DNA of 64,000 nt from Rhodoferax sp. (GTDB taxonomy: Bacteria > Pseudomonadota > Gammaproteobacteria > Burkholderiales > Burkholderiaceae_C), in contig NZ_JAAFIX010000003.1 of the NCBI RefSeq assembly GCF_013297935.1, forward strand, positions 186,001 to 250,000, read 5' to 3'. Position 1 is the first letter of the stretch. Each line of letters starts with the position of its first letter. The notes beneath the pieces are model-generated. The model saw only the letters and a program-made list of their open reading frames with translations, was not told the origin of the DNA and did no database searches. A program made the translations under genes and the position numbers. Below, in pieces: positions 1-64,000 of the stretch.

Positions 1-2
1 TG

Positions 3-563
3 GTGGCCCGCTCTGGAGAGCCGGCCCTGCTACTGATGCTCGATATCGACCACTTCAAAAAAGTGAACGATACCTACGGGCACCAAGCTGGCGACCAGGT
101 TCTGCAAGCCATCGCAAAAACACTCACTGGCTGCGTGCGCCCTATGGACACAGTGGCACGCTTCGGAGGCGAAGAGTTTTCCGTCATGCTTCCCAGCTGC
201 CACACTGGCTATGGAACCGTCGTGGCTGAACGTATTCGGACCCAAATTGAGGCACTGTCGATCCAGATTGCGCCGGGCTTGAGTATTCAAGTGACGGTCA
301 GTATCGGTGGCGCGTTTGCGCCGGAGTGGGTTCGGTCCACTGCCACCTTGTGGACCGAGCGCGCTGACATGCAGCTCTACCGGGCGAAAAAAGAGGGCCG
401 CAACCGCGTCTTTCTAGACCAACAACAAGAAATCTATGTCAGTGCAGAGGAGAAAAATCTCTTGTTTGGCCACCTCTCTTTGGGTGATCCCGCATGGATC
501 GAAAGTGTTTCCAGCGATGCGGCCGGTAGCCCTGCTTCCGGCGCCATGCAGAGGGTATTTTGA
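3..563 (+). CDS. GGDEF domain diguanylate cyclase, 5' truncated by window edge
   Basis: LMLDIDHFKKVNDTYGHQAGDQVL...VARFGGEEFSVMLP: GGEEF active site. Confidence 0.93.
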   Translation: MARSGEPALLLMLDIDHFKKVNDTYGHQAGDQVLQAIAKTLTGCVRPMDTVARFGGEEFSVMLPSCHTGYGTVVAERIRTQIEALSIQIAPGLSIQVTVSIGGAFAPEWVRSTATLWTERADMQLYRAKKEGRNRVFLDQQQEIYVSAEEKNLLFGHLSLGDPAWIESVSSDAAGSPASGAMQRVF

Positions 564-1399
564 TGTCTGACGTGTTAAACCCACCCGAATCGGTCGAAGG
601 CAGCGCGGGAGTCCCCTTGAAGCCGTCCGGCAAAGTGATTGCCGTGACAAGCGGTAAAGGTGGCGTGGGCAAGACCTTTGTATCTGCCAATCTTGCAGCC
701 GCGATGGCAAAACGGGGACAGCGGGTGCTGGTGCTGGATGCCGATCTCGGACTCGCCAACCTCGATGTGGTGCTCAACCTATATCCCAAAATCACCCTGC
801 ATGATGTCTTTACCGGCAAGGCGAAGCTGGAAGAAGCCATCATCCGCGCCCCTGGTGGCTTTTCTGTCCTGCTAGCTGGCTCAGGCATGGTGGAATATTC
901 ACGCCTGACACCGGAAGTTCGCGGTGATTTTTTGCGCATCATGAACGGCTTGGTCCCGCATTACGATGTGGTCATCCTGGATACCGGTGCCGGTATTTCC
1001 GACGTGGTGCTCTTTGCAGTGTCTCTAGCTTCTGAAGTGCTGGTCGTTGCCACACCAGAACCCACCTCGTTGACCGACGCCTACGCCACGATCAAAGTAT
1101 TGGTAGGCCAACAAAAACGCCAGACGATCCGGCTGGTGATCAACCAAACCGCACGTTTGGGCGACGGCCGCGCCATTACAACGCAACTCCAACAGGTGCT
1201 GGACCGTTTTGTCACGACCGATACCGGTAAGCCGGTGCGCTTGGTGCACATGGGGGATATTCCGGCGGATCAAGCTGTCCGCCAGGCGGTCATGCGCCGT
1301 CAGCTCCTATTGCAAGCCATGCCTGGTAGCCCAGCTGCACTCGCGATTTCTCAGTTAGCCGCCAAAGTCGAAGAAACGATCAAGCTCAAAACGAGCTGA
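560..1399 (+). CDS. MinD/FlhG-like ParA-family P-loop ATPase
   Basis: Deviant Walker A SGKGGVGKTFVSANLA, DADLGLANLDVVL; start overlaps the stop of the GGDEF gene. Confidence 0.88.
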   Translation: MMSDVLNPPESVEGSAGVPLKPSGKVIAVTSGKGGVGKTFVSANLAAAMAKRGQRVLVLDADLGLANLDVVLNLYPKITLHDVFTGKAKLEEAIIRAPGGFSVLLAGSGMVEYSRLTPEVRGDFLRIMNGLVPHYDVVILDTGAGISDVVLFAVSLASEVLVVATPEPTSLTDAYATIKVLVGQQKRQTIRLVINQTARLGDGRAITTQLQQVLDRFVTTDTGKPVRLVHMGDIPADQAVRQAVMRRQLLLQAMPGSPAALAISQLAAKVEETIKLKTS

Positions 1400-1449
1400 A
1401 TATCACCCGGGCACCGGCTCCCGATCAAATGCTGCGCGTCTGCCGGGTT

Positions 1450-2292
1450 TCAAGCAGACACTATCCAACCTTCCAGAGGATCTACCTTCTGAGGAAGTCC
1501 GTACCGCAGATCACCACCTTGGTGCTGCACTTCGGCCCACGCCGCCAGGGTCAGGCAAAGAGCAGCATCCAAGGAATCACCACTCGGGTCATCCACCAGA
1601 GCGTCACGCTGGGCGTGAGTTAACTTCAGCCGTATCCCCCAGCGGGTTTGGCCCATTTCTAACGCATGGACCAAGTCTTTTCGGGCAATGAGTCGCTCGG
1701 GGGTCTGCTTGGCTTTGTCGTCACTTTTGTAACTCCGGCTCCCCAGCACCGCTTTGGAAATCAACCCCGGGTAACCCTCCAAGGCAATGCGGCCCAGTGC
1801 TGCATGGCCGCTTGTTGGCGATTGCAGACCGGGGAAATGCGCACCCGCGTCCAACAAGCGGGGCACACCGGCGTGCAGCATCCAGGCCACCGGCGGATTC
1901 ACCCACTTCATCGAGGAACTGGACTGGGCCGGACCATCGGTGGCACGATGCGCAAACTTGCTTCCTACGGGCCGGGCATTGCAAAACGAGACGAACTCCG
2001 ACCGGATTTCCTCACGACTCAGGGACGCGAAGTGCCGGATACACGGCTCCCACTCCACCGGCCACCCCAACGCAGTGACGAGCTCCCTGGGCAAGCCGAA
2101 CGGCAGATCAAACGCGCCAATCCAAGAAGGCTCGCGCACGAGGTAGTCTGAAAACTCTTTCAATGATGCGAGCCGCTCTATCCCTTGAAGTACCAGGCGG
2201 CCACCCACCTGCTCCCCCTTTGCGCACACTATGTTTTTTCGCCGGGTCGGGCTACTGGAAAAATCACACCCTATCAATAAGCTCATAGTCAC
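1450..2292 (-). CDS. DUF429 domain-containing protein
   Basis: LLIGCDFSSSPTRRKNIVCA...GAFDLPFGLPRELV...EGYPGLISKAVLG resembles DUF429 proteins. Confidence 0.7.
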   Translation of the reverse strand: MTMSLLIGCDFSSSPTRRKNIVCAKGEQVGGRLVLQGIERLASLKEFSDYLVREPSWIGAFDLPFGLPRELVTALGWPVEWEPCIRHFASLSREEIRSEFVSFCNARPVGSKFAHRATDGPAQSSSSMKWVNPPVAWMLHAGVPRLLDAGAHFPGLQSPTSGHAALGRIALEGYPGLISKAVLGSRSYKSDDKAKQTPERLIARKDLVHALEMGQTRWGIRLKLTHAQRDALVDDPSGDSLDAALCLTLAAWAEVQHQGGDLRYGLPQKVDPLEGWIVSA

Positions 2293-3170
2293 CCCAACGC
2301 CAACGCTACAACGCCTGTGGCAATACAGACCGCGCCAGCCAGACGCGCCAGCCGATCCCCCTCGCCCAACAATTGGCCACCTAACAAGGCCGCAAAAAGC
2401 ATAGACACCTCACGGGCAGGCGCCACATGACCCATGGGCGCAGACTGCATTGCGTAAAGCACCAACACATAAGAAACCGGGCTGATGATCCCCCCCAGCA
2501 GGGCGAACTTCCATTGCTGTTGCCATAGCACCCGCGCAGTCGGTATGTCACGCACTACGGCCGGCATCAGCAAAGCTACTCGCACAAAATTGCCCATGTA
2601 ATCCACCAGAATTGGGGACAAAAGCAGCACCTTGACCGCATAACCGTCCACCACGGTGTAGCTTGCAATGCACACCCCGGTCAAAAGGCCATAGACCAGC
2701 CCTTTGCGCACGCGAGCATGGCGCTGTGCATCGTCCAGTGTGCGAAAAAGGGTGGGGCCTCCCGCCACCATGAATACCCCTGCAACCACGGCCACAATCC
2801 CCGCAACGCCCAATGCAGAAATTTGCTCGCCCAGCACCAGAATGGCAAACAGGGAAGACATCAGAGGCCCGGAACCTCGCGCCAGCGGGTACACCACAGT
2901 CAAATCTGATTTCCGGTAACCGCGAAGAAGCACCGTGTGATACAGCACGTGGATGACGCCGCTCGCAGCCACAAATGCCCAGGGCCGCGCTCCCCACCCC
3001 GGAATTTGTTGCCAACCCAGCCACAGGCCCACCGGAGCCCAGAAGACCATGATGACCACAGCGGTAAAAAAAGCAAAGCGGGAGTCACCCCCCGCTTTCT
3101 TGGCTGCAATATTCCAACTCGCGTGGATCAGCCCTGCAAAAATGACTAGCCCTAAGGCCGTCAGTGTCAT
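2289..3170 (-). CDS. EamA/DMT-family transporter
   Basis: About 10 hydrophobic segments; LGLVIFAGLIHASWNIAAKKAG, YPLARGSGPL. Confidence 0.85.
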   Translation of the reverse strand: MTLTALGLVIFAGLIHASWNIAAKKAGGDSRFAFFTAVVIMVFWAPVGLWLGWQQIPGWGARPWAFVAASGVIHVLYHTVLLRGYRKSDLTVVYPLARGSGPLMSSLFAILVLGEQISALGVAGIVAVVAGVFMVAGGPTLFRTLDDAQRHARVRKGLVYGLLTGVCIASYTVVDGYAVKVLLLSPILVDYMGNFVRVALLMPAVVRDIPTARVLWQQQWKFALLGGIISPVSYVLVLYAMQSAPMGHVAPAREVSMLFAALLGGQLLGEGDRLARLAGAVCIATGVVALALG

Positions 3171-3179
3171 GTGCGTCCG

Positions 3180-3602
3180 TCAAGCACGCCCGATGATGGA
3201 AGCGGTCGCCATGAGTTCTTCCAACAGCGCCAGAGACACCTTCCCGGACACAGAGTAAGGGTCCAACTCAGGGCGCTCTGCGTACTTCAGCAAAATGTTG
3301 GTGTTGATTTTGGACATGTTGACCTGGCCCATCGTCCAACCGCCGAAACGACGCTCTGTGATTTCTTCGTAGTGCAACAGCACGACATCTTTGTGCCGAG
3401 CGTCTTTTTGAATGTGCCCGTAGAGCTCACTGACGGCCATGCGGCCACCCTCTATGGCTTGCAAAAAGATACCTCCGCCGTAGCACAGAATTCCGGTAAT
3501 GCCACAGGTCGGGTTATAGTTGCGTGATTGGGAGAGGATGGCCTCAATCGCTTCGGGATTGGAGTCAAGCGCGCGGCTGGCATAAAGCAAACGAACCAAC
3601 AT
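3180..3602 (-). CDS. BLUF domain blue-light sensor protein
   Basis: MLVRLLYASRAL...NPTCGITGILCYGGGIFLQAIEGGRMAVSELYGHIQKDARHKDV: BLUF signature; start set at 3602, 4 nt after folE stop. Confidence 0.9.
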   Translation of the reverse strand: MLVRLLYASRALDSNPEAIEAILSQSRNYNPTCGITGILCYGGGIFLQAIEGGRMAVSELYGHIQKDARHKDVVLLHYEEITERRFGGWTMGQVNMSKINTNILLKYAERPELDPYSVSGKVSLALLEELMATASIIGRA

Positions 3603-3606
3603 GGCA

Positions 3607-4326
3607 TTAGCCTTTCTGGGGAATGAGGGATAGGAATTCACGGCGAAGATTAGGGTCTTTCAAGAAAACACCCCGCATCACCGAGTTAATCATCTTGCTG
3701 TCCATGTCTTTGACGCCGCGCCAAGCCATGCAATAGTGGCTGGCCTCCATGACAATGGCCAAGCCATCGGGCTGGGTCTTTTCCTGAATCAGATCGGCTA
3801 GCTGCACCACCGCCTCTTCCTGAATTTGAGGGCGGCCCATGATCCACTCGGCCAGTCGCGCGTACTTGGAGAGCCCGATCACATTGGTGTGTTCATTGGG
3901 CATCACGCCAATCCAGATCTTTCCGATCACCGGGCAAAAGTGGTGGCTGCAAGCACTGCGTACCGTAATGGGGCCTACGATCATCAGCTCGTTCAGGTGG
4001 CCAACATTGGGGAACTCTGTGATGGTTGGCGCTGGCACGTAGCGGCCGCGGAACACCTCGTTGAGGTACATCTTGGCAACCCGGCGCGCAGTGTTGTCCG
4101 TGTTGTGATCGTTCTCAATGTCAATCACCAGACTATTCAACACACCGCGCATCTGCACTTCAACTTCATCCAACAGTGTCTCCAGCTCACCGGGCTGGAT
4201 GAACTCGGAAATGTTGTCATTGGCATGGAAGCGCTTGCGTGCCGCCTTCAATCGGTTGCGGATTTGAACGGAAAGCGGTGTTCCTTCCAAGGCGTCTGTA
4301 GAGCTCATATCGGATATTAGTTTCAT
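3607..4326 (-). CDS. folE: GTP cyclohydrolase I
   Basis: SACSHHFCPVIGKIWIGVMPNEHTNVIGLSKYARL...EASHYCMAWRGVKD. Confidence 0.95.
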   Translation of the reverse strand: MKLISDMSSTDALEGTPLSVQIRNRLKAARKRFHANDNISEFIQPGELETLLDEVEVQMRGVLNSLVIDIENDHNTDNTARRVAKMYLNEVFRGRYVPAPTITEFPNVGHLNELMIVGPITVRSACSHHFCPVIGKIWIGVMPNEHTNVIGLSKYARLAEWIMGRPQIQEEAVVQLADLIQEKTQPDGLAIVMEASHYCMAWRGVKDMDSKMINSVMRGVFLKDPNLRREFLSLIPQKG

Positions 4327-4375
4327 GAAAGTCGGACGATGTTACCAGCGATTGGAATTTAGGGTTTTTGGAAAT

Positions 4376-4420
4376 TAGCCCCGGTAAACACTAACCAAAG
4401 CGCTATGAAATTAATAGCGA
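4376..4420 (+). repeat. 45-bp dispersed element, degenerate copy E1 (overlaps clsB stop codon)
   Basis: TAGCCCCGGTAAACACTAACCAAAGCGCTATGAAATTAATAGCGA. Confidence 0.55.
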
Positions 4421-5628
4421 CGGCCGCTTATAAGCAGGATCAGACGCATTGCGCCGTAAGCAATCCGGTCAAACAAGCGCTGGAACCACGGTCTTCGTAG
4501 ATCTGCCGCCACATCCCACGGACGGGTATGGGCCCGGATGACGCCTTCCAAGGCACCACCCAACCGGGCCGCAAAACCGGCGTCGTGCACCACCACGTTG
4601 GCTTCTCTGGCCAGGAGAAGACTGAGCGGGTCGAGATTGGAGGAGCCTACGGTGGCCCACACTCCGTCCATCACCGCCACTTTGGCATGCAAGAACCCGG
4701 GCATGTACTCGCAAACCTCGACTCCATGTGCGGCGAGCTGCCCCAACACCGGACGGGACGCGTGGTACTGCATGAAATATTCGTACTGCCCTTGCACTAC
4801 AACCTGCACATGAACACCCCGACGAACCGCATGAATCAAAGCCCGCCGCAAGCGACCACCGGGCAAAAAGTAGGCATTTGCCAGAACAATATGCTGCCGC
4901 GCTTCGCCTATGGCTTTGAGATAGCTTCTCTCAATGCGAGTCCGGTTCCGGACGTTATCGCGCAGCAAAAGCGCCGCCAACACGCCCTCCTCTAATTCAG
5001 ATGCAAGGGTTCCCGCCTCTTTACGCGACGGCAACCAGCGCAGAGCCCCCCAGTTTTTACGCACAGCAGCCCACTGCAAGGTTTCCAGCTGGCGCGTCGC
5101 CTGCAAACGGGCCCAAAACTGAGCGAGTACTTCATGGCATTGACTCACCAGCGGCCCCGTCACCACCACGGCATAGTCCAGGCGGGCCACGGCAAGGGCT
5201 CCGAAGTGCGGGTCTATCCAGTCGTCCAGAATATTGATGCCACCACAAAATGCCCGGCTACCGTCCACTACGCAAAGCTTGCGGTGAAGACGACGCCAGC
5301 GCCCCGGGATAAGCAGCCCCGCGTAGCCGAATGGCGCATAACGGTGCCACTGCACACCACTGTGGTTCCAGCGCGAAATCCATTCAGCAGGCACTTCGGG
5401 GGTGCCCACCCCGTCCATAACCACAAAGACCGCAACATCACGCAGAGCAGCGCGGGCCAGCGCTTCGGCGATAGCCGCGCCTTGGCCACGAAAATCAAAA
5501 ATGTAGGTTTCCAGCCGGATTTCATGACGGGCGGAGTCCATCGCACCCAGTAACGCGGGGAAAAACTCTGCACCACCGCTCAACAGCTGCACGGTGTGTC
5601 CCGGTGCGACCTCAGTGGGCTTCAGCAT
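4411..5628 (-). CDS. clsB: Cardiolipin synthase, phospholipase D family (ClsB-like)
   Basis: Two HKD motifs: HRKLCVVDGSRAFCGG and HAKVAVMDGVWATVGSSN. Confidence 0.88.
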   Translation of the reverse strand: MLKPTEVAPGHTVQLLSGGAEFFPALLGAMDSARHEIRLETYIFDFRGQGAAIAEALARAALRDVAVFVVMDGVGTPEVPAEWISRWNHSGVQWHRYAPFGYAGLLIPGRWRRLHRKLCVVDGSRAFCGGINILDDWIDPHFGALAVARLDYAVVVTGPLVSQCHEVLAQFWARLQATRQLETLQWAAVRKNWGALRWLPSRKEAGTLASELEEGVLAALLLRDNVRNRTRIERSYLKAIGEARQHIVLANAYFLPGGRLRRALIHAVRRGVHVQVVVQGQYEYFMQYHASRPVLGQLAAHGVEVCEYMPGFLHAKVAVMDGVWATVGSSNLDPLSLLLAREANVVVHDAGFAARLGGALEGVIRAHTRPWDVAADLRRPWFQRLFDRIAYGAMRLILLISGRRY

Positions 5629-6371
5629 GCTTGAGCCTCGGGCGGCAAATTCCAGTCAGTGAACAAAGGCAAATGGTCTGACATGCGCGCCCACAAACGG
5701 CCGCGCGGTACCTGCGAAGCAAGGGGGACCAAGCCACGTCCGAGCACATGATCGAGTTGCACAAGAGGCAGCCGCGAAGGGAAGGTCGCGCACCTTTGCG
5801 CGGCTGGGGCTACCAGCGCTGGCCCCACCAACTGGCGGGCCACCCACGGCCCAAGGTCATTGAAGTCACCCGCAACCAACAAGGGGGACAAGGGAGGAAT
5901 TTCGCGGGCAACATAGCGCGCCAGTTGTTTCAGCTGACGCTCCCTGCTGGCTCGGATCAGACCCAGATGGACGACCAACACATGCACACTCCGACCATGC
6001 ACATCCAGCTCCACATGCAACAGGCCCCGTTGCTCCAATCGATGGTCTGACATGTCTTCATGGCCGTGCATGAGCACTGGCCAACGACTCAGCAGTGCGT
6101 TGCCGTGTTCGCCATGACGAGTCACCGCATTGGTGCGGTACACCGCGTGATAGCCCTCCGGTGCCAGGAAATCGGCCTGCGGAGAGTCCGGCCAATGCGG
6201 AAAATGCCGGGACTCAACGTGATGCATTTTCCGGACCTCTTGCAAGCAGATCACGTCTGCCTCCATATCAGCTATCGCCTGGCTGAGGTTGTGAATTTCC
6301 AAGCGGCGCAACGGACCCAAGCCTTGCACCCCTTTGTGGATGTTGTAGGTGACCACGCGCAAGGGAGTCAT
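5622..6371 (-). CDS. Endonuclease/exonuclease/phosphatase family protein
   Basis: MTPLRVVTYNIHKGVQG...VICLQEVRK...VAGDFNDLG; start at 6371 overlapping nudB stop. Confidence 0.88.
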   Translation of the reverse strand: MTPLRVVTYNIHKGVQGLGPLRRLEIHNLSQAIADMEADVICLQEVRKMHHVESRHFPHWPDSPQADFLAPEGYHAVYRTNAVTRHGEHGNALLSRWPVLMHGHEDMSDHRLEQRGLLHVELDVHGRSVHVLVVHLGLIRASRERQLKQLARYVAREIPPLSPLLVAGDFNDLGPWVARQLVGPALVAPAAQRCATFPSRLPLVQLDHVLGRGLVPLASQVPRGRLWARMSDHLPLFTDWNLPPEAQAC

Positions 6372-6880
6372 GCGTCCACCCCGCTGGCGTTCACCCTGCC
6401 TCGGTGCATAAGCTGCAGGATTGCCTCTGCATTGGAGGGGGAAAAACAAAGGTCTGCCGCCTCCGCCATGGGCAACCAGCACCAATCCGTGTGCTCGGCG
6501 GGGCTCAGCCGGACCTCCATCCTGCCGGGAACGCTGAGTCCAAACACCCGCTCGACGTTGTGGGTCACACCTGCAGCGTAGCGGTGCAACCAACGCGGAT
6601 AGATGGCATAGATATTCTCAAGGCCCCAATCGTCCAGGCCCTGAGCGCACATGCCGCCCGGGCGGCAATCAATACCTGTTTCTTCCCACACTTCGCGGGC
6701 GGCCGTCACGGCCCACGGTTCACCCTCAGTATCTTTGGCGCCTGTCACGGATTGCCAGAATGCGGGCGCTGCAGCATCTGCCTCGACGCGGCGTATCAGC
6801 AGCACCTCGTGGTCGGGGGTGTAAATGACCACCAACACGGACTGGGGAATTTTGTATTGCAAGGTCATGGGCCCCGTCAT
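6368..6880 (-). CDS. nudB: Dihydroneopterin triphosphate diphosphatase, Nudix family
   Basis: Nudix box GEPWAVTAAREVWEETGI; next to aspS. The internal ATG at 6868 is the likelier start because the upstream ATG overlaps the aspS terminator T-tract. Confidence 0.85.
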   Translation of the reverse strand: MTGPMTLQYKIPQSVLVVIYTPDHEVLLIRRVEADAAAPAFWQSVTGAKDTEGEPWAVTAAREVWEETGIDCRPGGMCAQGLDDWGLENIYAIYPRWLHRYAAGVTHNVERVFGLSVPGRMEVRLSPAEHTDWCWLPMAEAADLCFSPSNAEAILQLMHRGRVNASGVDA

Positions 6881-6881
6881 G

Positions 6882-6908
6882 AAAAAGGGCGCTCTGAGAG
6901 CGCCCTTT
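6882..6908 (-). terminator. Rho-independent terminator of aspS
   Basis: AAAGGGCGCTC-TGA-GAGCGCCCTTT, 11-bp stem, T-tract on minus strand. Confidence 0.85.
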
Positions 6909-6943
6909 CATTGTGCATGACCCACTAAGGGGTACGCGAGGTA

Positions 6944-8758
6944 TCAGGCCGATTTCGCCAGATCCACATTGCGCAGGCGAATGTGCAATTCGCGCAGCTG
7001 CTTTTCGTCCACAGGGCTCGGGGCCTGGGTCAACAAGCACTGGGCACGTTGGGTCTTGGGGAATGCAATCACATCACGAATCGACTCAGCGCCGGTCATC
7101 AGGGTCACAATACGGTCCAAGCCGAAGGCCAGACCACCGTGGGGTGGTGCGCCGTACTGCAACGCATCCAGCAGGAAGCCGAATTTCAACTGCGCCTCTT
7201 CCGGTGTGATCTTCAAGGCATCGAACACCTTTTGCTGCACGTCAGCACGGTGAATACGGACGGAGCCGCCACCCATTTCCCAACCGTTCAAGACCATGTC
7301 ATAGCCCTGGGAAATGCACTTCTCAGGTGCGGAGACCATCCAGTCCTCATGACCGGCCTTGGGCGCAGTGAAGGGGTGGTGCACGGCGGTGTAACGCTCA
7401 TTTTCTTCATCGAACTCGAACATCGGGAAGTCGACCACCCACATCGGGCGCCAGCCAGCTGTGAACAAGCCGTTCTTCTTACCGAACTCGCTGTGACCGA
7501 CTTTCAGGCGCAAAGCACCGATGGCGTCGTTCACGATCTTTTCTTTGTCTGCCCCGAAGAAAATCAGGTCACCGTTTTGGGCGCCGGTGCGCTCCAGGAC
7601 GGCCGCCAATGCTGCATCGTGAATGTTCTTCACGATCGGGCTTTGCAAGCCGTCACGCCCCTTGGACAAGTCGTTGACACGGATATACGCCAAGCCTTTT
7701 GCGCCGTAGATCTTGACGAACTCGGTGTACGCGTCGATTTCGCCACGGCTGATGCCGCCACCTTCGACCGAACCGCCGGGGATACGCAGCGCCACTACGC
7801 GGCCACCCTTCATAGCGGCGGCGCCGGAGAACACCTTGAAGTCCACGTCCTTCATCACGTCGGTGAGTTCTGCGAACTCGAGGTTCACGCGCAAATCCGG
7901 CTTGTCGGAACCGTACAGGCGGGCTGCGTCCTGGTAGGTCATGACGGGGAACTCTCCGAGGTCCACACCGATGGTGTTCTTGAACACGGTGGTGATCATG
8001 CCCTGGAACATGTCACGGATGTCTTCTTCGCTCAGGAACGAAGTTTCGATATCGATCTGGGTGAACTCAGGCTGGCGGTCAGCGCGCAAGTCTTCGTCGC
8101 GGAAGCACTTGGTGATCTGGTAGTAACGGTCGAAACCGGCCACCATCAGCAGCTGCTTGAACAGCTGGGGCGACTGGGGCAGCGCGAAGAACTGGCCATC
8201 GTGCACACGGCTGGGCACCAGATAGTCGCGCGCGCCTTCGGGCGTGCTCTTGGTCAGCATCGGAGTTTCGATATCGACAAAACCGTTGGCGTCCAGGAAC
8301 TTGCGCACTTCCATGGCCACGCGGTAGCGCAGCATGAGGTTGTTTTGCATGTAAGGTCGACGCAGATCCAACACGCGGTGGGTCAGACGGGTCGTCTCAG
8401 ACAGGTTGTCTTCATCAATCTGAAACGGAGGGGTCACCGAGGCGTTCAAGACCGTCAGTTCATGGCACAGCACTTCAATCTTGCCGCTCTTGAGGCCGTC
8501 GTTGGTGGTGCCTTCAGGGCGGGCGCGCACCAGGCCTTTGATTTGCACGCAATACTCGTTGCGGATTTCTTCTGCCACTTTGAACATGTCGGCGCGGTCA
8601 GGGTCGCACACCACCTGCACATAACCTTCGCGGTCACGCACATCGACAAAAATCACGCCGCCATGGTCGCGGCGACGGTTCACCCAGCCGCACAAGGTAA
8701 CAGTTTGGCCCAGCAGGGCTTCGGTCACAAGACCGCAATAGTGAGTACGCATAGCCAT
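6944..8758 (-). CDS. aspS: Aspartyl-tRNA synthetase
   Basis: [43 protein letters not shown] ... [15 protein letters not shown]. Confidence 0.97.
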
Positions 8759-8807
8759 AGAGTGCTTTCAATTCGCCGCAAGACCTGCGACGGGTTAGTA
8801 ATAGGGG

Positions 8808-9458
8808 TTATTGCGTTTCGCTACCCGACTTTGCGGGGAGTGAACCGGGGGCTACAGAGCCCATGGAAATCACGTAGGTCAGTGCCTCGTCCACGCTCAT
8901 TTCCAGCTCGATCACATCTTTGCGCGGCAGCATCAAAAAGAAGCCGCTGGTCGGGTTTGGAGTTGTCGGCACATAAACGCTGACGAAGTCCGAGCCGAGG
9001 TGCGTGGCCACTTCGCCGCCGGGATTTCCGGTCTGGAACCCAATTGTCCAGCTGCCCGCGCGGGGGTACTGAATCAGCAAAGCCGTCCGGAACGCATTTC
9101 CATTGCTGGAGAACAAGGTGTCCGAAACCTTTTTGACGCTGTTGTAAATGGACTTGACGATCGGGATGTTGGTAAACAGCTTGTCCCACTGCTTGACCCA
9201 CCAACGTCCGGCCACGTTGGACACCAAAGCGCCGGTTATCAGCAAGGCTGCAAACACCAGCACTACTCCCAGGCCGGGAATACTGTGCAAGCGCTCAATG
9301 GTCGGGGCCGAGCTGATGGGAGTAACCGCCGAGACTCCGCTCAGGAAACCGGCAAACACCGCATCCAGCAAGCCCACCAACCACAGCAAAACCCAGATGG
9401 TGATCGCCAGCGGCAACCACACCATCAAACCGGTCAGCAAGTATTTTTTAATGGGCAC
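8808..9458 (-). CDS. DUF502 family membrane protein
   Basis: KKYLLTGLMVWLPLAITIWVLLWLV...IPGLGVVLVFAALLITGALVSNVAGR. Confidence 0.88.
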   Translation of the reverse strand: MPIKKYLLTGLMVWLPLAITIWVLLWLVGLLDAVFAGFLSGVSAVTPISSAPTIERLHSIPGLGVVLVFAALLITGALVSNVAGRWWVKQWDKLFTNIPIVKSIYNSVKKVSDTLFSSNGNAFRTALLIQYPRAGSWTIGFQTGNPGGEVATHLGSDFVSVYVPTTPNPTSGFFLMLPRKDVIELEMSVDEALTYVISMGSVAPGSLPAKSGSETQ

Positions 9459-9470
9459 AGATGCTCCGGG

Positions 9471-9776
9471 TCAGGTGGGGGTCGACGGCGTCGGCGTGGC
9501 AACAGGCGCTGCCGCAGGTGCCTCAGTTTTCGCGTCCAACTTCGCGCTGGTGCTTTCCGTGGCTGCAGGTGCGACACCTGTTGCCGGTGCGCTGCCACCC
9601 TTGAAGTCGGTTACGTACCAGCCGGAACCCTTGAGTTGGAAACCGGCGGCGGTAAGCTGCTTTTTGAAGGCAGGCGCTTGGCACTGGGGGCAATCCTGCA
9701 GCGGTGCATCAGAAATTTTCTGCAATACATCCTTGGCAAACCCGCAGGACTCGCATTTATAGGCGTAAATGGGCAT
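9471..9776 (-). CDS. FmdB-family zinc ribbon protein
   Basis: MPIYAYKCESCGFAKDVLQKISDAPLQDCPQC. Confidence 0.9.
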   Translation of the reverse strand: MPIYAYKCESCGFAKDVLQKISDAPLQDCPQCQAPAFKKQLTAAGFQLKGSGWYVTDFKGGSAPATGVAPAATESTSAKLDAKTEAPAAAPVATPTPSTPT

Positions 9777-9828
9777 GGAAGTAGGTTTCAGACCTGAAGT
9801 TGCAAAACTCTCAATTATAAGTGTGCCG

Positions 9829-11394
9829 TCAGAACCAGCGGATTCTCGCCCACAGCTGCAGGACCACCAGCCCCACCGCAAAGCCGATCACCACAGACAC
9901 CAGGGTTTGGAGCAAACGGTTGGTCCGCTTTTGCTCGACCAAGAGCTCGCGAATCAGTACGTCGTTGCTGCCCCCCGGACGTTGCAGGTACTGGTGAAGC
10001 AGGCCGGGCAGTTCGGGTAACAGCTTGGCGTAGCGGGGTGCCTGGGCCTTGAGCTCATGGACCAGCCTCTGCGGCCCCACCTGCTTGAGCATCCATTGCT
10101 CAAGAAACGGCTTGGCGGTAGCCCAGAGGTCCAACTCGGGGTCGAGGTCACGCCCTAGGCCTTCGATATTGAGCAGGGTTTTTTGCAATAGCACCAACTG
10201 TGGCTGAATTTCGACCTGAAAGCGCCGTGAGGTTTGAAACAAACGCATTAGAACCATGCCAAGGGAAATTTCTTTCAGCGGCCGGTCAAAGTAGGGCTCA
10301 CAGACAGCGCGCACAGCCGCCTCCAGCTCATCGACCCGCGTGGCAGCTGGCACCCACCCGGACTCTATGTGCAACTCGGCGACACGCTTGTAGTCGCGGC
10401 GGAAGAAGGCCACAAAGTTCTGGGCGAGATACTCTTTGTCGACTTCGGTCAGGGTACCGACGATTCCGAAATCCAGCGAAATGTAGCGACCAAACGTTTC
10501 CGGCGCGACACTTACCTGGATATTGCCGGGGTGCATGTCCGCATGAAAGAAGCCGTCGCGGAAGACTTGGGTAAAGAACAAGGTAACCCCGTCCCGGGCC
10601 AGCTTGGGAATGTCCACACCGGCCGCACGCAAGGTGTCGACTTGGCTGATGGGCACGCCATGCATGCGCTCCATCACCAACACCTCGGTGGTGCAAAGGT
10701 CCCAGTGCATTTCCGGAATCAACACCAGGTCCAAGCCTTCCATGTTGCGGCGCAGCTGCGCTGCACTGGAGGCTTCACGGACCAGGTCCAGCTCGTCATG
10801 CAAATACTTGTCAAATTCCGCCACCACTTCGCGCGGCTTCAGGCGCTTGCCGTCGGCGGACAGGCCCTCCACCCAGCCAGCCATCAGGCGCATCAGGGCC
10901 AAGTCTTTGTCGATGACCCGCAACATGTCAGGGCGCAAGACTTTCACCGCCACTTCGCGCTCACGCCCCTGCCGGTCCCGCAGCACTGCAAAGTGCACCT
11001 GGGCAATCGATGCACTGGCCACAGGAGTCCGCTCAAAGGACACAAACAACTCAGATACCGGCTTGCCCAGCGCCCGCTCAATGGTGGACACCGCCACCGC
11101 CGAGTCAAACGGCGGCACCCGGTCTTGCAACTTGGCCAACTCGTTGGCGATATCCAAGGGCAACAAGTCACGGCGGGTGGAGAGAACCTGACCGAACTTC
11201 ACAAAAATCGGCCCCAATCGCTCCAGCGCCTCCCGCAAACGTTGCCCGCGCGGCTCGTCTAACGAGCGCCCCACCGAGACAATGCGGGCCAGCAAGCGCA
11301 GCCATGGCTTCTGGAAACTGGTGAGCACCAGCTCGTCCAGCCCGTAACGCAGGACAACCCAGACGATGAAAAAACCGCGGCCGAGGCGACTCAT
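9829..11394 (-). CDS. ubiB: Ubiquinone biosynthesis protein UbiB (ABC1/ADCK kinase-like)
   Basis: [22 protein letters not shown]...[12 protein letters not shown]...LDFGIVGTL. Confidence 0.95.
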
Positions 11395-11939
11395 GCCGTC
11401 GTGCCCGCAGAACCCGCTGGCGCGCGTTGGGCCACGAACTGCTGCAAGGCCTGACCGGCAGTGCGGCAGGCTTGCATGAACATGTGGGCAGGCGCATCAC
11501 CCATGATTTTGGAGAGGTCTTCCTCTACATCCCAGCGCACATGGTCCGCCAGCCAGTTAACTTCGGCGGCTAATTGCACATCACCTTCAATACGCACCGT
11601 GGGTTTGCCACCCTGCATGACCGCCTGCGCAATCGCAAAAGGTGAATCTTCGGTGATGGTGAGGGAGAGGTCTGGCTTGCTCTCGGCATCCGCCAGATCG
11701 AGTAAACCGGCGGCGGTAGCCTGCACGCGGAACGTGAACTCGCGCCATTGCACATGAATGACACGGCCCTTTTGCCGCGCCAGGCGCTCGGTCGCCTGGG
11801 GTTCCTGCTGCAGCACATGATTGAGCAGAAGGACTACGCGCCGGTGGCCCTCCTCGATCGCCCAAGCCGGCGGTGTGAGTGGAATGGAGAAGTTCTGGAA
11901 GAGGCCTTCCAGCATAGAAAAAGGGGACTGTGTTGCCAT
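11391..11939 (-). CDS. ubiJ: SCP2-domain ubiquinone biosynthesis accessory protein (UbiJ-like)
   Basis: SCP2-like sequence; stop overlaps ubiB start; ubiE-(Tim44)-ubiJ-ubiB order. Confidence 0.8.
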
Positions 11940-11973
11940 AGTCCCCCATTATCTGCCCGAAAAATGACCGGCT

Positions 11974-12969
11974 TTACTGCAGGGCCTGAACCCCCGCGAC
12001 CAACCAGCCGCTGCTGCCATTTTTGGCCTTGGTCATGTTCCAGACTTCGCGGAAGGGGCTCGGCCCGGCCGACAGCTCTTCGCGGATCATTCCGGAGAAT
12101 TCCACGCTGGCCATGTACTCATCGGGCAGCTCTTCAATGCCCAGCAGGCGGGCTTCTATCATGACCACATCGGTATGGTTGGAACCGGCTCCGGTGTGCG
12201 TTTCCCGCTCCGCCAGCTGGGACTGAATTTCCCGGGTCATGTCATCGGTCATCATGGCGCGCAGGGCCGCCACATCCGAGCGGTCCCATGCTGCTTGCAG
12301 GGTGATGAAATTCGCTTTGGCGGATTTCAAGAAACCTTCGGTATCGAAGCCTGCAGGCACTCCCCACGACTGGGATCCGAGCAAGGCCGAGCCGATCATG
12401 GATCCGCCCTGCGCAGGTGCTGCAGGCGCCTCAAACCCCATGGTGTTTCGCTCCCACGGGCGGGCTGATGCGTCGTTGCCCACGTTTTCAGCGCGGTATT
12501 GCTTCACATCCTGCACAGGTGCAGGGCCAGCGCCAGCACCGGCCCCCTGAAATGCAAACGGAGACGCGCCTTGGACGGCCGGTTTGCGGCTGCGCATGAA
12601 CCAGCCCACCAGCATCATCACGCCCAGCGCCAACAGGCCAAACATCAGCATGTTGCCGAACGCTTCGCCCATTCCAAGAGAATTGGCGAGCCACGCCAGC
12701 CCCAGACCTGCGGCCAGCCCGCCCAGCATAGCGCCCCATGGACGCTTAGGTGCTTGGGCCGCGGCGGGAGCAGCTGCAGGAGCGGGTTTGGCCGCGGTGT
12801 TGTTGGCGCTTTGCGCCGGAGCGGCCGGCGCAGGGCTCGCGGAGTCACGCTGCGTGACGTTGCTCGACTGCTTGCCGAAGGATTTCCCACCGCCCAGGCG
12901 TTTGGCGGCTTCAGCGTTAAAACCCGAAAGGGATAGCGCGAGTGTCAGTGCCAATGCCCACAATTTCAT
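11974..12969 (-). CDS. Tim44-like domain protein
   Basis: Signal peptide MKLWALALTLALSLSGFNAEA, Pro/Ala linker, two TM, C-terminal Tim44-like domain. Confidence 0.85.
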   Translation of the reverse strand: MKLWALALTLALSLSGFNAEAAKRLGGGKSFGKQSSNVTQRDSASPAPAAPAQSANNTAAKPAPAAAPAAAQAPKRPWGAMLGGLAAGLGLAWLANSLGMGEAFGNMLMFGLLALGVMMLVGWFMRSRKPAVQGASPFAFQGAGAGAGPAPVQDVKQYRAENVGNDASARPWERNTMGFEAPAAPAQGGSMIGSALLGSQSWGVPAGFDTEGFLKSAKANFITLQAAWDRSDVAALRAMMTDDMTREIQSQLAERETHTGAGSNHTDVVMIEARLLGIEELPDEYMASVEFSGMIREELSAGPSPFREVWNMTKAKNGSSGWLVAGVQALQ

Positions 12970-12994
12970 AGTTGTCTCCTGCGTATTAGGTGCT

Positions 12995-13726
12995 TCAGCA
13001 TTTGATTCCAACATGCAAAGCAGCAATGCCGCCAGTCAAATTGTGATAGTCCACATGACCAAAGCCCACTTTATGCATCAGGGTCTTTAGCTCTTTCTGG
13101 CCCGGGTGCATCCGGATGGACTCAGCCAAATAGCGGTAACTCGCGTCATCACCGGCGATCATCTTGCCCAAACGGGGTAGCACCTTGAAGGAGTACCAGT
13201 CGTACACCTTCTCCAGCGGCGGGGCCACCTTGGAAAACTCCAACACCAGCAGCTTGCCGCCGGGTTTCAACACCCGTTGCATTTCTGCCAACGCCACATC
13301 TTTGTGGGTCATGTTGCGCAGGCCGAAGGCAACGCTGACCACGTTGAAGTGCTTGTCGGGGAAAGGCAATTTTTCTGCATCGCACACCAGAGTGGGCAAC
13401 ACGATGCCGGCGTCCAGCAAACGATTGCGCCCGGTGGACAGCATGGCTTCATTGATGTCGGTGTGCACCACCTGACCCGATTTACCCACCTTTTTGGAGA
13501 AGGCCATAGCCAAATCGCCCGTGCCGCCGGCGATATCCAGCGCCTTGTCGCCCTCTTTCAGGTTCGCCACCAACACGGTGTACGCCTTCCAGGCACGGTG
13601 CAGGCCGGCCGACATCAGGTCGTTCATGATGTCGTATTTGGGAGCCACGGAGTCGAACACACCCCGCACGTGGCGGGCTTTTTCAGACTCGTCGACCGAT
13701 GTGAAGCCGAAATGGGTAGTACTCAT
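12995..13726 (-). CDS. ubiE: Ubiquinone/menaquinone C-methyltransferase
   Basis: [25 protein letters not shown]...[14 protein letters not shown]. Confidence 0.96.
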
Positions 13727-13749
13727 AATTTATCAATCAAAACAGGCTC

Positions 13750-13794
13750 TAGCCCTCGTGGAATATGCGCTAGTAGCTCCTGAAACAATAGCAA
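13750..13794 (+). repeat. 45-bp dispersed element, copy E2 (intergenic ubiE/DUF971)
   Basis: TAGCCCTCGTGGAATATGCGCTAGTAGCTCCTGAAACAATAGCAA. Confidence 0.85.
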
Positions 13795-13808
13795 TCAAAG
13801 CCTGGAGG

Positions 13809-14222
13809 TCAGTGGCTTGCACACCCGTGGCCGCCTTTGGGCACCATGGCGGCATCCCGCTGGAGTCCGGCGGCTTGCAACTTCTGCTCGTAATCCTGCC
13901 ACAGGCGCTCTTGCTGCGAGCCCAAAAAGTACAGGTAATCCCAGGTGTAGATACCGGTGTCGTGCCCATCCGAAAAACGGGGTTGAACGGCATAGTTGCC
14001 CACCTGCTCCAGCGCCTCCAGCGTGACCTCGCGCTTGCCGGTTTGCAAGGTCTCCTGACCCGGCCCGTGGCCCTGCACTTCAGCAGATGGGGACAGTACC
14101 CGCATCAGCTCAAACGGAATGCGGAACCGCGCCCCGTCGGAAAAAGCTACTTCCAGAGCGCGGCTCTGTCCGTGGACCGTGATGTCCGTGGGTACCGGGG
14201 TGTTCGCCTGCAGGCCTGCCAT
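13809..14222 (-). CDS. DUF971 / gamma-butyrobetaine hydroxylase-like N-terminal domain protein
   Basis: ITVHGQSRALEVAFSDGARFRIPFELMRVLSPSAEVQGHGP...FSDGHDTGIYTWDYLYFLG. Confidence 0.88.
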   Translation of the reverse strand: MAGLQANTPVPTDITVHGQSRALEVAFSDGARFRIPFELMRVLSPSAEVQGHGPGQETLQTGKREVTLEALEQVGNYAVQPRFSDGHDTGIYTWDYLYFLGSQQERLWQDYEQKLQAAGLQRDAAMVPKGGHGCASH

Positions 14223-14232
14223 GGTCGGCTCC

Positions 14233-17200
14233 TTACACCAGTACGCGCTCAATGCCACCGGCATTGGCGGTTTGCACATAGTCGGGCAACCAGTCCTTAC
14301 CCAGAATCTGGTTGGCCATCTCGACCACGATGTAGTCGGCCTCCAGCAAGCCGTTGTTCAGGTCGTTGCCGTAGCGGCTCAAGCCCTGCAAGCAGCTCGG
14401 GCAGCTGGTCAAAATTTTCACGTTGGCATCCGGTGCCACGGCGCCGCTCTCGCGCAACTTGGCCTCGCCCTTCTTCAGCTCTTCTTCCTTGCGGAAGCGA
14501 ATCTGGGTCGAAATATCGGGACGGGTCACGCCCAGCGTGCCCGACTCGCCGCAGCAGCGGTCGTTTTTCAGCACCGCGTCACCCACCAGCGCCTTGACCG
14601 TTTTCATCGGGTCCTGCAGCTTCATCGGGCTGTGGCAGGGGTCGTGGTACAGGTAGCCTGTGCCCGCGCCACCGTCCTGGGCCAGGGTGATGCCCTTTTC
14701 CAGCAGGTATTCGTGGATGTCGATGATGCGGCTGCCGGGGAAAATCTTGTCGAACTCGTAGCCCTGCAGCTGGTCGTAACAGGTACCGCAGCTCACCACC
14801 ACGGTCTTGATGTCCAGGTAGTTCAGGGTGTTGGCCACACGGTGGAAGAGCACCCGGTTGTCGGTAATCATCTTCTCGGCCTTGTCGGCCTGCCCGCTGC
14901 CGCGTTGCGGGTATCCGCAGCACAGGTAGCCGGGCGGCAGCACGGTTTGCACCCCTGCGTGCCAGAGCATGGCTTGGGTCGCCAGGCCCACCTGGCTGAA
15001 CAGGCGCTCCGAGCCGCAGCCGGGGAAGTAAAACACCGCCTCGGTTTCCGCCGTGGTGGCGCGCGGGTTGCGGATGATGGGCACGTAGTCCGCATCTTCA
15101 ATGTCCAGCAGAGCGCGCGCCGTTTTCTTCGGCAAACCACCGGGCATCTTTTTGTTGATGAAGTGAATCACCTGCTCTTTGATGGGCGCTGTGCCCACCG
15201 TGGCCGGTGGCTTGGCCGTTTGCTTTTTGGCAGCCAGACGCAGCACTTGGTTGGCCAGGCGCTGGGCCTTGAAGCCCACACCCACCATGGCCGTGCGCAT
15301 CAGCTTGATGGTCTCGGGGTTCGTCGCGTTCAGGAAGAACATGGCCGCCGCATTGCCGGGGCGGAAGCTCTTCTGGCCCATCTTGCGCAGCAGGTTGCGC
15401 ATGTTCATGGTCACGTCGCCGAAGTCGATCTTCACCGGGCAGGGCGACTCGCACTTGTGGCAGACCGTGCAGTGGTCGGCCACGTCTTCAAACTCCTCCC
15501 AGTGCTTGACGCTGATGCCCCGGCGGGTCTGCTCTTCGTACAGGAAGGCTTCGACCAGCAGTGAGGTCGCCAGAATCTTGTTGCGTGGGCTGTAGAGCAG
15601 GTTGGCGCGCGGCACGTGGGTGGCGCACACTGGCTTGCACTTGCCGCAACGCAAGCAGTCTTTCACGCTGTCGGCAATGGCCCCGATATCGCTCTGCTGC
15701 ATGATCAGGGACTCGTGCCCCATGAGGCCGAACGACGGGGTGTAGGCGTTGGTCAGGTCGGCATAGATGGCGGAGCCGTCCGCAGTCAAATGCGGCGCGA
15801 ACCCGCTACCAGGCTGCGCAGGCAGCTCCTGATTCCGTAGCAACTTGCCCTTATTGAAGCGGCCTTCGGGGTCCACCTTGGCCTTGTAGGCAATGAACGG
15901 AGCCAGCTCCGCCTCGCTCAAAAACTCCAGCTTGGTGATGCCGATGCCGTGCTCACCCGAGATCACGCCGTCCAGACTGCGGGCCAGCGCCATGATGCGC
16001 TTGACCGCACCGTGGGCGGCTTGCAGCATGTCGTAGTCGTCGCTGTTGACGGGAATATTGGTGTGCACATTTCCGTCACCGGCGTGCATGTGCAAAGCGA
16101 CCCAGACGCGGCCTTTAAGCACGCGCTTGTGGATGGCGGTGCACTCGGCCAGAATGGTGTCGAAGGCTGCCCCGGTGAAGATGCCTTGCAGCGGCGTGCG
16201 GATTTGGGTTTTCCAGCTGGCGCGCAGGGTGTGGTCTTGCAACTGGGGGAACAGAGTCTCCACCCCGTCCAGCCAGCCCTGCCATTCGGCACGGACTGTT
16301 GCCACCAGCTCCAGGGCCTGGGCCACACGGTCTTCCAGCAACTCGGCGCTCGGAATGTCGTTGGCATCGTCGCTCTTGCCCAAGGGCAGGTCGCTGCGCT
16401 CAAAGAAGGCGGTCAGCGCATCGCACAGGGCCAGCTTGTTGTGCAGGCTCAGCTCAATGTTGATGCGCTCAATGCCGTCGGTGTACTCCGCCATGCGGGG
16501 CAGCGGAATCACCACGTCTTCGTTAATCTTGAAGGCGTTGGTGTGCTTGCTGATGGCGGCGGTGCGCTTGCGGTCCAGCCAGAACTTTTTGCGCGCCTCG
16601 GGGCTGATGGCCACAAAGCCTTCGCCACTGCGGCCATTGGCCAAGCGCACCACTTCGCTGGTGACGCGAGCCACATCGTCGGGGTTGTCGCCGGCAATGT
16701 CGCCAAACAACACCATCTTGGGGAAGCCGCCGCGCTTGCTCTTGGTGGCGTAGCCCACGGCTTTGAGGTAGCGGTCGTCCAAGTGCTCCAGGCCCGCCAG
16801 CAACACGCCACTGCGCTTTTGCTCGGCAAACATGAAGTCCTTGATGTCCACAATACTCGGCACCGCGTCTTTGGCATTGCCAAAAAACTCCAGGCACACC
16901 GTGCGGGTGTGGGCCGGCATCTTGTGCACCACCCAGCGTGCGCTGGTAATCAAGCCATCGGTGCCTTCTTTTTGAATACCGGGCAGGCCGCTCAAAAACT
17001 TGTCGGTCACGTCTTTGCCCAGACCTTCTTTGCGGAAGGTGGCGCCGGGAATGTCCAGCCGCTCGGTGCGCAAGGGCGTTTTGCCGTCGGCCTTGAAATA
17101 CTGCAGCTCAAAGCTCGCCGCTTCCGCATCATGGATCTTGCCCATGTTGTGGTTGATGCGGGTCACCTCCAGCCACTCGGCCTGCGGCGTCACCATGCGC

Positions 17201-18168
17201 CAGCTGGCCAGGTTGTCCAGAGCCGTGCCCCAGAGCACCGCTTTTTTGCCGCCCGCGTTCATGGCAATGTTGCCGCCGATACACGAGGCCTCGGCAGAGG
17301 TCGGGTCCACGGCAAACACATAACCGCCGCGCTCGGCCGCATCGGCCACGCGCTGGGTGACCACACCGGCTTCGCTCCAGATGGTACCCACATCCCGGTC
17401 CAGGCCGGGCAGGCGCTTCATCTCCAGCTCGGTCATGGCTTCGAGCTTTTCGGTGTTGATGACCACGCTCTTCCAAGTCAGCGGAATCGCGCCGCCGGTG
17501 TAGCCGGTGCCGCCCCCACGGGGAATGATGGTCAGCCCGAGCTCGATACAGCCTTTCACCAAACCGGCCATTTCTTCTTCTGAATCCGGGCACAGCACGA
17601 CAAAGGGGTACTCCACGCGCCAGTCGGTCGCGTCGGTCACATGGCTCACGCGAGAGAGGCCGTCGAACTTGACGTTGTCTTTGGCGGTGAGCTTGTAGAG
17701 CAGCTTCTGGGTCTTTTTGCGCAGCGCCCCGACCTCCACAAACGCCGCATCAAAGGCTTTGACGGCAGCACGGGCCGCCACCAGCAGCTGGCCCACCATC
17801 GCATCGCGCTCGGGATCGGCTTGGGGCGTGCGCCGCTTCTCGACCTCGCTCAGGCGGTGGTTCAAGGCATCGACCAACTGACCGCGGCGCTTGGGGTTGT
17901 CCAGCAAGTCGTCTTGCAGGTAGGGGTTGCGCTGCACCACCCAGACATCGCCCAGCACCTCGTACAACATGCGGGCGGAGCGGCCGGTCTGGCGCTCACC
18001 ACGCAACTGGTTCAACAACTCCCAGCTCTGAGAGCCCAACAAGCGGATCACGATTTCCCGGTCGGAGAAAGACGTGTAGTTGTAAGGAATTTCGCGAATG
18101 CGCTCTTGCGCGTGCGCGCCCTGCTGGGCAGCGCTAAGGAGGTGATTGAGCGAAGTGGGAGCGTTCAT
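14233..18168 (-). CDS. Giant FAD-linked/4Fe-4S oxidoreductase (DUF3683 - FAD_binding_4 - Fer4 - CCG domains)
   Basis: 1311 aa; FAD-binding [16 protein letters not shown], two Cys clusters [11 protein letters not shown] and [13 protein letters not shown]-terminal cysteine-rich domains. Confidence 0.9.
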
Positions 18169-18188
18169 CAGGGTGTGTAGTTGCTGCC

Positions 18189-18212
18189 AAAGGCCCCAAA
18201 AAGGCCTTTTTT
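18189..18212 (+). terminator. Terminator-like hairpin in the divergent intergenic region
   Basis: AAAGGCC-CCAAAAA-GGCCTTT followed by TTT. Confidence 0.5.
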
Positions 18213-18268
18213 GGTAGGTCTGCGATGGTACCGCACCGCCTATTCACGGACTTTTCTAATGGAAACCC

Positions 18269-18284
18269 CTGACCGAACGGTCAG
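18269..18284. promoter_or_regulatory. Palindrome upstream of ugpB, TetR-operator-like
   Basis: CTGACCG-AA-CGGTCAG, perfect 7-bp arms. Confidence 0.45.
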
Positions 18285-18305
18285 AAACCTCAGTGTGTAA
18301 TGGAC

Positions 18306-18323
18306 GTGACACAAATTTGACAT
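18306..18323 (-). promoter_or_regulatory. Candidate Pho box upstream of ugpB
   Basis: Minus strand ATGTCAAATTTGTGTCAC: TGTCA-N6-TGTCA, 11-bp periodic direct repeat. Confidence 0.45.
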
Positions 18324-18367
18324 GCGGCAACCCTACATTCGCCGCATTCGCACATCAGGAGAGTTTT

Positions 18368-19687
18368 ATGTCTATCACCCGCAGAGCCCTTTCGATCGCG
18401 GCGGTTACCGCAGCCGCCTTTTCCATCTCCACGCAGGCGCAGGCCCAAATGGATATCCAGTGGTGGCACTCCATGACCGCTGTCAACGGCGAATGGGTCA
18501 ATGACCTCGCCAAAGAATTCAACGCCAGCCAAAAGGAATACCGCATTCTGCCGACCTTCAAAGGCACTTACGACGAGTCCATGACTGCCGCTGTGGCCGC
18601 CTTCCGGGCCGGTAACGCGCCCCACATCCTGCAAGTTTTTGAAGTGGGCACTGCCACCATGATGGCGAGCAAAAACGCTATCGTTCCGGTCGGTAAAGTC
18701 ATGACCGACGCGGGTTACAAATTCGACCCCAAGGCCTATGTGCCCGCTGTGGCCGGCTACTACACCGCACCCAACGGCCAAATGTTGAGCTTCCCGTTCA
18801 ACAGCTCCACGACCGTGTTTTATTACAACAAGGACGCGTTCAAAGCCGCCGGCCTGGACACCGAAAAAGCCCCATCCACTTGGGCCGAGGTGGCGCTGGC
18901 AGGTGCCAAACTCAAGGCCAGCGGCCACAAATGCCCGATTTCCATTGCTTGGCAGGGTTGGACCCAGCTGGAAAGCTTCTCCGCCTGGCACAACGTGGAG
19001 TTCGCCAGCAAGCAAAACGGCTTGGCCGGCATGGATGCGCGCCTGAAGATCAACTCGCCTTTGCATGTGCGCCACATTGAGAACTTGGCCAACATGGCTA
19101 AACAGGGTATTTTTGTCTACAAGGGCCGCGGTAACGTTCCGGAAGCGAGCTTTGTATCCGGCGAGTGCGCCATGATGACCACCTCCAGCGGCTTCTACGG
19201 CAACGTCAAGAAAAACGCCAAGTTCAACTTCGGCTTAGCACCCCTGCCCCACTACCAGGACGTGCCCGGCGCGCCGCAAAACACCGTGATCGGCGGAGCC
19301 AGCCTCTGGGTCATGTCGGGGAAAAAAGCGGAAGAGTACAAAGGCATCGCCAAGTTCTTTGACTTTTTGTCCAAGCCCGAAGTCCAGTCGGCCAGCCACA
19401 AACGCACTGGCTACCTGCCCATTACCACCGCGGCGTTTCAGCTGACCGAAAAATCGGGCTTCTACAAAGAAAACCCCGGCACGGATGTGGCGGTGAACCA
19501 GATGATCCGCAAGGTCACCGACAAATCCCGAGGTATCCGTTTGGGCAACTATGTCCAGATCCGCGCGATTGAAGACGAAGAACTCGAACAAGTCTGGGCT
19601 GGCAAAAAAACTGCCAAAGAGGCACTGGACTCCGTGGTAGCCCGCGGCGATGAGTTGCTTGCACGCTTCGAAAAAGCCAACAAGTAA
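18368..19687 (+). CDS. ugpB: sn-glycerol-3-phosphate ABC transporter, periplasmic binding protein
   Basis: Signal peptide then MDIQWWHSMTAVNGEWVNDLAKEFNASQKEYRI; followed by ugpAEC. Confidence 0.95.
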   Translation: MSITRRALSIAAVTAAAFSISTQAQAQMDIQWWHSMTAVNGEWVNDLAKEFNASQKEYRILPTFKGTYDESMTAAVAAFRAGNAPHILQVFEVGTATMMASKNAIVPVGKVMTDAGYKFDPKAYVPAVAGYYTAPNGQMLSFPFNSSTTVFYYNKDAFKAAGLDTEKAPSTWAEVALAGAKLKASGHKCPISIAWQGWTQLESFSAWHNVEFASKQNGLAGMDARLKINSPLHVRHIENLANMAKQGIFVYKGRGNVPEASFVSGECAMMTTSSGFYGNVKKNAKFNFGLAPLPHYQDVPGAPQNTVIGGASLWVMSGKKAEEYKGIAKFFDFLSKPEVQSASHKRTGYLPITTAAFQLTEKSGFYKENPGTDVAVNQMIRKVTDKSRGIRLGNYVQIRAIEDEELEQVWAGKKTAKEALDSVVARGDELLARFEKANK

Positions 19688-19706
19688 ACTCCCCCCCCCT
19701 CTCTTC

Positions 19707-19730
19707 AAGTGGCGGCTTGTGCCGCCACTT
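19707..19730 (+). other. Intercistronic stem-loop between ugpB and ugpA
   Basis: AAGTGGCGGC-TTGT-GCCGCCACTT, perfect 10-bp stem. Confidence 0.75.
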
Positions 19731-19750
19731 TGCATTTCTGATCGGAACCT

Positions 19751-20638
19751 ATGGCTGCTGAAAAACGCGTCTTTTTCAAATCTGCATGGCTCCCTTGGGT
19801 GTTGATCGCCCCCCAGGTCGCTGTGATTTCCATCTTCTTTTTCTGGCCGGCAGCCCAGGCGCTGCTCCAGTCGGTGCAGCAGAGCGATGCCTTCGGCACC
19901 TCGGTGGAGTTTGTCGGCCTCGATAACTTCCGCAACCTCTGGAACGACGCCTCGTACCTGGCCTCCTTCAAAACCACTGCTATTTTTTCTGTGCTGGTGG
20001 CGGTATTGGGTTTGTCGCTGTCACTCACCCTCGCCATATTTGCCGACCGCGTGGTCAAAGGCTCGGGTGTCTACCGGACCTTTCTGATCTGGCCTTACGC
20101 CGTGGCCCCGGCCGTAGCGGGGGTGCTTTGGTTGTTCATGTTTGCGCCCAGCATCGGCATCGTGAGCTATGGCATTCGCGAACTTGGGATGTCCTGGGAC
20201 CCGCTGCTCAACAGCAACCACGCCATGTCACTCATCGTGATGGCGGCCGTGTGGAAGCAAATTTCCTACAACTTCTTGTTCTTTCTGGCGGGCTTGCAAA
20301 GCATCCCCAAGTCGCTGATTGAGGCTGCCTCTATGGACGGTGCCCGCCCGTGGCGCCGGTTCTGGACGATTCAGCTCCCCCTGCTGTCGCCCACCACCTT
20401 TTTCTTGTTGGTGATCAACATCGTGTACGCGTTTTTTGACACCTTCGCCATCGTCGATGCGGCCACCAAAGGCGGGCCGGGCAAAGACACGGCTATTCTG
20501 GTCTACAAGGTGTATTTCGATGGCTTCAAGGCCATGGACCTCGGGGGCTCCGCCGCCCAGTCCGTGGTGCTCATGGTGATTGTGGTTGCGCTCACCGTGG
20601 TGCAGTTCCGCTTCGTTGAAAAGAAAGTGAATTACTGA
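19751..20638 (+). CDS. ugpA: Glycerol-3-phosphate ABC transporter permease
   Basis: Binding-protein-dependent permease with [22 protein letters not shown]. Confidence 0.94.
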
Positions 20639-21489
20639 TGGTTGAACGTCGCCCCTGGCTGGACTTCCTGTCCCACGCCATCCTCATCATCGGCGTTCTG
20701 GTGGTGGCCTTTCCGGTCTACATCACGTTTGTCGCCTCGACCCACACCGCAGATGCTGTCGTGCAGTCGCCCATGCCTTTGTGGCCCGGCGCGCACCTGT
20801 GGGACAACTACCGCACTGCCCTGCTGGGTGGTCGCGAAGGCACCGGCTCCAAAGCCGCTGTCGGCGGCATGATGGTGGTGAGCCTGATCACCGCCTTGGT
20901 GATCTCACTGGGCAAGATTTCCATCTCGCTGCTCTCGGCCTTCGCCATCGTGTACTTCCGCTTTCCATTTCGCATGGCGTTTTTCTGGGCGATCTTTATC
21001 ACCTTGATGCTGCCGGTGGAAGTGCGTATCGGGCCCACCTACCAGGTGGTGGCCGATCTCGGCATGCTCAATAGCTATGCCGGACTCACCGTGCCGCTGA
21101 TTGCCTCGGCAACCGCGACCTTTTTGTTCCGGCAGTTTTTTCTGACCGTACCCGAGGAGCTGGTCGAGGCCGCGCGGGTCGACGGTGCGGGGCCGATGCG
21201 CTTTTTCAAAGACATTCTGGTGCCGCTGTCCACCACCAGCATTGCAGCGCTGTTTGTGATTCAGTTCATTTACGGCTGGAACCAGTACCTCTGGCCCCTG
21301 CTGGTCACCACTGAAGAAAACATGTACCCGGTGGTGATCGGCATCAAACAAATGATTTCCGGTGGCGACGCGCAGACCGAATGGAACATCGTCATGGCGA
21401 CTGCCATGCTCGCCATGATTCCCCCCGCGCTCGTGGTCATGCTGATGCAAAAGTGGTTCGTCAAAGGCCTGGTGGATACCGAAAAGTAA
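20638..21489 (+). CDS. ugpE: Glycerol-3-phosphate ABC transporter permease
   Basis: EAA motif [25 protein letters not shown]. Confidence 0.94.
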
Positions 21490-21535
21490 ACCCGCCCCCA
21501 CGACGACACCTAACACAACCCACTTACGGTAATTT

Positions 21536-22573
<1,038 letters not shown>

Positions 22574-22576
22574 ACC

Positions 22577-23404
22577 ATGCACACCTCCGCCGAACCCGCT
22601 GCCCTGCCCGTCTGGCCCTACCCCCGCTGGGTCGCCCACCGGGGTGCCGGCAAACTCGCGCCGGAAAACACCCTGGCCGCCTTCCGTGAAGGGGCCGCGC
22701 ACGGGTACCGGATGTTCGAATGCGACGTCAAACTCAGTGCAGACGGCGTTCCGTTTTTGCTGCACGACGCGACCTTGGCACGCACCACTGATGCATCCAA
22801 CAAGACCTTAGCCCAGGTGGAATATGCGCCAGGCACTACAAAAAGCATAGCAAACAACCCTGGCGAAATAGCCGGCAATCACCCTTGGAGTACCTTGAGC
22901 CAGCTCGACGCCGGCAGCTGGCACAGCCGCCGCTTTGCAGGTGAGCCGGTGCCGACGCTGGACGCTATTGCGCGCTACTGCATCCGCAACGGGTATTTCC
23001 TGAACATCGAAATCAAACCCACCCCCGGCACCGAGCGGCACACCGGCGAAGTGGTGGCGCACCACGCCGCCCGCCTTTGGGCCGGGCAAGCGGTGCCGCC
23101 GCTGCTCACCTCGTTCGAACCCGAAGCGCTCGAAGGCGCCCTGGCCAAACAGCCCGACCTGCCCCGTGGCCTCCTGCTCGATACGCTGTGGAGCGGCTGG
23201 CTGGAAACCGCCCTGCGCCTGGGTTGCCGCGCCATCGTGTGCAACCACCAGCTCTGGGACGCTGGCACGGTGGTGCAAGCCAAAGCGGCCGGCCTGCGCA
23301 CCCTGAGCTACACCGTGAACGAGGAGCCGGCCGCCCAACGCTTGCTGGCTCTGGAGACGGACGGCATCATCACCGACCGGGTCGACCTGTTCAGCCCGTC
23401 TTGA
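22577..23404 (+). CDS. ugpQ: Glycerophosphodiester phosphodiesterase
   Basis: WVAHRGAGKLAPENTLAAFREGAAHGYRMFECDVKLSADGVPFLLHD. Confidence 0.94.
   Translation: MHTSAEPAALPVWPYPRWVAHRGAGKLAPENTLAAFREGAAHGYRMFECDVKLSADGVPFLLHDATLARTTDASNKTLAQVEYAPGTTKSIANNPGEIAGNHPWSTLSQLDAGSWHSRRFAGEPVPTLDAIARYCIRNGYFLNIEIKPTPGTERHTGEVVAHHAARLWAGQAVPPLLTSFEPEALEGALAKQPDLPRGLLLDTLWSGWLETALRLGCRAIVCNHQLWDAGTVVQAKAAGLRTLSYTVNEEPAAQRLLALETDGIITDRVDLFSPS
22809..22853 (+). repeat. 45-bp dispersed element, copy E3 (inside ugpQ)
   Basis: TAGCCCAGGTGGAATATGCGCCAGGCACTACAAAAAGCATAGCAA. Confidence 0.82.
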
Positions 23405-24053
23405 GCACCCAGTCCACCGCGGACGCCATGTCCGTCACCACCACGGTGGCGGCGCTGAAGTCCTGCACCGCGGACATCGCGGTTGGAATCGCCACACAGG
23501 CCAAGCCCGCAGCAACAGCGGAGGCGACGCCGTGCTCAGTGTCCTCAAACGCCACGGCTTCATGGCGCTGCAAGCCCATCTTCTCCAGCGCGAGCAAGTA
23601 GCAATCGGGTGCAGGTTTGCTGTGGACGACCTCGTCCGCAGAAATCACGATCTCAAACTCCGACGCCAGGGCATGGGAGCGCAAGGTGGCTGCAATGGCA
23701 AACCTGCGCGCCCCGGTCACTACGCCTCTGCGCAGGCCAGCCTTATGCAAGCGGGACAGTGACTCCCGCACGCCGGGCATCAACGGAAAGGCGTGAGTTG
23801 CAAGGTACTCGGCAGTGAGACGATTTTTAGTGTCCGCCAGTTCGACGGCGTCCGGAGCGAGCGCATAGCGCTTTTTGAGGTCATGACCGTTGGCAATAGC
23901 AGGTACGCCAGAAAAGTCCTCCATGAACAACGCCACAGGGATCTGCACACCATAAGGCTGCAACACCTCATTCCAGATGGCATGGTGCACCGCTTCAGAC
24001 TCGACCAGGGTGCCATCGTGGTCAAACAGCACCGCTTTCAAACGTGAAGACAT
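23391..24053 (-). CDS. HAD-superfamily hydrolase (phosphoglycolate phosphatase-like)
   Basis: MSSRLKAVLFDHDGTLVESE...KPAPDCYLLALEKMG; 3' end overlaps ugpQ convergently by 14 nt. Confidence 0.9.
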   Translation of the reverse strand: MSSRLKAVLFDHDGTLVESEAVHHAIWNEVLQPYGVQIPVALFMEDFSGVPAIANGHDLKKRYALAPDAVELADTKNRLTAEYLATHAFPLMPGVRESLSRLHKAGLRRGVVTGARRFAIAATLRSHALASEFEIVISADEVVHSKPAPDCYLLALEKMGLQRHEAVAFEDTEHGVASAVAAGLACVAIPTAMSAVQDFSAATVVVTDMASAVDWVLKTG

Positions 24054-24064
24054 AGAAATCCGCC

Positions 24065-24091
24065 AAAAAAAGGCCGCGACGCCGTGCGGCC
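24065..24091 (-). terminator. Terminator downstream of the small membrane protein gene
   Basis: GGCCGC-N8-GCGGCC followed by T7 on minus strand. Confidence 0.7.
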
Positions 24092-24103
24092 GGGTACCGG
24101 GAA

Positions 24104-24373
24104 CTACCTGCGCATGGCCCACCATTGGCTACTGGCGCACGCCAAGACCATGAGCGCGTAGCTGGCCATCTTGCCGTCACGCCCGAAAAACAACAGACCA
24201 GCTACCAGGGCAGCCAAACCCGCTATCGAATTTATAGCTGCTTGCGCAGTCAATACGCGGGCTACAGTCACTTTTCTTATAAAAATAGGCGACAACACTG
24301 CTACCAGCAGGCCGACCACGGCCGCGGGAGCTACAAAGTTCAACAGGTGGGTGAGTAGATCAAGGGGGCCCAT
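24104..24373 (-). CDS. Small hydrophobic membrane protein
   Basis: MGPLDLLTHLLNFVAPAAVVGLLVAVLSPIF...LVAGLLFFGRDGKMASYALMVL; multiple TM segments. Confidence 0.75.
   Translation of the reverse strand: MGPLDLLTHLLNFVAPAAVVGLLVAVLSPIFIRKVTVARVLTAQAAINSIAGLAALVAGLLFFGRDGKMASYALMVLACASSQWWAMRR
24220..24264 (-). repeat. 45-bp dispersed element, copy E4 (inside small membrane protein gene)
   Basis: Minus strand TAGCCCGCGTATTGACTGCGCAAGCAGCTATAAATTCGATAGCGG. Confidence 0.78.
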
Positions 24374-24429
24374 GGCGGTTATTGCAAAGGCCAATCGTGG
24401 CTTTGTCGTGGTGAGGTGTGGCGGGATTT

Positions 24430-24435
24430 TATAAT
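24430..24435 (+). promoter_or_regulatory. Putative -10 element of hemA
   Basis: TATAAT ending 14 nt before the hemA ATG. Confidence 0.45.
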
Positions 24436-24449
24436 CGCTGTCTAAACAT

Positions 24450-25709
24450 ATGGCAGTCTGGGCATTAGGCATTAACCACACCACCGCACCGCTGGATATG
24501 CGGGGCCGGTTTGCGTTCGCCAGCGACCAGATCGGCCCGCAGCTCCACGGGCTGCGCCAGAGCATGGCACGCCCCCCCGAAGCGGCCATTATTTCCACCT
24601 GCAACCGGACCGAAATTTACTGTGCTGGCGACGAAGCCGCGCTGGACCACACCCTGAGCTGGCTGGCCCAGAGCGGCGGTGTATCGGCCCACGAGCTGCG
24701 CTCCCACACCTACCGCCTGGAAGACCAGGAGGCCGCCCGCCACGCTTTCCGCGTGGCCAGTGGCCTCGACAGCATGGTGCTGGGCGAGCCCCAGATTCTG
24801 GGGCAGCTCAAAGACGCCGTGCGCGCGGCCGACGAGGCCGGTGCCTTGGGCACCACGCTCTCCCAGCTTTTTCAGCGCTCGTTTGCAGTGGCCAAAGAGG
24901 TGCGCAGCTCCACCGAAATCGGAGCACACAGCATCAGCATGGCCGCCGCCGCGGTGCGCCTGGCCGGTAATTTGTTTGAAGACCTGGCCCAGGTCAAGGT
25001 GCTTTTTGTGGGTGCCGGTGAAATGATTGAGCTGTGCGCTACGCACTTTGCAGCCAGAAACCCCAAGGCCATCGCCATTGCCAACCGCACGCTGGAGCGC
25101 GGCGAAAAGCTGGCCAGCCGCTTCGGCGGCGAGGTCATGCGCCTGGCCGACTTGCCCGAGCGGCTGCATGAATTTGATGCGGTGGTGAGCTGCACCGCAA
25201 GCACCCTGCCCATCATCGGCTTGGGCGCGGTGGAGCGGGCGCTCAAAAAACGCAAGCACCGGCCCATGTTCATGGTCGACCTGGCCGTGCCCCGCGACAT
25301 TGAGCCCGAGGTCAAAGCCTTGGGCGATGTGTACCTCTACACCGTGGACGACCTCGCCAGCGTGGTGCAGACCGCCCAAGCCAGTCGCCAAGCCGCGGTC
25401 GCCCAGGCAGAGGCGATTGTGGACGCAGGGGTGCAAAGTTTCATGCACTGGGTAGACCAGCGCAGCGCGGTGCCCCTGATCCAGCAGCTCAACGCCCAGG
25501 CTGACGAGTGGCGCACGGCGGAGCTGGCCCGGGCGCGCAAACTGCTGGCCAAGGGCGAAGATGTTGATGCGGTGCTGGAAGCCCTTGCCAAAGGGCTCAC
25601 CCAGAAAATGCTGCACGGCGCCATGGCCGAACTGCACGCCGGTGATGCAGCCGCCCGTGAGCGGGCAGGCAGCGCGATTTCGCACTTTTTCCTGCGCAAC
25701 AAGCGTTAG
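24450..25709 (+). CDS. hemA: Glutamyl-tRNA reductase
   Basis: [18 protein letters not shown]...[13 protein letters not shown]...[15 protein letters not shown]. Confidence 0.97.
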
Positions 25710-25854
25710 CTGGGCTCTCGCTGAAAGGCCGGCCCCTGACGGGAGCCCGTGCCCCTCGCACGAGACGCCGCTAACCAGGCAACCCCCTTTTTTCTCTACT
25801 GCGGCCGCACTTTTTTCGCGGCGCTGCGTAACCCGATTTTCAGATTGCAGTCCC

Positions 25855-26964
25855 ATGAAACCTTTTCTCCGCCAACAACTCGCCCGCTATGCCGACCGCC
25901 AGGGAGAGCTGGAGTTTTTGCTCTCGCGCGAAGACATCATGAAAGACATGGAGCAATTCCTGAAGCTCTCGCGCGAGCACACGGATGTGGCTGCCGTGGC
26001 CGGCCGTTGGGTGCGCTACCAGCAGCGCGAAGCCGATCTGGCCAGTGCGCAGGACATGAAGAGTGATCCCGACATGGCAGAAATGGCAGAGGAAGAAATT
26101 GCCAGCGCCACGGCAGAGCTGACCCAGCTGGAGACCGAACTGCAGCGCATGCTGCTGCCCAAAGACCCGGACGATGCACGCCCTGCGTTTGTGGAAATCC
26201 GCGCTGGCACCGGGGGTGACGAGTCCGCCTTGTTTGCCGCCGACCTCGCCCGCATGTACACCCGCTACTGCGATGCCCAAGGCCTGCGCACCGAGATCAT
26301 GAGTGCCTCGGAAAGCGAGTTGGGCGGCTACAAAGAGGTCGTGCTGCGTGTGGAAGGCAGCGCGACCACCAGCGCCGGCTCTTGCGGGGCCTATGGCATG
26401 CTCAAGTTCGAGTCCGGCGGCCACCGCGTGCAGCGTGTGCCGGCTACTGAAACGCAGGGGCGCATTCACACCAGCGCCTGCACCATTGCCGTGCTGGCAG
26501 AGCAAGACGAAGTCGAAGCTGCCAAGATCAATCCATCCGATCTGCGCATCGACACCTACCGTGCCAGCGGCGCGGGTGGCCAGCACATCAACAAAACCGA
26601 CTCGGCGGTGCGCATCACCCACATTCCCACCGGCATCGTGGCCGAGTGCCAGGACGGCCGCAGCCAGCACAGCAACAAGGCCCAGGCCTTGAAAGTGCTG
26701 ACCGCCCGCATCCACGAAAAAGAGCGCTCGGAGCGTGCCGCCAAAGACGCCGCCGAACGCAAGAGCCTGGTGGGGAGTGGCGACCGCAGCGACCGCATCC
26801 GCACCTACAACTACCCGCAAGGGCGGCTGACCGACCACCGCATCAACCTCACCATCTACAAGCTGGAGCGTGTGATGGAGGGTGACCTGGGCGACGTGGT
26901 GGATGCCCTGCAAGCCTACGAGGCAGCCGATCAGTTGGCAGCGCTCGAAAACAGCCTGCCCTGA
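25855..26964 (+). CDS. prfA: Peptide chain release factor 1
   Basis: [15 protein letters not shown]...[25 protein letters not shown]; start ATG at 25855. Confidence 0.97.
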
Positions 26965-27048
26965 GCCCTTGGCAACCCTTGTGCCATGGCGTTTTGCACT
27001 TCGGGTAGCTCTTCACCGACACCCACCGCTATCCATAAGTGAGCAAAT

Positions 27049-27879
27049 ATGCCGACCATCGCGCAAACCATTGCCAGCCTGCAAAGCGCGGGCCTGGACC
27101 TGACAGACAGCCGTTTGCTGCTCCTGCATGCAATCGGGCAAGCCCGCGCCGGGCGTGCCTGGCTGCTCGCCCATGACACCGACCTGGTGGGCGAAGCCGC
27201 TTCGCTGCGGATTCAAGAATTGGCCGGCCGGCGTCTAGCGGGTGAGCCGGTGGCCTATATCGTGGGAACCCGGGAGTTTTTCGGGCTGAGCCTGCGAGTC
27301 ACCCCGGATGTGTTGATTCCCCGGCCCGACACCGAAACTCTGGTGGACTGGGCGCTGGACGCGCTGGCCCCCACGCCGGGCGCCCGGGTGGTAGACCTCG
27401 GCACCGGCAGCGGTGCGATTGCGCTGGCACTCAAGGCCACCCGCCCTGCCCTGCAGGTGGAGGCGGTGGACTACAGCCATGCCGCGCTGGCGGTGGCGCA
27501 AGGCAACGCGCAACAGCTGGGGCTCGACATCCGGTTCAGCCACGGTTCGTGGCTGAGCGGCCCCAGCGGCTTGTTTCAGGTCATTGTGTCGAACCCTCCC
27601 TATATCCGGGAGGACGACGAACACCTGCCCGCCTTGGCCTACGAGCCGCGCACAGCGCTCACTGCCGGCAATGACGGGTTCAGCGACCTGCGCGCCATCA
27701 TCGACCAAGCCCGCACCCGCCTGCTGCCCAGCGGCTGGTTGCTGCTGGAGCACGGCTACGACCAGGCCAGCGAGGTGCGCGCACTGCTCAGCGACGCGGG
27801 CTTCGGCACGGTGCAAAGCCGCCGGGACCTGGCCGGCATAGAGCGCTGCAGTGGTGGCCAATGGCACCCGGAAATATAG
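27049..27879 (+). CDS. prmC: Peptide chain release factor N5-glutamine methyltransferase
   Basis: VDLGTGSGAIALALK...VSNPPYI; follows prfA. Confidence 0.95.
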   Translation: MPTIAQTIASLQSAGLDLTDSRLLLLHAIGQARAGRAWLLAHDTDLVGEAASLRIQELAGRRLAGEPVAYIVGTREFFGLSLRVTPDVLIPRPDTETLVDWALDALAPTPGARVVDLGTGSGAIALALKATRPALQVEAVDYSHAALAVAQGNAQQLGLDIRFSHGSWLSGPSGLFQVIVSNPPYIREDDEHLPALAYEPRTALTAGNDGFSDLRAIIDQARTRLLPSGWLLLEHGYDQASEVRALLSDAGFGTVQSRRDLAGIERCSGGQWHPEI

Positions 27880-27892
27880 CCAAATAGGCCGC

Positions 27893-27937
27893 TAGCCCAT
27901 GTAAATAATGCGCTAGCAGCTACTGAATTCATAGCAA
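27893..27937 (+). repeat. 45-bp dispersed element, copy E5 (intergenic prmC/yjdM)
   Basis: TAGCCCATGTAAATAATGCGCTAGCAGCTACTGAATTCATAGCAA. Confidence 0.85.
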
Positions 27938-27950
27938 ACAGAAAGACCTC

Positions 27951-28286
27951 ATGTCTACTCCCGCCTGCCCCCAGTGCACCCTGGAAAACACCTACCCCGA
28001 TGGCAGTAACTTTGTCTGCGCCGACTGCGGCTTTGAATGGCCACAAGCCGCAGCCCCCGCGGAAGACGAAGACAACGCGGTCGTGAAAGACTCCAACGGC
28101 CAGGTGCTGCAAGACGGCGACGCGGTGGTGCTCATCAAAGACCTGAAAGTCAAAGGCAGCTCCACCGTGCTCAAGCAGGGCACCAAGGTCAAAAGCATCC
28201 GCCTGGTGGGCGGCGACCACGAGGTGGACTGCAAGATGGACGGCGGCAGCTTTATGCTGAAGGCTTGCTACTTGAAAAAGGCATAA
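27951..28286 (+). CDS. yjdM: Zinc-ribbon PhnA/YjdM-family protein
   Basis: CPQCTLENTYPDGSNFVCADCGFEW...DSNGQVLQDGDAVVLIKDLKVKGSS. Confidence 0.93.
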   Translation: MSTPACPQCTLENTYPDGSNFVCADCGFEWPQAAAPAEDEDNAVVKDSNGQVLQDGDAVVLIKDLKVKGSSTVLKQGTKVKSIRLVGGDHEVDCKMDGGSFMLKACYLKKA

Positions 28287-28314
28287 AAAAACCGGGGCGC
28301 TTGCGCTGCCCCGG
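28284..28314 (-). terminator. Terminator of leuA
   Basis: CCGGGGCGC/GCTGCCCCGG hairpin followed by T-run on minus strand. Confidence 0.75.
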
Positions 28315-28334
28315 CTGTTCATCGCGTGGCGGGG

Positions 28335-30074
28335 TCAGGCCGCAAAAGGCTCTGCCGCATCCACGTCCACCAGCCCCAAGCGGTTCACACCGCTGATGAG
28401 CGCCTTGACCGAAGCGGTCACGATGTTGGTGTCCATACCTACACCGAAGCGCTCGCCGCCTTTCACGGCCTCGCCATGGGCCGACACCAGCTCCAAGAAA
28501 GCACAGGCCTGGGCGTCGCCCCCATCGGTGCTGGCTTTGGTGCTGCGCTCTTCATAGCTGCGCACTTGCACCTTCACGCCAATCGTCTGCAGGGCATGGA
28601 CTGCCGCATCAATCGGGCCGTTGCCTTCGCCGGTGATCAACATGGGCTGGCCGTCCACTTCCACGCCGATGCGGATGCCCTGCACATGGGCCTTACCGGT
28701 CTGGCCGGGGTGGTCGAACAGGTGGTGCTCGACGTAGCGCACTTTGGCGTCGGCAGCGTTCAGGTAGGTGGCGTCAAACAGTTCCCAAATATTCTTGGCT
28801 GTCATTTCACCGCCATGGCTATCGGTGTAGTTTTGCACCTCGCCCGAGAACTCCACCTGCAGGCGGCGCGGCATGACCACGCCGAACTCCGCTTCCATCA
28901 AATAAGCCACACCACCCTTGCCGCTCTGGCTGTTGACCCGGATCACCGAGTCGTAGCTGCGGCCCACGTCGGCGGGGTCAATGGGCATGTAGGGCACATT
29001 CCACAGCGCGTCGGGGCCGGCTGCCTTTTGGGCGGCAAAGCCTTTCTTGATGGCGTCCTGGTGGGAGCCACTGAACGCGGTGAACACCAGGTCGCCCACA
29101 TACGGGTGGCGCGGGTGAATGGGCAGCTGGTTGCAATGCTCCACGGTGCGGGCAATCGCGTTGATGTCCGAAAAATCAAGGCCGGGGTTCACGCCCTGGG
29201 TGTACATGTTGAGGGCCAAGGTGACCAAGTCCACATTGCCGGTGCGCTCGCCGTTGCCGAACAAACAGCCTTCCACGCGGTCCGCGCCGGCCATGAGCCC
29301 CAACTCGGCCGCCGCCACGCCGGTGCCGCGGTCGTTGTGCGGGTGCAGGCTCAAAATGACGCTGTCACGGCGGGCGAGGTGGGTGTGCATCCACTCGATC
29401 TGGTCGGCATAGATGTTGGGGGTGGACACCTCTACCGTAGCGGGCAAATTGAGGATGACCTTGTTGGTGGGCGTGGCACCCCACTCGGCCGTGACAGCGT
29501 CACACACTTCGCAGGCAAATTCGAGCTCGGTGCTGGTAAACACCTCCGGGCTGTACTGCAGCACCCACTCGGTCTCAGGCATGGTGGCGGTAATCTCTTT
29601 GATAAGCCGCACCGACGACACAGCCAACTCTTTCACCTCAGGCTTGCTCATGCCGAACACCACGTCGCGGAAGACGGGGGCGGTCGCGTTGTACACGTGC
29701 ACGATGGCGCGGCGAGCGCCCTTGAGCGATTCAATAGTGCGGCGAATCAAGTGCTCGCGGGACTGGGTGAGCACTTCAATGGTCACGTCGTCGGGCACAT
29801 GGCCGCCGACGATCAATTCGCGCACAAAGTCAAAGTCGGTTTGCGAAGCGCTGGGGAAGCCGACCTCAATTTCCTTGAAGCCCACTTGCAGCAGCGTGCG
29901 GAACATGCGCATCTTGCGTTCCGCATTCATGGGCTCAAACAGGGATTGGTTGCCGTCCCGCAGGTCCGTGCTCATCCACATGGGGGGCCGGGTGATGCTG
30001 CGTGTGGGCCACTGCCGGTTGGGCAGATCGATGGCAGGGAAGGCGCGGTATTTGGTAGCGGGGTTGGACAACAC
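28335..30074 (-). CDS. leuA: 2-isopropylmalate synthase
   Basis: [44 protein letters not shown]; likely GTG start at 30074 behind an AGGAG. Confidence 0.96.
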
Positions 30075-30169
30075 GGCAAAAACTCCTGAGGGGCATGACA
30101 CCAATTTCGATCTTGGTATCGTAGCCCCACAGGTCAGGCAGCCGATTGCGTAGTTTGCCTATTTTGAAG

Positions 30170-30196
30170 ATTTATTGGCATCCAATGCCAATAAAT
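30170..30196. repeat. Perfect 12-bp inverted repeat in the slyD-leuA intergenic region
   Basis: ATTTATTGGCAT-CCA-ATGCCAATAAAT. Confidence 0.9.
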
Positions 30197-30242
30197 TGAG
30201 GTTTACAGAGATTTCAAGCAATCAAAACCTCAGGAACGGCAA

Positions 30243-30719
30243 TCAGTGGTGGTGACCGTGGGCACCATGCACGTGGCCGTGGGCAATTTCTTCTTCGCTC
30301 GCCGCCCGCACGTCCAGCACTTTGAGCGCGAACTGTAACGACTTGCCTGCCAATGGATGGTTGCCGTCCAGGTGCACCACGGGGCCTTTGATTTTCACCA
30401 CGTTGAACACAATGGTCTGACCATCTTCAGCGCGTCCTTCCAGCTGACCACCGACCTTCACGCCGGGTGGAAACTGGGTCTTGGGGATGGTTTGCAACAG
30501 CGCTTCGTTGTATTCGCCAAAGGCGTCAGCCGCTGCCAATTCCACGGTGGCGGCATAGCCTGCGGCCTGCCCTTCCAGAGCCTCTTCGATCTTGGGAAAG
30601 GTGTTGCCATAGCCGCCATGCAGGTAGGCGATGGGTTCCTGGCTCTGGTCCAGCAGCTTGCCGGTAGCGTCGGAAATCTTGAATTGCAGGGTGACTGCGG
30701 TGTTTTTGGTGATGTTCAT
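30243..30719 (-). CDS. slyD: FKBP-type peptidyl-prolyl isomerase, SlyD-like
   Basis: VTLQFKISDATGKLLDQSQEPIAYLHGGYGNTFPKIEEALEGQ; His-rich C-terminus. Confidence 0.92.
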   Translation of the reverse strand: MNITKNTAVTLQFKISDATGKLLDQSQEPIAYLHGGYGNTFPKIEEALEGQAAGYAATVELAAADAFGEYNEALLQTIPKTQFPPGVKVGGQLEGRAEDGQTIVFNVVKIKGPVVHLDGNHPLAGKSLQFALKVLDVRAASEEEIAHGHVHGAHGHHH

Positions 30720-30831
30720 GCGCGCAATTATCCTAAAAAGCCGTATGACCGGTACGCCCTGCGCGCGGCGTGGGGACAGGCAGCCTCGAAGGTGAAATAA
30801 TCAGGGTATCTATCTACTCGGACGTATTGAC

Positions 30832-31158
30832 ATGAGCGACGCACAACAACGCATTGACGAACTGGTGAAATCCAACGAAATTTTGCTTTTCATGAAAGGC
30901 AGCGCCAGCTTCCCCCAATGCGGCTTTTCCGGCCGCGCGATCCAGATCCTGAAAGCCTGCGGCGTTGACACCAAAACCGTCAAAACTGTGAACGTGCTGG
31001 AAGACGACGGCATTCGCCAAGGCATCAAGGAATACAGCAACTGGCCCACCATTCCCCAGCTCTACATCAAGGGCGAATTCATTGGCGGCTCAGACATCAT
31101 GATGGAAATGTACGAATCCGGCGAACTGGTTCAAGTGCTGGGCACCCAAGCCGGCTAA
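30832..31158 (+). CDS. grxD: Monothiol glutaredoxin, Grx4 family
   Basis: LFMKGSASFPQCGFSGRAIQIL; WPTIPQLYIKGEFIGGSDI. Confidence 0.96.
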   Translation: MSDAQQRIDELVKSNEILLFMKGSASFPQCGFSGRAIQILKACGVDTKTVKTVNVLEDDGIRQGIKEYSNWPTIPQLYIKGEFIGGSDIMMEMYESGELVQVLGTQAG

Positions 31159-31362
31159 ACCGCGCGGCGGACCGCCCGACCTGCGGGCTCGGGCGCCCGC
31201 TGAGCAGCGTTCTGCAAGGAGCCATCCGTTTCAACAGCCTTCACGGACGACCCGGAGGACATTGTTGTCCGGAGGCGTCGTGTCTTTCAGTTTGGCCTGC
31301 TGATCTTCATTGCCTTCACGGGAACGGCACTCCAATACAGCCTGAAATCCCGATGGGATGTC

Positions 31363-33102
31363 GTGCTCTCCCTCGGCATCGGGGCCGCGCTCATGCTTCC
31401 CGCGCAGTGGCTCAATCACCGGGGCCACCATGAAACAGCAGCGGTGTTGGTGCTCTCCACGGGCACCTTGTCGCTGTTCAGCATCATGTGGTTCAGCGAC
31501 GGGCTGCGGGACTCGTCGCTGCTGGGATATCCGGTCATCTTGATTGGTGCCGGTCAATTGCTCAGACCCCGGCATTTCTGGATGCTGCTCACCCTCATGC
31601 TGACCTGCGTGTTGCTGCTGGGCTTGGGCACCCTCAATGGCTGGCGCACCGGGCTCACACCGGGCACCGAACTCGACAGGCTGACCGACAGCCTCTCTAT
31701 TTTGTTGGTGAACGGCTTCCTGATCTGGTTTCTCACCTATGACATGCAAAACGCCTTGGTGCGCTTGCGGGCCCAGATCGCGCGCTTTCATGCGTCGGAG
31801 AAGAACCTTACCTACCTCGCCCAACATGACGGCCTGACCCGCCTGCCCAACCGGGTATTGGGCAACGCCCTCTTGACCGACGCCATGCGACAAGCTGCTG
31901 TCAACGGAACGCATGTGGCTCTCTTGTTTGTCGACCTCGACAACTTCAAAGATGTGAATGACTCCGCAGGGCACTCCGCGGGAGATGACTTCCTCATCCA
32001 AGTCGCGCAGCGGCTGCGCGAATCCGTGCGGCAAAGCGACGTGGTGTGCCGCCAGGGCGGCGATGAGTTTTTAATCGGCCTGACCGAACTCAGCAGCGAG
32101 AGCGACATCGGCCTCGTGAGCGAACAGGTCTTGCAAAGAATGCAAGCACCCTTCCGCTTGCGCGGACAGGAGGTGCTCGCATCCTGCTCCATCGGCGTCG
32201 CTATTTACCCGGCCCACGGCACCAGTTTCGATGAACTCCTGCGGCACGCCGACCTAGCCATGTACCAGGCCAAAGAAGCGGGGCGCAACACCTACCGGGT
32301 TTTCAGTGAAGACATCCGCAGCAGCATCACCGAGAACCTGCACCTGATCTCCAGCCTGCGCCAAGCGCTTCTCCAGGAAGAGTTTGTGCTGCACTACCAG
32401 CCCGTGCTGGACATTCGCACCGGCAAGCTGCTGGGGGCTGAGGCATTGGTCCGCTGGCAAAGCCCCAAGCTGGGCATGGTGGCACCCGGCCTGTTTATCG
32501 CGCTGGCGGAAAAGTCAGGCCTGATTGTTGACATCGGGGAGTGGGTGCTCAACGAGGCCTGCAGGCAAATGCAGGCCTGGCGCGCCATGGGGGCCAGCAC
32601 CTTGTTTGTGTCGGTGAACCTGTCGCCCATCCAAATGAGTCGGGGCAATGTGGAAACCGTCATCGCCACCGCACTGAGGACCACAGGCCTGGACCCGGCC
32701 CAACTGGAGCTCGAAGTCACCGAATCCACCTTGGTTGCAGACACCGAGAAATTCATCGCCACACTCGCGCGGATTCAGGCCACCGGGATTCGCCTGGCGA
32801 TTGACGACTTCGGCACTGGTTACTCCAACCTGTCGTACCTGCAGCGCTTCCCGGTGCACAAGCTGAAGATCGACCAATCCTTCGTGCGCCGCCTCCTGCA
32901 AGGGGAGAAAGATGTGGCCATGGTCAGCGCCATCATTCACTTGGCGAAAAGTCTGGATCTCACCGTGACTGCCGAAGGCGTGGAAAACGAAGCGACCCAC
33001 AAAGCACTCAAAGGCATGGGCTGCGACCAGGGGCAAGGCTACCTGTACGCCCGGCCCATGCCGGCCAGTGACTTTGAAGCCTATTGGCGCCAACGGGCCT
33101 AA
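31363..33102 (+). CDS. Membrane GGDEF-EAL protein; reading frame stays open upstream to 31204
   Basis: CRQGGDEFLIGL (GGDEF) and GAEALVRW (EAL); N-terminal TM helices continue upstream of the GTG at 31363. Confidence 0.88.
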   Translation: MLSLGIGAALMLPAQWLNHRGHHETAAVLVLSTGTLSLFSIMWFSDGLRDSSLLGYPVILIGAGQLLRPRHFWMLLTLMLTCVLLLGLGTLNGWRTGLTPGTELDRLTDSLSILLVNGFLIWFLTYDMQNALVRLRAQIARFHASEKNLTYLAQHDGLTRLPNRVLGNALLTDAMRQAAVNGTHVALLFVDLDNFKDVNDSAGHSAGDDFLIQVAQRLRESVRQSDVVCRQGGDEFLIGLTELSSESDIGLVSEQVLQRMQAPFRLRGQEVLASCSIGVAIYPAHGTSFDELLRHADLAMYQAKEAGRNTYRVFSEDIRSSITENLHLISSLRQALLQEEFVLHYQPVLDIRTGKLLGAEALVRWQSPKLGMVAPGLFIALAEKSGLIVDIGEWVLNEACRQMQAWRAMGASTLFVSVNLSPIQMSRGNVETVIATALRTTGLDPAQLELEVTESTLVADTEKFIATLARIQATGIRLAIDDFGTGYSNLSYLQRFPVHKLKIDQSFVRRLLQGEKDVAMVSAIIHLAKSLDLTVTAEGVENEATHKALKGMGCDQGQGYLYARPMPASDFEAYWRQRA

Positions 33103-33743
33103 GGCGCCCAGTCCCAGATACGCTTGTTGGCCATGACCGCGTTCGGGTAAGGCGACTTGCCCCGGGAACCGTTGTACCGCCCCAAAGCCATGAACATATC
33201 GCCACGCTCGCGCTCAAGGTAGTGACGCAAGATCACGCAGCCGAAGCGCAGATTGGTCTGCATGTGAAACAGCTTTCCCGCGTCGCCATCGCCCAGCACG
33301 CGGGTCCAGAAGGGCATGACCTGCATGTAGCCACGGGCGCCTACGCTGCTGACCGCAAACTTTCTGAAGTTGCTTTCCACCTGGATCAGGCCCATGACCA
33401 GCGACACGTCGAGGCCGGCCCGTTTGCTCTCGTACCAGACGGTCTGCAAGAACTCCCGCCGCACATCCCACTCCGGCTTTTTCCTCTTCAGGCGCTCGCT
33501 CATGGCACCCAGCCAGCGCAGGTAGTTCAACCGGGAATCGGTATCTTGAAACTCGGGAATCGGAGGCGCCGAGTTAGATATGGCAGACGACAGCGCGGTG
33601 CGCACCGAGTCCACCAGCGGCTCTTCGAGCTGCCTGCCCGCCACCGCCTTTTGCTGCGATAACGATAGCAAGCCACCCAGTAAAAACAAGCGCTGCAGCC
33701 CGATCCGGCGGCTAACACCGGATGCGGCTACCGGCATATTCAT
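33099..33743 (-). CDS. Lytic transglycosylase, SLT domain
   Basis: [33 protein letters not shown]. Confidence 0.92.
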
Positions 33744-35482
33744 GCCTTCAACTTGCCCAGCAACAGCGCAGCGATATCGGCGACCGCCACACTGGTGGCT
33801 GCGCTCTCACGGCGATGCTGGTACTCCACCACGCCTTCCTTCAAACCGCGGTCACCAATATTGACACGGTGCGGCACACCGATGAGCTCCCAGTCTGCAA
33901 ACATGGCGCCGGGACGCTCGTTGCGGTCATCCAGAATCACATCCACGCCGGCGGCCAACAGTTCCTCGTAGAGCTTGTCAGCAGCGGCCTTGACTTCGGG
34001 GAAGCGGTCCGGATTGATCGGGCACAGCACTACAGTAAATGGCGCCAATGCATCGGGCCAGATGATGCCCTTGTCGTCGTGGTTCTGCTCAATAGCGGCC
34101 GCAGGCAACCGGGTGATGCCGATGCCGTAGCAGCCCATTTCCATGAACTGGGGTTTGCCGTTCACATCCAGGAAGGTGGCGTTCATGGCCTTGCTGTACC
34201 TGGTGCCCAGGTAGAACACATGACCCACCTCAATGCCGCGCTCGATAGCCAAAACGCCCTTGCCGTCAGGCGATGCATCGCCCTCCACCACATTGCGCAG
34301 ATCGGCAATGACATCGGGCTCAGGCAGGTCACGGCCCCAGTTCACGCCGGTCAGGTGGAAGTCCACTTCGTTGGCGCCGCAGATCATGTCTGCCATCAAC
34401 GCCACTTCGCGGTCTGCCACCACTTTCAGGGGCTTCTTCAAGCCAACCGGCCCCAGGTAACCCGGCTCGCAGCCGAAGTGCTCATCAATTTCGCCCAGCG
34501 TCGCAAAACGGAAATCCGCCAAGCCCGGAACCTTGCCGACCTTGACCTCATTCATGCTGCGGTCGCCGCGGATCAACAGCAGCCACACCACCGATTTGAC
34601 GATCTCGCCTTTGTCGTCGCGCACATCGGTCGCCACCACCAAAGACTTCAAGGAGTTTGCAAGTGGAAACTTCAAGTATTCCGCCACATCCGCGCAGGTG
34701 CTCTTGCCTGGCGTTGCTACCTTTTCCATAGCAGCTTGCGCAGACGCTCTGGGGGCTACCGGCACTAATGCCTCTGCTTTTTCCATGTTGGCCGCGTAGT
34801 CGCTGGTCGGGCAGTAGACGATGGCGTCTTCCCCCGTGGCCGCAATCACTTGAAACTCTTCACTCAAATCGCCGCCGATAGCACCACTGTCGGCCGCCAC
34901 CGCGCGGTAGGTCAGGCCGAAGCGGTCGAAAATTCGGCGGTAAGCCTTGGCCATGACCTGGTAGCTGGCCTTGGCGGAATCCTGGTCGCGGTCAAAGCTG
35001 TAGGCATCCTTCATGATGAACTCACGACCGCGCATCAAGCCAAAGCGGGGGCGACGCTCGTCGCGGAACTTAGTCTGGATTTGGTACAGGTTCTTAGGCA
35101 GCTGCTTGTAGCTTTTGATTTCCTGGCGGGCAATGTCCGTCACCACTTCTTCGCTGGTCGGCTGGACCACGTAGTCGCGGTCGTGGCGGTCTTTGATGCG
35201 CAAGAGCTCAGGGCCCATCTTGTCAAAGCGACCTGTTTCCTGCCACAGCTCTGCGGGCTGGACCACCGGCATGGTCAGCTCGACGGCACCCGCGCGGTTC
35301 ATTTCTTCGCGAACAATCGCCTCGACTTTGCGGATTACCCGCAGTCCCATCGGCATGTAGTTGTAAATGCCGGCACCCAACTTTTTGATCATACCCGCAC
35401 GCATCATGAGCTTATGGCTCACCACTTCGGCATCGGTGGGCGCTTCTTTGAGGGTGGAAATCAGAAATTGGGAGGCTTTCAT
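33740..35482 (-). CDS. proS: Prolyl-tRNA synthetase
   Basis: Class II motifs, [28 protein letters not shown]. Confidence 0.97.
34714..34758 (-). repeat. 45-bp dispersed element, copy E6 (inside proS)
   Basis: Minus strand TAGCCCCCAGAGCGTCTGCGCAAGCTGCTATGGAAAAGGTAGCAA. Confidence 0.7.
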
Positions 35483-35573
35483 GGGTCGCTCGGTGAACTA
35501 CAGGGAGCTTCAGACCTTGATGCACTGCTTTCGCTGTGCATAATGAATGAAGTTTAAAAATTGGGGTTTGATT

Positions 35574-36200
35574 ATGCTTGACCGGGACGGATTTCGGCCC
35601 AATGTCGGCATCGTCCTGCTCAACCAGCGAAATCAGGTATTTTGGGGCAAACGCATACGCACACACTCGTGGCAGTTCCCGCAAGGTGGCATTGACCGGG
35701 GAGAGACTCCCGAGCAGGCCATGTTCCGTGAATTGCATGAAGAGGTGGGCCTCCAACCGGAGCATGTAAGCATTGTTGCCCGTACCCGCGACTGGTTGCG
35801 CTACGAGGTGCCGGACAGGTTTGTCCGCAGAGATGCGCGGGGACATTACAAGGGACAAAAGCAGATCTGGTTTCTTCTGCAGCTGGTCGGGCACGACTGG
35901 GATTTGAACCTGCGCGCCACCGACCATCCGGAGTTTGACGCGTGGCGCTGGAATGACTACTGGGTCCCTTTAGACGCTGTGGTCGAGTTCAAACGCGGGG
36001 TCTATGAAATGGCCCTCACGGAGCTGTCCCGCTACCTGCCGCGCCATGAGAGCCGCAACCGCTACCTGCGGCACACCGGTGGCCGCACGCGCGAGGCAGA
36101 CAGCGGTTTCGACCGACTGCAACCCAACCATATGGAGCTGCCCCCGGGCGCCTCTTTTGAACCGGATCCGGGCACCCATGCGGCCCCACACCATGATTAA
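35574..36200 (+). CDS. rppH: RNA pyrophosphohydrolase
   Basis: [60 protein letters not shown]. Confidence 0.95.
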
Positions 36201-36714
36201 GCTGCGAATTACGCTCACCCTTTTGTCCCTGGCGTTTGGAAGCAGCTTGTGCGTAGCCCAAAACACCTTGGACAACCCGGATTGGGCGGAAGAAAAAGAG
36301 CCTCCACCCCCTGCTTTTTCCGCAGCGAGGGTTATGGCTCTGGACATGCCCAATTTCGTGACAGTGAAGGTGGGTATCGATCCTGCCACCATCCTGGTCG
36401 GTGCAGACGGTATCGTGCGCTATGTGGCGGTCATGACGAATTCCACCGGTACAAGCAACGCGGTCTACGAAGGCATCCGCTGCCTGACCGGCGAAGTCAA
36501 GACCTACGCTCGCGCAGGCTCCAGCGGAAGCTGGTCACTGATCAGCACCCCGACGTGGCGCGACTTGTTGGACAACATGCCTTCTCAGCACGCCCGCGCT
36601 TTCGCACGACAGGCCGCGTGCGACACGCGTGTTGCCAGCAGCAAAGCCGAGATTCTCAACGCCTTGAAGTTCGGGAAAAAATCGCCCACTTTCCGCGGGA
36701 CCAGCGAGCAGTAA
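36193..36714 (+). CDS. CNP1-like family secreted protein
   Basis: Signal peptide; [15 protein letters not shown]...[16 protein letters not shown]. Confidence 0.85.
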
Positions 36715-36734
36715 TCGGGGCACTGGCTCGCTGT

Positions 36735-37871
36735 TCAGCGAGTTAGTACCAAGTTATCGCGGTGCAGCATTTCCGGCTCAGCAGCGTAGCCTAGCAAGCG
36801 CTCGAACTCCGTAGAGGGTTTGCGGCAGAGCAAGCGAGCCTCTGCGCTGGCGTAGTTCGCCAGCCCCCGCGCGATCTCCAAGCCGGTCTCATCGCGGACT
36901 GCGATAACGTCGCCACGAGAAAACTCGCCTTCCACGCTCAACATGCCGATCGGCAACAAGCTCTTGCCTTCGTCCCGCACTTTGGCGGCAGCACCGGCAT
37001 CCACCACCACAGCACCACGCATTTGCAAGTGGTCGGCCATCCACTGCTTGCGGGCTTGGTTCTTCTGAGTCTGGGCGATTAGCAGCGTACCGATAGCGTC
37101 ACCCTGCGTTAGCCGGATCAACGCGTCCGGCTCACGCCCCCACGCGATGACGGTGGACGCACCAGAGCCCGCAGCACGTTTGGCGGCCAGAATTTTGGTC
37201 AGCATTCCGCCACGCCCGATGCTGCTTCCCGCGCCACCGGCCATGAGCTCCAACGCTGCGTCGCCCGCCAGCGCTTCACTTACAAAAGTAGCACCCGGGT
37301 CTTTGCGCGGGTCGGCGGTAAACAAGCCCTTTTGGTCGGTGAGAATCACCAAGGCGTCCGCCTCCACCAGGTTGGCCACCAGGGCACCCAAGGTGTCGTT
37401 GTCGCCGAATTTGATTTCGTCGTTCACCACCGTGTCGTTTTCGTTGATAACGGGCACCACACCCAGCTTCAACAAAGTCAACAAGGTTGAGCGAGCGTTC
37501 AGGTAGCGCTCGCGGTCTGCAAGGTCGGCGTGGGTCAACAACACTTGGGCACTGCCCAGATCGTTGGCGCGCAGCTTGGTCTCATACATTTGCGCCAGAC
37601 CCATCTGACCGACAGCCGCTGCTGCTTGCAGCTCTTGCACCGCTTTCGGCCGGGTCGCCCAACCCAAGCGCTTCATCCCCTCGGCAATGGCACCGCTCGA
37701 CACCATGATGACTTCGCGGCCATCACGAATCAAATACGCCAGCTGCCGGCACCACTCACCAATCGCCTGCTCGTCCAAGCCACGGCCGTCGTTGGTCACC
37801 AGACTGGAGCCAACTTTCACCACCACACGCCGCGCATCGCGCAGTACGGTTGAGCTGAATTTTTGAGTCAT
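36735..37871 (-). CDS. proB: Glutamate 5-kinase (AAK + PUA)
   Basis: [20 protein letters not shown]...[15 protein letters not shown]. Confidence 0.96.
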
Positions 37872-37880
37872 TTATGCCTG

Positions 37881-37925
37881 TAGCCCTTGAGGAATATGCG
37901 CGAGTAGCTATAAAAACCGTAGCAA
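37881..37925 (+). repeat. 45-bp dispersed element, copy E7 (intergenic proB/obgE)
   Basis: TAGCCCTTGAGGAATATGCGCGAGTAGCTATAAAAACCGTAGCAA. Confidence 0.85.
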
Positions 37926-37944
37926 CCAACCGGCCAAACTGGCT

Positions 37945-39048
<1,104 letters not shown>

Positions 39049-39057
39049 TTAGAAATG

Positions 39058-39087
39058 AAAAACCCCGCGCGAAGGGCGCAGGGTTTC
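39058..39087 (-). terminator. Hairpin with T-tract between rpmA and obgE
   Basis: AAACCCCGCGC/GCGCAGGGTTT, one mismatch, T5 on minus strand. Confidence 0.65.
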
Positions 39088-39106
39088 TCGGGGGAGCCTG
39101 TGCAGA

Positions 39107-39364
39107 TTACGCTGCAGTAATGCTCACTGTGTGCTTGTTCAACGCACCCTTGACTGCGAACGACACTTTGCCGTCCACCAGTGCAAACAAAGTGTGGTCC
39201 ACACCCATGCCGACGTTGTCGCCAGCGTGGAATTTGGTACCGCGTTGACGCACGATGATGGAACCAGCGCTGATCAATTCACCGCCGAAAGCCTTCACGC
39301 CGAGCATCTTTGGCTTGGAGTCACGTCCGTTGCGCGTAGAGCCGCCGCCTTTTTTCTGTGCCAT
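39107..39364 (-). CDS. rpmA: 50S ribosomal protein L27
   Basis: [29 protein letters not shown]. Confidence 0.98.
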
Positions 39365-39375
39365 GACCTATTCCT

Positions 39376-39687
39376 TTAAGCCTTGATCGCGCCGATTTGC
39401 AGCTCTGTGAACTGCTGACGGTGACCTTGACGTTTTTGGTAATGCTTACGACGACGCATTTTGAAAATGCGCACTTTGTCGTGCTTGCCGTGGGAAATTA
39501 CTGTGACCGTAACGGTCGCACCGGACACCAAGGGAGTGCCGACTTTCAGTTCAGCGCCGTTTCCGACTGCCAGAACCTGGTCGATCACGATCTCTTGGCC
39601 TACGTCCGCAGCAATCTGTTCTACTTTAATTTTTTCGCCAGCAGCAACGCGATATTGCTTGCCGCCGGTTTTTATGACCGCGTACAT
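39376..39687 (-). CDS. rplU: 50S ribosomal protein L21
   Basis: [24 protein letters not shown]. Confidence 0.98.
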
Positions 39688-39739
39688 GTTGACCTCTTCG
39701 ACTAGGAAATTCTGCAAATGAATTTTTACAGAGCCTTGG

Positions 39740-39767
39740 AGTATAACATTCCTCCGCAAATCGTCAA
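39740..39767 (-). promoter_or_regulatory. Sigma70 promoter for rplU-rpmA
   Basis: TTGACG-N16-TATACT with extended -10 TGT. Confidence 0.7.
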
Positions 39768-39841
39768 AGCCTGCCATAGCGGCGCATCACGAGCCCTTGC
39801 CGCGCTCTCTATAATCGGGGAAAACAAACCGGTCTAACGCC

Positions 39842-40825
39842 TTGCAAGTCTCTACTCCTGCTTCTTCGACGGGGCTCTCCATCGTCGAACCCGATATGCG
39901 CGAAGTTGACGGGGTTATCGCCCAGAGACTGGACTCCGGCGTACCCTTGGTTGGCACCGTATCCCAATACATCATCTCGGCGGGCGGCAAGCGCCTGCGC
40001 CCTGCCTTGCTGCTTTTGTGCTGCGGCGCACTGGGCTTCAAGGGTGCACAGCGCTTCAACATGGCGGCCGTGGTGGAGTTCATTCACACCGCCACCCTGC
40101 TTCACGACGATGTAGTGGACGAGTCCGAGCTGCGGCGCGGCGCCCCTACGGCCAACGCCCGCTTCGGCAATCCGGCGAGCGTTTTGGTTGGTGACTTTCT
40201 CTATTCGCGGGCTTTCCAGATGATGGTGGACGCCCAGAGCATGCGCATCATGCAAGTGCTGGCCGACGCCACCAACATCATTTCCGAAGGCGAAGTGATG
40301 CAACTCATGAACATGCACAACGCCGCACTCGATGAGGCCGGCTACCTGCAAGTCATTCGCTCCAAAACCGCCAAGCTCTTCGAGGCCAGCGCGCGCGTGG
40401 GCGCCATCCTTTCCGGGGCAACGTCTGCACAAGAAGAAGCCTGCGCCGAGTACGGCCAGGCCATGGGCACCGCGTTCCAGGTCATTGATGACGTGCTCGA
40501 CTATGCGGGTGACGCTACCGTCATGGGGAAAAACCTCGGGGATGATCTTCGTGAGGGCAAAACCACCCTCCCCTTGATCGCAGCCATGCAGCGCGGGTCC
40601 AATGCTGAGCGCACCACGATTCAAACCGCCATTGAAACCGGCGACCTGAGCATGCTCGAAGCAGTAGTCGCCATCGTGAACAAAACCGGAGCTTTAGAAG
40701 TCGCCATGGCATCCGCACGCGGCGAAGCCGAGCGCGCTATCCAGGCCGCCAAACAACTACCTGCGAACGACTATTCAGCCTGCCTTGTCAACCTAGCCAC
40801 GCAACTACTGGAACGCAACCACTGA
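39842..40825 (+). CDS. ispB: Octaprenyl diphosphate synthase
   Basis: LLHDDVVDESELRRG and DDVLDYAGD; TTG start. Confidence 0.94.
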   Translation: MQVSTPASSTGLSIVEPDMREVDGVIAQRLDSGVPLVGTVSQYIISAGGKRLRPALLLLCCGALGFKGAQRFNMAAVVEFIHTATLLHDDVVDESELRRGAPTANARFGNPASVLVGDFLYSRAFQMMVDAQSMRIMQVLADATNIISEGEVMQLMNMHNAALDEAGYLQVIRSKTAKLFEASARVGAILSGATSAQEEACAEYGQAMGTAFQVIDDVLDYAGDATVMGKNLGDDLREGKTTLPLIAAMQRGSNAERTTIQTAIETGDLSMLEAVVAIVNKTGALEVAMASARGEAERAIQAAKQLPANDYSACLVNLATQLLERNH

Positions 40826-40852
40826 GCTGTACACGAGCGCACCCACCCAACG

Positions 40853-40884
40853 AAAAAGGGCCTGTCAAACGACAGGCCCTTTTT
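40853..40884. terminator. Bidirectional terminator between convergent ispB and the PEP-CTERM gene
   Basis: AAAAAGGGCCTGTC-AAAC-GACAGGCCCTTTTT. Confidence 0.92.
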
Positions 40885-40901
40885 ATTGCGCTGAACGCAA
40901 A

Positions 40902-41489
40902 TCAGGCAGCTTGCTTGCGGCGGCGGGCGATAGCACCCATCACGCCCAGACCAGCCAACAACATGGCGTAGGTCTCTGGTTCTGGAACTGCCGTCACTGT
41001 AGCAGTAGACACCTTCCAGGACTCATCACCAAAGCTCTGACCACCACGATTGTCAGAGCCTGCAGGCGTGTAAGCGAACGCAATGCTGTTGCTACCCGCA
41101 TTCAATTTAACGCCGACATTGCTAAAGGTCACAGTACCACCATTGCCGGTAATAGCAGCGCTGGAGCCATTGCTATTTACTGCAGTACCTGTGCCAAACC
41201 AACCCGAACTGCCACCGCCACCCAGATTGAAGCTACCCCAACCAATAGCAACATTGTTCACCTTTACAGTGAACACATCAGCGTAGCTATTGAAACCGTC
41301 GACAGTATTGAAGCCCTTCAGAACGAAGTCCAGCGTTGCAGCAGGATCGGCCGCAACTGCATTGAAAGACCAGCTGTAGGTCGCCGGAATAGCCAATTGC
41401 GCAGAACCGGGAGCGGTGTAAGTTGCAGCATTTGCACCGAAACCAGCCAAAGCGACTGTCGCCGCCAGCAGTGTTTTCTTAAAGATCAT
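40902..41489 (-). CDS. PEP-CTERM sorting domain protein (exosortase substrate)
   Basis: Signal peptide; C-terminus VPEPETYAMLLAGLGVMGAIARRRKQAA. Confidence 0.95.
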   Translation of the reverse strand: MIFKKTLLAATVALAGFGANAATYTAPGSAQLAIPATYSWSFNAVAADPAATLDFVLKGFNTVDGFNSYADVFTVKVNNVAIGWGSFNLGGGGSSGWFGTGTAVNSNGSSAAITGNGGTVTFSNVGVKLNAGSNSIAFAYTPAGSDNRGGQSFGDESWKVSTATVTAVPEPETYAMLLAGLGVMGAIARRRKQAA

Positions 41490-41574
41490 GATTTTTCCCT
41501 TGAGTTAAAGCGGCCGAGTCTTCAATAAACCCTGCCGCTGTTCTCATTATCAAATTTAGCCCTTCCGACTGGCG

Positions 41575-41592
41575 ATAGTCCGATCTGACTAT
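41575..41592. promoter_or_regulatory. Inverted repeat upstream of the PEP-CTERM gene
   Basis: ATAGTC-CGATCT-GACTAT. Confidence 0.4.
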
Positions 41593-41604
41593 GAGGCGAT
41601 CGAA

Positions 41605-41624
41605 AACGTGAAAAAAGTCACACT
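41605..41624. promoter_or_regulatory. CRP-like site upstream of the PEP-CTERM gene
   Basis: AACGTGA-AAAAAG-TCACACT; 9/10 positions of TGTGA-N6-TCACA. Confidence 0.5.
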
Positions 41625-41644
41625 TTCTTTGGCCTGCTAAATCA

Positions 41645-43093
41645 TTAACGGCCGTACACATCCTCAAAACGCACGATGTCGTCCTCGCCGAGATAGCTAC
41701 CCGACTGCACCTCAATCATCTCCAGCGCCAGCTTGCCGGGGTTTTCCAAGCGGTGGGTAGTGCCCAGCGGGATATAGGTTGACTCGTTCTCAGACAGCAA
41801 TAGCGTTTTCTCACCCACCGTTACCTTGGCAGTGCCGCTCACCACAATCCAATGCTCCGCACGATGGTGGTGCATTTGCAGCGACAACGCGGCCCCTGGC
41901 TTGACCACGATGCGCTTCACCTGGAAGCGGTCGCCATGGTCAATGCTGTCGTACCAGCCCCATGGGCGGAACACCTTGCGGTGCGCCTGACCTTCACTGC
42001 GGCCTGCCTGCTTGAGGCGGTCCACAATTTTCTTCACGTCTTGGGTTTTGTTTTTATGGGCAACCAGAATCGCATCGGCCGTCTCCACCACAATCAAATC
42101 ATCCACGCCCACACACGCAATGAGGCGGCCTTCCGAGAGGGCCAAGGTATTGCGACTGTCCTGCATCAACACATCGCCCTGCGCCACATTGCCGTCAGAG
42201 TCCTTGGGCAGCACGTTCCACAAAGCCTCCCAAGCACCCACATCCGACCAACCTGCAGACAGGGGAATTACCACACCTGTGGGCAACCCCGCCACCGCAG
42301 CCCCACCTTGGCCCGCCAGGCGCTCCATCACGGCATAGTCGATCGAGTCGCTGGGGCAGGCACTGAAAGCCTCCTTGCCCACCCGCACAAACTCAGCATC
42401 AGTGCTGCCCTGGCTCCAGGCCGTGTCACAGGCCTTGGCAATGTCAGGACGGCAGCGCTCCATGGCCGCCAGCCACACCGAAGCCTTCATCATGAACAAG
42501 CCGCTGTTCCATGAGTAAGTGCCTTCTGCCAGGTACGCCTGTGCGGTCTGCAAATCAGGCTTCTCCACAAAACGGGCAATCTGCTTGGCACCCTCGGCGT
42601 CAAACGCATCGCCGGACTGGATGTAGCCATAGCCTGTTTCGGGCGCATCCGGCGTAATGCCAAAAGTCACCACCGCACCCTCGTGCGCCAGGCGGGCACC
42701 CTTCACCACCGCAGCGCGGAACGCGGCGCCGTCCATGATCACATGGTCGGCCGGCATCACCAGCAGCACAGGATCTGCTCCGTTTTTAATAGCGGCTCGC
42801 GCAGCAATCGTCAGGGCTGGAGCCGTATTTCTCCCCAAAGGCTCTAACACAACCGTGCCCGGCTTGCCCATCAAGCGCATCTGCTCCGCAATCACAAAGC
42901 GGTACTCTTCGTTGCACACCACCATGGGCGGCGCTAACTCCACACCCGCAATACCTTCCACACGGCGCACGGTGGCCTGCAGCAAAGAGTCTTCGCCAAT
43001 CAAAGGCAGCAACTGCTTGGGGTACTTTTCCCGCGACAAAGGCCACAAACGGGTGCCGGAGCCACCGGACAAAACAACAGGTTGAATCAACAT
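41645..43093 (-). CDS. manC: Mannose-1-phosphate guanylyltransferase/mannose-6-phosphate isomerase (bifunctional)
   Basis: PVVLSGGSGTRLWPLSREKYPKQ...RPWGWYDSIDHGDRFQVKRIVVKPGAALSLQMHHHRAEHW. Confidence 0.96.
   Translation of the reverse strand: MLIQPVVLSGGSGTRLWPLSREKYPKQLLPLIGEDSLLQATVRRVEGIAGVELAPPMVVCNEEYRFVIAEQMRLMGKPGTVVLEPLGRNTAPALTIAARAAIKNGADPVLLVMPADHVIMDGAAFRAAVVKGARLAHEGAVVTFGITPDAPETGYGYIQSGDAFDAEGAKQIARFVEKPDLQTAQAYLAEGTYSWNSGLFMMKASVWLAAMERCRPDIAKACDTAWSQGSTDAEFVRVGKEAFSACPSDSIDYAVMERLAGQGGAAVAGLPTGVVIPLSAGWSDVGAWEALWNVLPKDSDGNVAQGDVLMQDSRNTLALSEGRLIACVGVDDLIVVETADAILVAHKNKTQDVKKIVDRLKQAGRSEGQAHRKVFRPWGWYDSIDHGDRFQVKRIVVKPGAALSLQMHHHRAEHWIVVSGTAKVTVGEKTLLLSENESTYIPLGTTHRLENPGKLALEMIEVQSGSYLGEDDIVRFEDVYGR
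42775..42819 (-). repeat. 45-bp dispersed element-like, copy E8 (inside manC)
   Basis: Minus strand CAGCCCTGACGATTGCTGCGCGAGCCGCTATTAAAAACGGAGCAG. Confidence 0.6.
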
Positions 43094-43117
43094 AATTGAA
43101 CTTTCTAAATTAAAAAA

Positions 43118-44221
43118 TCAGGCCCGGGCATCGCCCCAGCGCATGCGGGAGGTGTCATCCCCTGCGTACAGCGTTTCGCCATGCCGATTCACGCAATAGT
43201 GACGCGACACAATCATTTCGTGAAAATGCATATCCGGCGCAATGCGGGTGTACTCAAACAAAATGCCGCGGGTAATGCGTGCGCCCGAGCGGATCACGCT
43301 CCCATGCCCGATCCAAGCCGGACCAATGATGGTGGCGCCCTCTTCAATCTTTACACTCGAGCCGATGTACACCGGCCCCTCAATCCGCACCTTGTCCCAG
43401 GGAATATTAGTGTTGAGCCCCACCCACACACCGGGTTTGACCTCTTTACCGGGCATGGGCATGTTTTCGACCTCGCCCTTGAGCACCCGCTGCAACACAG
43501 TCCAGTAGTCGCTCACGCGGCCGATATCAATCCAATTGAAAGGCCGGTTCTGCACAAAAAACGGCGACCCGTCTTCCGCCAGTTGTGGAAACAACTCAGA
43601 ACCAATGTCGTACACACTCCCCTTGGGCACCTTCTCCAAAATTTCGGGCTCAAAAATGTAAATGCCCGTGCTGGCCAGTGTGGACTTGGCATCCTCCGGC
43701 TTGGGCTTTTCTTGAAAAGAGCGAATCCGCCCATCTTCGTCAGCCACCACCATGCCGTAGTTTTGCACCTCTTGGAGGGGCACTTCCAGCGCCACCACAC
43801 TGGCCAAAGCCCCTTTGGCTTTGTGTTCGGCAATCGCCGCAGTAACGTCCAGGTCGATCAAGGCATCGCCACAAAGCACCAAGGTGGTCTCATCGAAAAA
43901 ACCGCTGAAATCCTGAATGCGCCGCATGCCACCGGCCGAACCCATAGGCCGCGGCAAAATGTCGCCGTGCTCCCGCACACCTTCATAAGAATAGGCAATC
44001 TCCACGCCCCAGCGGCTGCCATCTCCAAAGTACTGCTCAATCCGCTGGTGGTGGTACGCCACGTTGACGATGATCTCGCGGATACCGTGCCGCGCTAGAT
44101 GCTCAATCAGGTACTCCATGACCGGCTTGCCCAAAATGGGCACCATCGGCTTGGGCAAGTCTTTGGTCAGTGGTCGAACCCGTGTCCCTTGGCCTGCGGC
44201 CAAGATCATTCCTTTTGCCAT
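43118..44221 (-). CDS. Sugar nucleotidyltransferase (mannose-1-P guanylyltransferase-like, with beta-helix C-terminal domain)
   Basis: MAKGMILAAGQGTRVRPLTKDLPKPMVPILGKPVMEYLIEHL. Confidence 0.9.
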   Translation of the reverse strand: MAKGMILAAGQGTRVRPLTKDLPKPMVPILGKPVMEYLIEHLARHGIREIIVNVAYHHQRIEQYFGDGSRWGVEIAYSYEGVREHGDILPRPMGSAGGMRRIQDFSGFFDETTLVLCGDALIDLDVTAAIAEHKAKGALASVVALEVPLQEVQNYGMVVADEDGRIRSFQEKPKPEDAKSTLASTGIYIFEPEILEKVPKGSVYDIGSELFPQLAEDGSPFFVQNRPFNWIDIGRVSDYWTVLQRVLKGEVENMPMPGKEVKPGVWVGLNTNIPWDKVRIEGPVYIGSSVKIEEGATIIGPAWIGHGSVIRSGARITRGILFEYTRIAPDMHFHEMIVSRHYCVNRHGETLYAGDDTSRMRWGDARA

Positions 44222-44390
44222 TTTTCCTCCCTTTCCCCTCAATGCCCGGTCATCGCGAGCAAGTTTCAGACAACAAAAGTGTACGCGCACAGGGCATAGC
44301 TCCTTGAAACTACGGTTTGTACAAAAACACCCTTGGTGGCACCGGACGTGTCGGCAACACGCCGAATTTGCCTGACAAAAAACGCCTTCA

Positions 44391-44410
44391 AGTGTGAATT
44401 AATTCACACT
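44391..44410. promoter_or_regulatory. Perfect 20-bp CRP-like palindrome
   Basis: AGTGTGAATTAATTCACACT contains TGTGA-N6-TCACA. Confidence 0.7.
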
Positions 44411-44426
44411 CCCCACAACGAGTAGT

Positions 44427-44454
44427 CCAAACGGGCTCAGATTCACCCGTTTGG
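44427..44454. promoter_or_regulatory. Perfect 9-bp inverted repeat upstream of epsA
   Basis: CCAAACGGG-N10-CCCGTTTGG. Confidence 0.55.
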
Positions 44455-44539
44455 GGGATGTGCTTGGCTAAATAGACTGTTTACCATCGCGCACTTGTTC
44501 AAACACTAGCAGTAACCCTCGGTTATTTTGTTACCCGCC

Positions 44540-45343
44540 ATGCCCCTTCTGCCCTCGCTTTCCATCGAGGATCTCCATCACTACCACCGCGTGGTTACCC
44601 ACTCGGTGGAAGTGCGCAGCCATTTCGACATGCTGATCTGGTTGCAAGGGGACATGCAAAAGTACCTGCCGCACGACATTCTCATCGCCGCCTGGGGCGA
44701 CTTCGCCACCGGTCCTGTGCAGCACGACATTATTTCGGCCATGTCCGGCGTGCGCTCCCATGCCGCAGAGGCCGAGTCTGTATCCCCGCTGATGATGAGC
44801 CTCTTCAAGCGCTGGGCCGAATTCGGCAAAAAACCCTTCAGCCTGAATGCAGGGCAAACCGGCTTCTCCCTCGACGAACTTGGCCTGAAAAGTGCTTTAA
44901 GTGGTGCATTGCTCAAAATGCGCAGCGCCACCATCCACGGGATTTCCGACGAACGCGGCAGCCACGACTGTGTGTATGTCGTATTCAGCGCACGGCAGCA
45001 GTACACCGACCGGGAGCGAAACGCCATGGCCATGGTTATGCCTTACATCGACACCGCACTGCGCCAAGTCGAGCACCTGCCCCACCAGGCAGGCACCACA
45101 ACGCCTCCGCCAGCCCTGACAACAACAGAAACAAAGTTACCGGAACCTGATGTCCTCACCGAGCGTGAGTCCGAAATCCTGAAGTGGGTCGCCCTGGGCA
45201 AAACCAACCCCGAAATCGGCAGCATCCTCGACATTAGCGCCTTCACCGTCAAAAACCACATGCAGCGCGTCTTTAAAAAGTTGGATGTCTCCAACCGCGC
45301 CCAAGCCGTCGGCAAGTTCAGGGCGTGGGTGAACCATGTCTAA
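44540..45343 (+). CDS. epsA: LuxR-type regulator, EpsA family (XrtB/PEP-CTERM-associated)
   Basis: C-terminal HTH LTERESEILKWVALGKTNPEIGSILDISAFTVKNHMQRVFKKLDVSNRAQAV; position in eps locus. Confidence 0.88.
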   Translation: MPLLPSLSIEDLHHYHRVVTHSVEVRSHFDMLIWLQGDMQKYLPHDILIAAWGDFATGPVQHDIISAMSGVRSHAAEAESVSPLMMSLFKRWAEFGKKPFSLNAGQTGFSLDELGLKSALSGALLKMRSATIHGISDERGSHDCVYVVFSARQQYTDRERNAMAMVMPYIDTALRQVEHLPHQAGTTTPPPALTTTETKLPEPDVLTERESEILKWVALGKTNPEIGSILDISAFTVKNHMQRVFKKLDVSNRAQAVGKFRAWVNHV

Positions 45344-46757
45344 AGCCCACGTCACCTTTTCCGCTGCCGAATTCAACCGCGGCAACGAACATGTCACGCT
45401 CGGGCGCGACAACCTGCTGGGCATTTTGGAAACCTGCCTGTGCCCCGCCGCGCTGGTGGGCTCGCTGTGGGTGCTGGCCTATTGGTTCGAAGGCGATATT
45501 CCTCCCGCCTATCTGCTGCTGGCTGTGCTGACCTTTGCTCTCACCTTCCCCGGTGAGCCCCGGCTTCAAGCCTCCAAAGCCGGCAGCCTGCTCGATATTT
45601 GCCTCAACTGGATCTGGATCTCCGGGCTACTCGGCCTTACCGGCTACGCCACTGGCTATATCAAGCAGTTTGATCTGCAAGCCCTCACCGCTTGGCTATG
45701 GGTGGCCCCTGCCACCGAAGTCGCCCTCACACTGGGCTTGCGCCTAGCGGCTCCCGTCATCATCAGCCTGCAAGGCCCCAAGCAGCGCGCCCTGATCGTC
45801 GGCATGAACGAGCAAGGCCTGGCCCTGGCCGACAAACTCAAAGACTCTCCGTACTCCCGCCTAGAGCTTGCCGGTTTTGTAGACAGCCGCAGCACCGAGC
45901 GCCTGAGCGCCAGCGCCCCCTACCCGCTGCTGGGCAAGCTCGACCAGTTGGCCACGATTGCCAAGCACGACCGCATTCAGGTCATTTACCTGTCGTTGCC
46001 CATGGCGTCGCAGCCCCGCATCCTGCACATCCTGGACGAACTCAAAGACACCACCGCATCTATTTACTTTGTGCCCGACATGTTCGTGACCGACCTCATC
46101 CAAGGTCAACCCAGCGCGGTGTGCGGCATGCCGGTTATCTCGGTGTGCGAAACCCCGTTCCGTGGCGCCAATGGCGTAGTCAAACGCCTGAGTGACATTG
46201 TGTTTTCGCTCGGCATCCTCACGCTCATTGCCCCTGTGCTGCTGGCCATTGCCGCAGCCGTCAAATACACCTCGCCGGGTCCGGTGATCTTCAAGCAACG
46301 GCGCTATGGCCTCGATGGCGAAGAAATTCTGGTCTACAAATTCCGCTCCATGAGCGTCACCGAAGACGGCGGTACCGTAACCCAAGCCACCAAAAACGAC
46401 AGCCGCATCACCCCGCTGGGCGCGTTTTTGCGCAAAACGTCGCTCGACGAGCTCCCCCAGTTCATCAACGTGCTTCAGGGTCGCATGAGCATCGTGGGCC
46501 CACGCCCGCACGCCGTTGCCCACAATGAGCTGTATCGCAAGCTCATTAAGGGCTACATGGTGCGCCACAAGGTCAAACCGGGCATTACCGGCTGGGCGCA
46601 AGTCAACGGCTACCGCGGCGAAACCGACACACTCGAAAAAATGCAAGGCCGTATCGACTACGACCTGGACTACCTGCGCAACTGGACCCTGCGGCTGGAC
46701 ATTCACATCATCCTGCGCACCGTGCGCCTGGTGGCCAAAGACCAACAGGCCTACTGA
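45336..46757 (+). CDS. Undecaprenyl-phosphate sugar phosphotransferase (polyprenyl glycosylphosphotransferase)
   Basis: FKQRRYGLDGEEILVYKFRSMSV...GRMSIVGPRPHAVAHNE...VKPGITGWAQVNGYRGET. Confidence 0.95.
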   Translation: MSKAHVTFSAAEFNRGNEHVTLGRDNLLGILETCLCPAALVGSLWVLAYWFEGDIPPAYLLLAVLTFALTFPGEPRLQASKAGSLLDICLNWIWISGLLGLTGYATGYIKQFDLQALTAWLWVAPATEVALTLGLRLAAPVIISLQGPKQRALIVGMNEQGLALADKLKDSPYSRLELAGFVDSRSTERLSASAPYPLLGKLDQLATIAKHDRIQVIYLSLPMASQPRILHILDELKDTTASIYFVPDMFVTDLIQGQPSAVCGMPVISVCETPFRGANGVVKRLSDIVFSLGILTLIAPVLLAIAAAVKYTSPGPVIFKQRRYGLDGEEILVYKFRSMSVTEDGGTVTQATKNDSRITPLGAFLRKTSLDELPQFINVLQGRMSIVGPRPHAVAHNELYRKLIKGYMVRHKVKPGITGWAQVNGYRGETDTLEKMQGRIDYDLDYLRNWTLRLDIHIILRTVRLVAKDQQAY

Positions 46758-46760
46758 AAC

Positions 46761-47960
46761 ATGCGCACACTCCATACCCTCTTGCCGGCAGGTCTGGCAT
46801 TTCTGGCCACGTCTGCCGCACTGGCGCAGCAAGACCCGCTCACCCTGAGCGCCGGCTACACCCTGCAATCGGACAGCAACCTGTTCCGCCTGCCGGCTAC
46901 CGCCAACGTGCAGGCACTCACCGGGCAAAGCAGCGCTGCAGAAACCATTGGCGTCACCACTTTAGGCCTGGGCTTCAACACCCGCCAAAGCCTGCAGACG
47001 CTGGCAGTCAACCTCAACCTGGTGGACTACCGCTACCTGAACTTCAGCTACCTCAGCTTCACTGCCAACAACTACAACGCCGCTTGGCAATGGGCCGTCA
47101 CCCCACGGGTGACCGGCACTTTCAGCACCGACCGCAAAGAAACGCTCAATAGCTTTTCCGACTTCACAGGCTACCGCCAACGCAACCAACGGCTCGACAC
47201 CACCACCCGCTTCGACGCCGCCTACCAGCTCGACGGCCCCTGGCGCCTGATTGCCGGCACCAGCACCACCCGCCAAGAAAACCAGCTCACGCAGGTCACA
47301 GGTAGCGACTTCACTACCAACGCCGCAGACGCTGGTGTGCGCTACCTGTTTGCCTCCGGCAGCACCCTGAGTTACCAACTGCGCACCAACAACGGCAGCT
47401 ACTTGAACCGCACTGTGCCCAACACCAGTGCGCTAGACGACCAATTCACCCAACTCGACAACGACCTGCGCCTACGCTGGGCCCTCGGTGGCGGCAGCGC
47501 GGTCAACGCCCACCTGACCCACATCAACCGCACCCACCCCCGCTACGGCGAGCGTGACTACAACGGGTTTAACTTCGGCGCCGGTGTCGACTGGGCCCTG
47601 AGCGGCAAAACCAGCCTCAGCACCAGCTTCAGCCACACGCTCGATGCCTACGCCGCCAACAACAGCAACTACAGCAGCACCGACAAAATCAGCGTGTCTG
47701 CCGGCTGGCAAATCAGCCCCAAAGTTGGTTTGCGCCTGAAAAACGACTGGGCCCAGCGCAGCTACCTGGGCAGCCCCAACACCGCTGTGAGCAGCAACCG
47801 TCAAGACATCACCCGCGACACCACCCTCACCATCAACTGGCAGGCCCACGACCAACTGGCCTTGAGCGCCTCGCTACAAAAAGCCAACCGCGGCGTGAAC
47901 CAAGCCAACCTCGATTACGACAGCACCATGCTGTTCTTTACCGCTCAACTCACTTACTAG
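46761..47960 (+). CDS. epsL: Outer-membrane polysaccharide biosynthesis protein, EpsL family
   Basis: Signal peptide and beta-barrel-like strands; eps locus position. Confidence 0.82.
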   Translation: MRTLHTLLPAGLAFLATSAALAQQDPLTLSAGYTLQSDSNLFRLPATANVQALTGQSSAAETIGVTTLGLGFNTRQSLQTLAVNLNLVDYRYLNFSYLSFTANNYNAAWQWAVTPRVTGTFSTDRKETLNSFSDFTGYRQRNQRLDTTTRFDAAYQLDGPWRLIAGTSTTRQENQLTQVTGSDFTTNAADAGVRYLFASGSTLSYQLRTNNGSYLNRTVPNTSALDDQFTQLDNDLRLRWALGGGSAVNAHLTHINRTHPRYGERDYNGFNFGAGVDWALSGKTSLSTSFSHTLDAYAANNSNYSSTDKISVSAGWQISPKVGLRLKNDWAQRSYLGSPNTAVSSNRQDITRDTTLTINWQAHDQLALSASLQKANRGVNQANLDYDSTMLFFTAQLTY

Positions 47961-47972
47961 CCCCTCATTACC

Positions 47973-48926
47973 ATGAACACCACACGCTTTACCGTCACCC
48001 TGCTGGCTGCTGCCATCACCCTGACCCTGGTCGCCTGCGGCGACAAAGAGGGCAAAAAAGTCGCCACCCAAGTTGCAGCCAAAGTCGGCAGTGAAGAAAT
48101 TTCGGTGCACCAGATCAACCAAGTCCTCAGCCGCACCAACACCGGTGGAGCCAACGCCGAGCAAGTGCAAGCCATGAGCCGCGAAGTGCTGGAAAAACTG
48201 ATCGACCAGCAACTCGCCGTGGAGCAAGCCACCGAAAACAAGCTCCACCGCTCACCCGACGTCGTGTCCCAAATTGAAGCAGCCCGCCGCGACATTCTGG
48301 CCCGCGCCTACATTCAGCAAGTAAGCGCCGGCATTGCCAAGCCCACTGTCGAAGACGCTAAAAAATACTATGCCGAGCACCCCCAGTTGTTCAGCGAGCG
48401 CCGCATCTTCAATGTGCAAGAAATCGTGACCCCCAACGTCGCAGGCGTCGCCAACACCCTCAAGGGCCTGGTCGCAGCCGGCAAAAGCGCAGAAGACATC
48501 GCCGCTGCGCTCAAGGCCCAAAACATCCAGTTCAACGGCGGCAGCGCCACGCGTGCCGCAGAGCAAATTCCGCTGGACGTGTTGCCCAAAATTCATGCCC
48601 TGAAAGACGGCCAGGCCACCGTCATTGAAGCCCCCCAAGCCATCACCATGGTGCGCGTGGTGTCCTCGCAGCAAGCAGCAGTGCCAGAAGCTTCTGCCCT
48701 GCCCCGTATTGAGCAGTTTTTGACCAACCAGCGCGCAGGCGAAGCCGTGGCCACCAACCTCAAGCAGCTGCGCAGCAACACCAAAATCAGCTACATGGGC
48801 GAATTTGACAAAGGTACCGCCCCCGCAACGGCAGCTGCTGCGGCCCCTGCCGAACCCGTATTGGCCCCAGCAGTCGAAGACAAAACCAAGTCCGTCATCG
48901 ACAAAGGCGTATCCGGCCTGAAGTGA
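47973..48926 (+). CDS. epsD: EpsD-family peptidyl-prolyl cis-trans isomerase, lipoprotein
   Basis: LTLVACGDKEGKKVATQVAAKVGSEEISVHQINQVLS; SurA/parvulin-like. Confidence 0.88.
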   Translation: MNTTRFTVTLLAAAITLTLVACGDKEGKKVATQVAAKVGSEEISVHQINQVLSRTNTGGANAEQVQAMSREVLEKLIDQQLAVEQATENKLHRSPDVVSQIEAARRDILARAYIQQVSAGIAKPTVEDAKKYYAEHPQLFSERRIFNVQEIVTPNVAGVANTLKGLVAAGKSAEDIAAALKAQNIQFNGGSATRAAEQIPLDVLPKIHALKDGQATVIEAPQAITMVRVVSSQQAAVPEASALPRIEQFLTNQRAGEAVATNLKQLRSNTKISYMGEFDKGTAPATAAAAAPAEPVLAPAVEDKTKSVIDKGVSGLK

Positions 48927-48961
48927 GCGCCCTTACCGCCCGCCCCAACCAGCACCACACC

Positions 48962-49765
48962 ATGCACAAGTTTTTTCAACTCCTGACCGCCGGCCTGCTC
49001 GCCCTAGGCGCACTGACCGCCCACGCTCAAGACGGCAAAGCCGACTACCCCTTGGGCGCGGGCGACACCATCCGCGTGCAGGTTTTCCAGAACCCCGACC
49101 TCACCATCGAAACCCGGGTCTCTGAGAGCGGCATCATCACCTACCCGCTGATCGGTGCGGTACCACTGGGCGGGCTGTCTGTAGCCGCCGCCGAAAAGAA
49201 AATTGCCGATGCGTTGCAGACCGGCGGCTTTATCCAAAAGCCCCAAGTCAACATTGCACTCATCCAGATCCGCGGCAACCAAGTGTCGGTGCTGGGCCAA
49301 GTGGCGCGCCCCGGCCGCTTTCCGCTGGAAACGGTCAACACCCGCCTGAGCGACATGCTGGCTAACGCCGGTGGCGCCACCAACGCGGGCGACGACGTCG
49401 TGGTCGTCACCGGCCTGCGCGATGGCAAGCCCTTCCGCAAAGAGATCGATATTCCCTCGATCTTTTTGGCCGACAACGCCAAAGACAACCTGCTGCTCCA
49501 AGGCGGCGACACCATTTATGTGCACCGCGCACCGGTGTTCTTTATTTATGGTGAAGTGCAGCGCCCCGGCTCGTTTCGGGTAGAGCGCGACATGACCATC
49601 ATGCAAGCCCTGGCCCAAGGCGGTGGGCCCAACGCCCGTGGCTCTGAGAAACGCCTGCGCCTGCACCGCAAGCTGCCCAACGGCGGTTTGCAACAAATCG
49701 AGCCCCAGCTGACCGACGCTGTGCAAGCCAATGACGTGCTCTACGTCAAAGAAAGCATCTTCTAA
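48962..49765 (+). CDS. epsE: Polysaccharide export protein (OPX/Wza-like), EpsE
   Basis: DYPLGAGDTIRVQVFQNPDLTIETRVSESGIITYPLIGAVPLGGL; SLBB-like repeats. Confidence 0.92.
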   Translation: MHKFFQLLTAGLLALGALTAHAQDGKADYPLGAGDTIRVQVFQNPDLTIETRVSESGIITYPLIGAVPLGGLSVAAAEKKIADALQTGGFIQKPQVNIALIQIRGNQVSVLGQVARPGRFPLETVNTRLSDMLANAGGATNAGDDVVVVTGLRDGKPFRKEIDIPSIFLADNAKDNLLLQGGDTIYVHRAPVFFIYGEVQRPGSFRVERDMTIMQALAQGGGPNARGSEKRLRLHRKLPNGGLQQIEPQLTDAVQANDVLYVKESIF

Positions 49766-49781
49766 ACCGGGCCCCCAGACC

Positions 49782-51158
49782 ATGACACTGCAACAATTTC
49801 TGCTGATACTGCGCGCCCGCTGGAAGATCGCCCTACTGGCCTTTGCCCTCACCGTGGCCACCACCGTGGCCGTTAGCCTCTACCTGCCCAAGCAATACAC
49901 CGCCAGCGCTGCGGTGGTGGTGGATGTGAGGTCGCCCGACCCGGTCAGCGGCCTCATGCTGCAAGGCATGATGGCCCCTGGCTACATGGCCACCCAAGTC
50001 GACATCATCAATAGCGACCGTGTCGCACAAGCGGTGGTGAAAAACCTGCGCATGGAAAGCAGCCCCGCAGTGCAAGCCCAATGGCAAGAAGCCACCAAAG
50101 GCAAAGGCCAGCTGCGCGACTGGCTGGCTACCGCTCTGCAACGCAACCTGGACGTGAAGCCCAGCCGCGAGAGCAACGTCATCAACATCAACTACTCCGG
50201 CGCCGACCCCGAGTTTGCCGCTGCGGTAGCCAATGCCTTTGCCCAAGGGTATATGGATGTGAACCTCGACTTGCGCGTCGCCCCCGCCCGCCAGTTTGCA
50301 GCGTTTTTTGAAGAGCAAACCAAAACCGCTCGTGGCCGCCTGGAGGCCGCGCAACAAGCCCTGTCTGACTACCAGCAGGCCAACGGCATTACCTCTGCCG
50401 ACGAGCGCATGGACTTTGAAACCGCCAAGCTCAACGAAACCAGCAGCCAGCTCACCGGTGTGCAAGCCCAGACCACCGACAGCCAAAGCAAACGCCAAAG
50501 CGGCAAAGCCGACACCGTGGCAGAGGTCATGCAAAGCCCGCTGCTCAACGGCCTGAAGGCCGATATTGCCCGCCTGGAAGCCCGCATTACCGAGACCAGC
50601 GGCAACCTCGGCAAAAACCACCCGCAAATTCAGCGCAGCGAAGCCGAGCTGGCCACCCTCAAGGCCCAGCTCGAGGCCGAGACCCGCAAAATCACCACCT
50701 CTATCGACACCACCTACCAGGTGGGCAAGCAGCGCGAGGCGCAATTGCAAGGCGCGCTGGCCGCGCAAAAAGCGCGGGTGTTGCAGCTCAACAAACAGCG
50801 CGATGAGCTCAATGTGCTGCGCCGCGACATTGAGTCCGCGCAGCGCGCATTCGAGATCGTGAGCCAACGCGCCTCGCAAACCAACATTGAGAGCCAAACC
50901 AACCAAACCAATATTGCGGTGCTCAACCCCGCCAGCCCACCGCAAGACCCCTCCAAGCCTCGAGTGTTTATCAATGTGCTGGTATCCGTGTTTTTGGGCA
51001 CGCTGCTGGGCGTTGGCTTGGCTTTGTTGCTGGAGCTGATGAACCGCAAGGTTCGCTCCACGGATGACCTGGTAGAGGCCCTCGAGCTACCAGTGCTGGG
51101 CGCCATTAGCTCGGCATCGGGCATGTTTAAACGCACGGCCATTGGAGTCCGGGCATGA
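49782..51158 (+). CDS. epsF: Chain length determinant protein (Wzz/PCP), EpsF
   Basis: Two TM segments flanking coiled coil; LRARWKIALLAFALTVATTVAVSLYLPKQYTASAAVVV. Confidence 0.92.
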   Translation: MTLQQFLLILRARWKIALLAFALTVATTVAVSLYLPKQYTASAAVVVDVRSPDPVSGLMLQGMMAPGYMATQVDIINSDRVAQAVVKNLRMESSPAVQAQWQEATKGKGQLRDWLATALQRNLDVKPSRESNVININYSGADPEFAAAVANAFAQGYMDVNLDLRVAPARQFAAFFEEQTKTARGRLEAAQQALSDYQQANGITSADERMDFETAKLNETSSQLTGVQAQTTDSQSKRQSGKADTVAEVMQSPLLNGLKADIARLEARITETSGNLGKNHPQIQRSEAELATLKAQLEAETRKITTSIDTTYQVGKQREAQLQGALAAQKARVLQLNKQRDELNVLRRDIESAQRAFEIVSQRASQTNIESQTNQTNIAVLNPASPPQDPSKPRVFINVLVSVFLGTLLGVGLALLLELMNRKVRSTDDLVEALELPVLGAISSASGMFKRTAIGVRA

Positions 51159-52006
51159 GCAACAGCACCAAAACCATTGGCGATATTTTGGTGGCCACCG
51201 GCCGCCTGAGCGCAGAAGACGCCGCCCGCATTGTGGAGCGCCAGCGCCAAGACCAAGTGCAGTTTGGCGACGCCGCCTTGGCCCTGAAGGTGCTCAGCAA
51301 AGACGACATCGACTTTGCCCTGAGCAAACAGTTTGACTACTCGTACCTCAGCGACCAGGACCAAAGCGTCAGCGCCGAGCTGGTAGCAGCCTACAAGCCC
51401 TTTAGCCGCGTGGGCGAAAACCTGCGCGCTGTGCGCAGCCAGCTCATGCTGCGCTGGTTTAACACCGACCCCGCCCGCAAGGTTATGGCGATTGTGAGCC
51501 CCGGCAACGGAGAAGGCCGCAGCTTTGTGGCCGCCAACTTGGCCATTGTGTTTGCACAGCAAGGCGAGCGCACCCTGCTCATAGACGCCGACATGCGCGC
51601 CCAACCCGAGCGGGGCCAACACGCCCTGTTCAAGCTGGGCAAGAGTGCAGGCCTGTCTGCCATCTTGGCCAACCGCGCCGGGCTGGAAGTTGCTCAACTC
51701 ATCCCAGGCCTGCCCGGCCTGGCCGTGCTGCCCGCAGGCGCCATGCCCCCCAACCCGCAAGAGCTGCTGGGCCGGCCCGCCTTTGGCGACCTGCTGCGCG
51801 TGGCCAGCCAGCAGTTTGATGTGATCATCATCGACACCCCCGCAGGCAGCGAGTTTGCCGATGCCGAAATCACCGCCGCCCGCGCAGGCGCGGCCCTGCT
51901 GGTAGCCCGCCAAAACGTGAGCCTGGTACCCCGCGCCACCCAGCTGGCCCGCCGACTGCAAGACAGTGGCGTAGCACTGGTCGGCTCCGTGCTGAACGAC
52001 GCATGA
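51155..52006 (+). CDS. epsG: Chain-length determinant tyrosine-kinase-like protein EpsG
   Basis: IVSPGNGEGRSFVAANLAIVFAQQGERTLLIDADMR; VIIIDTPAGSEFADA. Confidence 0.9.
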   Translation: MSNSTKTIGDILVATGRLSAEDAARIVERQRQDQVQFGDAALALKVLSKDDIDFALSKQFDYSYLSDQDQSVSAELVAAYKPFSRVGENLRAVRSQLMLRWFNTDPARKVMAIVSPGNGEGRSFVAANLAIVFAQQGERTLLIDADMRAQPERGQHALFKLGKSAGLSAILANRAGLEVAQLIPGLPGLAVLPAGAMPPNPQELLGRPAFGDLLRVASQQFDVIIIDTPAGSEFADAEITAARAGAALLVARQNVSLVPRATQLARRLQDSGVALVGSVLNDA

Positions 52007-52911
52007 GCACGCCCATGCCCCGCGTCTACCTCGGCAAACCAAGCTGGCTACAGGCAGCCCTGCCGTGGCTGCCTGTCATGCTCGGCTTGGCCGTGTTGTA
52101 CCTGCCCAGCCTCTACGACTTGTTTACAGGCATCTGGGCTAAAGACGAGCAAATGCACGGCCCCATCGTGCTGGGCATTTCGTGCTGGCTGATTTACCGC
52201 AACTGGCCCGCCATGCTGGAGGCCAGCCACGGCGAGCAGCCCAGCCCCTGGGGTTGGCCCGTGTTTGTGTTCGGGCTGCTGCTCTACGCGCTGGGCCGCT
52301 CGCAAGACATTTTGATTTTTGAAATCGGCTCGGTCATTTGGCTGCTGATTGCGCTGGCCCTGCTCAACTTCGGGCCCAAAGCGCTCAAGGCCCAATGGTT
52401 TGCGCTGTTTTTTATGCTGTTTATGGTGCCCCTACCCGGCGCTGTGGTCGACACCGTCACCATGCCCATGAAGATGGCTGTGTCTTATGTGGCCGAACAT
52501 GTGCTGTTTTGGGTGGGCTACCCCATTGGCCGCAGTGGCGTTATTTTGCAAATCGGGCAATACATGCTGCTGGTGGCAGACGCTTGCGCGGGACTACACA
52601 CCTTGCTGACTTTGGAGGCGCTGGGCCTGTTGTACCTGAACCTGGTGCGCCGCGATTCACTGTTTCGTAACGTGGGCTTGGCAATATTGATCGTGCCTAT
52701 TTCATTCACCGCCAACGTAATCCGTGTCATGGCGCTGAGCCTTATCACCTACCACTTTGGCGACGAAGCGGGCCAAGGCTTTTTGCACGGCTTTGCAGGC
52801 ATGGTGCTGTTTTTAAGTGCGCTCATGTTGATTATTGGTTTTGACAGCCTGCTGGTTACCTTTGAGCAGCTCAAAAGCAAGCGACTCGCTACTGCAAAGG
52901 GCATGGCATGA
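52003..52911 (+). CDS. xrtB: Exosortase B
   Basis: Polytopic; catalytic-type motifs ADACAGLHTLL, FTANVIRVMAL, GFLHGFAGMVLF. Confidence 0.93.
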   Translation: MSTPMPRVYLGKPSWLQAALPWLPVMLGLAVLYLPSLYDLFTGIWAKDEQMHGPIVLGISCWLIYRNWPAMLEASHGEQPSPWGWPVFVFGLLLYALGRSQDILIFEIGSVIWLLIALALLNFGPKALKAQWFALFFMLFMVPLPGAVVDTVTMPMKMAVSYVAEHVLFWVGYPIGRSGVILQIGQYMLLVADACAGLHTLLTLEALGLLYLNLVRRDSLFRNVGLAILIVPISFTANVIRVMALSLITYHFGDEAGQGFLHGFAGMVLFLSALMLIIGFDSLLVTFEQLKSKRLATAKGMA

Positions 52912-53585
52912 AACTCCAACTCAAGAGCGTACTCATGTTGGCACTGATGGTATGCGCCGCTTGGATTGCGCACGCCAGCAAGCCCACCGAGCTCATGGCA
53001 AAAAACCGTGGCAACCCCAAGCTTGAAGCTATCGTGCCTGCCACCTTCGGACCATGGCGGCAACTGCAGCAGTCTGCGGGGCAAGTGATCAACCCACAGC
53101 AAACAGAACTGCTAGAGAGTCTTTACTCTCAAATTTTGACCCGCACCTATGTCAATGCGGATGGCGGAGTCGTCATGTTGTCGATTGCCTATGGTGAAAA
53201 CCAAAGCGACGGCCTAGCGCTGCACTACCCCGATGTGTGCTACCCCGCCCAGGGCTTCAAGCTCAGTGGCGGCGCCAACAGCGTCATCAACACCAAATAT
53301 GGCGATATACCCGTGCGGCGCCTGCAAACCGAGCTGGGCCAGCGCAAAGAGCCGCTCACTTATTGGTCCACCATCGGCAATAGAGCGGTGCAGGGTGGAA
53401 CGGCCCGAAAGCTGGAGCAATTGCGCTATGGCTTCCATGGTCAAATCCCCGACGGTTTAATTTTCAGAGTCTCCAGCATCACGGGCAACACGCCTCTGGC
53501 CTATGAATTGCAAGCGCAATTTATCAGCGACCTGCTGGACGCCATTCAACCCCCACAACGTCAATTTTTATCTGGCCTTTTGTAA
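52908..53585 (+). CDS. epsI: EpsI family exosortase-associated protein
   Basis: VPATFGPWRQL...YGENQSDGLALHYPDVCYPAQGF; directly after xrtB. Confidence 0.9.
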   Translation: MKLQLKSVLMLALMVCAAWIAHASKPTELMAKNRGNPKLEAIVPATFGPWRQLQQSAGQVINPQQTELLESLYSQILTRTYVNADGGVVMLSIAYGENQSDGLALHYPDVCYPAQGFKLSGGANSVINTKYGDIPVRRLQTELGQRKEPLTYWSTIGNRAVQGGTARKLEQLRYGFHGQIPDGLIFRVSSITGNTPLAYELQAQFISDLLDAIQPPQRQFLSGLL

Positions 53586-53594
53586 GCAAACACT

Positions 53595-54710
53595 ATGAAA
53601 AAAGTAGCACTCATCACCGGCGTAACCGGCCAAGACGGTTCTTATTTGGCAGAGCTTTTGCTCAAAAAAGGCTACGAAGTGCATGGCATCAAACGCCGGG
53701 CATCGAGCTTCAACACCGACCGCATTGACCACCTGTACCAAGACCCCCATGTCTCGGCACGCAACTTCACCCTGCACTACGGCGACCTGACCGACAGCAG
53801 TAACCTGATTCGCATCATTCAACAGGTGCAGCCCGACGAGATTTACAACCTGGGCGCCATGAGCCACGTGGCCGTGAGCTTTGAGAGCCCCGAGTACACC
53901 GCCGACGCCGATGGCATGGGCACCCTGCGTATTTTGGAAGCCATTCGCATTTTGGGCTTAGAGAAGAAGACCCGGTTTTACCAAGCGTCTACCTCTGAGC
54001 TGTATGGCCTGGTGCAAGAAATCCCCCAAAAGGAAACCACTCCCTTTTACCCCCGCAGCCCCTACGCCGTGGCCAAGATGTACGCCTACTGGATCACGGT
54101 GAACTACCGCGAGGCCTATGGCATGTATGCCTGCAACGGCATCTTGTTTAACCACGAGAGCCCCCTGCGCGGCGAGACCTTTGTCACCCGCAAAATCACC
54201 CGCGCCATCAGCCGCATTGCGCTGGGCCTGCAAGACTGCCTGCACCTGGGCAACATGAGCGCCCTGCGCGACTGGGGCCATGCGCGTGACTATGTAGAAA
54301 TGCAATGGCTCATGCTGCAGCAAGACAAGGCCGAAGACTTTGTTATTGCCACCGGCGTGCAATACAGCGTGCGCCAGTTTGTGGAGTTTGCCGCTGCCGA
54401 GTTGGGTATTCAGCTGGCTTGGACTGGCGAAGCTGAAAACGAAATCGGCACCGTAGTGGCCGTGACCGGCACTGACGCCAAGTGCAAGGTGGGCGATGTG
54501 ATTGTGAAGGTAGACCCCCGCTACTACCGCCCCACCGAAGTGGAAACCCTGCTGGGCGACCCCACCAAGGCCAAAGAAAAGCTGGGCTGGGTGCCCACCA
54601 CCAGCCTGCAAGAGCTGGTGTCCGAAATGGTGCAAGCCGACTTTACGGCCGCCAAGCGCGATGCGCTGGTCAAGCTGGCCGGTTTCCAGACCTACGACCA
54701 CCACGAGTAA
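53595..54710 (+). CDS. gmd: GDP-mannose 4,6-dehydratase
   Basis: [47 protein letters not shown]. Confidence 0.97.
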
Positions 54711-54721
54711 GCCACGCCGCC

Positions 54722-55705
54722 ATGGACAAAAACGCAAAAATCTATGTGGCAGGACACCGTGGCTTGGTGGGCTCGGCCATTGTGCGCAACCTGCAAGCTG
54801 CGGGTTACACCAACTTGCTGCTGCGCACCCACGCCGAGCTGGACCTGACTAACCAGGTCGCCACCGCCGCTTTCTTTGAAGCCGAGAAACCCGACTACGT
54901 CTTTTTGGCAGCCGCCAAGGTGGGCGGCATTGTGGCCAACAACACCTACCCGGCAGAGTTCATTCGCGATAACTTGCTCATTCAGAGCAACATCATCCAC
55001 GCGGCATATGTGAACCAGGTCAAGCGGCTGCTGTTTTTAGGCTCCAGCTGCATTTACCCCAAGCTGGCGCCCCAGCCCATGCGCGAAGAGCACTTGTTGA
55101 CCGGCCCCTTGGAGCCCACCAACCGCCCCTACGCCTTGGCCAAAATCGCCGGTGTAGAAATGTGCTGGAGCTACAACCGCCAGTACGGCACCCAATACTT
55201 GGCCGCCATGCCTACCAACCTGTATGGCCCGGGCGACAACTACCACCCCGAAAACAGCCACGTGATCCCGGCACTGATCCGTAAGTTTCATGAAGCCAAG
55301 GTCAGTGGTGCGCCCACTGTCACGGTGTGGGGTAGCGGCTCACCCAAACGGGAGTTCATGTACAGCGAGGACATGGCTGCCGCATGTCTACACATCATGA
55401 ATTTTTCCGATGCCGTTTACACAAAACTGCTCGGAAGCGATGAGAGCGTAACCGGCAAATTCGAACCACCGCTGGTCAATATTGGTGTGGGTGAAGACGT
55501 CACCATCAAAGAGTTGGCAGAGACAGTGCAAGCTGTGGTGGGGTATCAAGGCAAGATTGTGTTTGACGCTACAAAACCTGACGGGACTCCGCGCAAATTA
55601 ATGGATGTGACTACATTGCGACGTCATGGATTTGAAGCCACGACAACTCTCTTTGATGGCCTGGAAGCTGCGTACACAGCGTTCAAAAGCGCAATTGATT
55701 ACTAA
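54722..55705 (+). CDS. fcl: GDP-L-fucose synthase
   Basis: [20 protein letters not shown]...[30 protein letters not shown]. Confidence 0.96.
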
Positions 55706-55739
55706 TGCTCAAGATGGCAATTGTTGCGAGCAAACTGCA

Positions 55740-57239
55740 GTGAAAGACATTGGCTCTCGTAGTGTAGTGGCGGTGTTCTGGGGCGGTGGGGGTGCAATCG
55801 CACGCATCGTATTGCAGTTTGGCACGCAAGTTGTTCTGGCACGCCTACTCGGGCCTGAGCAATATGGCCTCTTCGCTATCGGTGCGATTGTGGTTAGTTT
55901 CAGCAATTTCTTTGCTGATATTGGTATTGCTTATGGGTTAATTCAGAAGAGTGAATTAGCGGACGAAGATTTGCGATTCGTCTCTACATGGCAATTTTTG
56001 ATTGGCGGCACTGTCTCGCTGGTAATTGCCCTGGCGAGCACACATATAGCCACTTTCTTTGGCGACCCGCGTTCCGGCCCAATAGTTCAAGGACTTGCAA
56101 TCATTTGCCTTGTCAATGCAATGGCTGCACCGTCACTGAATATGCTGAAGCGAAAGCTAGACTTCAAAGCCATACAGGTTGCACAACTCACCGCATACGT
56201 AGTGGGATATATGGCAATCGGCATCCCCCTTGCTTTGGTTGGTTGGCAGGTGTGGGCACTTGTAATTGCATGGCTAGCTCAGAGCACTGTACTTCTTGTA
56301 CTTTTATATGCTTTTGTAAAGCATCCGATTCGGCCATTAATCTGGTTTGCAGATGCGGGCCAGCTTGCAAAATATGGCGCGACAGTTTTGACAACCAACC
56401 TTGTGAACTGGCTTATCAACAACGTTGACAAAGTTGTCGTCGGGCGAGTTTTTAACAGTAAAGACATTGGCCTCTACGCAACGTCGTACAACATGCTTTA
56501 CAACCCGACTTCATCGCTGCTTGGCGTCCTGCAACCAGTTTTTTTCTCTGCATCAGCGAGGCTAAGCGATGAGCAAGCCCGTATCGCCGCAGGTTACCGC
56601 TCGTTGGTAGGCGCAATTACTTTGTTTATCTTGCCTGCCTTTGTTGGGCTGGCTGTCGTATCTGAAACTTTTGCGCTGGCTCTTTATGGCAACGCTTGGC
56701 AGGACTTGGGACATACGCTTCGACCGTTGGCATTAGCCATGCCGCTTTTTCTGCTTTGGGGCATGACAACGCCGTTGCTATGGGCGGGTGGTGGTGCATC
56801 TAGCGAATTCAAATCACAGTTACCACTAGCAATCGTTTGGCTGGGGGTAGCGTGGCTGACGGCCAAAGTCTCGGTGTTGGCTGTTGCTTGGTCAGTATTC
56901 GGACTCTTCGCCTGTAGGTTTTTCGTCATCTTGCGCAGCGCCATTCGATTGCTAGATATATCCGGACGTTCCCTTTGGCTGACCGCGCGCGGGGGGGTGC
57001 TACTCTCGATACTGGCTGGTGCGGTGCTGTGGGTAGCGGATCAGGTTCAGCGCTTTTTGCTCTGGCCATCAATGGCGCAACTGGCATTCAATGTTGTAGT
57101 CGGAGTGATTACGGTTATTGGCACTTTATGGCTTATACCGGCCCTAATTAGTCCAGACCTTCAACCGCTAATCGAAAAAATTGCGGCCAAACTTCCACAT
57201 CCCATTGCATCACGCTTGCAACGGCTACATAAAAGGTAA
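55740..57239 (+). CDS. Polysaccharide flippase/exporter (Wzx/MATE-like)
   Basis: About 12-14 TM; VVLARLLGPEQYGLFAIGAIVVSFSNFFADIGIAYGLIQ; GTG start at 55740. Confidence 0.88.
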   Translation: MKDIGSRSVVAVFWGGGGAIARIVLQFGTQVVLARLLGPEQYGLFAIGAIVVSFSNFFADIGIAYGLIQKSELADEDLRFVSTWQFLIGGTVSLVIALASTHIATFFGDPRSGPIVQGLAIICLVNAMAAPSLNMLKRKLDFKAIQVAQLTAYVVGYMAIGIPLALVGWQVWALVIAWLAQSTVLLVLLYAFVKHPIRPLIWFADAGQLAKYGATVLTTNLVNWLINNVDKVVVGRVFNSKDIGLYATSYNMLYNPTSSLLGVLQPVFFSASARLSDEQARIAAGYRSLVGAITLFILPAFVGLAVVSETFALALYGNAWQDLGHTLRPLALAMPLFLLWGMTTPLLWAGGGASSEFKSQLPLAIVWLGVAWLTAKVSVLAVAWSVFGLFACRFFVILRSAIRLLDISGRSLWLTARGGVLLSILAGAVLWVADQVQRFLLWPSMAQLAFNVVVGVITVIGTLWLIPALISPDLQPLIEKIAAKLPHPIASRLQRLHKR

Positions 57240-57245
57240 TTCGCT

Positions 57246-58667
57246 GTGTCGGGAATGGAAGCTTTTGTAGGTACAGCCTACTTTTCTGTCGTAATTTTTT
57301 TAGCGCTCATCTTGGTGATTTTCTTCGGAGCCCTACTGCAACTGGAAAGAAAGCGCGGGCATTGGATGCAAATGGCGCTCTTCCCAATAATTGCAATGGG
57401 TATTACTGCCGCCACACTACTCTCTGGAAGGAGTCTGCGAAACGCAGCCTTTGACCTCAGCCTTGGAGTCGACGCCGGTGAATCGGTAGCAGCAAGTGCA
57501 ACCATCCTGCGCCTGTTGACTTTTGCCTTATTGAGCTTATGCGCAGCCCGCATTGCTGGCCAGTGGCTTAAAAAAAATCATGGCGCCCCAGAAGGTGGAA
57601 TGAGTCTATTTGTAGCGTTGTTAACCTTGTTCCTTTCTCACAATGTACTGAGCAGTATGTTCGGCACACAACCGGTCTTTATTCATAACCTGTTTTATAC
57701 GATATTCGCATTTGCTGCCCTCTATGCCGCGCGCAGGGACCCTTTGGAGCCCGTGATCACGACCGTCAAGGTTACGCTCTACGCTTTGATGCTGTTAAGC
57801 CTGGTTTTGTGCGTTACGAATCCGGATATGGCACTCCAGCCGGGCTACAAAGGCTGGATCCCAGTTGTCACCGTGCGTTTATGGGGGGTTGGCTCCAATG
57901 CAAACAGTATTGGACCGCTTGCACTGCTTGCCTTGCTAATGGAATACATGCAACCCACAAAAATGAGAAGCTGGCGATGGATTTGTATTTCCATGACGCT
58001 CGTCGTATTTCTGCTTGCCCAGTCAAAAACAGTATGGTTTGTAAGCATTCTGCTAATCCCTGTGCTTGCGTGGTACCGCGCGCCTCGTCTTGCCCGTGGT
58101 ATTGATATGCGGTTAGCGCTGGCCATTGTTGTAACCTTAAGTGCAGCTTGTCTGCTCGTTCTAGTTGTTGATCCAATCAGTATTTGGGACAAGCTTTCTA
58201 CTACTCGGGCAGGATCCGAAGCGATGACGCTTACTGGTCGCAGTCAAATTTGGGCCGTTGCTATAGACGAATGGTCACGCAATCCACTGTTTGGCTACGG
58301 TCCGGCGATTTGGGGGCCGGCCTATCGAATGAATATTGGAATGCAATTCGCCTTTAGCGCTCACAACCAATTTCTTCAAAGCTTGAGTGCTGCTGGCGTT
58401 ATAGGTCTGTTTTCTTTAATGACTTATTTGGGGATCTTAGGACTAGCAGCCTATCGCGGCGCTCCAAAAACACGTGGGGTATCGATGGCGTTTTTCTTAA
58501 TCATATTGTTCAGATGTCTATCTGAAACCCCGTTAAACCTGAACACTTTATTTAACGGGGACACGTTAGCCCATCTGGTACTGTTTGCAATTGCATTGCG
58601 TTCCAATCGCAATAACGATGATCCAAAATATGAACCCATACGAAATTTTTCGCTCAACAAAAAGTAA
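57246..58667 (+). CDS. O-antigen ligase/polymerase-like membrane protein (Wzy-type)
   Basis: Polytopic; TGRSQIWAVAIDEWSRNPLFGYGPAIWG...FSAHNQFLQSLSAAGVIG. Confidence 0.87.
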   Translation: MSGMEAFVGTAYFSVVIFLALILVIFFGALLQLERKRGHWMQMALFPIIAMGITAATLLSGRSLRNAAFDLSLGVDAGESVAASATILRLLTFALLSLCAARIAGQWLKKNHGAPEGGMSLFVALLTLFLSHNVLSSMFGTQPVFIHNLFYTIFAFAALYAARRDPLEPVITTVKVTLYALMLLSLVLCVTNPDMALQPGYKGWIPVVTVRLWGVGSNANSIGPLALLALLMEYMQPTKMRSWRWICISMTLVVFLLAQSKTVWFVSILLIPVLAWYRAPRLARGIDMRLALAIVVTLSAACLLVLVVDPISIWDKLSTTRAGSEAMTLTGRSQIWAVAIDEWSRNPLFGYGPAIWGPAYRMNIGMQFAFSAHNQFLQSLSAAGVIGLFSLMTYLGILGLAAYRGAPKTRGVSMAFFLIILFRCLSETPLNLNTLFNGDTLAHLVLFAIALRSNRNNDDPKYEPIRNFSLNKK

Positions 58668-58676
58668 ATTTAGTTA

Positions 58677-59423
58677 ATGAAAATATCTGTCATAACCTGT
58701 ACCTGGAACAGTGAACCTTTTCTTAAAGAATCTATTGGATCAGTGTTGATGCAGGACTATCCGAATATTGAATATATTTTTGTTGATGGCGGCTCTACGG
58801 ATGGCACCCTCGAGCGCATAGCAAAAATCCCTCGCTCAGTCGTCGTCATTCCAAATGTTCGCGGAGGGATTTCTCACGCCATGAATGAGGGCTGGAGAGC
58901 GGCCTCGGGCGATATTATTGCGCACCTGCATTCAGACGACTACTACCTTGATCCAAAGGTCATTTCGCGAGTAGCTAGGGCCATGTCTAAGGGCGCTGGA
59001 TGGTCATTTGGTCGTATTGTTCGAGATATCAAGGGACAGAGGAAGCCAGAAAATTTTGTGGCACCCAAGTATTCAAAAAATAAGCTTTTACGCGGTAATT
59101 TTATTCCTCACCCTGCAACCTTTGTACGACGAGAGTGGATGGAATTAGCAGGAGGATTCGACGAGTCACTCAAATATGCAATGGACTATGACCTATGGCT
59201 TCGGCTGGCAGAGATGGGTGATCCGGCAGTCCTGGACGTACCACTCGCGGCCTTTCGGGAGCACTCAGGCAGCGTGTCCACAAACAATCGTTTGGCCGCT
59301 ATGGAGGAGGACTACGCTATCCGCAGACAACGGGCGGGCAAAAATCCACTTCTAAAGTTGGAAAACTATGCGCGCTATCTTGTGAGGCGGCGTCGAATAG
59401 TTGAGCAATTGGCTACGAGCTGA
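58677..59423 (+). CDS. Glycosyltransferase family 2
   Basis: KISVITCTWNSEPFLKESIGSVLMQDYPNIEYIFVDGGSTDGT. Confidence 0.92.
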   Translation: MKISVITCTWNSEPFLKESIGSVLMQDYPNIEYIFVDGGSTDGTLERIAKIPRSVVVIPNVRGGISHAMNEGWRAASGDIIAHLHSDDYYLDPKVISRVARAMSKGAGWSFGRIVRDIKGQRKPENFVAPKYSKNKLLRGNFIPHPATFVRREWMELAGGFDESLKYAMDYDLWLRLAEMGDPAVLDVPLAAFREHSGSVSTNNRLAAMEEDYAIRRQRAGKNPLLKLENYARYLVRRRRIVEQLATS

Positions 59424-59448
59424 GACTAAACCGACAAAAGGTCCAATA

Positions 59449-60306
59449 GTGAATATTTCTTTCATCCTCGCCACTGTTGGCCGGGCAGACGAAGTTGGAA
59501 GGTGCCTGCGATCCTTGTCTGCTCAAACTGATAGCAACTTCGAGGTCTTGCTTGTTGACCAGAACAACGACGATCGGCTGCTACCTCATATTCAGCAAGG
59601 ATTAGCTGATGGCTTAGTCATCAACCACATGCGGATGGCGAAACCAAGCCTCTCTGCCGCTCGGAACTTAGGTATCGCCTCGGCAAAAGGCCAAATCATT
59701 GGTTTAACAGATGACGACTGCTGGTACGAACCAAATGCCGTTGCTGGCATCAGGCAAGCGTTTCATGCAGACAAAGACATAGAGGGCATCGTGGCCTGTT
59801 GGGTTGAGCAGTCGCTTTTCAGGGGCCAAAAGCAAGCGCACGGTCTATTGCGTAACGAATCGTGGCGCCGCTTCCGAGGTGGTGATGCCAGCTCAATATC
59901 ACTCTTTTTCAAGAAATCACTATTTGACCAGCTGGGTGGTTTCGATGCCAGATTTGGCGTAGGTCAATGGTATGGCGCTGCTGAAGAAACAGACTTTGTC
60001 CTTAGGGCGCTTGCAGCTGGCGCTTTGCTTAAGCATTGTTCGGATGTACGAGTGCATCATCACTTTGGCAACCAACCAGCAACTCCGCTTGCTATTGCCT
60101 GCAAACACGCCAGAAACCGCGCGCGCGGTACGGGCGGTATTTATCGGAAGCACAACTTAGATTTACAAGTTGTGCTTCGTGGGTTGATAGCGCCTTTTCT
60201 TAACGCCCTAGTTAAATTCAACCTCAAAGACGCAGTTGTGGGTATTTATGTATCACTTGGGCGCCTGGAGGGGTTCATCCGCTGGAAGGACGAGGGTAAG
60301 CAATGA
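59449..60306 (+). CDS. Glycosyltransferase family 2
   Basis: ISFILATVGRADEVGRCLRSLSAQTDSNFEVLLVDQNND; GTG start. Confidence 0.88.
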   Translation: MNISFILATVGRADEVGRCLRSLSAQTDSNFEVLLVDQNNDDRLLPHIQQGLADGLVINHMRMAKPSLSAARNLGIASAKGQIIGLTDDDCWYEPNAVAGIRQAFHADKDIEGIVACWVEQSLFRGQKQAHGLLRNESWRRFRGGDASSISLFFKKSLFDQLGGFDARFGVGQWYGAAEETDFVLRALAAGALLKHCSDVRVHHHFGNQPATPLAIACKHARNRARGTGGIYRKHNLDLQVVLRGLIAPFLNALVKFNLKDAVVGIYVSLGRLEGFIRWKDEGKQ

Positions 60307-61451
60307 AATACTTCGTGGTATTCCTTTGCGCACTTTTTATCAGCACAGTCTCGGCTTCTCCTTTAAAGCCTGATGGCGATAAGGCCCAAAGACAAACTAC
60401 TGCTGCACTTCCAATTCCACTGCAATATTTTGGTCTCCACATACATCGTGCAGACGCAGGTACTGCATGGCCAAACGTGCCTTTTGGTAGTTGGCGACTC
60501 TGGGACGCCTATGTTGGTTGGGCGCAATTAGAACCAAAGCAAGGTGCATGGGACTTCGCCCGCCTTGATCGCTATGTAGCTATCGCAAAACTCACTAAGG
60601 TTGATATTCTCTTGCCGCTGGCCATGACCCCAAATTGGGCTTCTGCCCGGCCGGATGAGCCAAGCCCATATAAACCAGGAAATGCTGCCGAACCGCTACG
60701 TCTTGATGACTGGACTAACTACGTCGCAACTGTAGGGCTGCGCTACAAAGGGAAGATCACTCACTTTGAGGTGTGGAACGAACCCAGCGACAAATCGCAC
60801 TATTCGGGAAGCATAGAGGCGTTAGTGCGAATGGCTTGCGAAGCCAAGCGTGTATTGAAAGGCATTGATCCCAGCATTCAGATAGTGTCGCCTGCCTCAG
60901 CTGGCGGCGGTAAGCACATTGAGTACTTGGATCGTTTTCTTGCAGCTGGCGGTAAGGACTGCGTTGACGTCGTAGCGCATCACTTTTACGTGTTTAAAAC
61001 GTCGCCAGAAACACTTGTGCCTCTCATAAGGCAAGTACGTGAGGTGATGAAAAAGAACGGCGTCGCAGATAAGCCACTATGGAATACTGAGACAGGCTGG
61101 TGGATTGCCAATGGAGACGGAACACCAGACCACCCAATGGTTGCTAAAGGCGGTTGGAAGAAATTAGCGTTAGAAAAAGAGTCGGGAGACTATTTGGAGC
61201 GGGCATTTGTCTTGGCGAGAGCGGAAGGAGTTGAACGTTTCTACTGGTACGCCTGGGATAACCGTTACGGACTCGGCATGATTGAACCAACGAGCGGTGC
61301 GCCGAAGCCGATGGTGGAGAGTTGGAGAAAATTGGTCGAAACTTTGCGTGGTGCAACGCAACTCCAATGTTTCAACAAGGATAGAAACTGGCGGTGCACT
61401 TTTGTTCGATCAGATGGAACACCCGATCTATTGGATTGGGTCGCGAATTAA
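60303..61451 (+). CDS. Secreted clan GH-A (GH39/GH5-like) glycoside hydrolase-like protein
   Basis: Signal peptide; WAQLEPKQGAWDFARLDRYV; HFEVWNEPSDKSHYSGS; FYWYAWDNRYGLGM. Confidence 0.8.
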   Translation: MKYFVVFLCALFISTVSASPLKPDGDKAQRQTTAALPIPLQYFGLHIHRADAGTAWPNVPFGSWRLWDAYVGWAQLEPKQGAWDFARLDRYVAIAKLTKVDILLPLAMTPNWASARPDEPSPYKPGNAAEPLRLDDWTNYVATVGLRYKGKITHFEVWNEPSDKSHYSGSIEALVRMACEAKRVLKGIDPSIQIVSPASAGGGKHIEYLDRFLAAGGKDCVDVVAHHFYVFKTSPETLVPLIRQVREVMKKNGVADKPLWNTETGWWIANGDGTPDHPMVAKGGWKKLALEKESGDYLERAFVLARAEGVERFYWYAWDNRYGLGMIEPTSGAPKPMVESWRKLVETLRGATQLQCFNKDRNWRCTFVRSDGTPDLLDWVAN

Positions 61452-61522
61452 ATAACTTCAGTTGGCATGTGAGAGCAGATGCTACCGACCGCGAGCCTAC
61501 AACTTATAGAAACTAGATTTTC

Positions 61523-62653
61523 ATGAAAAAAGTAGTGATATTCCAATACCGCTTGCTGCACTACAGAACCAAGCTTTTTGACATGTTGCGCAGCGCCTGC
61601 GAAACAAAAGGTATACAGCTTGAACTAGTGCATGGGCATGCATCCCGCCGGGAGTCTGTCAAAAAGGATGAAGGCTCGCTATCTTGGGCCCACAAAGTAG
61701 TCAATAGTTTTTGGGAGGTCGGTCCGCGTGACTTGGTTTGGCAACCGTTTCCAAAGCAGCTCAAGGACGCTGATTTGGTCGTGGTGATGCAAGAGAGCCG
61801 CATCCTCTCCAACTACCCGCTGTTGTTGAGCAGGCTGTGGTCCAAGCGCAAAGTGGGCTATTGGGGCCATGGCAAAAACTTTCAGAGCGACGCACCCACA
61901 GGTTTGCGCGAGCAGTGGAAAAACTTTTTGATCCGCCGGGTGGACTGGTGGTTTGCCTACACCGGTATGACGGTAGACATATTGGCCAAGGCGGGCTACC
62001 CGTCTGCACAAATTACATGCCTGGACAACGCCATTGACACCAGCAGCTTTAAAGCGGACTTGGCTTCTTGGTCCGACTCAGAGGTAAAGGAGGCAAAGCA
62101 GGAGCTGGGCATTGCACCCGATGCAGCTGTGGGCGTGTTTTGCGGATCGCTCTACCCCGACAAAAAACTGGGCTTGCTGGTGGCGGCGGCCGATTTGATT
62201 CGCCAGCGTATGCCGGACTTTGCGCTGGTAGTGATTGGGGACGGCCCCTCCATGCCCGAAATGCGCGATGCCGCAGCTACCCGCCCTTGGATGCACCTGC
62301 TGGGGGTGCGCAAGGGGCGCGAAAAGGCGCTCTACTTCCGCATGGGCGATGTAATGCTGAACCCTGGCTTGGTGGGGTTACACATCGTGGATGCGTTTTG
62401 CGCCGGCATGGTGATGATGACGACCCGCACAGCCCGCCACTCCCCCGAAGTGGCCTACCTGCGCGACGGCGATAACGGCGTTTACAGCGACGACACGCCG
62501 GCTGCCTACAGCAAAGCGGTGCTGAATGTGATTCAAGACAAAGATCGCTTGGCGCGCATGAAAGCCGCTGCACTGGCGGATAGTGAGCATTACACGCTAG
62601 AAAATATGGTGCAACGGTTTGCAGATGGCATTGAGGCTGCAGTCAATGAATGA
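61523..62653 (+). CDS. Glycosyltransferase family 1/4 (GT-B)
   Basis: VGVFCGSLYPDKKLGLLVAAADLIRQRMPDFALVVIGDGPSMPEM. Confidence 0.88.
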   Translation: MKKVVIFQYRLLHYRTKLFDMLRSACETKGIQLELVHGHASRRESVKKDEGSLSWAHKVVNSFWEVGPRDLVWQPFPKQLKDADLVVVMQESRILSNYPLLLSRLWSKRKVGYWGHGKNFQSDAPTGLREQWKNFLIRRVDWWFAYTGMTVDILAKAGYPSAQITCLDNAIDTSSFKADLASWSDSEVKEAKQELGIAPDAAVGVFCGSLYPDKKLGLLVAAADLIRQRMPDFALVVIGDGPSMPEMRDAAATRPWMHLLGVRKGREKALYFRMGDVMLNPGLVGLHIVDAFCAGMVMMTTRTARHSPEVAYLRDGDNGVYSDDTPAAYSKAVLNVIQDKDRLARMKAAALADSEHYTLENMVQRFADGIEAAVNE

Positions 62654-63404
62654 GCTAAAACTTAGGGTACTAGGCGTTCCTGTAGACACAGTGACTTTTG
62701 GCACGGCACAAGACCGCGTAATTGCCTGGGGCCACGCCCGGGAGAGCCGATATGTGGTGCTGGCGAACGTGCATGTGGTGGTTACTGCGTCGCGCGAGTC
62801 AGCCTTTGGTGCTGTGGTGGCCGCTGCCGACATGGCCACGCCTGATGGCGCACCTGTGGCCTGGATGCTAGGAAAGGTAGGAAACAAGCCGCAAGAGCGA
62901 GTAAGTGGCCCAGACTTGACTTGGGCACTGCTAGGGCGGTGCGAGCGCGAGGCATTGCCTGTCTACTTTTTTGGCAGTTCGAGAGAAACGCTTTCGTTAC
63001 TGGCTGAGCGCATTACTGCCACCTTTCCAAACCTGCTGGTGGTAGGTTTTGAAGCGCCACCCTTTAGGCCAATTTCAGAACAAGAAGCTAATGAATCCGT
63101 TGAGCGCATTAACGCCAGCGGTGCGGGCTTAGTGTTTGTGGGGCTGGGTTGCCCGAAGCAAGAGCATTGGATGCTTGCGCACAGGGGCAGAGTCAATGCG
63201 GTCATGCTGGGTGTAGGCGCGGCCTTTGATTTTCATGCTGGCACCGTGTCGCGCGCGCCTGAATGGATGCGCGAGCATGGCTTGGAGTGGCTACACCGCC
63301 TGGCATCAGAACCACGCCGCCTCTGGAAGCGCTACTTGGTAACCAACACTTTATTTATTGCGGGCGCTGCCCGCCAACTGCTAACGCGCCGCCATGCTGA
63401 GTAA
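62646..63404 (+). CDS. WecB/TagA/CpsF family glycosyltransferase
   Basis: ADMATPDGAPVAWMLG...VFVGLGCPKQEHWMLAHRGRVNAVMLGVGAAFDFHAGTVSRAPEWMREHGLEWLHRL. Confidence 0.95.
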   Translation: MNELKLRVLGVPVDTVTFGTAQDRVIAWGHARESRYVVLANVHVVVTASRESAFGAVVAAADMATPDGAPVAWMLGKVGNKPQERVSGPDLTWALLGRCEREALPVYFFGSSRETLSLLAERITATFPNLLVVGFEAPPFRPISEQEANESVERINASGAGLVFVGLGCPKQEHWMLAHRGRVNAVMLGVGAAFDFHAGTVSRAPEWMREHGLEWLHRLASEPRRLWKRYLVTNTLFIAGAARQLLTRRHAE

Positions 63405-63873
63405 AGACGTTTTTTTGGGCGTGGTAGATGCCGCGCCCCTGGTCGCCATGGACCTGGTGGTGGTGCGCGGCGGCACCGAGATATTGCTAGGCCTGCGCAA
63501 CAACCGCCCCGCCCAAGGCTTTTGGTTTGTGCCGGGGGGGCGCATTCGTAAAAACGAAACCATGCAGGCCGCCATGGCGCGCGTTGCCCACGACGAGCTG
63601 GGCTTGGCGCTGGCCGATTTGCTGGTGCAGCCGCGTCATATGGGTGCCTTTGAGCACTTTTACACTGACTGTTTTGCGGGGGAGGTGGGCGTGTCCACCC
63701 ACTATGTGGTAATGGGCAACCTGGTTACATTGCCCGCTAGCACCGAGCTTGCTGCGGCCGATGCACAGCACAGCGCCCTGCGCTGGTGGCCGCTGGCCGA
63801 GGCACAAGCCGCCGCCGAGGTGCACCGCTTTACCAAAGACTATGTGGATGTCATTTTGCTATCAAAAGAGTAG
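63394..63873 (+). CDS. gmm: GDP-mannose mannosyl hydrolase (Nudix)
   Basis: GFWFVPGGRIRKNETMQAAMARVAHDELGL; GDP-sugar locus context. Confidence 0.88.
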   Translation: MLSKDVFLGVVDAAPLVAMDLVVVRGGTEILLGLRNNRPAQGFWFVPGGRIRKNETMQAAMARVAHDELGLALADLLVQPRHMGAFEHFYTDCFAGEVGVSTHYVVMGNLVTLPASTELAAADAQHSALRWWPLAEAQAAAEVHRFTKDYVDVILLSKE

Positions 63874-63900
63874 CTGTTTGCGAAGACTCTACTTGGGCTA
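63856..63900 (-). repeat. 45-bp dispersed element, copy E9 (overlaps 3' end of gmm)
   Basis: Minus strand TAGCCCAAGTAGAGTCTTCGCAAACAGCTACTCTTTTGATAGCAA. Confidence 0.8.
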
Positions 63901-63937
63901 GAGGCATATTTTGTTTATATTTGAGAGGGAGTGAGTT

Positions 63938-64000
63938 ATGAAAATTACGGTTATCGGCACTGGCTATGTGGGCTTGGTGTCTGGCGCTTGTTTTGCCGAT
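63938..64000 (+). CDS. ugd: UDP-glucose/GDP-mannose dehydrogenase family, truncated by window edge
   Basis: Starts MKITVIGTGYVGLVSGACFAD, Rossmann N-terminus. Confidence 0.85.
   Translation, partial: MKITVIGTGYVGLVSGACFAD

Follow-up and report, generated by a model that had tools for sequence, protein, structure and literature searches.

A 45-mer within ugpQ of a Rhodoferax-like member of the Comamonadaceae (genome G000, 3.6 Mb) belongs to a set of repeats spread over the chromosome, each a copy of one double-stranded DNA recognition motif whose nucleotides are preserved by selection or by biased recombination. The motif is a candidate DNA uptake sequence, a reading to which we assign a probability of about 50% and which is drawn by analogy with the DUS and USS classes. 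The window referred to below is the whole 64,000-nucleotide stretch in which the 45-mer was found.

A repeated motif in the window and the genome

The motif spans ~50 bp with the form AAA-N8-TAGCsC-N10-TGCGC-nAGnAGCTA-N9-TAGCA, and it occurs about 480-560 times in the genome, on either strand, which gives roughly one copy every 6.5 kb. Its core pattern has 99 matches in the genome at ≤3 mismatches and the reversed control has none; a longer, looser pattern gives 477 matches in the whole genome and 10 in its control. An HMM trained on intergenic copies only identifies 129 in the 844 kb that were sampled, equivalent to about 550 per genome, and chance is ruled out as the source of the repeat copies. 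In the sampled regions the copies are strand-balanced, and intergenic density is 1.02/kb in convergent regions, 0.58 in tandem and 0.19 in divergent ones. Spacing is even in one region (from genome G007; CV 0.72, p 0.002) and does not depart significantly from chance in two others. A full-text search of the open-licence literature with substrings of the motif returned no relevant paper, although an earlier description may exist elsewhere.

Copies in the window were placed with an nhmmer profile built from the genome copies, and are listed here together with ugpQ.

13738..13793, + strand: motif copy (nhmmer E 7e-14)
15787..15842, + strand: motif copy, antisense in a 1311-aa gene (14233-18168, -), no indel relative to relatives (nhmmer E 1e-4)
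22577..23404, + strand: ugpQ, glycerophosphodiester phosphodiesterase, 275 aa, host of a motif copy (ORF; AlphaFold model)
22795..22857, + strand: motif copy in ugpQ, including the 45-mer at 22809-22853 (nhmmer E 3e-6; 2e-6 with the intergenic-only model)
24222..24275, - strand: intergenic motif copy downstream of ugpQ, flanked by a HAD-type gene and hemA (nhmmer E 5e-11)
27881..27936, + strand: motif copy (nhmmer E 2e-14)
34715..34767, - strand: motif copy, sense in a 580-aa gene (33740-35482, -), no indel relative to relatives (nhmmer E 2e-8)
37872..37924, + strand: motif copy (nhmmer E 3e-12)
42776..42830, - strand: motif copy, sense in a conserved 482-aa gene (41645-43093, -) (nhmmer E 1e-8, intergenic-only model)
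63857..63911, - strand: motif copy (nhmmer E 5e-11)

The copy in ugpQ

The nearest named relatives of this UgpQ are those of Rhodoferax spp. and Comamonadaceae bacterium OS-4, and its predicted fold is a GDPD barrel, the best PDB match of the AlphaFold model being 2otd (E 1.1e-31, 49% identity). The 45-mer, TAGCCCAGGTGGAATATGCGCCAGGCACTACAAAAAGCATAGCAA, is on the + strand, and the ugpQ frame crosses it from the codon TTA beginning at 22808 to give LAQVEYAPGTTKSIA-N. An initial annotation had described it as lying in sense orientation in ugpQ, encoding LAQVEYAPGTTKSIA, with this peptide located between HDATLARTTDASN and GNHPWSTLSQLDAGSW; the sequence, the reading frame and the ORF translation agree on both points. 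The motif copy is longer than the 45-mer, spanning about 22795-22857, and is read in sense in the codon phase LAxVxYAxxAxxxIA. In the window it is degraded, with part of the AGCTA block gone; most relatives have better copies, and the same ugpQ site in locus L034 matches the motif at E 1.4e-12 (nhmmer).

Extra residues are present at the motif site in 12 of 95 distinct UgpQ orthologues, and 11 of these 12 also carry the nucleotide motif, whereas none of the 83 orthologues lacking the residues has an nhmmer motif match better than E=7. Fixed codons flank a segment of 105 nt in the window, as against 99 nt in L034 and in near relatives and 63 nt in insert-free orthologues, so that the extra DNA amounts to ~36-42 nt. 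There is thus an in-frame indel at exactly the predicted site, of 12-14 residues where ~15-20 had been proposed, and the inserts of relatives read LAPVDHARVAIKDVAN and similar, a direct translation of the motif. The further proposal that the insertion is tolerated in a loop is supported by an AlphaFold2 model (39-sequence alignment), which places the extra residues in a predicted disordered surface loop; residues 85-93 have pLDDT <50, with 88 overall. Insert-bearing sequences group together in a tree built without the insert columns and a quick tree requires 3 changes; the insert may have a single origin. It is absent from some motif-rich genomes (G003, G013, G015 and G026) and is therefore a lineage-specific gain. 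The ugpQ copy is exceptional among the copies in being linked to a length change.

Copies inside genes are maintained at synonymous sites

About 36-40% of the copies lie in genes (48 of 129 in the sampled 844 kb), and five synonymous-codon shuffles of all genes yield none (E≤0.01). Gene prediction relied on a simple caller based on codon usage, and contamination of the HMM by coding hits was checked by intergenic-only retraining and by the synonymous shuffles, after both of which the in-gene matches stood. Most of the in-gene copies compared fall in conserved protein segments whose length does not differ in relatives, and an in-frame insertion in orthologues is seen for ugpQ and not for most of the others. 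The copy at 42776..42830 (-), for example, overlies the segment GRNTAPALTIAARAAIKNGADPVLLVMPADH in a gene that is equally long in relatives. In-gene copies mainly take the two phases that read open, one sense and one antisense, and their motif-matching codons are unusually A/T-ending.

In one ~289-kb region compared with two relatives at informative motif columns, motif-matching synonymous sites are conserved at 126 of 151 positions in the first relative (61 expected from codon-matched sites, z 11.9) and at 117 of 142 in the second (53 expected, z 12.1). Conservation of synonymous sites that mismatch the motif is near expectation.

Several in-gene copies coincide with what look like signal-peptide codons at the beginning of genes for predicted exported proteins (L073 14694-15695, L075 1411-1887 and L061 7503-9740). 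Two copies also lie in the comEC gene of the same genome (L099:4223-6724, -), one at L099 5461 (+) and the other at 6542 (-).

Fixed positions, a base switch and dialects

Positions of the copies are close to fixed between species. Among anchored sites with alignable flanks, the copy is shared at 39 and absent at 1 in G007, and shared at 35 and absent at 6 in G001 (n=41). Column 28 (TAGC-C-C or TAGC-G-C) reads C in G000 but G in G007 for 31 of the 39 sites that the two share, with no change in the reverse direction. Seven of eight sense in-gene copies have GCC in G000 and GCG in G007, a synonymous change with a background of 17%. Linkers at shared sites remain copy-specific (identity 0.62, compared with 0.33 for random pairs), which disfavours conversion between copies as the cause of the base switch. 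Column 28 is mixed in G001 (G 56%, C 41%); relative to G000 and G007 the two forms are near-equal there, as in a genome midway through a change of dialect.

Other dialects are present in G009 (TAGAGCCC...TGCGGGAG), G362 (TAGCCGGC...TTGCCTAAG) and G333 (TAGCCCCCGT...ATAGTTTGCTA), the last with 61 copies in 392 kb on both strands and none in the reversed control. Density is similar across dialects, at ~1 per 6-7 kb. In a sample of 300 genomes from the order, nearly all matches are in the Comamonadaceae, and across 151 genomes of this family pattern counts vary between hundreds and the control level, at times within one genus; the genomes compared include MAGs. R. bucti (541), an R. ferrireducens isolate (475) and Polaromonas spp. 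(199-358) are rich in copies, and counts are at the control level in R. lacus and Caenimonas soli. The 305-kb second replicon of G001, the one such replicon considered, has 3 copies where ~41 are expected.

Alternatives to an uptake sequence

The initial annotation was correct about an in-frame loop insertion in ugpQ; its view of this as a mobile repeat akin to the Rickettsia palindromic elements does not hold. A transposing palindromic, MITE- or REP-like element that sometimes inserts in frame would account for the high copy number, for the coincidence of the ugpQ copy with a 12-14 aa indel and for the open phases favoured by in-gene copies, in which an in-frame insertion is tolerable. We nevertheless consider such an element very unlikely, as there is no Watson-Crick covariation (observed pairing equals expectation at every candidate pair), the filled and empty sites examined show no clean insertion with target duplication, and many copies occupy conserved protein segments of unchanged length. 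The near-fixed positions and the concerted single-base change in place are not the expected outcome of transposition, and the synonymous maintenance argues in the same direction. The ugpQ copy resembles the Rickettsia elements as an in-frame repeat giving extra surface-loop residues, but the motif differs from them in its lack of palindromic covariation, its fixed positions, the absence of an indel at most sites and its maintenance at the nucleotide level. REP/BIME elements also reach hundreds of copies, but REPs are paired palindromes outside genes; a RAYT-mobilised REP is ruled out by the finding of only one Y1_Tnp gene, which is unlinked to copies. This single Y1_Tnp (TnpA_REP-like) gene, L221 (G000:C23:302807-303031), is near AAATAGGGTCTGACCCTATTTAATTT and has no flanking copies. 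The Beta-proteobacterial repeat element (BRE) likewise has Comamonadaceae hosts and some coding copies, but it is ~90 bp long, 69% GC in Bordetella, often tandem and present in 29 copies at most (PMC3110155). On its published description, these counts and this composition set it apart from the motif (PMC3110155).

An element acting in RNA, such as a terminator, an mRNA stability hairpin or a small-RNA target enriched at 3' ends, would fit the enrichment in convergent and tandem intergenic regions and the short inverted repeat GCTA-N9-TAGC. It is extremely improbable, however, given that compensatory changes are absent at all candidate pairs, that copies show no preferred orientation relative to tandem genes (20 same, 23 opposite) and that Rfam yields 0 matches to the motif above the gathering score; a hairpin of RNA or single-stranded DNA is ruled out by the lack of covariation and of an Rfam match. 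AAA and TTT tracts interchange as coupled units, which suggests that the shape of double-stranded DNA is recognised, and the AT tracts are about two helical turns apart. The form of the site, long, multi-block and with phased AT tracts, also suits a chromosome-organising protein (a nucleoid-associated, segregation or replication factor), for which purifying selection would keep ~500 chromosomal sites while the specificity of the protein changes between lineages. The near-fixed positions, the like density across dialects, the mild evenness of spacing in G007, the depletion of the second replicon and the strand balance all agree with such a role, which is the main alternative, though to our minds a less likely one than an uptake sequence. 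A concerted switch at hundreds of sites is hard to achieve by selection alone and easier by uptake-biased recombination, and a range from hundreds of copies to none among closely related genomes of one genus is odd for an essential chromosomal function. We know of no chromosomal system of such copy number that permeates conserved coding sequence.

A candidate DNA uptake sequence

The reading of the motif as an uptake sequence is inferred from features that are those of DUS and USS: abundance, overlay on coding sequence by copies that are not inserted, dialects that differ by point changes, evolution in place, extrachromosomal depletion (on one replicon) and AT tracts beside GC cores. To our knowledge DUS and USS occur in only two families, Neisseriaceae and Pasteurellaceae. 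We tentatively suggest, at somewhat less than even odds, that the motif represents a third, independently evolved family in the Comamonadaceae, about 50 bp long, multi-block and with at least four dialects.

Like the motif, the DUS of Neisseriaceae occur on the chromosome in many copies (hundreds to thousands), placed where intergenic or coding sequence is permissive; they come in lineage dialects that differ by single bases (PMC3630211) and are patchily absent within the family, and the coexistence of two dialects in one genome, possible for DUS, is seen here in G001 (C/G). DUS are however only ~10-12 bp, several times denser and backed by uptake assays and an identified receptor, ComP, whereas the motif runs to ~50 bp in several blocks. 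The USS of Pasteurellaceae share with it a GC-rich core with flanking AT tracts and evolution through point mutation and not insertion (PMC7811141). They are about 31 bp long with one core and about one per kb, and the motif is unrelated in sequence, has several conserved blocks and, at one per ~6.5 kb, is sparser than known DUS/USS (~1 per 1 kb).

As a mechanism, we propose that motif-carrying DNA would be favoured by a cell-surface receptor belonging to the type IV pilus/ComEC competence machinery, so that DNA taken up by transformation would tend toward good copies. Recombination would then spread and repair copies at existing sites, a molecular drive as for DUS/USS, and a shift in receptor preference would be followed at hundreds of sites through point change. 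Copies would settle at low-cost places: in intergenic DNA at convergent 3' ends, at synonymous codons and in loops, the UgpQ loop copy presumably being one that happened to arrive with extra length.

The greater length and lower density of the motif weigh against an uptake role, and so do some further observations. ComEC is encoded in 149 of 151 family genomes and, being near-universal, does not separate motif-rich from motif-free genomes. In G340, a complete single-contig genome with 144 motif copies, comEC (L259, G340:C1:1835891-1838287) is broken into overlapping pieces, and the uptake reading requires a recent loss of the gene there; comEC of G333 runs off a contig end. The even spacing in one region could suit chromosome organisation just as well and is counted against an uptake sequence.

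Implications

Acidovorax temperans was transformed by DNA of its own species and by no other, and selective uptake in Verminephrobacter eiseniae depended on type IV pili; no sequence was identified in either (PMC4212676). Most simply, the motif may be the uptake sequence of the family, the missing tag by which the freshwater bacteria that carry it recognise and take up own-species DNA. If so, it would account for the published restriction of transformation to same-species DNA in Acidovorax and Verminephrobacter, and would shape coding sequence chromosome-wide. It offers a testable sequence for a behaviour of the Comamonadaceae so far without a sequence explanation. Were it a chromosome-organising site instead, it would be a new one with hundreds of copies. 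A motif of this nucleotide-level kind is easily mistaken for a mobile element, and under either reading it places a nucleotide-level constraint on many conserved proteins and on the loop of one enzyme.
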